Assembly (NCBI RefSeq): GCF_020382885.2
Contig: NC_058501.1
Location: forward strand, 7,998,001 to 8,062,000
From: Scatophagus argus
Taxonomy: Eukaryota; Chordata; Actinopteri; Scatophagidae
Direction: 5' to 3'
Length of the DNA: 64,000 nt
Part shown: one piece after another, positions 1 through 64,000 of the stretch
How the letters are laid out: each line of letters starts with the position of its first letter
Numbering within the stretch: position 1 is the stretch's first letter
The notes under the pieces: generated by a model
Told to the model about the DNA's origin: nothing
Databases searched by the model: none
The model's input: only the letters and a program-made list of their open reading frames with translations
Program-made: the position numbers and the translations under genes

Positions 1-3000
1 GATATCACCTTATGCCTGTTGTTTACCTGGTTGTTAGGTAGGCTAGCAGGCTAGAGCACTCAGTCGGAGCGGGTACTTTTTCTGAGAGAAACAATAACAC
101 CATGGTTGTTTTGTTCATAGCACAGGCTAGCCTATAACAGATAATGCTGAGAAGGAATTATTTTCAGCACTCGTGATGGCTGAAAAGATTTAAATATGTC
201 CAACTGGATTTTCCTGGGTTGAAATTAAAAAAAAAGAAGCAAAAAACTAAATCCGTAATCAAGGAAACCCTGATTCACACTGTCTTACATGAGGTCTGTC
301 GAAGGTTTCCCACCTGAATATATGTCATTCTGATATGCTAGTAACATAAAATATTACCATACCAAGTTTAGCTGGATATTGAACATAGCAGCCTATTGAC
401 CTCTGCTGCGTTTCTGCTCCTGGATGCGAGCACACACCCGCACGCGCTCTCTGTTGGTTACGGTGTTACCATAGTAACACAACCATCAGCCAGAGAGGGT
501 GACACTTGGATATTTTTATAGCTTGCCCTTTGTGTGTGTGACAGTGCACCTGTGTGTGTTAAGTGAGGAGACAGGTCTGCCAGTGTGAGACCAGTGTATG
601 TGTTCAGTGTTATGCGAACCAGAAAAAATGGAACACTGGATTTTTGACTGAATGTGTTGTATCCTGCTTGACAGTATTTCCATCTTTTGTAGATTCTTTT
701 TGTAGATTGAATAAGGTCACAGGAGTGACAACCAGTCTAGTATTCTGTAAATTCCATGTGGAAGTTTTGCTGCTTCACACAAAACCATGGGTGTGTGATA
801 TTGCAGACAGCCCCTGCAACATTAGTAGATTAAATGAAATACTGCAGAGGAAAATCGATCTGAAAATGTGCAATATAATCAATTTACAGAAGTAAAAATT
901 TGCTGATGTAACCAAATCTTGTAAAAATTGAGAGAGCTTGTAGTAATTTGCTTTGTCAGCAAATGTGTCAGCCAACAAGCAAAAAGAAATTGCAGTCCAG
1001 AAGTGCTAAATATTTGTTTTAGGTCATTTAGAAACACCATCACCATTAGTTTGTCCACCTGAGCAGCCTGGCAAGATTTTTTCTCAACTGTAAAATAAAA
1101 AGTCCCACTCATCTTGGCCAAACAATTTTTAATAACTAATTTAAGGGAGTGGAAGGAGATTTTGGGAAATACTCCTCTATTGTGAAGAACTTTTGAAGAG
1201 AAGATTGATACCTTAAATATATAGGTTACAATAAAGATTGAAAAGGGGGAAGAGGCAGGCCTGCCTCTATCTAAAAGTGACAAAATCTGTCCGTATGTCT
1301 ATCTATAGATAGATATATAAAATATATTCAATATCAGTAAGTAACGAAACAGCCATTTACCCACATTGAATCTTTATCCCAACCCAGCACAAGTAGTGCT
1401 GCTCTGTTGCTATGCAGAACATACCAGGCTCTCAAACACAGTGCAGCACTGCTTTGCTCTGGAGGAGCCGTGTGATGAGATTTAAATTAATTCTGTGACG
1501 GTCCGAAATTCTGCCTCTACCACCCCTGCTGGGACATGTTGTATTAATGGTGGTGGTGCTTCTCCTCATCCACACAATTCAGACACACACATTGTCCTCC
1601 TCACTGCAGTGGCTGACTTGTGGAACCATCAGTCAGGAGGGAAAACACACTCAAAACAGACTGAGAGAAACACACCCCATGCAGCAATGCCAACAAGACC
1701 ATGTGTGCACTCCCTCTGTGCAATATGTTTTTGCTCCTTGTGATAGAAAATGTGTTGTGGAGGTTCAAAGTTTTAGCTGTAACAGCAAAGTCATGTCAGC
1801 GTTACAGTCGGTGTTTCTGCAGCTTCTGGTTTCTGTGCTCCCTCCTTGTCTTGTTGTGCTTGTTATTTTAGAGCTCTGGTGTAACTGGCTGGTTTGTTCT
1901 TCATGCATGGTTTCAAGTGCGGGCGCTGCAGAGGTTGCCATCCATATGCCTTTGTGATTGTGATGACTGCGTGCCTGAAAACTCTGGCACTCGGTCAGCT
2001 GTGGCCCCACACTTATTTCTCCAGCCTCCTTCTTTCTTCAGCAGCAACAATGCATCCAGCCACAGCCTGTCAGTTGTAGAACTGGATCTTTGTTCATCCT
2101 GTTCATTTCAGACACTGCATGGCATGGCAAGAGTGCACCTGATCGGTCTAGCTGCATTATTTAATTTAATATTTACTGGGCGCAGTTAATTTAATGCTGA
2201 AATTAATATGGATTGATCGGAAATTTATTTATTTATTATTTTTTTATTTATCTATTACAAAACCACTTACAAAACTGCTCTTTTTTATCACAAGAGCAAG
2301 AGAAGAAGCTTTTTATAAATTTGTTTTAATAAACTTCCGTCAGCTGTGCAATATCAAATTTCCTGAACCTTTTTACTTGGATGATACTCAATATTTACTG
2401 AATACATCTGAGTACTTGCTCAATCCTTATTGTTTCCATAATAGTTTTATCAGTTTAAATGTAAGTTAAGTTTAGCCGGGGTCATATGTATTGACAGGTT
2501 GACATGGTGTTAATTTGGTTCAGATTGATGGTTTTAGTATCAGAGGGACCAACTGCTTTTCCAAAATTCTAGTCTCTGGGAGCACCGTGTGAGTTTTTTC
2601 CCTCTACTACACTTTGAAATTACATTAATGATACACATAAATAGAAGCTGAGTCTAGTGCGCTGGCGTGACTCATCTGCTCAGTGTCGTTCTCTTCTCAC
2701 TGCTGTTTGGACAGATATCTTTCCTACAGCACCACTGTGTTTCTGCTGCATTAGATCATCTGCCTGTCTTCATACATTAGGCAGGCTTAGTGGTACGCAG
2801 GATTTGTATTGATTTTCACTGCATTCTCTCCAGTATGTATGCCAGCGTGTAACCTAAAATGATTACTGCCAAGGATGATAAATGTATTTGCTCCTTGGCA
2901 GCAATAAGGTGAGTCCTCAGAAAGATGGCTCCACTAATATAATGCACCAATCACACAGACAGCCAGACAACAGGCAAGTATAGACAGACAGGCTGACAGT

Positions 3001-4180
3001 CCCTTGACTGCCAGGCTGAGTATTCATACAAGTTTAATGAGCATCCAGACAGTAGGGAGTTTGTGGCTCCAACATAGAGCTCACTCTGCACATAGAGGCT
3101 AGCTGGCCGACTAGGTTAGACAAACTAACTAAAAGACAGCAGACTGACTTTTTGACCCAGGCTACAAAACCACACTACAGGAAATAAAGTGAAAGGCAGT
3201 GTGTGATCGTCCCTTCCCTCTTCCTCTGTAAATGATGGAGAAGAGAGAGGAAGAGGCTTTTGGTGGTGTATCCTCAGTGTTCAGCAGTCTTTACACAGAC
3301 TTTGCTTTTTGTTTGAGGCAGTCAGTGCACATGAGTTTAACCTGCCTGCAACATCTCAGACTGCAGAGCCGGTTTGGTTTATGTTGTGTAAGATAATGCT
3401 CCTTTTTCTGAGTCAGCCTCTGCTCAAAGTCACGTTGTGAATCCTTTTTTTCATAAATGACTCAATAGGCACTTATTTAATATGCAAACCAGAGTCTGAT
3501 GTCATCAAATTTTTGAAGAGCCACTGGCATTACAGAGTTATACAGCAATTGTGTTTACAGATTTCTAATATAGATGCTGTATAAATGGAACTGCTCATCC
3601 TCTCCCCGTTTGCTTGTGTGGGTTTAACAAGCCAGTGGGAACAGCGCAGTCCAGCTACAGCTTTGTGCCCTCTCTGCTCGTTCTGTTCACAGTCAGATCT
3701 TCATCCAGCCTGAACATCCAGAAAGCATTGAGGCTGTGTCAGCAGCGAGGCGGCAGAAGTTCATCAGGTTGCGTAAAGTGGCACTTCAGATGCAGCTGAC
3801 AGATGCGTCTCCAACTCCTTCTTGCCAGATGTTGGCAGCTTCCCTGTATTTTGGGCAGACTCTGAGGGATAGAGTGATATTGAGTGGAAGACTGAGAATG
3901 TGCATATGCAGTGTGTCCATCATTAAGTGTTAGTAAGACGGGAAGATCAGAGCAGGGTGCTTTTCTGCTACATGATAAATATTTTCTGTGTAATGTTCAT
4001 GACTGACTTTGGTTATTCTGGGAATTAAAGTCTTCTCCTTGAGACTGTACCTTGATCTCCTCCAACAGCTTTCATTGAGCGAAGCTGAAGAAGCCTCACA
4101 AATATACCACACCACTCTGTATCCTGCAGGAAAGGGCAAGATACGTGGCCTTTCCGTTTTTCAGAAGATTTCTGCTTTTT
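1..4180. other. No gene seen: upstream or 5'-intron DNA of zhx2
   Basis: This stretch is AT-rich with short chance reading frames only. None has splice-site context, codon bias or a recognisable domain. The only pattern I would mark is a palindromic RFX-like X-box at 464-479, listed separately. Whether this is intergenic DNA or a 5' intron of zhx2 cannot be told, because the non-coding first exon(s) of zhx2 are not certain. Confidence 0.5.
464..479. promoter_or_regulatory. Palindromic X-box (RFX-type) motif
   Basis: TGTTAC-CATA-GTAACA has perfect 6-base arms around a 4-base centre. It fits the RFX X-box pattern GTNRCC(0-3)RGYAAC exactly (GTTACC-AT-AGTAAC). RFX factors control ciliary and other genes, but no start site is visible next to this motif, so function is inferred from sequence only. 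Confidence 0.4.
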
Positions 4181-4189
4181 CTTTCTGGC

Positions 4190-4330
4190 TATAAAAACGC
4201 CAAACACCGCCCCACATGCAGGCAGGTCATCCCTGTATGTAAAGTCTCCATCGGTGACACCGATGTAGCAGCTACGTGACTACAGCTCTACGTCGGCGGT
4301 TGCTATAGCGACACCATGGTAATGAGCCTG
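4190..4330 (+). promoter_or_regulatory. Candidate TATA promoter with palindrome and X-box-like site, possibly zhx2
   Basis: A TATAAAA box lies at 4190-4196 and a GC-rich block follows. About 55 bases on is a perfect inverted repeat CATCGGTG-A-CACCGATG (4249-4265). An X-box-like GTTGCTATAGCGAC follows at 4299-4312, and then a possible splice donor (CATG|gtaatg, 4318). The spacing suits transcription starting near 4220 and running rightward into zhx2, whose first coding exon opens with a splice acceptor at 6199-6200. No transcript supports this; it could equally be an enhancer or nothing. Confidence 0.3.
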
Positions 4331-6200
4331 CATCCTAATGATGCCTCAGTGGGTTGTTTGAGGAGTTGAGATATCTCGGGACAATGAGTAGACTAGCGAA
4401 TGACAGCCTTCAAGCCTTGAAGGATGCAGTGCCCTGTGATTAATGCGTAGAGGCGTGATTACAAAGTCCAGTCCTAACCTGCTGAGCTGACAGAAGACCC
4501 TCAAGCCTTACTTTTTGCATCCTTACTGTTTCCCCACCCTCTTGCAATGTCATTGTGCAGGCTTAAATTTGACACTGTTCAACAGGATTTGTGTTTGGTT
4601 GAGTTAAACCTATTTCTTCTGTCAGTATTTATTTGTATTCATCCCTTATTTGAGTAATGTTGTGTACAGGAGATTTTAATTTACACTTTCCCTCCGTCCT
4701 GCCAAGTCCTCTATGCTGACTTGGTTTTATGCGACCTGGTTATGTCCTGATAGAAGAGCACCGCTGCTGCATCGACTCATTTGATTTTTACTCATGTGAA
4801 TATGACTATGAAGCCTCTGCATGAGGCTTCCAGAATATCAATAGGCTTTTTCAGCCAGATAAGCTTCTCTCTCTCTTTTCTCATTATAATATTACCCTAG
4901 GAAAGTTTCCCTACTCACGCTCCCTCAGCATTTTTGCTTTTTCTTGATGGAGGTGTCATTTCACAAAACCCAAATAAAGCTGCTCTTGGCTTTGTAAGAT
5001 CTGTATCTGAAGCCGCTTTGTCTCTGGTTTCTCACTCTGTTCACACTCCACAGCACGATATGATTTATGATTAGTCAGTATTTCTCAGGTCTTACTGACA
5101 GTCACAGACCTGTCAAGTGCATATTTTTGCATACCAGCTGTGTTACCAAACCACTGTTGTCAAACTGATGATAAAAGTTTGTACTCTACATAAATAGACA
5201 CTACAGGAGTCATTCTGTAAGATTTGTTTAACACAAAAAGCTGGTTGTTCAGTGTGTGTTTTCATTTTCAGTCAAGGTCTTCTTGTCTAAGCCAAATAAA
5301 ACTAACAAACTGTGATTACTGTATGACAGGTGTGTGTTGGAAGTGGCTAAAGTTCATATGGTCGTATTGCTGCTCCTGTCACTGCCTTGATTGTGCAATG
5401 TGCAAAAACAGATTAGAAAAACTGAAATAGCCTGTTTATGTCGAGCAGCCATAAGTAGCAGTGCATTACAGCAATGTGTTTCCTGATCAAGTTAGACCTA
5501 ATTTATCCAAAATATATGTATAATGTTATCCATCAAAAAACATATACATTTACATGCTCAGATTGGCTCTTACTGTTGGTGGTTTTTCACAAAATATAAA
5601 TGTAGATTTAAAAAAATCTCCCAAGAGCCATTGAACAATGACTGCAACTAATTTCTTCTTATCTGAAATGATATCGATGATTGACAATTAATAATTTTTT
5701 GGCATTTTTGCTTAATTAAATAGTAACCTATGACATTTTTTGACCTGCTCAAAGCAGCTTGTTTGGTTCTCTTTAAAAATATAAGTATAACCCAATGTTG
5801 GAGTTGTTGTTTTAACCAGTTTTTCCACATAAAGTAAATTTTTGTGGAGAAACACATTAAGGATCAAAACCTTTATAGTAATTTTGTATACATTGCATAA
5901 ATAACACTGACTATTTGCTCTATCCTTACTTCCCTAATGAGTGACTATTACAATCCGGATGAGATCTGTGACTTAATTGCACTTCATAAACAGCAGGTAG
6001 AACAAATGAAGGACAATGGAACACAACTTTTAACATAAGTATCCCAAAATGAATGTAATGTTTAATATCTAATGTTTATAATATATCAGTTCTCTTTCTT
6101 AATATAGTGAGACATCTCACTCATATTAATCAGAGAACCGGGGTTATGCAAATAACCTAAAGTTTTCCTTCTCTGACTTTTTTCTTTTTTTTCCATCCAG
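4331..6200. other. Probable 5' intron of zhx2
   Basis: No coding exon is seen. The stretch ends in a pyrimidine-rich tract and AG acceptor (ttttttccatccag) at 6200, directly before the 5' UTR part of the first coding exon of zhx2. Otherwise it is AT-rich and featureless. Confidence 0.4.
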
Positions 6201-6636
6201 GTAGCATCCTGTCATGCAGTTCCAGGAGGTCGGCCAGCACTGGAGCTGACACTGTCAGCGAGCCCAGACTCCACTACAATACAGCAGTCCTATCCCTACC
6301 AGACCCTCACCTTCCACTACCCTCCTCTCGCTCCAGCCACTAATCTTACCCCAGGGGAAGATTTGTTCTCTACGCTCAGTGGCTGTTCACTCCCATCTCA
6401 GAGACGGTCCTGTTGTCACTACCTCTCCAAATATAAGAGAGAGCCCATGCCTGTATCCTAGTACAGTCCAGTCCACCTGGCTATTCTTCAGTACCTTAGA
6501 CTCTCTATACACAACACTCTGTGACAATAGTCGTGCATCCTGGGCGTCTCAGCCTTCTTTGTATCACCACTGGCCAAGTACAGGCACCAAGTGAGGGCAA
6601 CTGTCCACCCAGACAAACTCAGGATCTACCATCATC
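6201..6636 (+). other. zhx2: 5' UTR part of the first coding exon of zhx2
   Basis: It begins after the acceptor at 6199-6200 and runs without interruption into the ATG at 6637 (context atcatcATGTCC). Upstream in-frame starts give only short frames. Further non-coding exons must lie to the left. Confidence 0.6.
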
Positions 6637-9600
6637 ATGTCCAGTCGGCGAAAGGCCTCCACTCCCTGCATGATCCGACAAGACCAGACCATGGTGGAGC
6701 TGGATGATGAGACAGAGGAGTCACATGGCATGGAGGTACACATGTCTGACATGACCACAAGGCTTTTCTTTAAAAGGGTGAATCAAATAAGCGAAGTTTC
6801 ACATTTCTTTGTGATGGTAACAAAACATTAGAATTGGTTTACAGCTAGTTTTGATAGTATTGTTAGAAATACAGACCCTACATATGTTGTTGTTTTTAGT
6901 GTACAGACATTTTCTAAATTGTGATTTAAAATGGCTATGTTGCACTTTGTCATTTTGATTTATCATAATGTATTGTTTTTCTGTATATTTCACTACATGT
7001 GTCCTGACTTCAGAAGGACTGAATTCATAAATATGTAAGATGGTGCAAACACAACTAATTTGCTGTTGTGTATTTGATATGTACAGGGTTGATAATGCCA
7101 TTACCTTTTAATCTGAAAACTACTTTCTTCCTCTGACAGACAACAATGGAGAACCATACTGAGGAGGGACCTACAGAAGCTGATATCTCTGCAGAGATGG
7201 AACCCTCTGTAGAATTAGACCCTCCCACAGCTCCAGACAAACCAACTACTGAGCCCCCAGACCTATCCAAGCCTCCTCGTAGGCAACAGGGGGGCTACGA
7301 GTGTAAATACTGCCCCTTCTCCACACAGAACCTCAACACTTTCAAAGAGCATGTCGACGCCAACCACCCTAACGTCATCCTCAACCCACTGTACCTGTGT
7401 GCCGTCTGTAACTTCAACACAAAGAAGTTTGACACCCTGACTGAACACAATGAGAGGTGTCACCCAGGGGAGAGCAACTTCAAATTCAAACGCATCAAAA
7501 TGAACAATCAGACAATCTTAGAACAGACAATAGAGGGGTGCAGTAACAATGCAGTCATTTACAACACTTCCAGTACCATTTCTGGCAAAGGGGATGAACT
7601 AGGAACTCTGCCACTTAGCAAACACTCCACAGTGAAGATTGGTAAACCAAAAATAATGCCGTCGGATAATAAACGGACTGAATTGGGTAAACTGACCCCA
7701 GATCTGGCCAAGAAGTCAATCACAGCACTCAATGTGAATGGGACAGTTATCATTCCTGAGTCAACTCTGCTCAAAGCAGATGGCCTTTCTCACATCATGC
7801 CTTCCCTACAGCGGCCTCTAAACTATACCCAGGTAGGACATGCTCTGGAGAAATATGAGGATACTCATTTTCTTTTTTGTATTATTCCTGCATGATTAAA
7901 AGAGTAGTTTGACACTTGGGAAAATACAAATGGTCACCTTATTGCCTTGCATAAAGGCTGGAAGCAGGGTAAAACGGCTGGTCTGGCTCTGTGCAAAATG
8001 TGTAATATGCCCCTACTAATTAACTAATTAATACTAATTAATTTGTTTAGTTAGCACACATTTCCCAAAATGTTGAACTATTTATGATAAACTAGCTCAG
8101 CCTAAAGGCTGGCAGCTGGGAAAAAATCAAGATACATGAGGTGGCTGCAGGTCTTTATTTAACATTTGAGCCGAACTTGTTGTTTTCCCCTTGCTTCCAG
8201 CTTTCATACTAAACTAAGCTAACTTTCTCCAGGTTCTATCTACATATATAATCTACAAACAGGAGAGTGGCTCTTCTCTTCTTACTACCAACAAAAAAGA
8301 AAATTCCTGAAAGAGTCCTTGTTATTATTTAAAAGTGGAAAATTTTGCAATTCGTCAAGTTACTACTTTAATGTTTTGCTGTTAGTGCTTTATTTTATGT
8401 TGATGTAACTTCATAATAATTTCCTAGAAGATACGGTATAATTTAATGGTAATTATAAAGAGAGATGGTTTTCCTCTTGGTGTACTTTTCTAATTCCAGG
8501 CAGTTGCTTAATTACCAGTGCAGAATATGTCGGTCATTGTATGTCACTAAACTTGCAAATAATGTAAAATGTGTCTAGAAGGCAAGAATACAATTCAACA
8601 TATATGCAGAGTAAAGTTACAGATAATTAATCAAATGTGAATTCATATTTACTTGGGTTGAATAGGAGTTCTTTTAAAAAAAAATCAGATTTTCTCCACA
8701 CTTGGCACCAAATTTCATAGTTCTTTTCTGGATTTTCTCTGGATACTATTAGGAAATTACAGACCTGTAAAATATAGTGCCATTACCATTCAGTTTTCTG
8801 CTTTTAGTATTCACCATGTTAACTTATATATTTTACTGTGAACAGAACTATTGCTTGCTCTGTTGTTTCAGGTGCCGAAGATCGCAGTGCCCCTCAACAC
8901 AACCAAATACAACCCTTCGCTGGACGACAACCTGACCCTCATCTCTTCCTTCAACAAGTTCCCCTATCCGACACAGGCTGAGCTTTCCTGGCTCACAGCA
9001 GCCTCAAAACATCCAGAGGAGCAAATCAAAGTCTGGTTCACCACACAGAGACTCAAACAGGGCATTAGCTGGTCTCCCGAGGAGGTAGGATTTATACTAA
9101 TAACAACATTTAAGGCACCCGTTCATTTCCCTCAAGTGTGGTTTAATGTATTTTAATAGGTCTCTGTCAAAACTCAGTCACTCAAATGAGGCAGCAGCTG
9201 GTCTCCCAAAAATGACGTTAAACTGATAATAGAAACTGTATTTCCTGCACACTATGTATGAAATGCTCTTAATAAAAAAGAAAATGAAAGGCTACATTTG
9301 GTGTGAAAAAATGATGCCAGATTCTCCATTCTGAAACATGCAGTTATAGCCTTTTTATTATCTGGTGTAATTTAAAACAGTCAAAATATTAAGAAAAAAT
9401 TATTTTGCTTCTTAAATTGCAGTATATAAAAATCATGTAATTTCATCCAAAACTTAACAACTCGGCTGTTACAGGATTTTGTAATTTTTTAAAAAAACAT
9501 AAAAGCACAAAATATACTTTTCTTTCCATGACAGGTGGAAGAAGCCAGGAAGAAGATGTTCAATGGTACGATCTCCTCTGTGCCTCAGACCTTCACCGTT

Positions 9601-12600
9601 GTGGCTCCTCAGCTCAACTCCCAATCATCCACCAACCTGTCTGCAGCCACTGTGGCCTCCAAATCCATGCAGCCTGGAGCCTCTGTCCTGCAGCCCCTCC
9701 CCTGTCAGCTCCTGGGACAGACCAGCCTGGTGCTGACTCCTGTGGCTAACGGCTCCACTGTCACTTGTGCACCTCTGGCACTCACTGTTGCTAACCAGGT
9801 ACTGAAGATTGGGGTAGAGATGTTCACGTGTGTAGACATGGGAACATGAAGAAAAAGCAGCAGAAAAAAATAGAAGAAAAGCATGCATATAGGTACCATG
9901 CTTGACTTACCTTCAGAGATATGTGATTTGAGTAGTCAGATGTTCCACCGCGTTTTCCACAGGTGGCGCAGTCACTCAAACGACCCCTGGCCTCCCCTGT
10001 GATCGCCACAGAGAGTAAGCGACCCTCCATCATTCAGACCATTTCAGCGCCCATGGCCACATCCAAGCTGGTATCACCCAAAGTGCTGAGTTTCACAGTT
10101 GACCCTAGTAAAACAGCTGAACAGCTATCAGTGCTGAGGTCCAGCTACACGCAGTGTCCTTTCCCTGAGGAAGATGAGGTAAGAATAAGTGAGTGCAATG
10201 ACATTTTTTGTGCCGCATGGATTTTGGGCATTGAGATTTTTGGAGCCACTTTTGCTTTATGCTTTAGTGCTGCTCACCACTGTGACTGATAAGCATGCAC
10301 ACTTACTGTTTCATTTCATGATGCATCTTGTCATGTGATAGATCTACCGGCTGATAGAGACCACTGGGCTGTCCAGAGGAGAGATAAAGAAGTGGTTCAG
10401 TGAACAGAGGCTGCTTAATCTCAAAGGTATATGGTGTTTACTCATGCATCTGTATGTTGGTTTGAAACAAGACAGTTTTAGTTCTGGTGGTTGGTTTTAA
10501 TTTCTAAAACTTTAAAAACAAATGCATACTGAGAACAAATTGTCCTTTTTCACAAACAATAATCTGCTTGTAATGATTTGAAAGCACTGCTTGTGCTGTG
10601 TCCTTAAGCAAATTCTGTTACATCTGTGTGTCTGTTGAAGGCGGTCCTGCACCTCCAGTGCTGGTGAAAGCAGAGGTGCAACAAGCACCAAAAGATGGTC
10701 CCGTAAAGAAAGTGGTGCCCAGCCAGTTCCCCCTGCTGGAGAGGGTAAAGGGGAAATCATCAGAGCAGCTGCAGGCACTAGAGGAGAGTTTCCAAAGGAG
10801 CAGCTCTCCAACAGAGGCAGATTTAGGTAAAGCCTTCTGATTGCCAACTGATTTGGTGTTACCTTGTTCTTATTTTGGTTCATATTGTAAAACAAAAGAG
10901 TGGGGAAAGCATCAAAGTCCCCCACTACTCAGACATGTTTTTTGCTTAATCTTACATTAACAGTTGACTTTACAGTACAGAACAAGACATCTTGTATCCA
11001 GCAGTCAGACTTCTGAAATGGAAAATATTAACATATTCATAGATTTCTGGATTTTCCAATGGGGGAGAAGGAGGAGATGTAATTTCAAGAAGTACTAAGA
11101 ATTATTAAATGTGTTGAAAACCATTTTCACATCCTGATTGCTTATTCATACATTCAGTTATTTTATGTAAATGTATTTCCTGGTCCTAAATTGGACAAGA
11201 CACTCCACCTGCAGATTGGTATGTAGCTAATGAAACACAAAATTGGCCTTCCAGCCACATCTATTTTTAGAGGCTGTTTTTGTTGTGTCGAGTTCTGGAG
11301 GAGAAAGTATTGCAAAACTCTTGAAGTACTTATTTAAAATTCTGTGCCCGATGTTGGACAAATTGGGTGAGAATCAGCCGTTCAAATTAGCAGTGGATGC
11401 TAAAATTACTTAAAGAAGTCCAGTAGTGTTGTCTTCTATTTATACTAGTTCACAGCATGTGATTTCATTTTCTTTCACCCCAAAGGAGCTGCAGGCCCAT
11501 CTCTTGTGGGTGCCTGCATGACAGGAATAGCAGAAATGTTTTTAATGAGCCCATTTTTAAGTCCCCTGGAGAGAGACTGAATTCCCAGGTTTCCGAAAAA
11601 CCTTCCACTTAAACAGGACTCATCTGATTCAGTGAACTCTGTTCTGCTGCAGACCATCTGGCCCAGGAGACCAGGCTGTCCAAGACGGAGGTGGACTGCT
11701 GGTTTTCAGAGCGCAGGGGGCTGAGGGACAACATGGAAAAGGCTTTACTCACTATGGCTTCAAAGAGCACAGAAGACAGAGTAGACCGACCGGGAACGCT
11801 GCTGAATGGGGCTTCGCATCGGGAGCAGGATGGAAAATCTCTACGCTCCCCCCCTCACCCACCTGTCCTCTCTTCTTCCTCCTCCTCATCCTCCCCTCCT
11901 GTGCTAGCAGCCTCCTCTCCTCATCCACCAACCCTCTCCTCCTCTGTGTCACCTCCCATCCTCACTTCATCCTCTTCTTCTTCTCCTCATCCTCCCATCC
12001 TGTCAGCCTCCACGAGCCCAGCCCCCATCAACAGCCGCTCCCTCACCCTGCTCAGAGAGGTAAAGAAAAGCCGATGAAGACATGTCAGCACCAATGATGA
12101 TTACATAAAAACATATTCAAATATGACATGTTGGCACTGTAATGCAAGCAACAATGACATGAAGATAGGTGCTCTTTTAATAGCAGATTAGCTGCAATAG
12201 GCATCAAGACATTAATGAGTCGTGACTTAGATTAGTTGATGAGGTCACACATGTGTAATACAATCTGAAGTGAGATGTTGTGCGAAATTGATTCATTTTG
12301 AGACGGTGTTGTGCTGGTACCTGAGGAAAAGATGTGTGATTGACACTACACAATACTTTAATCTTAAAAGTGAGATAAGACAGCAGGAGACTACAAGGTC
12401 AGATCTGAAAAACCAAAGTGAAAGAGCTGGAGTAGTGTTGTCTGGAAAAGAGTAGTATCCCATAGGATTGCAAAGCCTATAAATGGAACATATATCCACA
12501 TATAACACATTGTACAGACACATCCTGTCTTTAATCATGGCCTATATATTTCAACTACTGAGGGCTAATTTTGAAATCTGACAAACAGAGTCCACCACCC

Positions 12601-14615
12601 ATATTTTAACCCATATTTTGTCCCCAGGTACACAGGCCTCACACATAAACCCACATAGTGCACAAAGATAAATTTTTAGTCTTTTAAACATAATTCTCAA
12701 CTGAATTATTAAAAATGACAGCCAGCCACACTCTGATTCTACTGAGAGTTTCGCGGTTTGGAAAGAATTAACACACAGGAACAAAGCATATGAAAGTAGA
12801 GGAGGCGACTGTTCACAACTGCTTTAATCACACTTTCCATCTATGTAGACAGGATGAAATGTCAGAACATTTTTTAAACAGGACAAAGTCTAGTCTGTAG
12901 CCATGCTAGCAGCTGTACTTAGGCTCAGCTGCGTTTTGAGGCACATACTAACAATAGCAGCATTTAGATCCTTAAGTCTAAGTAGAAATACTGCAATATA
13001 TATGTATATCCTACTAATCCTTCATTTAAAATGTCAGTTGTATGTAAGTGTTGGCAAACAGCATTTTAACTAACTAAAAGTAAATGTAAATATGATTCAG
13101 AAAATTGTAAGCTCATCATATTTTTTGTATTCAAGATCTTAATTTGTAAAGTAACTAGTAGCCAAATAAGAATAAGGTGTAAAGTATATGTATTAAGTAT
13201 ATGTATCTTAATTTTGTATTTAAGTGCAGTAGTTGTCTAAGTAAATGGATTTTGTGAAATTCCATCAGTGAGTGTGTTAGCATGCTAGCATTCACTAATT
13301 AGCACAAAACACAAAGCACAGCTGAGGCTGATGATAATATCATTAGTTCTGAAGGTGTCTAGTCATAAACAAAGAACAATAAAGTTGTTAGGATTCATAC
13401 TCAGGGAGACATACATTCTTGTACCATTTATTCTTCTTATCTGTCCGGTAGTTTAGATATTTCTGCCTGGATCAAAGTGATGAACCAACTAACATTCCTA
13501 CCTCTTGAACTGTGCTGCTAGTATGGTTGAAAAAAGTTCTCAGTAATTGAGCAATTGTACGCACAAGTTATATTTTACTTTTTGCATTAGTCCATCTTTG
13601 ACTTGCCTGTTCTTCAACAGTGAGTTAATTATATGTTTGTAAAATACATTTTTGTTTTAGAAAATGTTAATAACAGGTACTAATCTGTCTTGACAGATGT
13701 TCTGTCGGACTCAGTGGCCATCTCCTGAAGAGTACAGCCAGCTAGAGGTCCAAACAAGCCTGGGACGCACCGACATTGTCCGCTGGTTCAAGGATCACCG
13801 CTCGGCACTGAAGAACGGTGAAACTCTGGACTGGATGGAAGGATTCCAAAACCAAAACCCTGTAGAGCAGCAAAAAACAGGCCAAGAACAGAACGGCCAG
13901 AGTAGTGAGAAAAACCAGAGTCTTTCCTTAGAAGTCAAGGCGGTGACAGGTTAGTTTTGGTGGAGAACATGAAGAAGACTTTCGTTTTAAAGTTGCAGTA
14001 CATCATACCCCCATCTGTTGTTGTGTATGAATCTAATTCTACAACCTCTGATGCAGTTGAGGAGGCTCGTGAGAACACAGCAGCTGTAACAGAGCACTCC
14101 AAGCAGTCCAACCAAGACAAAGTCCAGTGGTTGACTGACAAATTAACCCACAGTGTGACAGACCTGAACCGGACCAGACCAGAGCAGACCACCTCTAGCA
14201 CTACTGACAAAGGGAGGTGGGTGGAGAGAGAGAAAACAGATCTTTTACAGCTCACTGTTAAATTTTTTAAAGGAGTTTTTGTGAAAACAGTCTGTATGGG
14301 GCAATTTGTAGGTGCTGAATTACTCCCTTGCTTGCACCTGTTATTTGTTACATGAACCAGATTTTCATACATATGGCTTATAGCTTTTTCAGAACCATTC
14401 AATGTGCAAAGAAACACGTTCTTTTTTTTCTTTCTTTTTTTGGTTCTGGTTCTTAGAAGTAGCCTGTGTTTAAACCTTGTGCCTGTTTCTTTGCCAGGTG
14501 GGTTAAGGTGACCGTGGAAGTGGGGGAGGAGAGTGAAGAAGCAGTGGAAAGACAGAGGCTGGCAACAGACGCTGATGTTCTGACCTTGGAGCAACATGGG
14601 AGGGTCACTGGTTGA
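6637..14615 (+). CDS. zhx2: Zinc fingers and homeoboxes protein 2 (ZHX2-like transcriptional repressor)
   Basis: Coding exons are 6637-6735, 7140-7832, 8872-9084, 9535-9798, 9963-10178, 10342-10426, 10641-10826, 11653-12059, 13697-13949, 14057-14216 and 14498-14615. All are GT-AG with matching phases and give about 897 aa (human ZHX2 is 837). The start MSSRRKASTPCM is the ZHX family N-terminus. Two C2H2 fingers lie at residues ~88-109 (CKYC...H...H) and ~120-141 (CAVC...H...H). Homeodomain 1 (KVWFTTQRLKQGISWSPEE) is at ~285-340, HD2 (EIKKWFSEQR) at ~460-520, HD3 (EVDCWFSERR) at ~555-610 and HD4 (IVRWFKDHR) at ~720-760. A Ser/Pro-rich run (11860-12050) precedes HD4. ZHX proteins are nuclear repressors that dimerise through the HD1 region and bind NF-YA. 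No HD5-like segment follows HD4. The paralogue choice (zhx2 not zhx3) rests on synteny with derl1 plus HD1/HD4 wording. The last two exons are the least certain. Confidence 0.9.
7900..8340. repeat. Diverged teleost dispersed repeat in zhx2 intron 2
   Basis: The stretch holds the phrases ATAAAGGCTGGAAGCAGGG, GGCTGGTCTGGCTCTGT and TTTCCCAAAATGTTGAACT, which I recognise from a short non-autonomous element common in percomorph introns. A second partial copy of the AAAGGCTGG(A/C)AGC word occurs about 150 bases on (8103-8120). The family name is unknown to me and the ends are approximate. Confidence 0.4.
11866..12020 (+). repeat. zhx2: Pyrimidine-rich simple repeat coding a Ser/Pro tract in zhx2
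   Basis: Imperfect TCC/TCT/CCT repeats in exon 8 code for long runs of Ser and Pro between HD3 and HD4. The tract sits in a linker where ZHX proteins vary most, so it is probably a length-variable spacer. Confidence 0.7.
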
Positions 14616-15359
14616 TGGTAGGTTGAACTGGTGAAATATCCTTCTGAAGAAAAAGTAATTTGTATGAGAAGTGAAACCACGTATTTGACATATTACAGCC
14701 TTTCAAAGCTAATGTGGAGAACTTGTTAGCAAACTATTACCTGTTTATACACAGAGCAACACTAGCATTCATTCCAAGTCATGTATTCTGTTGTCCCACG
14801 TTCTGATGAATGTAAAAATGAAAAACATATCTTGGTCTTTACAACTTTCACTATTTGCTAGCTCGTTGCTAATTGCTTCTGGGCAGGAACCCCACTGTGG
14901 GTTTATCAGTGATTTTCTAGACACAGCTGCTTGTTGTGGCTAATGGAAGTGGACGGAAACAGGAATGTTCCTGGTTGTAAAACCGAAACAATGAGCTTAA
15001 AGATGCTAAAATGATACAGAAGGATAATTCCCTGTGGGCTTGTCTCTAAGAGCAGCTCCTTTCATGTTACACACAGTCATGTGACCCTTTGTTATATAAA
15101 AATACTTTTTAAGTTTTACAGTCTGTAATGAAGATTTTACTGCATCTTTACCAACCACAAAAAGGTTCATTGTAGATACAGACAGATAGGACATGGCTTG
15201 ATTGTTTTTTGTTTTTTTTTGGGAGGGGGGGGTTGTCTTGAAAGCATTACTGTGTGAATAAATAGAAAATTAAATGGTGAACTGTTCCTTTAAGATGCTA
15301 CAGCTGCAGCTCCAACTACCCAGGAAGTTATTAGGGTGTAATTACCTCTGATTGGTCCT

Positions 15360-15409
15360 TGGTCCAAATATCATCCTGCCATCTTTTTGGCAGGATGATA
15401 TTTGGACCA
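15360..15409. repeat. Perfect 22-bp inverted repeat with 6-base loop
   Basis: Arms 15360-15381 and 15388-15409 are exact reverse complements around the loop TCTTTT. In the zhx2 transcript this would fold into an uninterrupted 22-bp stem. The core of the left arm is CAAATATCATCCTGCCA. Confidence 0.85.
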
Positions 15410-15429
15410 CACCATCATTAGCATTCAAG

Positions 15430-15431
<2 letters not shown>

Positions 15432-15460
<29 letters not shown>
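15432..15460. repeat. (CA)n microsatellite
   Basis: An unbroken CA dinucleotide run of 29 bases in the zhx2 3' UTR, just after the hairpin. Confidence 0.95.
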
Positions 15461-15462
<2 letters not shown>

Positions 15463-15589
15463 GTTACCGTCACGGGAAGGCACAGTAAATGGTTCAAGGG
15501 GCGTTAAAATTCTTGCTCTATGATTTTGTACTGCAATTACCATATTTTGGTCAGTTCTAAATTTCTCAGTGGCCACTGCAATCAAACAA

Positions 15590-15900
15590 GATTCAAGATT
15601 CAGATTCAAAGCTTTTATTGTCATATGCACAGTAAGGAAACACGTTTCCCTGTACGGCGAAATTCTTACTTTGCTGTCCACACTGAATGTCATAGAAGTT
15701 TAAGGTATATTAAAAGAATAGAATAATTTAACAAAATAGGCAATTTGAGAATAATAATAATTCCAGAATAATTCTTCTCAGTGTCCCATACTGCACGCTT
15801 CCACCAAGTTTCGTGAAAATCAGGCTGGTGATTTTTCCTGTCATCCTGCTGACAAACTAACCAACAACCTGATGGAAAACATAGCCTCTTTGACAAAAGT
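15590..15900. repeat. Two retrotransposon-derived fragments in the zhx2 3' UTR
   Basis: At 15590-15680, a stretch containing AAAGCTTTTATTGTCATATG and then CGAAATTCTTACTTTGCTGT matches a phrase repeated widely in fish genomes. At 15785-15900, CACCAAGTTTCGTGAAAATC and ATCCTGCTGACAAACTAACC match another abundant fish element tail (non-LTR type). I recognise the phrases but cannot name the families. Boundaries are approximate. Confidence 0.5.
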
Positions 15901-17661
15901 AATAAAATAAAATACATTGTCCTTTGCATTAAAAGTTGTTGAAGCAGAATTGTCCAGTGTGCTAATTTCAGTCCATTTCTGTCTGACGTTGTTTCAGGTT
16001 GACTAAATCATTGACTGCTGAGTCACCGATCATCAAGTGACGACTTGAGATGATCAAACGCGGAGCCAGTGGTGTAACTGTCTGCATGTGATGTCATCAC
16101 AAAGAGCCGTGGACTTTGGAGTCCCACAGTTAAAGCACTGATGTGTGGTTCCAATGCTGACATTAAGAGGAGTGCCAAAGCTGGACTTGATGCATTATTC
16201 TTACTATTACTACACTTTTTTTTTTTTTAAGATGCACCCTTGTAAATATTTTTCTGTATGACAAAAAAAGTTTGTACAGTTTTACTGGGAGGGTAAGTTT
16301 TGTTACATTTCTAAAAAAAAAGTCTGACTGATGCCCCAAAACCTGGAATGTTTTTGTTTTTGTTGTTTTAAGATCCAAGTGTATAATAGTCTGTTATTTC
16401 CTGAAAATCAGTCCTATTTTTTTCATACCTGGAAAAATCATACCTGTTCACTACTCATTATGAGTAGTCTTTGATGGCACTTGCATATATCCCAGTGGTA
16501 GTGATAAATGTCTACAGGCTAGGCCACTTTATTTCAAACTATTAGGAAATGGTAACTTTCCCTTTTTCTCCTGCAGCATCACCTTGACTCACCATCATAG
16601 AATTACGCTGGTGAAGGTGGAAATCACTCAAAGCTGCTACAGGGGCACTCAGAAGGAGTGACGGTGTTCTGAACACAGTATAGCCTCACTGCTGAGAGGC
16701 TGGAGAATGAACGCAAACAGACCAAGAAAGACTGCATTTGGGCAAATGAATGAATGCACTGTACGACCCAACTCCCAGCATCTTTTCTAATCAGCTGGTT
16801 CTCGCATCAGTACCCGAGGCATGTTTAAGAGGCTTCAACAGCACAGAATGTTCCTTTCTCGATATAGAAACGATTAATCACATAGAGAAGAGGGTGGAGT
16901 GTCTGTGTGATCGCACCATGCTGCCTTTTCAGCTCTCTTATCTGACATTTGCTGTGTGCTGCAGAACTGGGTACAGCGCAGACCGGTGATGATGATGACT
17001 TAAGTATTTCATTTGTTTGTTTGAAAAACTTGAAATATTTTTGACTGAACTTGCCAAGAACTTTTTGATGAAAGTGTTTTGCGCATGACAAAATAAGTGA
17101 AGCTCCTTTATTTGAGCCATGCCAGATATCCATTTTGCTGAGCTGTGATCGGTGAGCACATCTCTCTGTCTTCTCTTTAGGCTTTGTGTCCTTAGAAAAG
17201 TCCTTCTGTTCAGAGCTGGGTTGGGTTTGGTTGATTTTTGTATAGTGAGTTCAGAACACCTGAATTATATCCGAGACTTAACGAGACAAATGATCAAACT
17301 TGTGCTGATTTTATGAAAACTGGCAAAAAAAAAAAAAGCATTTGGAATTTCACAACAGCCAAAACTGTCATGGACTGCTTGCATGTGCTTCAACAACTCA
17401 TTTTCAAAAATATTTTCAAGGGATATCTATGATTTATGGGTCAGATTGCAAGCGCTTGCAGCATTTGTGCAAGCTTAAACAGTTAAGTTGAACCATCATT
17501 TTAAGCTGGTTTGAACAGCAGGTGTGTGGCTGAATGTCTGTTGCTGCTGCTGATGTTTTAGTTTCACGTTCAGACAAGTATCTGGGATACTATATATTCG
17601 GTTGGCTAGAATGGAAAACCGCTTGCATTTTCATTTTCTACTTTTAAGTCTGCTGTAACTC

Positions 17662-17667
17662 AATAAA
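17662..17667 (+). terminator. zhx2: Polyadenylation signal AATAAA, probable zhx2 3' end
   Basis: AATAAA lies in actcAATAAAtacac, followed within 30 bases by a GT-containing stretch (gtaacaagtgtgaaacg). It is the best signal I noticed downstream of the zhx2 stop before the convergent derl1 3' end. Confidence 0.45.
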
Positions 17668-17690
17668 TACACAACCAACTGTAACAAGTG

Positions 17691-18640
17691 TGAAACGTTC
17701 GCTGTTAATTGTGTGCATCAGTTTGGACAATGTACAGGGAGATTAATGATTACTTGGTTATGTCATTACAGAATTATTTTAACAAGTCAAACAGACAGAA
17801 GCCAAGTGAGGAAAGATCACCTCTTTTAGACTCTAAATTGACTTTTTGGGGTCATTTACACTATATGCAACTCTGTATCTGAGTTGGTTGGACTGGATGG
17901 TATTTTCTGCATCTTTGTTTGATCTCAATTTTTAATCAAACAGTCTTGGTCATTGTACACCTTTTAGTCTGTGGACATTTGCAGATTAATTAGCTCTAGA
18001 ACTGTCAGTGGAACCACATGTAACAAAAACCTTCCTGCCATCAGCTTACTGCCACATCCCTGAAGCTGGCGCTAGTAGACGCCTGAGGTCTAAATAGTTC
18101 AAAGCAATTACAATAAATATTAAAATGTGTGGTTAAATACCTGAAGAGGTCCACAGAAAGCTTTGATGTAGCTTTCACTCTGCTGGATTTTATTGCAATG
18201 CATGCCAGTTTTTATCCGATTTCACATCTGTTCTGCTTCTCTTTGGCAAGGAAGGATGTTTCTCCTGGCTGCACGTAGGCCAACAGAGGTCACTCGGTTA
18301 CATACCTTTTACAGCTGTATGGGTCTTACATTTCTCTTGGTCTCCTTTTTGAACTCAACTCCCAGCTGGAGTTGGTAACCCATGGTAACCCCTAACATAT
18401 GCATTTATAGACAACAGTAATTCCAGCTTTATGTGCACATTGTCAACCAAAACTCAAGCAAAACTAAGAATCAGAATGTGTTTGCATAAGAACCCCATGA
18501 ACAACCAATAAACTAGAGAATAAAGCTATATAGATATCGTATAGATATATAAACAATATGTCATCTGTGGAATAATTTGTCAGTATATCAATTACTTGAG
18601 AAATAATCTGCATCTAATTTGATAAGTGTTGTTCATGTTT
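17691..18640. other. Convergent intergenic space between zhx2 and derl1
   Basis: AT-rich DNA with no exon, RNA gene or clear repeat seen. Both neighbouring genes end toward it. Confidence 0.5.
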
Positions 18641-18658
18641 CAAGCACAAATACTAAAC

Positions 18659-18664
18659 TTTATT
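18659..18664 (-). terminator. derl1: Polyadenylation signal on the minus strand, probable derl1 3' end
   Basis: TTTATT on + reads AATAAA on -, followed on the minus strand by a GT-rich stretch (tagtatttgtgcttg). This gives derl1 a 3' UTR of about 1.1 kb. Other AT-rich candidates nearby cannot be excluded. Confidence 0.4.
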
Positions 18665-19744
18665 TGGTTCAGATTTTTAGACTGTGAGATGCTGCAGCTT
18701 CTCCGTTACATGTTGTAATAAAATGAATATTTTGGACCAAAACAAACAGAGCCACTTTCACCATTTTCTGACATTTAAAGAACAAGTGATAAATCACAAA
18801 AAATAACTGGTAGATTAACTGATGATAATAACTGAATATTGTACTCACAGATACATTCACAGTGATTCTCCACCAGCCACAGAGGCACATAAACAACTCG
18901 AGAGAATAAAACTGATTTATCCAAGCATTGCATTAAGGAAACACGGACAGTAATTACACACTCAGACTCATTCATCCTTTCAATAAACAACTTATATTTA
19001 GAAAAAAGCAAAATCCTGTTTTTACCTCATTTTGATTAAGATCAGATCTTTAAACAGAAGAAGATCAAGTCTGCACATAGAGGCTTAAAAAAACATTTGA
19101 CACACATGTAAATTCAGACCTGGAAACAGTGCCTTCTAAATAGCTTGCCCATGTTCAGCAGAGGGATGGCTGAGAGCGCACTCCCAGTGCGTTGGTAATT
19201 ACAATGTAATCTGATATGACATCACAGAGACAGGACGGGAACACAAGGATCAAAATCAACAGTGTGCTGGTGTGCAGCTACAACATCTCTTGTCTTGACA
19301 GTCCAATGGCAGTGTGCGGAGAGAATGTGGATGGGAGGGAGTGAAAAGAAGAGGACAAAAAGGTAAAATATAAATGGGAGGGGAGACAAATCATCACATA
19401 AAAAGAAAACTCTGTTAGTTCATATTTTCTTCTATCTGCTTCACATGGACACGTTCACCTGTAGTAGTAATATTAGAACTGGCTTTACTTGGTCAATTGA
19501 GCCCATAGCCAGAGTCCTGTGCTGCTCTGTCTTTGGTTGAAATGCATGCTTCCTCAGATTTCCTCCTGTTGTATCCTTTAAGTCTAAACAACCATATGCA
19601 TTAAATGTCAAGACAAGGTTTTCCCTCAAATAGGAAAAAATGTCAGAAAGCAAACATTTTAACCTGAAAATCAACTGTACAGCCATTTGTTACTGGGAGC
19701 AGAGGGGAGGGGGTGGGCGTAGCTCTCTCTGCTCACATCTCTGC

Positions 19745-21973
19745 TCATTCATCCCCCAAACGGTAGCCTTGGCCCCAGTTGTGACGCCCTCCTCCCCTGC
19801 CTCCTCCCGCCTGTTCCTGCGCAGCTGGTCTGCTGGGAGGAGTTCCAAACCCTGTCACCCCCCCTCTCCGGTTAGGGAAGTACTTATACCTGGAGGGAGG
19901 AGGAGAGAATGATGAAAGTGATTTTTCATTTGTAAGAGGAGAAGATATGTGATTTCCTCACTGAAACATTTAACAGACTTGCTTTAAAGCTGTGTACAAC
20001 ACATAATCGACATACTGCAACCTCAGTAATGAAGCTGGTGAGTAAATTGTTCTAAACAAAAAGAACATAGGATATTTGTGTGTAGATGGCCTGGGGAAAA
20101 AAAAAAACTTACAAGATGTCTGGTGTAGACAGGAAGGAGCGACCTCCCAGGTCTATGGGGTATTTGAACATCAGGAAGTAGTAGAGATGACCCACCAGGT
20201 TCCCCGTCAGCTCGTCCACCATACTGCGGAGTAATAACAAAGAGAAGAAAATGAATCAAATCTCACAAAACATTCAGTTAAAGCACTTCATCACACCATG
20301 TAAGGCTTCCTCTCAAGAAACAGAAACAATTCCTTTTTCATTTAAAGAAACTGCATTTACATTTATAGTGCAGCGTGTTTAAAACATAATTAATAGTCTG
20401 TGATTCAACTAATTAAAAACAGTTACTTACGAGCCTCTAACAATGAAGTTGAAGATCAGGATGACCCATGGTAGATAATGTGCCTAGGTCAGGACAGAAC
20501 ACACGAAAAATATCATTAATGACTATTGGAATTATCTTACTTTACATTCATGGAGTAAATATTAGTTATTTGATATTTTCTAACATTACTGTGAAATATG
20601 AGATACCATAAATAAAATATTTTATGTCTTGTATACCTGTTATGTAAAAATGTTGGTCAGAAAACACAAGGTACCTTGAATCGCATATCGAACCAGTAGC
20701 TCACAATCATGTCTTTGTTGAACTGAGCCCAGACGTAGACCACGGACATGATCAGTGAGATCATCAGCAGCTGATGACAACAATACAAAGAGCAACATAT
20801 GAATCCAGTGAAACTGCATCAACAAAACACCCATGTAAAAAAAGGTTTTCACAAGGTTTATTTAAGGATTTATTTAAGTTTTGGTCACATCAGGAGCAGG
20901 AGCTGATTTTTAGTAAAAATGTTTATTGGCTTTCTGGCAGAGTATTAGCATTAGCTAACGCTTGATAAAAAGATTGATAGCTCACCATGTGAGATATCAA
21001 TTTTTTCCTCTAACTATTGGCAGGAAAGTAATTAAACGTGTTTCCCAAAATGTCAACCTCTTGCTATAAGTAAAGCAAAGTTTGTGTAATGATCTTGCAT
21101 CTTGGAACACTAAGATCTCAAGTGATAAATGCAAACAAATGCTATAAGCCTTAAATACAGTATACATTGGTCAGAATTTCATGATGTGTTATGACTGCAG
21201 AGAGAGGGAAGATTCTCACCCGCATGTTCATCAGCAGCCCAGTTATCTACAGCTCGAGTCAAGGACAACAACCTTGTGGGCCAATATAATCACAGCTGGA
21301 ACCAAAACATTAAAGCAGCCATTTCTACCTCTTCCCTTTGAGCAAGGCATCTGACATTGGCACATCACACCTTGTCTAACTTTGCATTTTTTTCACCCAT
21401 TCCCACATTTTGCCTGTGGTAGCAAATCTAAACACTTTGGACTGAAAAATCAGACAAGCTGACAGTCAAGGCTGAACTCCTGACAAAACAACACAGAGTT
21501 GAGATCAGGACCAGGCTGTGCTGCTGGTGCTGCATGTGACCTAGATTAGGTTTCTCTGCTCTGCAGGGGTAGACTGACACTGGGCCACTGGCACAGAGCC
21601 ACCCTGATATGGCACAGTGCTGCAGAGAAAGAGAGTGAGTGAGGTGCAGAAAAGAAGGATGAAAGAGTAATGCAGAGAGGCAAAAGAAGTAGCAGAGATC
21701 TAGAATCAATGGTGGAGAGGAAAACAGGCCAACAGTGACGTAACCATAAATGCTGAAAGATGTGATTCACTGTAGGCAGATTGCAATGCATTATTTAAAA
21801 CAGAAGGTTTTGGTATTTTGTGATGTGACCAATGATGTCAGTCAAAGGATACAACAATGCAGATCCAGTTGAAGAGGAGCATGAAGATATAGTCTGCTGG
21901 TCTGCCATCAAACACCCCTGGAGAACAATACCAGGAAACACAAATTAGCATGACTGTGTGTGTGTGTGTGTGT

Positions 21974-22025
<52 letters not shown>

Positions 22026-23706
22026 AAGAAGTCTCACCTGTCTCTAGCCGAGTGGAGTACTGGTAGAGGATATAGAGGTTGACTAGATACACAAAGCCAG
22101 TTGGGAAATAAAAGGTGGCTGTCACTGGTCTCCATAGCTGAAAAGACCAGAGGAGACATTAGTCTATTAGAAATGTAGTAAGACATTGACATAACCGTGT
22201 TTATTCACAGATCCTGACATGAAGCCTCATGTGGACTGTAAATGCTAACTTCTGAGCACTGCAACGGTGGCACCAGACAGCTGGGGTTCCTCTGCACACT
22301 CTGTTACCTCACAATTAGATTCAGAAAACTCCTGAGTCTACCAGCTCCTCTCTGAAGCCACATGAGACACCACAATAGTTACAGTGACACTGACTGGGCT
22401 GACTTTTAAACAGAACCTCTTTTATTTACCATCAGATAGATAGCAGGACACACCAGATGCTGAAAATCAATCTTTAATGGAGGAAACTTCAAGGGTCTAT
22501 AGAGAATATTTGGGCCCTTGTACTGTATAAGTGGCCTGGCTGATGTGCATGGTTTTCATCAATATCTCAAGGTTATGAGCCTACAGTATGTCACAAGGTT
22601 TCTTTTTCTCTGAGATATCAGTAACCTATTGAAACTGTCACGCCAGCTTGCTCTTTGGTAAGTTAAACAGTACACAGTCATTTAACAGTACAGGAAGTGT
22701 AGAGACTGCTCAAATAACCAGTGGTGGAACAAGTACGGAGATTCTTTGTTTGAATTAAAATAGCAATGCCACAGCATAAAAATGGCCCAATAAATGTATT
22801 AATAAATGCATTTAAAATCCTGCCTTAGCGCAGGAGACAAATGTACACAAAGATATCAAAAATGAAAAGAAATAATTGTGCCTTTAAGCTCAGTGGAATG
22901 CGTGACTTAAACTAAACTATAAACCAATAATATATTTTTGGTAATAACAAAATCTTCAAAGCTGCAAAATACATTACAAGTTAGTGAAGTAAAAAGCAAT
23001 ATATTTCCCTCTGAAATAAGAAATGAACTTCAAAGTTGTACTGGAATGAGTGCATACATTCACTTTCTATCAATGCAACTGACTGGGTTGCAGGGTGTAA
23101 TTTTCCCCGAAGCAGAACTTTGGATGCACGTTCACATCCCACCTCCTTAACTTGCATGACCTCATTGTTAACCCGGCAGTTAATTTTGCCGCGGGAGGAG
23201 TGACATATAGCTAAAACTACCCGAGGAGCTCATATAAAAATCCTTTAATGATTAGTCCAAACTATCTCATGGGAGAATGATATACACAATAACAGCACCT
23301 GACCACTGCTAGTTAAAATACTATGTTCTGTAACGATGTTATATTTAGTGTTTCGATGTGACTAAATCAAGTAGAATTTTGACAGTATCCGGAAATCGTA
23401 GCTTACTGCGTCTCGCCCTCTCATTGGCTGACACACTGCTCAGGCCTGCTGTGTTAGCCTTCCTAGCCAAGTGCTAACTAATCACAGCAAAAACACAGTC
23501 ATGCCCAGCGTTACCCCAGCACACACAGTTGAACAGAGTCAATAAAAACTTACATGAAATCTGTTGAAGACCAACTCGGGATACAACAAGAAGTTCCTAA
23601 AATCAACTAATCCTAGTACTCCAATAAAGGGAAAAGCAACTGAGGCACCAAACCAGAACCGAGTGATCAAAGGGATGCTTCTGAACCAGTCCCCAATGTC
23701 TGACAT
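19745..23706 (-). CDS. derl1: Derlin-1, ER membrane protein of ERAD
   Basis: Minus-strand exons in order are 23554-23706, 22038-22137, 21853-21917, 21220-21246 (only 27 nt), 20675-20770, 20431-20483, 20113-20223 and 19745-19889. They total 750 nt and 249 aa (human 251). The protein starts MSDIGDWFRSIPLITRFWF and keeps the derlin WR motif (LWRPVTATFYFP), the rhomboid-like helices (FMLLFNWICIV, YLPWVILIFNFIV) and a G-rich TM6-type motif (GNLVGHLYYF). It ends with the p97/VCP-binding SHP box (WGQGYRLGDE). Derlin-1 is a catalytically dead rhomboid that forms part of the retrotranslocation channel with Hrd1 and recruits p97. The gene lies head to head with tbc1d31, as in human. A UPR element is seen just upstream of its start. 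Confidence 0.96.
21954..22024. repeat. (TG)n microsatellite in derl1 intron 2
   Basis: About 70 bases of TG repeats with one GGG interruption, ending about 13 bases from the donor of derl1 exon 2 on the minus strand. As transcribed it is a CA-rich tract close to the 5' splice site. Confidence 0.95.
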
Positions 23707-23837
23707 TTTCCCATACGATTACTGCCGAGTTAACTGTTATATCCGCAAAACTAGACCGGCTCCTTAAAAATGAACTACTACCAAAACTGCGATCCTTGCT
23801 GTATTTAAATCAGAAGTGTTCCACTGCTAAGTTTACA

Positions 23838-23845
23838 TGACGTGG
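23838..23845. promoter_or_regulatory. derl1: UPRE-type site TGACGTGG in the derl1 promoter
   Basis: TGACGTGG is the core bound by XBP1/ATF6 in unfolded-protein-response promoters. It lies 132 bases upstream of the derl1 ATG, in the short 5' flank. Derlins are known UPR targets, so the placement makes sense. An 8-base match alone is weak. Confidence 0.55.
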
Positions 23846-23849
23846 CTAA

Positions 23850-25158
23850 TCAGAGGGAGCTAGCTTTGCATACGTTTGTGAGATCAGAGCCTGTCACATC
23901 CGGCTCAGCTTTTCAAAGTAAAATAGACTACCACAACCATCATCATAAATATTCACAATAATAACGCTATTGGTCCAGGTAACTAAGCAAATATGAGAAA
24001 ATATGATACATTTAATGTTATTTGATCTCAGAGAAGTGGTCTAAACACTTTTGCTCAGATAATGTGAGATTACTCCCGGTAAAATTAACTTACTTTAAGC
24101 TGTAAATAGAAAACAACATCGCTTCTATGGTTATCTTACAGGTGCCCTTCTTGGCCTTTACTTTATCTTATTAGATACTATTACAGATGCGTTAATCATC
24201 GCAGTATTGATTGCACCTTCAAAATTTTTGACAATGAATACTGACGTGACTGTAAATTCATGCAACACTAATAAATGCTGATCTACTCCTTAGTTGTGCC
24301 TTGTCATTTATTTATTTTGATCACTGGAATAAGCTCTTAGTTTGAAAAAAAAACATCATAGAACCGGATGTATTTTATTATCTCACACAAATATCTCTTT
24401 GTTGTAGTACTTTGTGAAATTTGCAAAAGCTAGTACTTGACCATCCAGAGGTCGCCAACAGCAGAAGGAGGCGTGTCAGACGCGACAGTGTAGCTGTCCT
24501 ACAGCAGCCGCTTGTGGAGAGCTGAGCCAATGCAGCAGAAGGGAAAGCGAGTATAATAAGAACAATACTTTTAAGAGCTAATTCATCAAACATCTTGATA
24601 TAATGTAATGATGCAAAACAAGAAAAATATAATTTACTTCATCTGTAGTACCATACAGTTCGACAGCAATAATGTTTTATTTAATCTGATGCACAAAACA
24701 CTCTTCGGGCTTTGTGTCTTGATGGGTTAACTGTCGTAATCTGCACTGTAACGGCTGTTATTAAATCAACTTCACTGAAGTAATGAGATGGGACAATGCA
24801 AATCTTTGGGTTACGACCTCGCTGAAATATTAGCTTGTTGAAATATAACTCCCATAATGCACGCCTCTAGTTACTCTTTACGTCAAATCTGAGCGACAAA
24901 ATAACTGCCCTCAAAACAACAAAAAAAACTCCTGAAAATCAAGTTAAAGAAAAGTGTTAGCGTAGCGTCTCAGACCTGATTGTTTAAATCTGCTTAACAC
25001 TTAATGGTGCTGGGCTTTGCAGCCTCTCTGACCTTTATTTCAAACTAAATGCACTGATTGTTGCTCTTTCAAATTTCCCGCTGTTCTCTCCGCCTTTAAT
25101 GTTATTAGCCGAGGCTAGTGCGTTAGCTAGCCATGTTTCTCTAAACTGGGCCTGTGAC
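23850..25158. other. Divergent derl1/tbc1d31 intergenic region
   Basis: About 1.3 kb separates two head-to-head genes. It holds a ZNF143-type site (24848-24865) and no coding exon. A 71-codon minus-strand frame at 24378-24593 resembles a signal peptide, but has no splice context or homology I can see. Confidence 0.5.
24848..24865 (+). promoter_or_regulatory. ZNF143/STAF-like motif upstream of tbc1d31
   Basis: ACTCCCATAATGCACGCC fits the SBS consensus core CCCA.AATGCA used by ZNF143, a factor enriched at divergent promoters. It lies about 365 bases upstream of the tbc1d31 start codon. Confidence 0.45.
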
Positions 25159-25227
25159 ATGGAGCTAAGTAAGGGGAATACTATTCTGTTGACTAAGTTT
25201 AGTCTTAGTTTCTACAGACATCTTTAA
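25159..25227 (+). CDS. Upstream ORF (22 codons) in the tbc1d31 5' leader
   Basis: ATG in strong context (gacATGG, purine at -3 and G at +4) opens 22 codons, starting MELSKGNTILLTK. The TAA (25225-25227) is one base before the main ATG (TAA-A-ATGG). If transcription starts upstream of 25159, this would be expected to restrain tbc1d31 translation through reinitiation. The transcript start is unknown. Confidence 0.4.
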   Translation: MELSKGNTILLTKFSLSFYRHL

Positions 25228-25228
25228 A

Positions 25229-28200
25229 ATGGAGGTGACCGACATCGGAAACAAAGAGGAGGGGAAAGTATGGCATCGAAAACCAACCCCAGGCAAGGGG
25301 TAAGTTCGGTCTGAAATAGCTAAACGATGCATGATTATTTGTTACGTTCACCTGATGCTGTGAGAAGTGAGAGATTTTCGGGATTATCTTGTAAGATTTC
25401 TGCGTGGCATATACTGCTTAACATTAAAATAACAGTACAAGGTGGATAACTGCTCGCAGTTTAGCTATGTCCAGTCACACTTGTTGCATATATTCGTAAT
25501 ACCGACTCTTAACGCCTGAATGACAAACACCCCAGTATAACTTTATACCCTCGTGAATAATGAAGGAAGGATATGTGTTATAATCATCTTGGTCTTCAGA
25601 TGCTTTTTGGAAACAATGTCCTGGCTAGTATTAACTAAATAAAATGTCAGAATATATACTCGTCAGTACCCTGATATCACGGTTTATTTTTTTTTTACAT
25701 ATAACTATTTGTGTCAAATCAAGTCCTGACTTCTCTGTTTAAAGACCAGGAAAATTCAAGCAGCGGATGTGTAGTTAAATATCAGATTATTATTCAGTAT
25801 ATCTCGTATCTCCTTAAGTAAGTTATCAGACAGTTGTTGATCAGTGAATTGTCTGAGTTGATTCTAAAAGGAAAATTAATTTGTAAAAGTTTTATTGATC
25901 TGATCAATTATAAAATATGCTGTCAGATTACAAGAAATATTTGGGGACATGACACAGTAGCACCCTCCCTTATCAATCTTTGCTGCCGAGTAGCAACACT
26001 GCAGCCTCCAAGTGCATTTGATCATGTGTATCTTAACCACTAGAGAGCAGCCATGTTTCACTGAAATGTGTTTCTTTTCATTTCAGCATTGCTTGAGTCT
26101 GTATTTTTCTCTTTTAAGGTGTGTTATTTGTTTTCCTCAGTGTATTGGTGACGGTGGTTCGCACTACTCAGCAGGCCAAGACAGTGCGTTTCCTCCATGT
26201 GACCTTTGACACCACAGGAGACTCCTTCCTCGCAGGAGATCACCATGGCAACATCTATGTCTTTGACATCAGTAGAAACAGGTCTGACTGTGATCACAAT
26301 CCTCTAAAGAATTCTTTAAAGTGTTTGTTTGTCTGTCACAATAAATTACAGCACATTCACAAATATTATGGTTACTGTCACCTACAAGGAATATGACAGT
26401 GTTTCAGTCATAAATGGTCTTCCTTCCTGCTTAGACCAGAGCATGGCCTTGAAGTGAGCAGCCCTTACACTCAAAGTCAAAGTTTTTTGTTGCTTTTTTG
26501 TCTGGGTAGATTTCGTCTGGTGCAAAAGACAGGACAAGCCTGCACTGCTCTAGCATTCAGCCTCCGCAGGACCACAGAGTTCCTTGTGGCCCTGGCAGAC
26601 TACACCATCAAGTGCTTTGACAAAGGTAGGATGGACACATCCGCATATTGTTTTATTCCCTTAATGGTAGTTTTATGGGTGTACTTTGTGTTTACGTTCT
26701 CAGGACTTTTTCACAACAAACTTTGTTGTTGGGTCCTTATCTTGGTTTTAGACACAAAGCAGCTGGTCAGTTGGATGCGGGGCCACGAGGGAGCAGTTTC
26801 ATCCATCTCTGTCCACAGCTCAGGTCGCTACGCCATCAGCACCTCCTCAGATACAGCTCAGCTCTGGGACCTGGACACCTTCCAGAGGAAGAGGAAGCTC
26901 AACATCAGGCAGTCTGTTGGCATTCAGAGGGTAAACACGTAGATACACCAAATGAAAAAAAAAAATCAAATAGTACTTTGATCATTTGATGAGTAATGAT
27001 GAGTAATCTTTCACCTGAGGATTGAATTGTGTTTTGTCAAATTAGAATTCAGATATTTGGTCAGTTATAAGCTGTTAATACTCTTTGTCAAATAAATTTA
27101 TGGTTCTTTGAAATGGTTCTTTGTTTTTGTTGTTGTCATGACAAACAGTTGTTTGTGTTGCAGGTGTTTTTTCTGCCTCTGAGTAACACCATCCTCAGCT
27201 GTTTCAGTGATGACTCCGTCTTTGCTTGGGAGAGTGACACACTGTTCTGCAAATATCAGCTCCCAGTCCCAGACTGTGGACCCAAAATCTCCTATAAGGC
27301 CTTCGCTGTCACGCGGTGGGTCTCTCACATCACAGCTACCACTAACGTTATGTAGCTTTTCAGTATAATACTTTACTGACTACATTTCCCACTCTGCTTG
27401 GCTTTTTAAACACTTCATAAGCACAATAAAAGTGAAAGTAAATAGGAACCAGAAAGCTCCATCAAACACTGATATGCTTGACTTGTGTTGGCAGTGATGG
27501 TAAGAGCCTTGCTGCTGGTGGGCGCTCCAACCTGCTGCACCTGTGGTGTCTGGACAGCAAACAGCTGGTTAGGGTGATTCAGATGCCCACACAGGTCCGA
27601 ACTGTCCGACAGCTCGAATTTCTGCCCGACAGCTTTGACGGAGGAGCAAGTCAGGTGCATAGTCAACACAGCTTTTTCATTGCTTCTCTATGTGTGTGTG
27701 CATGTATATGTTTAACATGTTAATGTTTCTCCACTCTAAGCTTGTGTGTCCTAAATGTTTGTTTGTTTTTTGATGTCGGTAGACGCTAGGTGTACTGAGC
27801 CAAGATGGCGTGATGCGCTTCATCAATATTCACACCTGCAAGCTGCTTTTTCACATGGGATCCCACGACAACGCCATCACCTCGGTGGCAGTCAGCCCTA
27901 ATGGCCGACATGTTGTGGCCATCATGGATAACGGCAGCATCAATGTCTACAGTGTTCAGAGTCTCACGCAGGAATTAAACAAGGTGACAGTTAGTTGTGA
28001 TAACAGTAAACGATGTACAAGGTGTCAGAGTTACCTGACAAGATATTGTTCTGTATGTATATTCATATTGTGTGTGTGTGTCTCTTGCCTTCTCCCAGCC
28101 TCCTCCCTCACAGGTGGCAGTAGTCACTGGCAGTGAAGCTGATCAGGAAATGTCCAACCTTAAGGTCAAAGTCAGAACAGAGGTCATTCAGAGACCAGCC

Positions 28201-31200
28201 AAAAGCTCGGGTAGGCAGACACAAGTGAAGACACTTCAACCCCCTGCTGTGTCTGCAGCTGAGGATAAAGAGGTGGGAACAGCACACAGCATTGTCCTAA
28301 AACATTCAAATTGTTTTCTTTATATAGACTGCTGTCAGGTTTTTATTTATCATAGAGATGTTCAACTGCAAATTCACGAAGTATCTCTCTCCCTCTTCCT
28401 CGAGTGTGTAATTTAATAGACTGTTACGGCTTTGTGTCAATAGAATGAACTGCCTGCTGGTCTGAATAAGAAGAGACTGGTGGCCCTGCTCAAGGAGTTT
28501 GGAGAATATCCTGCCAAATACAGGTGTAGATTACATTCAGAAGATTCATGCATGTATCTGATGACTGAAAAATGCATGCCAACAATTTAATATTTGCATT
28601 TCAAGGATTTACGCAATTATGGTGTGTATCCGTGTTGCAGGATGTTTGTGTGGCGGTCCTTGTTGTGTCTTCCAGAGAACCACGCGGCCTACAGCAGTCT
28701 GACTGATAAAGGCCTGCATTCAGCCTATCTCACTCTGCATGATAAATACCCCATCAAAAGTCACAAGCTACAGAGGGGGCTGCAGAGGTACCCTCACACA
28801 CACACACACAGTTGCAATTCAAGTTTACACAGATTTTCTTAAACACGTCTTAGTAGCAGGATTTTGAAGTTTAAGCTGTTTTTAAAAAAGAAAAAAAAAT
28901 CTGTTCACATGATTTTGAACCATTTCTTACCTTTCCTATGCTTCACAGAGTTTTGTCAGCCTTAGCTCACTGGGCAGCCATCTTTGGAGAGCTGGAGTAC
29001 CTTCCTCTTGTAGCCTTTCCTTTTGTCAAGCTCTTCCAGAACAACCCAATGCTCTGCTTCGAGGTGGTGGCCACTGTCATGGGTACTTAATGGTCTACAC
29101 TGCACACAGCAGTGCTTCATTGCTTCATTAAAGATTTGGAAATGTTACAACTGCACACATTTGAAAGCTTTACATTATTTTGGGCTTCTGCTTTGAGTGT
29201 TCTATCTTTAATTTGTACAGTGTTTGTGTAGTGAATGGCGTTCATTGGCAATAATGGCAATACATTCACAAACATAATAACAATCAACAGTGCTTATTAG
29301 AGCATGAGGTCAAGGTCTATGACTGCTAAAGGATTTGGAACCGTTTTGGGTCTTTTTATCAGGCAGAAGAATGCTATGAGGTAGAGCCAAGTTTCAGTCT
29401 GTTTGTTTGTCCAGTGAATTGGTGTCAGCACTGGTTCGAGTACTTCCCCAACCCTCCTCTGAACATCCTGAGCATGGCAGAGAACGTCCTGGCTCATCAC
29501 GACAGGGAGCTTCTGCAGCACCTGATGGACTGTGGTATCACCTCACAGGTATTGGGAGCAGTGCACAGCTACACACAACTAAAGAAGTGTGGACAAGTGG
29601 TCAGAGATGCTGTCCTGGAACTCCAGACTCAGAGTTTCACAGCCACATGATCACATGTCTCTGCCCAGTTTCTGTTCACGCATGCAATCTCATCTCATCT
29701 GTATATCTGTCACAGCTCTACGTGTGGCCCCTGCTGGAGACCTTGTTCTCAGAGGTTTTGACTCGCGATGAGTGGCTCAGACTCTTTGACTCAGTCTTCT
29801 CTAACCATCCATCTTTCCTGCTCATGGCCTGTGTGGCCTACATCACCTGCTGTCGTGAGCCTCTGCTGCTCTGCAACCAGAAACGGGACTTTGAGGTGAC
29901 TACTTTCTCTTCTCCTCTGAAAATAAAGTCAGTAAACTGTTCTGTCTCTTGTCCTCCATAAAATTCTGTGTCACTTCCACTCAGTATTTTTTCCACCACC
30001 GTAACAACCTGGATGTGGGAGCCATGATAAAGGAGGCCTACCGACTCATGAGCAGCACACCGGCAGACATCCATCCCAGGACTCTGCTTTGTGACTTTAC
30101 ACCACTGACCAAAGGCCAGTACCCTGTGTTTAACCACTACCCTGAATTCATAGTGGAATACCAGAGCCGGGAGAGGGAGAAGATACGACTGCAGGAGATG
30201 GAGTACCTCCGTGAGAGGTGAGATTACAGTTTTTGACAGTGTTAATAAATACACAGAAATGCATATTTAGCTAGCTGAAAAGAAGGTTAGATAATGTTTT
30301 TCAAAGCTCAAAGCGTGAGAAAAGATTAAGAGTTGAAATATGTGTGTGTGTTTGTCTGATCAGACAGGAAGTGTCAGCCCTGCGTGAAGATTTTGTGCGT
30401 CGCCAGGCTGAAGAGGAGGCCTATTATGCACAACAGGTAGATGTGATTTTTCAAAATTCATTTTAAAATCATAGATTTTGTTGTAATCTAAGCTTGCAGG
30501 TATAGTTGATCTGTATATGAAATACAAGGCTGTAGGAGAAATGAAGCGAACTGAGTCGTAGGACTTTGATTTGAACACAGGAGCTCATGCAGAAGGCGGA
30601 GGAACAGCGCAGAAACATCCTGGCTCAAGAAGAGGAAAAACTGACGCAGCAGAGGGCAAAGTAAGAATCACAAGACACGCATCAATAGATTGATGCGATT
30701 TAGCAGAATTGATTGCTGCTTTGCCTTATGCAGGTTGGCAGCCATGAAGAGAGAGCTAAAGGTGAAGGAGCTACAGCTGCTGGATGCAACTAGAAGACGT
30801 TTCCTCAAACACCAGCAGGACCTGAGAGCTACGCAGATCAAAGAACTGGAGCAGGAGATCAGCAGAAAGGTAAACACATCCTGCAGATCAAGATTTAGTG
30901 TTTTAAGGTCTTACACATCTTTTGTTATACATTTTGTCTTTTTTTCTTTTTGACACAAACACTACAGTATTTTTCAACACATTTTTATTTTATTTATTGA
31001 TTAACTGTTTTTGTAGACCAGCAGTAGGGTTTTTCCAAACGTTGCTGCATGCACACAACAATGACTGACTGTTGTATCATTTAGCACAGATCCTGGTCTT
31101 GTAACCTCAAGCTCTGCTGCTCACAGTTTTTCATAATGAATGTGTTTGTCTGTGTAATGGACTTTTGGAGGTTTGAGTAGTAATCCAGAAATAACCTTTC

Positions 31201-31921
31201 TGTTTTGTTGCAGATGGATCTGCGGGAGCGAGAAACAGCTACTGCAGTCCAGGATCTCGAAGTCAGACAGATGGAGCTGGAGGCTCAGAGGAGACGACTT
31301 GAACAGGTGACAAACACGTTCCATTGAAAACCTCTTCTGCTTCAGCGTCCTCCATCGATTCCTTTCTCCTACCCTTCCTAGCTCACTCTGTGACTTGTTT
31401 CTCATTGAAAAGATCAAAATATCTGAGAACAATCACAGGTCACCCTCTTACAGGAAGTCAAATTACTCACAGTTGTGTGTAATTGAAGACTTCCGGTGTT
31501 ACAGCCTGCTTTAGACAAAACCATCGAGTGGCTTGAGGTCAGTGAAACAAGAAATTCTGAAGTGATGTAGAAGTCACAGAAGGTTGTTTGTTTGTTTTTT
31601 CCGTCACTATTTCCTTCAGCACCTGTTGAAGGAGCAGGAGCGCATGGGACATGAGGTTGAGGAGGAAGTGGAGATGAGGATGAAGAGGGCAGAAAGAGAG
31701 GAGGAGAGCTACACACAGCTGCTACACAGCACCAAGACGAACCTGCAGGTCTGACACAATCCAGCATGGAGCCACTTTAATAATATTGATGTGTCTGTGC
31801 ACTCGTACAGCCATCTGACATTATGAGAAACCATCAAAGCTGCACAGTCATCCAAACACTTATTTTGGCACAGGTACCTGTGATCTTGTCGTCATGTATC
31901 TGTTGACTTTCTCTACATGCG

Positions 31922-31953
<32 letters not shown>

Positions 31954-33283
31954 GGCTTTGGAGGAGTCCTTAGCTGAGGCGTGCCAGCTGGGCTTGGAGT
32001 CAGACTGGCAGAAAGAGGTGGCGGAGCGCCTGCAGCAGGTGGATGCTGAGCAGGAGAGGAAGAGGGAGAGACTGGCAGAGCTTCACAGGAAAGCCCTGGC
32101 AGAGGAGGAGAGACTGGCTGACACCACGAGAGACATGGCAGGAAGGAAGGTGAGAAAAACAAGAGTATGTTTGTCCACATATCAGTTTACATAATGTATT
32201 GGCTTGTCTGTGTACAATTACTATGATGTAATTTATGGCCTTTTCTGTTACCTTTTAAATTCTGCATCACTTAACTCTTAGGAATTAAAAAAAAAAACAT
32301 TGATGTTTGTTCACTTTAGTGGGAGGAAGTAATGAACAGCAGGGCTCAGTTAAAGGAGCAGCAGCAGCCCCCGTCTCCAGCAGAGCAGAGACAGACGCCA
32401 TGTTGGACCAGAGGACTCTCTCATAGAGGCAGTACCACCACTGCTGTTTGTGTTGGAACAAGCACTGCTGGCCCTACAGTCAGACCCAACATGGTGTGTC
32501 TGAACACCAGTTCACCTTCAGAGAGCACCTCCACCAACTGTGAGTAGTGTGTTTTTCTAAGACCAGTGCTAAACGGAAAATATTAAGTCAGCTTCGGCTG
32601 AGTTTGTATCCGTTAAAATGACTCTCTGGTGTGGAGGTTGCTGCATCCACAGTAAGATAATGATCAGTAGTGGAGACCACAAAATAAATGTAACAAGATA
32701 AAAATCTGTTACCACTAGACAACAAGTGCCCAGGATGAGTTATGGCACAGAGACAAGTGTTCTTCCTGCTGAAAAGTAACATTTAAAAAGCCTTTTCATC
32801 CAGAACATGTTTAGTATTGCTACAACTGACTATTATTTTCATTATTAATGAGTTTGCTGATTATGTTATGATAAGTTTGGTCAGTAAAACAGCAGCAAAG
32901 ATATTCAGCTTACTGTAACTTAAGACTGGGAACAGCATCACATCTACATACTGGAGATCCAGGACCATTAAATGTTTGCTAACTTGTTCAAAAATGGACT
33001 TAAACAATGAATAAGTTGCTCTTTCAACTTATTAAGTCATTGTTGCTGTAAATAATATGACAATCATTATCTTGAGTTTTTGTATGAATAATCTGCTTGT
33101 ATGTCCTGCTGTGTTCGTTCTCTGTCAGTCTCCCTGGACCGAGGCCGGGCCCAGCTGGACAGCAGCGAGAGAGAACTGCTGAAGGAAGTCAGAGAGCTGA
33201 GACAGAAGCTGGCGGCCAGAGCCAAAGAGGGCAGCTCCGCCTCCTCACAGTCTGTCCACACGCTGTCCTCTGTCTCCCAGTGA
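25229..33283 (+). CDS. tbc1d31: TBC1 domain family member 31 (WD40 + TBC, centriolar satellite)
   Basis: There are 22 coding exons: 25229-25299, 26141-26281, 26510-26625, 26752-26930, 27164-27315, 27495-27654, 27783-27983, 28099-28272, 28444-28523, 28641-28787, 28949-29082, 29415-29548, 29716-29895, 29985-30217, 30364-30436, 30581-30660, 30734-30869, 31214-31306, 31620-31748, 31955-32149, 32320-32539 and 33129-33283. All phases agree and give 1060 aa (human 1066). Residues ~30-370 are WD40 repeats (GDHHGNIYVFD, TAQLWDLDTF, NLLHLWCL). Residues ~430-640 are the TBC fold with motif A (RMFVW), but no IxxDxxR arginine-finger motif is seen, so GAP activity is doubtful. Residues ~700-950 are a charged coiled coil. 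The protein is known at centriolar satellites and the ciliary base, where it scaffolds PKA and OFD1. The exon 20 acceptor sits on a CA repeat. The Ser/Thr-rich part coded by 32320-32539 matches human least. Confidence 0.95.
31918..31953 (+). repeat. tbc1d31: (CA)n microsatellite forming the 3' splice region of tbc1d31 exon 20
   Basis: A CA run leads straight into the acceptor ACACACAG|GCTTTGG (exon starts at 31955). The usual pyrimidine tract is absent next to the AG, so the repeat replaces it. Confidence 0.9.
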
Positions 33284-35296
33284 CCACGTCTCTCTTCAGA
33301 GTGTCAGAAAAACATCTTTTTGTCCCAAGTGAGTTTGAACAACAGAAACAATGATTCAGACTGAGCAGTGTACCAGATAGTTACTTACTTTTTATCACTT
33401 TCCAAGTGCTCGTATACCAGCTTCCCTCCATCCACAGCTACAAATTATTAACACAGCCAGAGTCAAACAAGTTAATTGTACACCATCAACTGCTATCTGT
33501 GTTTTTATGTGTTATCCATAAAAACACCAGTCCTCTGACAGGTTCCCGGTAAGGACAGAAATAGATTACTCTTTGGCTTTGTTCTAGCTTCATGTGACGT
33601 GGTTGTTCACCTTGTGTCAGAACTGTGAAGTCCTCCTTTAATGCACAAGGGGGTTCTCTGAATTCAGACCTTCCATTTATTGTCCAGTTGCTTATAGTCA
33701 TGGTTGTCATTTTTGAAATATTTGTGCTGGTGCATTTGGAATTTTTATGTAAGAGTGTGTTTGTATATTTTGTCTTATTTAAAACCAGTTTTTGGATAAA
33801 ATGTTTTTAAAAATCCTGGTTCAACCTTGTGTTTTGTTGTGCCATTTTAAGACATACACAAGTTATTTCAGCTCTTCAGACTCTTTTTGGTGTCCATTCA
33901 AATAACTTTCCAACACAAATGTCCTTTGCTGTTCCAGATGCCATTTCCCATAACCAGCATGCACACATCAGATTATGTATTACAAATTGGTCAACATGCA
34001 GTGTCTGCTTCTGAGGGGCATCCACTAAAGGCTTTATAATTTGGATTGGACTGTAATTTAAACCAGAGGTGTCATGTTTTCGTTGGATATCTTGAGGAGT
34101 TTGGGGTCCATGTTTCTGCTTGTGTGGAGACAGTTTGCAAGGTTCCTACTGGTCCTTGAAAGTGTTTAAATTTGATTGAAAAAAAAAAAAAAGAAAATCA
34201 AGACCTTGAAAGTAGATGACCATAGGTCATTGAAAGCGATTGATCTCTTTTTTTTTCCAAGACTAGAAATTGATAATCCATTGGAGGTTTTTTGTTTTTT
34301 TTTGTTTTGTTTTTTTTCAGTGTAAGTAACTAGACTACATTCTGCTGTCTGCATGTGTTTTTGCTGGACTTGCATTGTTGTCTGACACACCACCTGCCTT
34401 GAGAGTGTGACAGTCACGCATATGAATGAGTGATGGTAACAGTAATTAACCTTCATTCATGTCTTTAATTATGTTGTGTGGGGTCTTAAAACTTGAAGGT
34501 ACAATCCTTGAATTTAATATTTAAGAAGGTGTGAGACTCCTGAATTTGGTTTATGAAAAGAAAAGACATGCTGGACACAACTACAGCCAAGAGGTCTAAG
34601 TGTAATCAGTGTAAAAACCTGTGAGTTTCTGCTCCTGTCTGCTCTGTCTGGGTGTGCCTTTAACTGTCTGTCTTCTTCAAGCATCCAGGTGTGGTTTGAG
34701 ATGAGCTGAAATGACAGCAATCTTCATTCCTGTCACTCATACCTTCCGTTCCCTCCACCCATAGTTTACCTGCACTCAACTGCTCTGAATTACTGCTTAT
34801 TATTGCTGGTGTCACAGGACATCAGCATAATCAGTCAGTCAGTTATTTATTTATTTTTGCTCATTCTTGGTCTGGTTAATCAACAACTGGGAACACGTAC
34901 TTGGTGCCAGAAGAAATACAGGAATACAGGAATATGCCCCAAGGTCATATTTCACAAAATATTTAAATATATAATTGCTGCGTTTATATGCTTCACATTG
35001 TGTATCAGATCTCACATCTAATTGCATGACTTACTCTCAGCCCTCACCTGTCATCATCACTTATCGGACCATCTTGCCTTAAGCGGGGGGGCGTGTCTTT
35101 ACGTTTTCTTTTTACTTCTCTCTTTGTGTGCTTCAACCAGAACTTCTTTAACTTGTTCTCATTAATGTCAGGGACTTGCAGGTAACCGTCTCATTCATGC
35201 TCTATAGCTAGCTGTGAGTATCACGCACAGCTGTAACGTCAGCCGGCTTGTTGCGTTCAGCTAATTGTCTGATAGGTGACCGAGACTCCATCATCC
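33284..35296. other. tbc1d31 3' UTR and intergenic space before fam83a
   Basis: No exon was seen. The first several hundred bases are presumably the tbc1d31 3' UTR, but I found no clean AATAAA to fix its end. A repeat-like block at 34140-34520 is listed separately. The fam83a promoter must lie near 35000-35290, a GC-richer stretch with a GGGGGGGCGTG box at 35083-35093. Confidence 0.5.
34140..34520. repeat. Dispersed repeat with degenerate CCTTGAAAG units
   Basis: Words such as GGTCCTTGAAAGTGTTTAAA, GACCTTGAAAGTAGATGACC and CTTGAAGGTACAATCCTTGA recur across this block, with A-rich and T-rich runs between them. I recognise the pattern from fish introns, but the family is not identified. The ends are approximate. 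Confidence 0.35.
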
Positions 35297-38200
35297 ATGG
35301 ATACCAGCAGTGTGTCTGTGCTGCAGTACAAGATTCCAAAACCCCAGGGGAAATTGAGGCGACGGGTTCAAGACCTCCGCATCCCTTCCTCGTCTTACTA
35401 TGACTTCATAGTCAGCAGACCCGCGTTGGACCTGAGCCATAATGAGAGCGCTCGGCTGGCAGCGGACTCCCTACTCAGCCGGGGCTTAGAGGGATACGAG
35501 GAGGTGTTGATCGCAGAGGGAGAAGTGGACTTTTTGTCAGAGCTGGACAAGATTTACATCCTGGAAAATATGAGGGATGGCTGCACAGGTTGTAAATGTT
35601 TTTATTATTATTTTTATTTATTTATTTATTTATTTTACAGATTTTGTTGCTTTTTACTCAGAATACCACAGAATAGACATCAGATGATTTGATGGATGCT
35701 GGTTGTATTAGGTACAGCTTCATGCAGGGTTTTTTGCTTTACGCAGCTGATCCTGGTGCAGCTGATGATGATGACACTGAGTTAGAGAGTTTGTCTCTTG
35801 GCTCTCAGTCTGCCACACAGTGTCCTGCAACATCCACAGACAGTGATCCTACCATGGCAGGACTTGACCTGAGCAGCCTGAAAGGTAGGAGTAGGAAACT
35901 TTTATGGCAACAAATCATTTTTGAAAAAACTACTCTGATAGTATTAGTAGTAATCTTTCTGGTGTTTTAACTCTTGATGCTTCTGGTGGTAATAAACCTG
36001 CAGTCAGTCAAAAGCAAATTCTCTGCAAATCAATATTAAATCTTTTTCTGTTCTCATTTGCTGCATGTTTCTGTCCGTCCCAGATGTGAAGAGGACTGAT
36101 CAGGTCTTGAATGAGTCCAATTTTGAGGTTTATTTCCAGTCTGACAGCAGGGCAGCCAGCATGAAAGACCTGGTTAGAGAGTTCATCAGAAAGGCTACAA
36201 TGGTAGGGGTGTGTGTGTGTGTTTGTGTGTTTCTTCTTGTGCTTCCATGTAAAAAGAAACATGACATGCCTGTCTGTCTGCGCAGGCCTTAGCCATAGTG
36301 ATGGACAGCTTCACTGACGTAGAGCTGCTGTGCGACCTTCTGGAGGCGAGCAGGAAGAGGAACGTGTCCGTTCATCTGCTGCTGGACCATCTCAACCTGA
36401 GGCTGTTTGTCAGCATGTGGCAGGAACTCAAACTCAACAGCAAAAACTTCCCTGTGAGTCTTTTTGTCTTTCTGACTGATTTGTCTATTCTGTTTTTTTT
36501 TTACCAAAACTTGTCAAAATTACTGTAAAGTGCATGTTTCTGTCTGAAAACTGCATCCATAAGTTCAACTGTCATCCATAAGATGATCAGCCCAGGCTCT
36601 CCTTTGCATATAAGCACTTTGCCTTCCCAAAATACACACAAAAACACAAACCAGTTTAAAAACTCACAAATCCACAGCTTCACTTGCTCAGGGAAAGACA
36701 AAAAAGAAAAAAAAGAGATGTAGAGAAAATATATGTATTTCAGCTTAAAGGTGCCCTGTGGGGTATTCTTCTAACTAAACAAATATGTTTACATTTAGTG
36801 TTACTCATTGTCTGTATCCCTGAGGTCTAGCAAACATCTTGAATAAAAGCTTTGCAAAGTAGTAGAAATTCTGCCTTGTTTACATTCATGTAAACAATGT
36901 TTTTACATTCTTGCCGTCGTTTTTTGCTTTCAAAAAACAACCAAAAGGTCTGTCAAAGCTTTATTTTCTTGGGTGGATGTGATTATGAGCTAGAACCCTC
37001 CATCCACCCAAGGTCATTAGCTCCATGTAGTCACCCTGCCCCTCCCCTGACTCTGCTCATGCATGCTGAAGGCTGGCTCTCTTTGCTCTTTCACAAGCTT
37101 ACCTTTGAACTTCAGCATACTGTGCTTGGAAAACCAGGGGACTTTTTAAGAGTCACCTCAATGTGTACTGATTACAAGTTGTTGCCTTTCTTGTTTTGTT
37201 TTGTTTTTCACAGTTTGGGATCCAAATGTGTCAAAAAAAAAATCTAATTTTAGTGGTCTTTAGCAATCGTTGTGATTTGATAAACACTTGACTATTAATT
37301 GTAGATGCTCCATATTTAACATTTATGTATTTTTTGTACTTTTCTATATCTGGATTATGGATTTATGGATTTGCTGCTGAGTTACCAGCAATTTTTACAG
37401 AAATCTGTGGTTTGCTCAGTGAAATTACAATTTAAAACAGGGTTACAAAAATAATTTTCATTTTATTTATGAATGTTTTAAGCACCAAAATCTGTGTGTG
37501 TGTGTATAGAAACTGTCAGTACGCAGTGTTGATGGACAGACCTACTGTGCCAAGACAGGCAGAAAGCTGACTGGTCAGATTGCTGAGAGTTTCATTATCA
37601 CTGACTGGACTGAGGTGCTCACTGGTTCATACAGGTATGTACACACACATGCACACATGACTACACATTTAAAAAGCAAATGTTGTTATACCGGTATGAG
37701 TGTGTGTGTGTTCTCTTTTTAATTTTTGGCTCTATCATTCATTGTGCGTGCTTGTGCGTGTTTTTGTTTCTTCAGTTTCTCCTGGCTGTCCTGGCAGGTC
37801 CATCGGAGTCTTGCTGTTCTTGTTAAGGGCAGCGCAGTCATTCCTTTCCATCAGGAATTCCACAGGCTATACTCCAGCTCCAAAGCAGTCCCCGGCTTTG
37901 TCACTTATATCACTGTGCCTCAAACGCTCTCTCTTTACACCACATTACCTGCCGCTCAAAACAGTGATGTCAGTAAGCTGAAATCAAGCCGGACCAAAAC
38001 AGTCAGCCACAGGGCTTGCAACCAAGATGCTCAAAACAACCAGACAAAAGCAAAAATACCAGTTGTCCCCAAAACACAGACCCAGGATTTAGTGTTTAGC
38101 AAAGGTAATACCCAGCCTCTGCACAGAGCAGACATCGATACACAAAGGCATGAAAAACCTCCACAGCTGTACCCGAAACCACTGCTGAGCGTATCTGTGG

Positions 38201-39174
38201 GAAAGACAAAGCATACAGTGGGAGCGGACTGCAACCAGCATGGTGCACAAACAAACGTGGAACCTCTGGAGAAGAGTCATAATCAGATCCAGAATCCTTC
38301 AAACCCTCTGAGTCAGAGCCTTGAACTTGACATTCAGTCTCAGTTCACCAGTCTTCCCGTCACCACTACAGCTGAAAAGAATGTGAAGGTTCAAGAGCCA
38401 AATCCTCTACAAACCGCTTCACCCACACACGGACGGCACAGGACTGTCCGTTATCATTCACTTTTCAAGACTAATTCAAATCTTGAGCACTGTAATGATA
38501 GTCTTTTCGTTCAGCAGAGGTATACAGACAAATTAATAAAGCCTTTGGTGACTGCAGCGGGTCAAAACACACAAAGACGACAATGGAACTGCTCACTGAA
38601 CTTTAAACCAAAGGTGGACTTAATATTTGATCAAGTAATGTCTCCTTCCACAACACAGCAAAAAGAAGCGAAGACAGGCCTTGTGTTCTCTAAAACCCAC
38701 CCGAGAGGACATGTAGCCGGACTACAAACACAACTGTCCTCTCTGGGAACCATGAGGCAAGATCATCCACAGAGGCACCACCAGGACCCCCTTCAGTCAC
38801 ACCCAACCACAGAGGCTCCGGCTTCAAAGCCAGCACTGAGAGTCATGGGTGCTCATCGTAAACCTCAGCCGCAGTCAGACTCCAAGCTATTCTCACCAGA
38901 TACAGCAACCAAACTACATCTACAACTCCACACCTCCCAGCAGGCAAAGGCCCCACCAAGACTCAACTGGATTCCTCAGAGTCACACTGCAAGATCCAGA
39001 CCAGTGGTTCGCCACAGCTCCTTCACGACCGCATACGGGGCAGGACAGCACGGGGACTGGAGGCCGTTTCACAGCAGCATGAACACATCATTAGGAAGGA
39101 GCAAGAGCACGAGTGGTAGACACTCAGCAGGCTTCAAAGGAGCAGGTCTTAACCAAAACATAACCAAGGTCTGA
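35297..39174 (+). CDS. fam83a: FAM83A-like protein (DUF1669, CK1-binding scaffold)
   Basis: Exons are 35297-35588, 35747-35884, 36084-36202, 36286-36453, 37510-37634 and 37776-39174, with consistent phases, giving 746 aa. The N-terminal ~330 residues form the DUF1669 (pseudo-phospholipase-D) domain. Landmarks are LSHNESARLAADSLL, EGEVDFLSELDKIYI, NFEVYFQSD, IVMDSFTDVELLCDLLEA, SVRSVDGQTYCAKTGRKL, IITDWTEVLTGSYSFSWL and FHRLYSSSKAV. This domain binds casein kinase 1, and human FAM83A acts in EGFR/RAS signalling. The start is ATG at 35297 (context tccATGG); a GTG 21 bases upstream is not used. The remaining ~410 residues are a Gln/His/Ser/Thr-rich, disordered-looking tail in one long exon. The tail is far longer than in human FAM83A (434 aa in total). 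Synteny (tbc1d31-fam83a-c8orf76) supports the paralogue call. Confidence 0.92.
36745..37330. repeat. Teleost dispersed repeat in fam83a intron 4
   Basis: It opens with TTAAAGGTGCCCTGTGGGG, a head I recognise from a common percomorph intron element, and runs into moderately GC-rich non-coding sequence. The element fills much of the roughly 1 kb intron. Family unassigned, right end approximate. Confidence 0.4.
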
Positions 39175-39533
39175 CTGAAATATAAAAAAGGGGACTAGGG
39201 GAGTATGTAATTATAAAATGTGACTTGAAAAGAGAATATTCAGATTCCTTTGTCAAAGGCCCTGCACGCCCACACTGGTGTTACTGAGTGATTAGACCTG
39301 CTCTGGTTGGACGGAGCTACGCTGGGAGTTGAGTGATGTCGCCAAACCAGAGTAAATAAGATGTTAATTTGCATACCAGATAAGATAAAACAGACCTGAC
39401 AAGATGGTGAAGATGTCAGTCAAGTATTGTCTGTACCTGCACTGTAATGATGAGGTTGAATCAGGCTGTAAACTGAGAACACCTGTGCAGGTAAACCATG
39501 TGTAAAGGCTTTTATCATCATGTGAAGTAAGAG

Positions 39534-39539
39534 AATAAA
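39534..39539 (+). terminator. fam83a: Polyadenylation signal AATAAA, probable fam83a 3' end
   Basis: gagAATAAAGTCTGTCC lies 360 bases after the fam83a stop. It gives a short 3' UTR and is the first clear signal downstream. Confidence 0.5.
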
Positions 39540-39559
39540 GTCTGTCCTTACCAACTGTT

Positions 39560-40330
39560 CTTTAATTGTTAATTCTCTTAAAATTGACATTACAACTTAA
39601 ATGAAACCATCTTTTGTTATTCTGCTAGAACAGTCTTTAAAACCACATGGCTATGCTTCTGTTTCAGCTGAAAATGGTGTTGGAGGCAGCCAGCTCCTGA
39701 ACTGTAGGGATAAGGTCTACAGTAACGGCAGGCTTTCTAACAGACAGCCTGATTTGTCACAGTGGAAACACAGGTGGAACTGACAACACTGACAGCACAG
39801 TCAGCTGCATGCTAGCACGCAGACAGAGCTGTGATTTTCCTGCTATGACAAGTCAACCGTCTGCCAAGCTATCATTTGTCTTCTGCACGTCTGACAATAT
39901 CTTACAATTATGAACACAATAAGGCTTATGTTACCTTTAAAGCACAGCATACGGACTGTAACTTCCTTTTGGAAAGTCTCATTTTGTTTCCTGTCTACAT
40001 AAAGAACAGGGTCCTCTTCATAAATTACATGTCACAGTATGAAGCGGATGAAACAATTCACACTGTAGGAATAATTCTGACTACATTCACTGTGCAGTCC
40101 TCTCTGTGCTTAAATTAAGTGAAGAGGCAAACTTGAAACATTCTGTTACATTTTAAGAGTGGGTTTTATACTTTTGATAATGAGCAGTTCAGCATTTGAC
40201 CTGTGGGTGTCCTCTTCTGTTTGAGGAGCTGGATCCAGTCTTCACTTCATCCAGTCTGTTCCTTTTGATCTTTGACAGTGACCATGTTCTTCAGTCCCTT
40301 CCCATCTTCCAACTTCTCTGTAAACAAGCA
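39560..40330. other. Convergent space between fam83a and c8orf76
   Basis: No gene is seen. The right part should be the c8orf76 3' UTR (minus strand), but I found no clear minus-strand AATAAA to mark its end. Short open frames here (39601-39783, 39876-40118) have no splice context. Confidence 0.45.
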
Positions 40331-43300
40331 TCACTTCAGCGTCAGGACTTTGTGTCCATCTGTGCTTGATGTTGACCGACCATCACTCTCTAGCACTCCA
40401 GTCAATAAGATCTTGTTCCACCAGCGCTCCCTGAAGTTCTGCACACACATACTGGCCAGACTCTCCCCATCCTGGTAGTCCTCCCTCATCTTCTCTGGGA
40501 TCAGGTCCTCTGACATCACCTGGAAGATGCAAGAGAGAAAAAGTGAGGTTAGCTCAGCCACAAACCAAGGCCGCCCTTGGCTGTCTGAAATTCAGGCCTT
40601 GACACAGCACATATACATAAGATGTCCTCACCTCAGTGAGAGCCTGCAGGGTTGTTTCTTTGGGACTGAGCCGTTGTAATGCTTCGTCTGCCGTCTGCAG
40701 GGCGTTTTCACTGCGCTGCAGCACAAAGGAGGACTGCTGCTGTCGAAGGATTCTCAACAGGAGCCTAACAGAGACATTTACCTTTAAGCTCTTCATAATA
40801 CATTAACATTCAGCTGTGCTGTTCACAGATCACAGATATACCTCGTCCTGATGAAACAGGTGCAAGCTTTCAGCCAGGTTGTTCCCTCTCCGAGCTCTGC
40901 TGCCTCTTCCTGTTGCTCCTCAATCACTCCATCATTCTTCTCCTCAGCTAATTCACCCCTCTGTGAGGAGCACAATCCTAGTGAAGGTAAAGAGAGCAGA
41001 TCACATCAGACCATGGGGACACATCATTTAATTTTCCTCTACGTGGTTAGTCAACAGGTGTCCTACCTGTGGTTCTGTTGCTCTCCAACAGTTGCAGACA
41101 CGTCTGTCCCAGGCTGTACCAGTGCCAGGGGTTAAAAGGCAGCACGCTACACAGCTGCTGCAGTGATGATATCTTGAATCCTATGTCTCCAAAGTGCTGG
41201 TAGATGGCAACCTGCAATTTAGGTTTTAGTCGAATAATAATGTTATTACATGTCCATGGAATTCAGAAATGGAGAAAATTTGTTTATGTGCGTGTTGTGG
41301 TTAATACTGACTTTGAGCAGCAGGAGGCTGGTCAGGTGACACGTGTTGGAGGCTTCTTTGCTCTGGAGAAAGAATATATGTACATTACAGAGTGCTGGCC
41401 TAGACTGATTCCTTATTGTCATTTTACTAAGAAAGAATGTCCATGACAGAGAAAATTTGATTGACTATCTTTAGTGATGTCATTGCTTCACTGATGAAAA
41501 TATTTTCAGGGGTGGTGCTTTCATGTGCTAGTGAGAAACTAATAGACTGTGGAAATGACCTGCACTGGCAGACAATTTGAACCAGAAGGTTTAAATTCTG
41601 GCTTAAATTGGTGGACAATTTTCCATCTCTTCCATTCTTCCATCCATTTTCTATGCCACTTATCCGTGAAGGTTGCAGGTGGGCTGGAGCCTATCCGAGC
41701 TAGCTATGGGTGAGAGGCGGGGTACACCCTGGACTGGTCACCAGTCATTCGGAGAGCCGACACACAAAGACAGATAATCACACACACACTCACACCTAGA
41801 AGCAATGTAGCCAATGCCAATTCACCTAACGTGCATGTTTTTGGGATTGTGGGAGGTACCCGGAGAAAACCCACGCAGGACACGCAAAGTCCACACAGAC
41901 GGACCCAGACCGGGATTTGGAACCCTCTTGCTGTGAGGCGACAGCACTAAGCACAATTTTGAGATTGTTAGTGTAGTTGTCGATGTTAGTTAACTGCTAA
42001 TAGAACAGTTTGTGGCAGTCAAATTCACAGTGTTTTATATAGACCAATTCATTCTATGATAATATAAAACCAGCTTGACTTTTATTCAGCACTTTTTTTT
42101 TTCAGTGAACAAAATAGCTGGCAATGTTATTCATTTTGAGTTTTTCATGAACTGCACGTGATATATAAAGGAGTTCATAACGACAAACAGCAGGTTGTTC
42201 CAGTTCCAGTCACTTGTAGGACACAATGTTCTGCATGGAAAACCTTTCAGGAAACACTCATAGATCAGTTACCAGTAAGGCGACCAAGTCCAGCGCCTTG
42301 TCTCTCTGGCCCAGTTTGGTGCAGCATCGGGCCATTCCCTCCAGTACATCTCTTCTGATGGTCAAGTTGTTGTCAGCGATCCACTCCAGACAGCTGTTGT
42401 ACGCATCCAAGGCTTTCTACTCCCACCACCACATCATGAGAACAGAAACACAACAATGCATTTTGACATTACACAACTCAAAGTGGTCAATGGAAAGAAG
42501 TATGGATGACAGTACTTTAGTTTATGAGCCCCATGCAGCTTCTATTAGCACCATTGGGGGGCAGCCGTGGCCTAGAGGTTGGAGAAGCGGCTTGTGATCG
42601 GAGGGTCACCGGTTCGATTCCCCCACCGGACGGGCAGGAAAAATTTGGGTGTGGTGGAGTGATTAAGAAATGCCCCCCCCTCCATTAGCTGGCTGATGTG
42701 CCCTTGAGCAAGGCACTTAACCCCCACAATATGCTCCGCGGGCGCTTGATGCTGCCCACTGCTCCTGTGTGTGTTTCACTGCATGTAATTTGCCGGGTGT
42801 TGCATGTGTGTGTTCAACTAAGGATGGGATAAATGCAGAAGACGAATTCAGTGTGTGTATGTAAAAATATATATACTGTCAATAAAGATAATTTATTTCC
42901 AGATAATCAAGTACAGCAGACTACAGCTGTATTTAATATTTCAACAATTCAACCTGCTCTTATTTGATGAAGATTTTCACTTTGATGTAGCTAAATGTGC
43001 TTTAAAAAGTCTTTTATCATTCTGTCTGGAAATGGATCATACATTTATGAAGGACAATGAACCAATAGCTTTCATTATTGCCACCAACTTTGCTTGTACT
43101 CTGTCAGCATTACTGAAAAATCACAACAATTATTAAAATTTACAAATGACTGACTAAACTGAATGTCTGTTACCTGGTAGTCCCCCCGTCTCACAGCCAA
43201 GTCACCTCTAAACTTATAGACTTTCTGCTTGTCCAAAGAATCATCTGTATCGAGAGCAGCACTCTGGCAAAACCACTGCAGAGAGAAACAAGAGGACAGA

Positions 43301-43963
43301 AGACAAAACACTTGAAACACTTGGTCCGAGTGACTGCTAAAGACATGATTTACATATACAGCTCCTGAAATGTAAGGTCAATCCTGAAGCAATGACACGA
43401 CATATCTATCAAATGTCCTTTGAAATGACTTAAGACAGACGGTGTTTCTCCACAGGTACAACAACAAGACAAACCGGATTTGTAAGACATTTTATCTTAT
43501 AGGTAAACGCACCTACTAGCTGATAATAAACACAGCTTTAATCCTGTCTATCAATCTTATATGAGTTAAGAGTGATTTATTACTTTATTTAATTAGTTTA
43601 TTTTATTTTATCTTCAGCTAAATATTTTCGTCTTCGCGTGTCCCGTGTTGGATTGAACCTGTGATTCGTGTTTTGGTTTTCCTCTTATCTTGCAAAAGTG
43701 TGCAAAATATGAGTCAGATCAAGCTTAGCTAGCTAGCTGCGTCTTTTGATTCGTATTGCCGTTATGATTCCTTCAGGCCAGGCTCACTTTATTCAAATAC
43801 AGCTTATGCAGCTGTACGTGAAGTTAACAGGTGAGGTTTATAGTGAACAGATTCCCACCTCTGGCTCACACAGTTTGGCGCTATAAGACGACAAAGCCGC
43901 GGGGACTCGGTTTCTCGCCTCCGAAAACACCGAGTCGTCAAATGTGCTCCCTAAAATCTCCAT
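40331..43963 (-). CDS. c8orf76: C8orf76 homologue, TPR-like protein of unknown function
   Basis: Minus-strand exons in order are 43859-43963, 43174-43275, 42273-42416, 41312-41362, 41067-41211, 40842-40977, 40632-40764 and 40331-40519. They total 1005 nt and 334 aa (human 380). The match to human C8orf76 is clear in several blocks: FDDSVFSEA, SYSAKLCEPEWF, YKFRGDLAVRRGDYQKAL, RRDVLEGMARC, VLPFNPWHWYSLGQTCLQL, LKACTCFIRTR and SEDLIPEKMREDYQDGE. Alternating helical segments with small and aromatic residues resemble TPR repeats. No biochemical role is established. As in human, it lies downstream of zhx1 on the same strand. Introns 3 and 2 carry a LINE-type fragment and a SINE. Confidence 0.92.
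41630..41960 (+). repeat. Non-LTR retrotransposon-like fragment in c8orf76 intron 3
   Basis: The stretch reads CCATCCATTTTCTATGCC, then GGCTGGAGCCTATCCGAGCT, GAGAGGCGGGGTACACCCTG and GGAGAAAACCCACGCAGGAC. It ends in a CTTGCTGTGAGGCGACAGCA block. These phrases mark one of the most abundant interspersed repeats of teleosts. I do not assign a family name. Confidence 0.75.
42553..42895 (+). mobile_element. tRNA-derived SINE (V-SINE-like) in c8orf76 intron 2
   Basis: A Pol III head is visible: box A TGGCCTAGAGG at 42568-42578 and a perfect box B GGTTCGATTCC at 42611-42621. A core with CCCTTGAGCAAGGCACTTAA follows, and then a tail with GGATGGGATAAATGCAGA. It ends near CTGTCAATAAAGATAA. It is inserted on + inside a minus-strand gene. 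I could not make out the target-site duplication. Confidence 0.85.
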
Positions 43964-44797
43964 CCGAAGCCGAAAAATGTAATTAAACCTCCACACTGAT
44001 AAGACACACGTGTTGGGAAAAAAGAATCCAAGTGCAAGTCTCGTACTGTTTGTTTACCCTCGTGGACACGGTCTTTTACACGTAAAATGTCCGACTAATA
44101 CAGTACTAAGTGTTAACAGTTCCGGGCACAAAGGTTCCGACCGATGATTAAAATGGATTAAAATGACTAAATGATTAAAAGTGTCGTCTGTAGCACAGAT
44201 CAATATTACGAGAAAAAAAGTCAAATCTCACCATCTCAGCTTTTATTTAGAGTCGATCCGCATCTGGGGGGCATACAGCAAATACAATTCAGTCAAACTG
44301 GCTTTATATCAGCATAAAATGAATTGGTCTTTATAAAGTATTGTGAAAATGACTGTCAGTCGGATATAAAAATGCATCCTTTCAGTTTCTGTAAAATTGA
44401 CAGACATCCCACATATTTTCTCATGTATTAATGAAGTACATTTTTTCAGAGCAGAACTTGTGCCATAAAAGCTGCTCATTTTAGTGTCATATATTTATAT
44501 CACCGTATCATGACATTACAAATGAAGAATACACTGAGACGTTACAAAAATGTCACATTGGTAGAGTGCATGCAAGGCTTAAAATATAGGAAAAACACAT
44601 TATACAGCCCAAACTATTAGTAAATGGTTCAAAACAAGTAATGTCTTTCTGTTGTAAGCCATTTAGTGTTTCAGGTATTCAACTCTCCATCACTTATCCA
44701 GGAAGCGCTGCACTGGGCCCATCGCTTATGACACATATTAGAAGAGAATTTATCAAAAGACAGAAATGCCACCACTTAAAAACAACACTGATTCCTC
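43964..44797. other. c8orf76 promoter side and intergenic DNA
   Basis: It holds the c8orf76 5' UTR and promoter (around 43964-44110) and then AT-rich DNA with no feature I can name, up to the lectin relic. Confidence 0.45.
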
Positions 44798-45424
44798 TTA
44801 CTTTGCACAGATGAAATTAAGCGTCTCGTAGTCTGATATGCTGAAGCAGTGGTGGTCCCCTGTGCTGTTTTATACTTTGGAGTCCAGTGATCAAAATCTA
44901 AGTGATGATCATCGAACCAGAACCAGAACTCCAGGACGCAGGTGTGATGAAGGGCCAACCGCACAAAGGGAGTGTTAGTCTTCTCAGCCTCCAGCTCAGC
45001 AGCACAGAGCATCTTCCCATGTCTTATTCTCTTTGATCAGCACAAAGTGTGATTCTAGAAGAAAAGTGTGAAATTTATCTAGTGAACTGAAACTAAAGTA
45101 ATAAGTAACATTTTTGCTTTGTACCGTAATACTATCTGCTCTTGTATAAACACAACTTTTGTCCACATTTTAACTGTAAAGGAGACATTTCAGTGCAATA
45201 TTATCTCACCTCTGGCTATCCACTATATGAGTGCACTACACTGAATAAGCAACTCACTTTGGGGATGAGAACAATATTTTGTACCTTGTTTTGTCCCACA
45301 GAGGTCCACTTCACACAGAACTAAATGTATTCTGATTGGTGAGAACTCAGTGATGTAGCGCCCTGACATATCGCACTGAAACTCAATCCAAATGTCTTGC
45401 GTGAAGTTTGTGATGTTTTGACAC
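44798..45424 (-). pseudogene. Broken lectin gene: fucolectin (FTP) half-domain plus C-type lectin domain
   Basis: Exon 45285-45424 (minus) codes the C-terminal part of an F5/8-type fucolectin domain: IEFQCDMSGRYITEF then HLVLCEVDLCG. A good donor follows (ACAAG|gtaca). The next exon (acceptor before 45054) opens in phase with ESHFVLIKENKTWEDALC, the start of a C-type lectin domain, then meets a stop (TGC TGA). The domain continues in another frame (TPFVRLALHHTCVLEFWFW, then DFDHWTP) and returns to the first frame for GDHHCFSISDYETLNFICAK and the TAA at 44798-44800. About 20 residues between LC and the second block are also missing relative to fish C-type lectins. The FTP-CTLD order is known from teleost lectins. 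The first half of the FTP domain is not found. A possible relic of a signal-peptide exon (46046-46081) has an in-frame stop. Confidence 0.75.
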
Positions 45425-46045
45425 CTGGAAGAGAGAAAAAAATAAACATACAAAAGGAGGGAGAGAAATCTCTTTTTTTTTTTTGCTTCCTTTAGAGATG
45501 TGGAAGCTGTGGATCTTTTACATTTCACCCTGCAAAATCAAGCCACAGGGAATTCTAATACTTGACGCAAATCAAGCCTCAACAGCTCTTTCAGCAGTGA
45601 GGTCTTTATTTGTCTTGTCGGTGCCGTGTGATGATTGAGATGTTATCACGGTCTGTGTCTAGATGCATGGTTTGCAGGGAGCTGCATACGAAGACATAAA
45701 AAATGCATTATAATCAACTTCAAAATACTGGTCAGAAATTAAACTTACTCACTCCTACCTGTGTCATCAGTAGTGTGTACACTTCCTGTGAAATATGAAA
45801 GGCTACTAGATTTTTTTCTTCTTCTTTTTTTCATGTCAGCATCAACACCTAGTGGCCTTTCTGATGTATTTATGGCATTTATTTCAAATCCTCTTTATAA
45901 ATAAATCAGTTATTTGAGCTCCTTTTGGGAGTGTTGACCAATTATTTTACTATTTTATCCATGATTGATATTTCTGTGGATCTGCCCTGCATGTCATTCT
46001 TCCTATCAAACATTTCACAGATCACATGTAAAGTGAGCCACTTAC

Positions 46046-46081
46046 CAGTCAGAGAGAGACGATAAATGGACCAAACAGCAT
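46046..46081 (-). pseudogene. Possible relic of the lectin signal-peptide exon
   Basis: On the minus strand an ATG opens MLFGPFIVSL, a signal-peptide-like run, then meets TGA three bases before a strong donor (CTG|gtaagtg). It is placed and oriented to be exon 1 of the lectin relic. The match is short, so this is a suggestion. Confidence 0.25.
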
Positions 46082-49000
46082 CTTAACTGTGGAGGAGAAA
46101 TGTGGCAAGTTGACTGGAGGCTACTTAAACGTTCCACACAGGTGACCACAGAGTTATCACGAATCTTGGGATCAGAAGTAATGATTTCAATTTTCTGTCA
46201 AACTGCACATGTCTACCTGCACCTAAAAGAAGACTTTGTGAGGACTCCATAACATCTCACCTCGTCACGCTTTTCTCTCTCTCCAAAATGATTTTAATAC
46301 GATGTCCTCCCCCAGCTGTATTCATAACTTGTTTCATTTCTCTGACCTCAGTCTAGGTTCTATAAGGGTACAAAAGGATTAGAACATGTGCAAAGATTGA
46401 ATACATACACTTTTTATTTTCGTATTCAAATCTGCTTCTGCTTCACTTCCTGTTATAATTTAACAAATACAACAGTGAGAACATAAGAATACTAACAACT
46501 ACACATTCTCAACCACTAACACTGAATTACTGATGGTTTACTTGAAACACTGTTACTACTATTAACAATAGTGTGTCAGGAACTGTGTTGTCAGATAACT
46601 AAAAAGTAGCTAAAGGTGCTACAGCTAAACCTGAAAAGTAACAAACGGTGACTGACTGCTAGGGTCTAGGTTTTAATGGGACACTATGCACCTCTTTCCA
46701 CTCCCCATTTGCATTTAGTCCAGACTGTGTCACATCACAGTTATCCAAAGCAAAGCCCACAAAATGTTGCTGGTGAGTGCACATCTTTTGACCAAAATTT
46801 ATTGGGTTTTGTCCTCAAACAAGTATAAAATATAAATCTTTCCTAAATTAAGCTAGAAATCAAGCCAGGGCCTCAACAACAGCAGGGATTTTAAATTAAC
46901 ATGGCACAAACTGTCTGGCTCAAAGCCGGTAGCTACAAGCTGGACATTGCAGGGGCCACAAAAGGAATTCATAGCTTTTTTAGAGCAAGCCGGCAGAGGC
47001 AAACACACATACATACAGTGTTTAATCAGAATTTATGACAGCTACTCTCAAGTTTTAAGACATTTCAGACGCACAGGAAGAGAGTAGAAGAAAGTTTGTG
47101 TCAAATGTCAGCCCGTAGACACAGAAAAACACAAATTTGAACTGTTTTGTTGAGCCATGATTGTTGTATGCAGACATGTCCTATTTTCCTGCATCACCTG
47201 CAAAAAGGTCCAATCTCAACTATTTCCCACAATCTGTAACCTCTAACTGTCAATCAGATGTAGGGTAGACCACTTTATGAGGGTTTTTTTTTGTTTGCTT
47301 GTATTAAAAAAAAAACCAAAAAAACAAAAAACTGAAGGATGAATGTCACAGGTGACATTATAAAAAGGCACAGTAAATATTTGTTCTTTTTTCCATTTAT
47401 TAGAGCACACAGTTAGATCATTGTGTTCTTCCCACAGTCTGTGTCTACGGAACCAACTCTGACTTAACACAAGAGCTGAGAAGTCACTGTCATCTCAAGT
47501 GAAACGTGTCTGGAAATATGCAGGAACAGAGAAATAAAACATCATACTATGTTTAAACAATAACTTGGGGTAAAAACTGTCAACAGATAAAAATTAGAGC
47601 AGAAAAAAAGGGAGAAAATTCCACAGAAAAAAGTAAAAAAAAAAAAAACATTTCCATTTATAAGTACAGTATAATACAGTTCTGACAGGTATTCTTTTTC
47701 TTCTTTTTTACCATTTCAATCTCTGACTGCTGAAAGAAACATTCAACCAATTACCTGTCTAAAAACAGATAACAAGTGAGGACTAGTGCAGAAGTTTAGT
47801 GAAGCTTACAGATATGACATTATATGCACAACAGGACAGCAGGTAAACTACTCAGATCACAATGTTAGCTTTTAGCTCTACTGCACAAGGTTAACTGGGA
47901 TACATGATGACTGGTGAATATAAAATCACAACTCACAGAGCAGACACAGCACCTCAGCAGCCTGGGAAAACTGTTTCAATACATGGTTAATATTTAAAGA
48001 AGAGGGGCATTTTTTGAATGTTACAGGGTTATTAGACAGCAATGCTGTACCAGAGTCAATCTGGTTCTGTGCTTCTTCTCTTTATTGTCCACCTAACATG
48101 TGAGTTACTATTCAGCGTTAACATGGGTAAATTCTATTATGTAGTAGATTCAGAAATGTAACGGACAGAAAATCTCTAAATGGGTACTGCACTGATTTAG
48201 TATTGTCATTTATAATGCCTATTCATAAAAATGTGGGACTAAAAGGGAGATGAAATACTGTCAAAATCTGTGAAGCGAAGGCTGCGATATCCTGTCTTTT
48301 AGGATCTAATATGGGTCAAGCTGCACTCACAGTTTTATTAGTCAAATAAAACAAAAAGCGTCTTAAGACAAAGTTGAGATGACATCACCAGGGTTACTTT
48401 TCATGTGTTTAACTGATGCAGTGCCCCTTTAAGTAACTGTGTTACTTAAAATATTTTAAATAAATTCTCTCTTACATTTAACCTTTGATTTCAAAAAAAT
48501 TGGCACATTATGGCAGAATAACCTCAGAATTCAGAATGATTGTATATTAAAAATAAAATTTGAATATTAAATATCTCCTCTATTGTATTCAAGTAAAAAC
48601 AAGTCCAATAGCATTTGCAAATGACTGCAAGGTGTTTTTATTTCTGTCTTAAGAGAGCATTCTAACTTTACTGGAATCAGGCTTGTATGTTTGTAAAGCA
48701 GCTTAGATATAAAGCTAAAGTGAGTGCATGTCTTTGCTACAGAGTTCTGATTGTATATTTTTTGCAATAAAAGTACTAAAAAGTCACTTGGGCAACACTG
48801 GCTGAACTCTAAAACTGATTCTATTTCAAAAACACTATTCTATCGTACATATTGTTTGAGTCTGTCTTATTAACAAACAATCCACTGGTGTCTGGAAAGA
48901 GTTGTAATGACAGTTTTCATAGAAAGAAGTATATTAAACCATCCAAAACAGACAGACTATAGTAATGAAAGAGCACACTGTAAAAGACTGGGCTGGATAC

Positions 49001-52000
49001 ATGGGCGGCGGGTATAAGCCTAACTTGTGGACTAAAACAAGCTAATTGCGGACAGCCAGTTTGTTGTGAAGTAGCAAGATTCGAATGGTTACAAAAAGGG
49101 CACAAAATGGCTCCCGCATAATGACTACAAATTATGGGGGCAACACAGTTCAGAGAAAAGGACCCTAAAATGTAGCTCAAAAAGGCTAGCTAGCCTGTTT
49201 AAGCTGACAGTGACAGGATTGAAATGAATTTTTCATTTCTAAAGTCCATGAACTGAAGAAAACAGAAAATGGTTGCAGTCAACTTGGGGACTGAAATGTA
49301 AGTAGTATCATAAAAAATCACTCTGAGAATTAATCCCAGATTAGACTTCTACTGCGCCATGTATACCAACCCAAAATATTGTATGTACAAATGAGCTGTT
49401 GTTCATCTTGGTTATTGCATGCAGTATTAGACACAAGGTATACCTTAACATTTTGAATTTGTTATTTTTCATGGCCGGGCACTTGTCACATTATGGTTTC
49501 ATCTCACTTTTAGTTGCCATAAACCAGCAAGCCTAGCTAGTTTACTGCTAGCAGAATACAGTGGCTTCAAAAATACTCATTAAAATAAGTGCCAGCATGT
49601 AGTCTGACAAGTGCCTGGTGAAAAAAAATCAATAAAATTCGGAACACCAAGGTGTCCGTTAAAGGACTTTGAACAGAAGTTTCCGATGTCAACTTCAGAG
49701 TATCTACGCATCTTTTAGTGTCAGCAGAAAGCAGAGCTCGGTCATGCATCACAAATTAGTTTGAACAAGCCTCCCTTAAGATTCACCCAACAGTATGCGA
49801 TTTCCAAACACTGGCAAATTCTCTCTCATCATCTTCTGTCGAGATTTGGTGGAATTCTGTTCAAACAAGCATACGAGCCGTGTAGGCACATAGGTTTATT
49901 TGCAAAGCTTCATCACAGTCTCTCTCCCTATTTGTGAAGAACCGTAGTCAAGACAGTTTTCAGTCTATTGTCCTGTCAGTTTACTGCAGTAAAGCGTGAG
50001 GAAAACAGTCAGAAAGAGGAGCAGTATTTGGTAGACTTCCCACCACAGAGGGAATGCTGTGCTGTTTTTCCAGGCATCAGAACAATCCCTTCCACCAGAA
50101 AAAAAAATATTCTCCAAGAATGTTTGTTGTAGTTTTCTGAACAGTTTCAGTCTTTTGAAGATGTCCTTACACCTCTGTCTGTCTGCCTTGTAGATAATTT
50201 AATGAGACAGAACCGACAGACCACAGCTAAAATTTACAGAAACATGTCTTGGGAAGTGCACACAAAGAGTATAGGCATTCGTTTCACAAAAGTGGACTGT
50301 GGGAGTGGGGTAAAGATTCAAACAGTTGTGGGTATGTGGGAGCAGAGAAACGAGATGGGAGACAATTCCCTCAGTTTAAAGCAACAATAGAAAACATGAC
50401 AAATATAACAGTGTGCATTTTCAAGACAAGAAAAGATTAAAAATGGGGCTCAAATTGTGCAATTTAGCGAAAGAAAGCAATGGGTGATTGTTCTTCTAGT
50501 TTTTTTGAGCCTTATAAACATCCAACATATAAAAAAAAGCGGATAAATTGAATCCTCCTCCAGAAAACGCACTGAGGATAAAAAAGGCAAAACACTGGTT
50601 CAGTTTGTAGTCTTACAAAACAGATTTGGTCTCTTAGAGCCATTTAATGGTATAATAAGAGATTAAGGTGCCTAATCAGGATTTAGTCCACAGTGTACAC
50701 AGAGTGGACAAAGTGCATTTTTAAATGAAAAAAAAAAAAAAAGTTTAGTTTTGGTGCTTCACGTTTTTCCCGTCAGTGCAGACTGGAGTCAAATTATGAT
50801 TTAAAATGATGATAAACAGTCTTTCTTTATAGATTCAAAAGGATTCACAGGACTTGTTTTTGACGTGAGCAGAGGAGTCCAAATGTAAAGGCAAGATACC
50901 CGGATGTCTGTCTCACAGTAGCTATTATTTAGCTCACAAATGGTGCCAATGACTCAAACTGCAGCTCACTGCTCAACAGACAACACATTCGACTTTGGGG
51001 CAACAGCCTCATATCATCCCAGCCTACATTTTAAAAAAATAAATAAATAAAAAAGCACAGGATGTGTTCTATCAAAAGGTGAAAAAATTGTTTATAAATG
51101 TTAATAGCAGTGCATATTAAACACATTTTAATTTTCGCTTTTTCTATCAGATCTGTAGGTGTCCCGGTAAAAATCTATAATACCAATAATACTCATGAAA
51201 CAACAAATCATTATAAAGGGAAGACTTGAGTAGACATCCTGTGCTGTCAAAAGCATCATGGCATTCACTCAGCATGAAGGCATTTGGTCTCGTATCGAGA
51301 CAAAATGCCTGACGGTCAGTGTCATTATCAATCCATGTCAGCGCAAACAAGCTGCTGATTTGTATCTGGTCCTTGCGATGATCTTCACATGACCTAGACA
51401 AAAAAAGATACTAAAGAAATCAAACAGTTCCACAAATAGATGTACACTAGTTTGACTGGGGTAACCGCTCAAGAGTGACATCTAGCTGTGAAACATTTTT
51501 AAGCACCTTTGTAAACACAATAGACAAGTCTTTTTTTGTTTCTCCTCTGTGTGTGCTGTTAGTTTGGGACCAGGGGTAAAACATTCATTACACTAGAGAA
51601 ACAAGTTAAGAAATTAGGCCTGTGCTCATAACAACACGCCTTCTCAAGGAAATGCAGCAGAATTGTGTCAATAAGTCTTCCTTCACTTGTTTCATTTTAG
51701 CATGCAAGGAGTGCAAATTTAACAAGGGGCATTGTGGACATTAAAACTGTCTCTCCCTCCTCTCTCATTTACAACTGCAGCCATCAGTTGCTTCCAAAGA
51801 AGGTTATATGGATGTGTCTGCAGTTTTCATCTTCAGCTCAGCTCGAGGATTGCCCTCATGGAATATCCTTTTGACGAAATATTGTGTAACTGCTAGTTTT
51901 TAAGTTTTATCGGGGTTTGGTGTGCCACTTAACAATAGCAGGGTTTGTTAAATCTCCTTCTTTACCACAATTCTTCTTTAAGCTGTTCCACATTACTTAC

Positions 52001-52215
52001 AGTAAATAAGTAGCTAAAGCTAATAGTTCATCTGTCAGTCTCATGAAGACGTGATTCAGAAAAAGGTTGAAAAAACTGTAAATTAATGTTGCAGATGAGT
52101 ACACATGCAAATCAGTGGCAAAAAAACTTGGTTTAGTGAACTGTCCTCCAGCATTAATCACGCCTGTAAATCTCTTGTAACATTCTGTAACGTTTCACTT
52201 CGCTTCACACAATCA
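46082..52215. other. zhx1: zhx1 3' UTR and/or 3' flank
   Basis: About 6 kb of AT-rich DNA lies to the left of the zhx1 stop codon. It contains no spliced or domain-bearing frame. Several minus-strand AATAAA signals occur (for example TTTATT on + at 46413-46418), so the zhx1 3' UTR could be anything up to 5.8 kb. An 84-codon minus frame at 51147-51401 has no homology I can see. No repeat family was recognised here, which is unusual for this window. Confidence 0.4.
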
Positions 52216-55200
52216 TTAGTCTTCAGAAACTGACAAGGATTTCCTGACGCTACGTGACGGTTCCCAAACCTCACTGTCATCCGTATCATCTCCATCATCT
52301 TCTTCATCTCCTTCATCCTCATCCTCATCCGCCATCCCCGTGCCGCTCTGCTCCTCGGTGGTGGACGCTTCTCCCTGCCTGTCCGCTCCGTCTTCTTCTC
52401 CTCCTTCGTCTCGGTCTGTCACAGTCAACTCCTGGAAGGGATCCAACCCCGAGTCCACACGTCGCTGGACCTCAGCAAACCACTCCCTCACCTTTTGATG
52501 GAGACAAAGAGACAGATGAATGGTCTACTGAGAGCAGGGATGAAGCTATCAAGGAAGACACAGATATCACATTCTCTGTGAAATTTCTTGGAGCTCAGAC
52601 TGATTTATCTGATGAAGGACTGAAGCATTTTTTATAAATCGAGTACAAATGATGGACATTGTGTGGGTCTTTTTGGTTCTTTCACACAGTCAAAGCACCT
52701 GTCCATAGGACTTTCTGAGGGGCAAATCTGCTACTGGGTTTTAATGATGAATGGCTGTTCTAGGCAAAAAATAAAATAAACAGATCAAACTGATTTACTT
52801 CAGTATTTCTAACATCCTGACTAAGGTCCATGTTTCATGGCAATGATACATTTTAGGACTTAAAAGTGTTTTCTATGAACACACTTGTCTTGGTGCTGCA
52901 GATAATGCCGAACTTGCTTAATGTGGCATAAAAAGCTCAATGTGGAAGAATCAGTCCAACTTTTCAGCTTGCTGCCGCTTATATTTCATGTTACTGGGTA
53001 TAAGTCAGTTTAAGAAAGTAAACCTTGAATGATTTAGCTGCTGCGTCGGGCTGGTGTTATTCTTATGCTTTAGTTATGTTTCGTATACATACCTCTGTCG
53101 TGTACTGACAATGTAATTCTTATTATTAGTATGAAGCCCTGTAACTATAAAGCCTTTTGAAATAAATTTGTGACTTTGTGCTGAATAGAAAAAAATTGAC
53201 TTTACAATGTAAGTAACTTTAAAACAAAATACACACCACAAATTAAAAGAGAATATACAGAAAATGAAAAGAAAGTACTACAGCATATTGGCTAAAATCC
53301 ATGAATATATTTGGGAAAAGATGGAAATGGGGACAATGAGACAATGTGTCGATGTGACTTTAGTTTGATTCTCTTATTTCTTAATTTAAATGTTATGACT
53401 TATTGTGCATACCCTAACATTTAACAGAGAGTTGGTTATTTATATAGTTGGTGGTTATGATAAAAAGCATCAGGTTAAAAATGAACAAAAACAACAAAAA
53501 CTTCAATGAAACATGTAGCTTGAGGTCACACCTGCTTTCTAAGAAAGCCTTCTATGAGTAGGTAGGGAGCACTCTAAGGAAGCAGGGCCCTGACTGACAG
53601 GTCAGAAGATCACATCCTAATAAAACAAAACCTTTTATTACCTGTTCATAGCTCATGTTGGTCTTGGTGACAAGCTCATCCAGGTCTTGCTCATTGAGAA
53701 AGCGGTGTTTCAGGTAGTACTCCTTCAAAATCTCTCTCCCGCTCTTGTATTTCTTTGTCGGGGGAGATCTGTTGATGTCTGCACTGAAAGAGGCTGACCT
53801 TCTTGGCTGTTTTCTGGTTCGGGATCGACCCCAGCCACGATTTCGGGCACGTCTTTTTCGACCAATGCTGCTGCTGCTTCCTATTTTATTGCCTCCTCCA
53901 CCATTTGGCCCTTCGATGTTGCCACTTTGGTACTGGAAGAACCACTTCAGGTTACTGTTCTTCCACGAGTACCGAGAGTCCCCGAACCAGCTGACAATGT
54001 AGGAACGCGGAAGGCCGCTTTCTTCTGCCAGCTGGTCATACTCCTCCGGCGTAGGCCACTGGGTCCGCACAAAGGCACTTTTCAGAATATGGAGCTGCTC
54101 CGGAGTCTTTTTACTCTTATCTTTCACATCTCTGTTGCTGCTGCTAGCCAGTTGCTTACTGCGACCACCGGGAGGAGTTTGACTACCTTTTCGGGATGAG
54201 GAGGCAGAAGGAGAAGAAGAGCTGGCTCCTGTTCCCCCTTCTCCTGCTTTTGCTCCATCTGTCTCCATCTTTCCTCCCTCTAAAGAATCCGGGGAGGATG
54301 TGTTGACAGATGGCATTTTTCGTCTCTCGGTGAACCATGCATCAATCTCCCTCCGCGTCAGTTTAGTCTCTGTCCTCAGGCGGCTCAGTTCTTCATCAGA
54401 TGGGGTGCTGCTCTTCTCAAAACTTTCCTCCAACACCACCAACTGCTCGGGTGTCTTCTCCTTAAACTTCTGCAGGGTGAAATCTGGAAATGGATTCCAT
54501 GTTTTGGGTCGAGTCTCTTTCTCTTTCACAGGAGGGGTGCGTGGAGGAAGGGGAGATGTGGGGGTCTCATCGCTTGAGTCAATAACAATGGTGGTACTAG
54601 CACTGCTACTGCAGCTGCCACTTCCTCTGCTCCCTCCCTCATGGAAAACAATGACATGGCTGTTCTTGGAGTTGCGCTGATTGTACCTGGTGTCGCTAAA
54701 CCACTTCTTTATCTCTCCCTTTGTCAGGTTGGTGAGTTTCATAAGCCGAGCAATTTCTGCATCAGTGACAAAATGGTTTTTCAGGTAGCTGGCTTTCAGC
54801 TCTGCCAGCTGCTCTTTGGACTTCTTGGGCCGCAAACTGAATGTATCGGCACTGAGAGCCGAGTTCTCCTTAGAAAGGGAAGGGAGAGTTATGTATTAAA
54901 TAAAGGTTTCTGCAGTGCCATTGGGCACCCAGTGGTACCAAATACCTGCTAGGAAAAAGACAAAAAGATAACCAGAGAGATGTGAGCAATTTCAGGTGCA
55001 TTGCGTGTAACTAATTGATGGGAAACTCTGTACGGCCTAAGGTTAAAAAAAAAAAAATGAATAAACTTTCTTGTTGTTGAGAGCACAAGAGTAACATTAA
55101 TATTTATCATTAAGGCATTAACAAGTGTTGTCCCCACCTGTGGAGAAAGAGAGGGAGGCTGAACAAGGGTTGCCCGTTTCAGCTCACTGTTTGTCGGGGT

Positions 55201-58054
55201 GGGCGGGCAGGAAACTCTGCTGGAGCTCTGGGACTGAGTGGGCAGCCCTGCCACTGTCAGAGTGATTGGACTGGTCACTGGAAGGTTCCCCCCTGGGCCA
55301 ACCTACACAAAGTCAGAAAATAATGACAGACTGTGAGGATGAAACATAAAGCCACACAGGAATAGTTATTTTGTTTAAACCAACTGCGGTTGTTATTTGT
55401 AACACATGAGCGTATGGAAAGGGTCATAAAATTGGTTTTCACTGGTGTGTAATTTCTGTGCTGTATTGGTGTATTTGTGCCACTGTTTTTGGCTACAAGC
55501 AAACTACAAGTAAACCCATAATTTATGGCATGGTCTGGGAGACTGTTGTCATTAAAATTATATGATCTCTATCAAGAAAAAAAAGGGAAGCATTTCTTCA
55601 GCACATGACCTAAAGAAATGACCTGTTACATCACAGAGAGCCTTTTGTTGTTAAGGTGACAACATTGTTTCTATTGCTTGGTTCTAATGCAAGGCCATTA
55701 AAATTAAATTAGAGAGATTTCACAAAATACCAGACATGTCTGCTGAGATTGAGATCTGATATTTTACCTTGTATAAGCTGTTAAAACATTTTGAAAATGT
55801 TGTAAAAGATTCTTTGGCAAATATTTACAACACGTTCATAAAAACACCATTAAAAAATTAAAAGGGAAACAAACGCGATATTTATTTTCAGGGCTCCTGG
55901 AACGCACTGATTTATTTGTTACTGCCTTTTTAAACTGATTGAATATATCTGAAGCAAGCTGACAGACAAAGTGAGCAGGATAAATTCATGTCTTATCCAT
56001 GTCAAATTAAAACTGGTTAAATAAAGGCAAAGTGAATCAAGCTGTTTAAAGTCAAATTAATCAAATCATTTCAACCCATGCTGAGTCGTGCCAAATGAGA
56101 CCAGCTAAACCACAGACTAATCAAACCAAACTGTGTAATCCAAGTTAGATTAGACCAAATTAAAGCATTCAAAGCATAACATTCCGAGCCATACCAGTGT
56201 CAAGTTCAAGGTAAGACGGGTTAAAGTTGAGTCTGGTTAGAGACGGCGTATTGTCTTTCCTTACCTACCTGTGTGAACACCAGGCCGGGCTGGCCCACTA
56301 TCTGGCAGGTTTGAAGAATGGACTGCAGGCCATTAGCAGCAGCTGAGAGTTGGTGAGCAGGTATGACAGTGATGGTCTGAGGCACAGTGTGCACGGTACC
56401 ATTAAACTGCTTCCTCCTGGCCTCCTCCACTTCCTCTGGAGTCCAGCTCACACCATGTTTCAGGCGCTGTGCTGAGAACCACACCTGGGTGTAGATCAAG
56501 TACATTTTACTCTACTGTTTAGAAAATGTGAAAAATAAAAGCAATATTTTGTAGATTTCAAAATTTAATTTTAAATTGAAATTGAGGTTTTTGCTTAATA
56601 AAACATACAGGATAAGGAGCTTCTACTCAGACTTTTCTGAGCTAAACTTGTCTTATTAAAGAAAAACTGAAAACACAACATCCTTTGTGAGCGCAGGTAA
56701 TCTACCCCAAACAACTTTCATCTACCTTGATTTGCTCCTCTGTAAACTGTGTCTGTGCTGCCAGGCTGCTGATCTCAGCCATGGAGGGGTAAGGGAACTT
56801 CTTGTATGTGCTTCCTAGCAGGGCGTTGGTGTCCATAGCTGCACTATAGGAGGGGATGCTGCTGAGGGGAATCAGTAGCTGAGGCTGAGCTGCTGCTGCT
56901 GCTGCTGCAGTATGCTGGGCCTGAAAAGCAGAAAGCACCTGAAATAAAGAAAGAAGAGAAGAACATAAGAAAGGACTGGACTGATAATGCAAAGGTGAGA
57001 CTGCAAAGTCTGTTTGGCAAACTGCAAAGTGTTTCTGAACAAGACAATGGATATTTAACAGCTGAGGATCTGCTGTTCTGTAGGTCAAATTGACATCAAA
57101 CTGTCTAATGAGGGTATTGAACATTACTGCAGGGCATTATCCAAGGCCTACCAGCCGTTTCAGTGTGTCTAAAAACATATATTCATTTTTCACAGATAGG
57201 GATAAATGTATTCTTACATCCATGCAGCTCCCATGCGTCACCTAAATCCTTGTATTATCAACACTACCTACCTGTGCCAGGCCAGCAGGCAGAACTGTGG
57301 GGTTTAAGGTAGATGATTTCCTCTGTTGTTCTGAGGGCGGGCTGACCAGCAAGCCACCTCCTCCGAGCTTCATAGAGTCATGCAGCAGCATCTCCATAGG
57401 TGTCATAGGTCCCAGAGGAGCTTCAATGGGCTCTTGCTCTCCTCCTCCAACATCTCCCTCACCGCCCCCTCCAAAACTCTCCCCCACCTCATCTGCTGAT
57501 TTCAGAGACACGGCAATCCTCTTGGGTTCAGATTTGGTCTTCATCCTCATGATGGGGGTCTTGCTGAGAGAAATGGCAGCAACCGTGGCAGGGTCTGCTC
57601 CTCCCTCCTCAGGTGTATCACACTGTTGTTCCTGTGTTGGCTGGTCACAGCCTGGATCCTCAGGAGGGTTTGTAGCACTGCGCTTCAGTGACGGACTGAG
57701 GACTTTGCGGTCTTCTGCAGTAGAGACACTTGGTTCATCTATGATTGTGATAATATTATAACAGATATTTCCAATGTCATTTCCAATAATTCACGTATAA
57801 AGTTCCACTGTGATCTTATCATGGAAGAATGGGCCAAGAAGGATCTTACCTGTATCTGGAGGGGTGGGAACAACCACTACTGCCTGATCCAGCTCCTCTG
57901 CAGTCAGAACCTCTTCAGTTCCCTCCTTCACATCCCCCTTCTCTTCTGCCTCTTCCTCCTTTGTCCTTTCTGTTTTCTCCTCCACCTCTTCTTGTTCCAC
58001 CACATCAGAGGGCAGCACCATGCAAGGTGTGGTTGATTTTCGACGGCTTGACAT
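52216..58054 (-). CDS. zhx1: Zinc fingers and homeoboxes protein 1, lacking the zinc fingers
   Basis: Minus-strand exons in order are 57850-58054, 57272-57738, 56726-56938, 56269-56484, 55138-55302, 53642-54868 and 52216-52491. Phases agree and give 922 aa (human 873). The start [14 protein letters not shown] is ZHX1-specific. An acidic Glu-rich stretch (residues ~18-50) follows, then [11 protein letters not shown] and KRIAVSLKS (residues ~115-140), which in human lie just after the zinc fingers. No C2H2 finger is coded anywhere between. Homeodomains are HD1 ([19 protein letters not shown]) at ~245-315, HD2 ([16 protein letters not shown]) at ~434-490, HD3 ([12 protein letters not shown]) at ~550-610, HD4 ([15 protein letters not shown]) at ~673-730 and HD5 ([13 protein letters not shown]) at ~798-850. 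An acidic C-terminus ends [13 protein letters not shown]2-HD4 share one 1227-nt exon, while HD1 and HD5 are each split by an intron. It should act as a nuclear repressor that dimerises with other ZHX proteins. Confidence 0.93.
56888..56912 (-). repeat. zhx1: (GCT)n repeat coding a poly-Ala tract in zhx1
   Basis: CTG/GCT triplets on + read as GCA/GCC-type codons on -, giving seven Ala in [12 protein letters not shown] just before HD1. Such tracts tend to vary in length between alleles. Confidence 0.85.
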
Positions 58055-58073
58055 TGTCAAACTCTGTTTATGT
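58055..58073 (-). other. zhx1: 5' UTR segment of the first coding exon of zhx1
   Basis: The acceptor ccctgcgcag at 58074-58075 (minus) leaves 19 bases of leader before the ATG at 58052-58054. The 5' intron then runs to the donor at 59277-59278. Confidence 0.55.
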
Positions 58074-59278
58074 CTGCGCAGGGTAAAGAAGATCTGAGAC
58101 AGAAGTGTTGAGGCTCACATCCCTTAGGTTGCTGCGTTCACATGCTAGAGTCCTTGAATTTTGTATTTCTGGTGAGGGAAATATGACAAATATGAAAATT
58201 CCGTATGTGTGATTTGTCACCAAAAAAGTAAAACTGAATACCTTTAGGATTTATGACTCACTTAGAAAACTAAGACATTTTAAACTTTTGTGTTTTATGG
58301 CAAGCAACTATTACAAGACTAAACAAAAACTTTAAATAATAGCCGTCAGATTTATTATAAAAGATGTTTTGCTGCTTTTTCCTGTTTTATTGTTACATCC
58401 TAATTTTGAGTACAGTTGAACAGCTTTGAACTGTTGGTCAGACACAACAAACTATTTCAAGGCTTGTCCTTGTGCTCTGGTAAACTGTGAAGGCCATTTT
58501 TCACTTTTACTTTATTTGCATAGTATGTATAACAGATTTTTTTAAAATCATAACTCGATACATTCCATAAAAAACTACTGTACTGTAGTACTGAACTGTG
58601 GCCAAGCCCACATTCAAACGTTCTAGTCCACTTAATTCACAACATGTTGGACTGTATCACATGATAAACCCACATAAAAAACAGTTTATGGGTCTTAAAC
58701 AACACCAGCAGGGCCCAAATAAAATCACCAATTCAGTCGACACCGGGATGTAATTAATATTTTCTTAACTACACAACTGGCACACATTGTCTAGTTACTG
58801 CAAATATTTGATTTCAATTTCCATGTATGTCTTTGTGTCAAAGATGATCCCTTACGGCATTTCATGGTTTAATTTGATACCGCCTCATTTACGACAAGGT
58901 CACACTTACTGGCAGAAGTATAGCATATACTGCCTATAAGACACCATTGCAATATACCTGAGGTCAACTGCTCATCACTTACCGCCGGTAAAGTCTGTTA
59001 AATAGACTGCATACTGTTAACAATAACTAACTATGTACGGTATGCTGTGCTGCCCTGCCATCAGGATATAATTTGCATTAACTGTTAGCACCTCAATAAT
59101 AATTTGGAGGCGTGAGCTAGCTAATTCGATATTATTAAAGTAACGTTAAACCAATAAATCAACATAAAAGGATCTCTAACTTAGCTCTGCAGTATATAGC
59201 ATATATATGAAGTGGGCCAACTAGCTAGTGTTAGCCGGAGCGGTCATTATTATTGATCATGTCTGGCGGTAAACTTAC

Positions 59279-59560
59279 TGGAACTACTGAAATGTGCACG
59301 GTGTTGCTACCAGGCTGTCGAGAAGAGGCGAGAAGTAATTTCCTGAGTCTTTGCAGAGCAGCCTTCAGCGTCTCTCCTTCCCCCTGCTAACCATTCAGCC
59401 CCAGCCTGGACGGGACTACAGCAGCGTTAACGTTATTTGGGCTTGCGGGTCTCCCAAACCCAGCGGAGGGAGGCAGACAGAGATATAGACGAACCGGTCT
59501 AACGGCTACGGCCCCCGTCTGAAGATGCTGGAAACACCGGACATCTCTCTCATCGTCGGA
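59279..59560 (-). other. zhx1: Probable non-coding first exon of zhx1
   Basis: A strong donor (TTCCA|gtaagttt on -, 59278/59279) follows a GC-richer stretch with several CpGs. The 5' end is not defined and is set roughly at 59560. Confidence 0.4.
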
Positions 59561-59739
59561 GCAGGTTATATTGTGCCCAGGTTGCGTCTTTGTAAGAGTT
59601 GTACAATCAAAAACGCGGCAGTTACATTAATAACGTGGCCGTTTATACCGTGTTAGTTTGCTGACCTAATTCTCTATTTTTTTTTAACGGCTGATTTTTT
59701 TAATGATCAAACGGCGTCATCATTCAATGTGATGCGTAC

Positions 59740-59747
59740 TGACGTCA
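59740..59747. promoter_or_regulatory. zhx1: Full palindromic CRE, TGACGTCA, upstream of zhx1
   Basis: An exact 8-base CREB/ATF site about 200 bases upstream of the presumed zhx1 first exon, in a CpG-containing stretch. The position fits a proximal promoter element. Confidence 0.5.
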
Positions 59748-60394
59748 TTCCTCGGCGACTCTCGGTGCTCTAACAATTTTGGTAACTTAGCAAAAAATAA
59801 ACAATATTTTATCATTACCTTATACTGTACATTAGTTGGATTCAATGCCTTGTCACGAAAAGGGGCGTTTATTTAATTGTTGAAAGCAGGCCGTAAACTC
59901 ATGCGTTTCCCTACCGGCTGTGTGCCAATGTGTCCTTACATGACCTGTCAGGGCAGTATGAAAAGCTACTTGAGGACAACGCTGATATTGCCAAGTTCCC
60001 TTTCAGTTTCTCTTAGGTTTCTTTTCAGGCTTCTCTGTTGATTAACCCACAACTACTATATTTTATGATAAACTGCTACCTTGCTATACATTAATACCTT
60101 AGCGATAATAAAAGACGAGCTGAGTTTAAAGGTGCATGGTAATTTTGTAATAAAAATATGTTTGTATCACCCTACTTCGGTTTAAAATTACTACCACAAA
60201 AGACCAACAAATGCCAAAAGATCACTTGCTATTACTAGGGTGTACAGTTAAAAAAGCCAATGGCTCAAAGACATTAAGATAGAAACAACTTGAGACAAGG
60301 AAGCAGTGTATGGCTGGAAAATCACTGTGGGGTCCACACGCACGAAAATTAAACAGGGCAAACCTTGTATAAGCAGCAATTACAGATAGTGATG

Positions 60395-60410
60395 TTTATT
60401 CCACTTTATT
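60395..60410 (-). terminator. atad2: Paired polyadenylation signals, possible atad2 3' end
   Basis: Two TTTATT words on + (60395-60400 and 60405-60410) read as two AATAAA signals on -. This would give atad2 a 3' UTR of about 600 bases. Confidence 0.35.
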
Positions 60411-61020
60411 ATAAAAAAGGATCATCTGCAGAACTTTAAAGGCTGATTTCCTGTAACTTTGTATTGCACTTATGAAATGGGGGATTTTTGGAAACAGATT
60501 AAAACAGATAAGATGATCAGATGATTCAGTAGATAGCAGATAGTGTCTGTAAAATGGGTTAGAACTCAAACCTGGCTCCACTCTTCCCCTATAGTGACAT
60601 GATTGTATTCTTTGTTAGACCCTCTGTTTAGCAAGTAAATGCTAAATGCACATCTTCCTAATTTCAGTCTAGACTTCAATCAACAATTCAGCAATTCTGT
60701 TTTTTTTCCAAGCAGAAGGTGCATAAAGAACTACTGGGGAAAATGTGTAGCAGTGAAAACCTGGACTTTAAAGTCATACTTTGATATGATTCATCACAAA
60801 CTGAAAACTGTAAATCTTACGTACACAAAAAACACACAATGATATTTAGTGGAAAATCATTTAATTAAATATAACAAGGTAATACAAAGAATCAGCTAAT
60901 GCACAAAGAGGTCCTTGGAGGTTTCTATTAAAATAGAATCAGTGTTTGTATATTTACACAACTAAAATAATGAGAGTAATTAATCATTTAGAAATGGTCA
61001 TACTTTTTTCTGTAGAAATG

Positions 61021-64000
61021 TCAACAGAAGTCTTCAATCTCTTGTTCCAACTCCTAACCAGGAAAGGACAATAGATTAGTACAATGAAAGTACTTAGTAT
61101 TAAAAATAAATTTAGTTAATACTGATTAACGCTAGCAACATTCTATGTTAAGGCAACAAGTAATCATTACCTTTCACTCACTGGACATCATTTCAATATT
61201 AAAATAAGAGAAGACTGGAATATCATTAGTCTCCTTTAGTGCAGGTGTTTTCACACATCACAGCAGGAAGAGCACAAGTGTAGCTGATAATGTCAATGAT
61301 GAGGTGTGTCAGAGCCCTGCTGCTGGGCTCACAGACAAGGCTAACTGACGGCCATCATTTAGGTTATGAGTTACGCCTTGCCTTGATGCATCAGAATATC
61401 AGCAGTAAAACAAAAGGCTACATCTGCTTTTAAGTATAGCCCAGTACTAACCTGTATTAGTGCGGTTTTGTTGTAGTCTCGCCTGTGTCTATAGATGCTC
61501 TGGCAGAGCAGAGCATAGAGTTTCTCTAGCTTGTAGACCTCATAGCCTTCAGTCTTGGTCACTACTCTCTCCAACAGGTCCTGAAGAAGTGAGGAAGAAA
61601 GGGTAATATACCAAGATAGAATCTTAGTTGTCAAACTGCACATGCTCCAGTGGAGACAATGCCCAAGAGTATAAGATGGAAGAGTTTTTAGGGCTTCTAT
61701 AAGCAGTGGTGAATAGAGTAGCCAAAAACTGTGTATTGTCACTGGAAAAAAACAGATGTTTGACTAGCAAGTAACATAAGAAATTAAACAAAAGAAAAAG
61801 AAGGAAAAACCCCTGCCAAACCACTGTGTGTTCCTCCTCCCTTGGATCACACTAGGAGTTGTTTTAAAGCATGGTGTACTTTGAGTAGCTGTTATGTATT
61901 AATTATTAGCATTAACACAACAGACACACTTACTGCTCTCTGTCAGCATGGTTTTCTCAAGTCCTACTGACCTCACAATCTGAGCCCATTCCAATGTGTG
62001 CTGTTGGTTCATCAGTAAAGTACGGTGGCCGACAAGTACAAACGCACTGCATATACAGGCGCTGCGAATACAGAAATGTGCTGCACATAAGAAAACAAAT
62101 GCCAAAAAAAACAAAAAACAACCCACATTTCTTATATGAGCGCGTTTCTGTATTTGCAGTGTTTTCCTTTTGCAATCTGTTTTGCTATATGCAGCATGTT
62201 TCTGTATTTGCAGTGCATTTGTACTTGTCAGTCACCGTGGTAAATATTAGCTGCTAGTGCTATCTGAAAGTCATACTTCTGTTAATTCAGCCATTATGCT
62301 GCTTTTAACAGTCATGTGGAGGTGCTTGAAAGTGCAACAAATCCCCAGTAGACCTGGGACCAGCTGAGCTGACTACCCATGTCTTCCCAGAATGTGTATG
62401 AGTGCATGAAAAGCTAAATAAAAGTACCACAATCAATGTATCCAAAGATAATGGAATAAAACTCTAAAAATGTACTCACATAAAATATGCTGCATTAAAA
62501 CTACACAGAAAAGTATAATTTACTCAAAAAGTTCCTCAAGTAAATGTCATGGAGTAAATGAAACTCATTGATACCATTCCACTGTCTGTGAGTAAAGTCA
62601 TGATGCAGAAAACATATCTGACCAGTAACTATGAGAAACTAAACTCCTATTTTGCCACACACCTTTAATTTATCTCTGTCCACCACCAGAGGAGGGATTT
62701 CTTGGTTCAGGATCTGTAGAGCCTGGTCATTGTTGATCATCTGCTGTTGCATCACAGCATTCTTTAGACCCCGAGTTATGCACCTCGCGCTCCGCTCTAA
62801 GACACAACACATGCACAAAGCACTTAGATCATTATAATAAATGACAGCCCGCTGACACATTCACTCACTATGCCATCTCTAGAAACACCACACCGGTTTT
62901 CTTGCCCTGGGGATTCATCTGAATTCCTACCGATTTTTTTTCTCCACACTGCAAGTTAGGGTTTGAAATTAACTTTTTAAAATGTCAGCAGCTACCAGCC
63001 ACTCAGTAGTACATAGTAACTGATACTAATTTCCCACCCTGTTGTAAGTTAAAGAGGCAAACTTGAAGTGTACGACAGTGTTAATATCAAACCTGTGGCC
63101 ACGTCTCTCTCTCCTCTGATAGCTTCAGAGACATCTTGGGTTGTTGATTCCAGTTCTTCCACCTCCATTGGTTCAACAGGGCTGTTTTGCTTTGCCTCTT
63201 CTACAGTAACTACCTTGTTGTTGGTCTCAGTTTCTGTCAGCTGGTTTTCAGTTTTAGCACCCTCCTCTATGCTGGATTGTCCCTGGGTATCCCCCTCCGT
63301 CTCAGTGTGGTTGTCCTGATTAGTGTTCACTGAAATGTTTTCACTTCCTACTTTTGTTAACACTTTGTTGTTTTCCTCCGACTGTCCTTGTTGTTCTGGG
63401 ATAGCTTCATCCACCGATTCTTTGTCGTTCTGTGTCTGGTCGCCACTTTCTGTTTCCGCTGTTTGACACATGATAAGCTGGTCTTTAACAGCTGGATTCA
63501 TCTCCTGTTTTCCCTCCAGACTGTCCTGCTTCTTCTCAGTGAGCCCAAAACTACCTTCCTGAACTGGTGCAGGCTCTGACTCTACGTCAACCACCATCTG
63601 CTCCTCCTTTCCTCCAGCACCCTCATCACACTCTGTTACTCCTCCCTTCTCAACCTCCTCCTCATCATCCCCATCTTCCTCTTCCTCATCGGACCCCATG
63701 TGTGCATCATCTCTAGATGTGTGAGGAGAGGAGGAAGACTTCTTCTTTGAATAAAAGCCAGCAGACCAGCGACTCTTTCGCCTTTTCTTCTTTTGGGCTG
63801 GAGGAACAAAAAGGGGGTGAGGATTTTCTTTTTGTAATAATTCTTTTAAATACATGTTTGTCATCTACAGTAGTCCTTACCTGTGCTTCTGAGCACCATA
63901 ACAGCAGGAGCACTTGCATTCAGAGTAGCTGCAGCTGTGGGTCCAGTTGGCTCTCTTTGTGGGGTCATGTCAGCAATCTTGGCCTCAGCAGGAGGTTTGG
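61021..64000 (-). CDS. atad2: ATAD2 (AAA+ ATPase with bromodomain), C-terminal exons only
   Basis: Minus-strand exons in order are 63881-64000 (cut by the window edge), 63093-63797, 62663-62796, 61452-61580 and 61021-61053, ending EQEIEDFC and TGA. Phases agree. The C-terminal segments match ATAD2 closely: QEIPPLVVDRDKLKDLLER, TKTEGYEVYKLEKLYALL and SIYRHRRDYNKTALIQ. The 705-nt exon codes a basic patch (KKKRRKSRWSAGF) and a long acidic Glu/Asp/Gln/Thr-rich linker. The AAA+ and bromodomain lie to the right of the window. ATAD2 is a chromatin-bound ATPase and acetyl-histone reader that aids E2F, MYC and nuclear-receptor transcription. Its position beside zhx1 matches human. Confidence 0.92.
62021..62240. 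mobile_element. Foldback MITE in an atad2 intron
   Basis: Left end GGTGGCCGACAAGTACAAAC (from 62024) and right end read on the other strand, GGTGACTGACAAGTACAAAT, form imperfect inverted repeats that continue through GCACTGCA.ATACAG. Arms extend about 80 bases with mismatches, and there is an A-rich centre. The element is about 220 bp with no coding capacity. The flanking duplication is unclear; TA on both sides is possible. Confidence 0.7.

Follow-up and report, generated by a model that had tools for sequence, protein, structure and literature searches.

The window, as the whole analysed stretch of 64,000 nucleotides of Scatophagus argus DNA is called here, contains no N and carries copies of zhx2 and zhx1, together with an ATAD2 gene. 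In a hand-built model, zhx1 occupies positions 58054-52216 of the minus strand and consists of seven coding exons that are separated by GT-AG introns and encode 922 aa in one open frame. Coding exon 1 (57850..58054, 205 bp) comprises 68 codons followed by a phase 1 end and encodes an N-terminal peptide, 13 of 15 residues of which are identical to the zhx1 copy on contig C17, and an acidic stretch. Intron 1 (57739..57849, 111 bp, GT-AG, 32% GC) has the donor site ACAG/GTAAGA and the acceptor site CAATCATAG/ATG (a slash marks the splice point), and is situated at the position of the two C2H2 fingers in other zhx genes; were it left unspliced, a stop codon would end the frame at 87 aa. Coding exon 2 (57272..57738, 467 bp) encodes about 56 residues, the similarity of which to ZHX fingers is not above chance, and then the post-finger motif SLSKTPIM...KRIAVSLK. 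Homeodomain 1 is divided between coding exons 3 (56726..56938, first part) and 4 (56269..56484, remainder), and exon 5 (55138..55302) encodes a linker. Exon 6 (53642..54868) contains homeodomains 2, 3 and 4 and the start of homeodomain 5, while exon 7 (52216..52491) contains the remainder of homeodomain 5, an acidic region, a C-terminal WEP tail and the stop codon. The names zhx1a and zhx1b were coined in this analysis, zhx1b being the window copy.

The zhx2 gene of the window, located on contig C9 like zhx1b and oriented forwards, served as a same-window control. Both of its C2H2 fingers were confirmed in the single coding exon 7140..7832, as stated by an earlier sequence-only reading of the window, but a further N-terminal coding exon (6637..6735, MSSRRKASTPCM...), unmentioned there, is located upstream. 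Hence, the start of the zhx2 protein is not in 7140-7832. The ORF over the upstream exon matches the N-terminus of the zhx2 copy on C17.

The zhx1b protein was searched for fingers in several ways. Pfam models revealed no zinc finger in it at E up to 0.1, and residues 1-224 contain three cysteines and one histidine. The C2H2 pattern is absent from the protein and present two times in all five other zhx proteins. The window as a whole, translated in six frames, contains the pattern 15 times, including the two zhx2 fingers; on the zhx1 strand between 52213 and 61020 there are none, the single occurrence in that interval being on the opposite strand. The tblastn comparison of four finger pairs with the window gave hits below E 0.01 in zhx2 alone (the best remaining match, at 29259-29140, had an E of 0.02), and the three matches within 52213-61020 all had E values of 1.5 or worse.

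Shuffle tests were applied to the sequence around the junction. The N-terminal motif and SLSKTPIM are separated by 112 residues, which aligned to the C17 zhx1 fingers with a score of 28, equalled by 680 of 2000 shuffles, and with four other finger pairs the score was equalled by 917 to 1877 of 2000 shuffles. In the controls, ten finger-to-finger comparisons scored 107-421, and none of 500 shuffles reached the score in any of them. Translations of intron 1 in three frames, compared with two finger pairs, gave in these six tests a best result of 20 in 1000 shuffles, which is non-significant after correction; the intron DNA compared with finger CDS gave a score equalled by 504 of 1000 shuffles. 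Finger remnants in intron 1 or exon 2 were rejected by these tests. Decayed fingers at the ends of exons 1 and 2, as suggested by a global alignment that matched these ends to finger 1, are likewise unsupported by the shuffle test.

The sequence-only reading had described zhx1 as a gene in which a 111-bp intron joins the phase-1 exon to the post-finger exon, with all five homeodomains kept and no finger remnant between the two exons. The junction is borne out by the GT-AG sites and the open frame, the homeodomains by five PF00046 stretches found with Pfam and the absence of a remnant by the Pfam, motif, tblastn and alignment tests. Its statement that the fingers were replaced by the intron stands as regards the position, but the intron has no detectable finger trace. 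The gene at 58054-52216 is zhx1 by descent and, lacking the two C2H2 fingers, does not encode a complete ZHX protein.

A second zhx1 gene is located on C17. Its model has six coding exons and 965 aa and includes both fingers. Exon 1 encodes finger 1 and one half of finger 2, which is completed by exon 2. The intron inside finger 2 (L007:2325-2877, phase 2) is absent from the four other fingered zhx genes of the genome. The fingers match the human ZHX1 finger structure 2ghf at 141 bits. The Pfam ZHX finger model scores 62.5 bits on this copy and 67.2 bits on a 423-aa part of the window zhx2, and Pfam assigns four homeodomain stretches to the C17 protein, plus the Homez model on the fifth.

A ZHX-finger model covering finger 2 and its extension was searched against the whole genome of 570.7 Mb with an E threshold of 0.001. 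Five places were found, namely zhx1 on C17, zhx2 on C9 (in the window) and C17 and zhx3 on C8 and C3; zhx1, zhx2 and zhx3 are each present in two copies in the genome. When the first 282 aa of the C17 zhx1, which include both fingers, were compared with the genome, 19 matches were obtained up to E 10. Seven of them belong to other zhx genes, and ten are weak matches (E 0.086 to 8.8) located on different contigs or at a great distance. The two matches in zhx1b involve residues 1-53 (E 1.67) and 168-278 (E 0.0015) of the query, leaving the finger residues unmatched. The genome search with the N-terminal half of the C17 zhx1 matched zhx1b exon 2 at 57281-57607 only. A finger exon for zhx1b elsewhere in the genome, for which the sequence-only reading had proposed a search outside the locus, was rejected, all five places at E up to 0.001 being in other zhx genes. 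The same reading had considered it probable that the fingers were lost from zhx1 in this lineage; this holds for the window copy, but the genome still has a fingered zhx1. Since the C17 zhx1 keeps both fingers, the loss is confined to one duplicate.

The relationship between the two zhx1 copies was assessed by gene order and phylogeny. Blocks comprising an ATAD2-like gene, zhx1 and zhx2 are arranged in the same order on C9 and C17, as in ohnologs, and in the C17 stretch 1080001-1153000 (73 kb) the orientation is also that of the window. The C17 ATAD2-like gene has AAA and bromodomain matches in Pfam. The window ATAD2 was identified by visual inspection. Pfam gave no match for its C-terminal ORF, which is joined to C17 by one 65-residue match with 48% identity. 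No match to the ORFs that separate zhx2 from zhx1 in the window was found in the 73-kb stretch of C17, apart from a repeat-like segment about 150 bp long near window position 42.7 kb. This segment (window 42688-42878, C17:1088871-1089016) matches in several frames and both directions, is located at the end of the C17 ATAD2-like region and may represent either a repeat or conserved non-coding sequence. ATAD2, ZHX1 and ZHX2 are also reported together in Atlantic salmon (PMC2846915). In the tree, the zhx1 pair is supported at 100/100 with six rows and at 94/93 after the addition of a 560-aa part of a homez candidate. The window gene zhx1b is one of two zhx1 duplicates, which, judging from the gene order and the paired zhx copies, very probably originated from the teleost genome duplication. 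Pattern scans of collections of genome contigs and of viral contigs for relatives gave 188 and 3 matches, respectively, none of which was confirmed.

We consider it likely that zhx1b is a duplicate that lost its fingers. The fingers might instead be supplied by an alternative exon, or a finger exon between 57738 and 57850 might be missing from the assembly. As the intron inside finger 2 of the C17 copy demonstrates, the zhx family does include finger exons that are split; however, the ends joined here have GT-AG sites and matching phase in a window free of N, and neither the zhx1 strand around the gene nor the genome-wide search at E up to 0.001 offers a candidate exon, making this alternative highly improbable. 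That the window gene is the finger-less relative homez and not zhx1 has almost no probability. HOMEZ is described as a ZHX relative without zinc fingers (PMC2211742), the Pfam Homez model matches the fifth homeodomain of zhx1b at 36.7 bits and, in a seven-row tree, the homez row, which is long, adjoins the zhx1 pair weakly (75/78). However, the Homez model is stronger on the fingered C17 zhx1 (52.8 bits), the best PDB matches of the window gene are the human ZHX1 homeodomains 3nar and 2ly9 (112 and 94 bits, against 61.5 for Homez 2ecc), and the gene groups with the C17 zhx1 and has zhx1 neighbours. A separate homez candidate was found on C13 (L018, C13:18122067-18122210) in an open frame of 674 aa. 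Its 560-aa part, starting in the first homeodomain, contains no C2H2 pattern, and the ZHX-finger model has no place on C13 at E up to 0.001. The homez identity of the window gene was rejected on the basis of the PDB scores, the tree and the C13 candidate.

It is also very unlikely that zhx1b is a decaying duplicate in which finger loss was one step toward a pseudogene. The zhx1b branch is longer than that of the C17 copy (0.78 vs. 0.28 over all columns, many of which are loosely aligned), and the finger region is 31% identical between the copies, again in a loose alignment. Against decay stand 922 open codons in seven exons with GT-AG introns, an ordered C-terminal tail and the homeodomains, which in zhx1b are 77, 75, 87, 84 and 68% identical (homeodomains 1-5) to those of the C17 copy. 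For each homeodomain, the two zhx1 copies have about equal scores against zhx3 and zhx2. In comparison with human ZHX1 structures, homeodomain 4 scores 112 bits in both copies, homeodomain 2 scores 94 in zhx1b and 72 in the C17 copy, and homeodomain 3 scores 75 and 84, respectively. With homeodomains conserved to about the same degree as in the fingered copy, zhx1b does not have the appearance of a decaying gene; the comparison points to no general decay of the homeodomains and to faster change in other parts.

The loss of fingers from zhx1b appears to accompany a turnover of coding introns. Six coding introns were modelled in zhx1 on C9, five in zhx1 on C17, eight in zhx2 on C9 and two in zhx3 on C8, the last two models being partial. 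No coding intron interrupts the 1027-codon open frame of the zhx2 copy on C17 or the 909-codon open frame of the zhx3 copy on C3. Among the 21 modelled introns of the four zhx genes (window 6637-13949 and 52216-58054; L007; L009; L010; L011), one position is plainly common, PEE/VEEAR, shared by zhx1 on C17 and zhx2 on C9; none of the 11 coding introns modelled in the two zhx1 copies has a position common to both. Immediately ahead of homeodomain 1, zhx1 and zhx2 on C9 and zhx3 on C8 each have a phase-0 intron; these three might represent one position, the linker being loosely aligned, so repeated intron gain is the simpler but not the sole history of the zhx introns. Human ZHX1 and ZHX3 presumably have a single coding exon each. 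Human ZHX2 is described as having a single coding exon (PMC9718504), and the gain of coding introns is documented in ray-finned fish, e.g., in slc26a1 and slc26a2 (PMC12357937; see also PMC3151243).

With no detectable finger trace in the intron, both deletion and exon-to-intron conversion are possible as routes of the loss. Conversion is a sub-case of the explanation we prefer, deletion being the alternative route; splice sites would have arisen around the finger codons, which then decayed within the new intron. The distance from the start codon to the post-finger motif, 483 bp in the genomic DNA of zhx1b vs. 537 bp in the coding sequence of the C17 zhx1, is consistent with conversion, and so are the differences in the other coding introns between copies of the zhx family. 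However, the intron keeps no finger similarity, the length match could be due to chance, and deletion with a separate intron gain fits equally well. We therefore put conversion forward only tentatively.

The proposed explanation is that the finger module of zhx1b was dispensable, since the C17 zhx1, zhx2 and zhx3 would still supply fingers. The finger codons would have left the mRNA by deletion or exon-to-intron conversion, during the turnover of coding introns. Human ZHX1 is reported to dimerize by the homeodomain 1 region (aa 272-432) and to repress by an acidic region (aa 831-873), with dimerization needed for full repression (PMC9570228), and dimerization by homeodomain 1 is described across the ZHX family (PMC2893186). 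The homeodomain 1 region and the acidic C-terminus are both present in the zhx1b sequence; hence, zhx1b may be a dimerizing repressor without fingers. The protein would still pair with ZHX proteins by homeodomain 1 and repress by its acidic C-terminus, while bringing no fingers to the dimer. Mixed dimers would then make fewer finger-dependent contacts, and homeodomain-dependent repression at NF-Y-type targets would continue. Altered partners, suggested in the earlier reading, may likewise be expected of the finger-less protein. For ZHX2, a review notes that direct DNA binding still needs study (PMC9718504). The functional part of this explanation is perhaps correct, with the chances about even.

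The C-termini of the two zhx1 copies also differ. The window copy terminates in the WEP tail. In the C17 model this tail is lacking, and the protein closes with a long stretch of very acidic sequence (L007:6922-7362); WEP triplets occur three times in the three forward frames of C17:1090001-1120000, none of them followed by a window-type tail. Human ZHX1 is, as we assume, terminated by a tail similar to that of zhx1b, and on this assumption the WEP tail would be ancestral. A reciprocal loss is conceivable but rather doubtful, in which zhx1b dropped the finger module as the intron arose, while in the C17 copy the fingers were kept and the WEP tail at the C-terminal end of the repressor region disappeared. 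This scenario would apply only if the last exon of the C17 gene is in the model and the human tail is as we assume. If true, it would represent domain-level subfunctionalization coupled to coding-intron turnover, and ZHX dimers would have none, one or two finger pairs.

Among the titles and abstract openings found in the literature, there was no study of fish zhx1 fingers; the absence of fingers in the ZHX family is itself already known from the description of HOMEZ (PMC2211742). The presence in one genome of two zhx1 genes with similar homeodomains, with and without fingers, offers a natural experiment on the role of ZHX fingers. Many coding introns differ here between the copies of the zhx family, and the finding that a whole domain is missing where a small intron is located is relevant to the question of how proteins are remodelled by intron turnover once a genome has been duplicated.

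The closest known parallel for the introns is the gain of coding introns in teleosts, for example in slc26a1 and slc26a2; in both cases, introns restricted to a lineage interrupt coding exons in ray-finned fish. The zhx1b intron differs in being located at the site of a missing domain, whereas the gains, as presented in the part of that report drawn on here, are not tied to domain loss (PMC12357937). HOMEZ resembles zhx1b in having ZHX-family homeodomains without fingers, which is a shared absence and not a matter of descent; it is a distinct gene, with its candidate on C13, and represents a separate instance of finger absence. Human ZHX1 and zhx1b are alike in the N-terminal peptide, the post-finger SKTPIM motif, the homeodomains, the acidic C-terminus and the neighbouring ATAD2 and ZHX2, and differ in that zhx1b is devoid of both C2H2 fingers and of the extension C-terminal to them and has an intron at the finger position.
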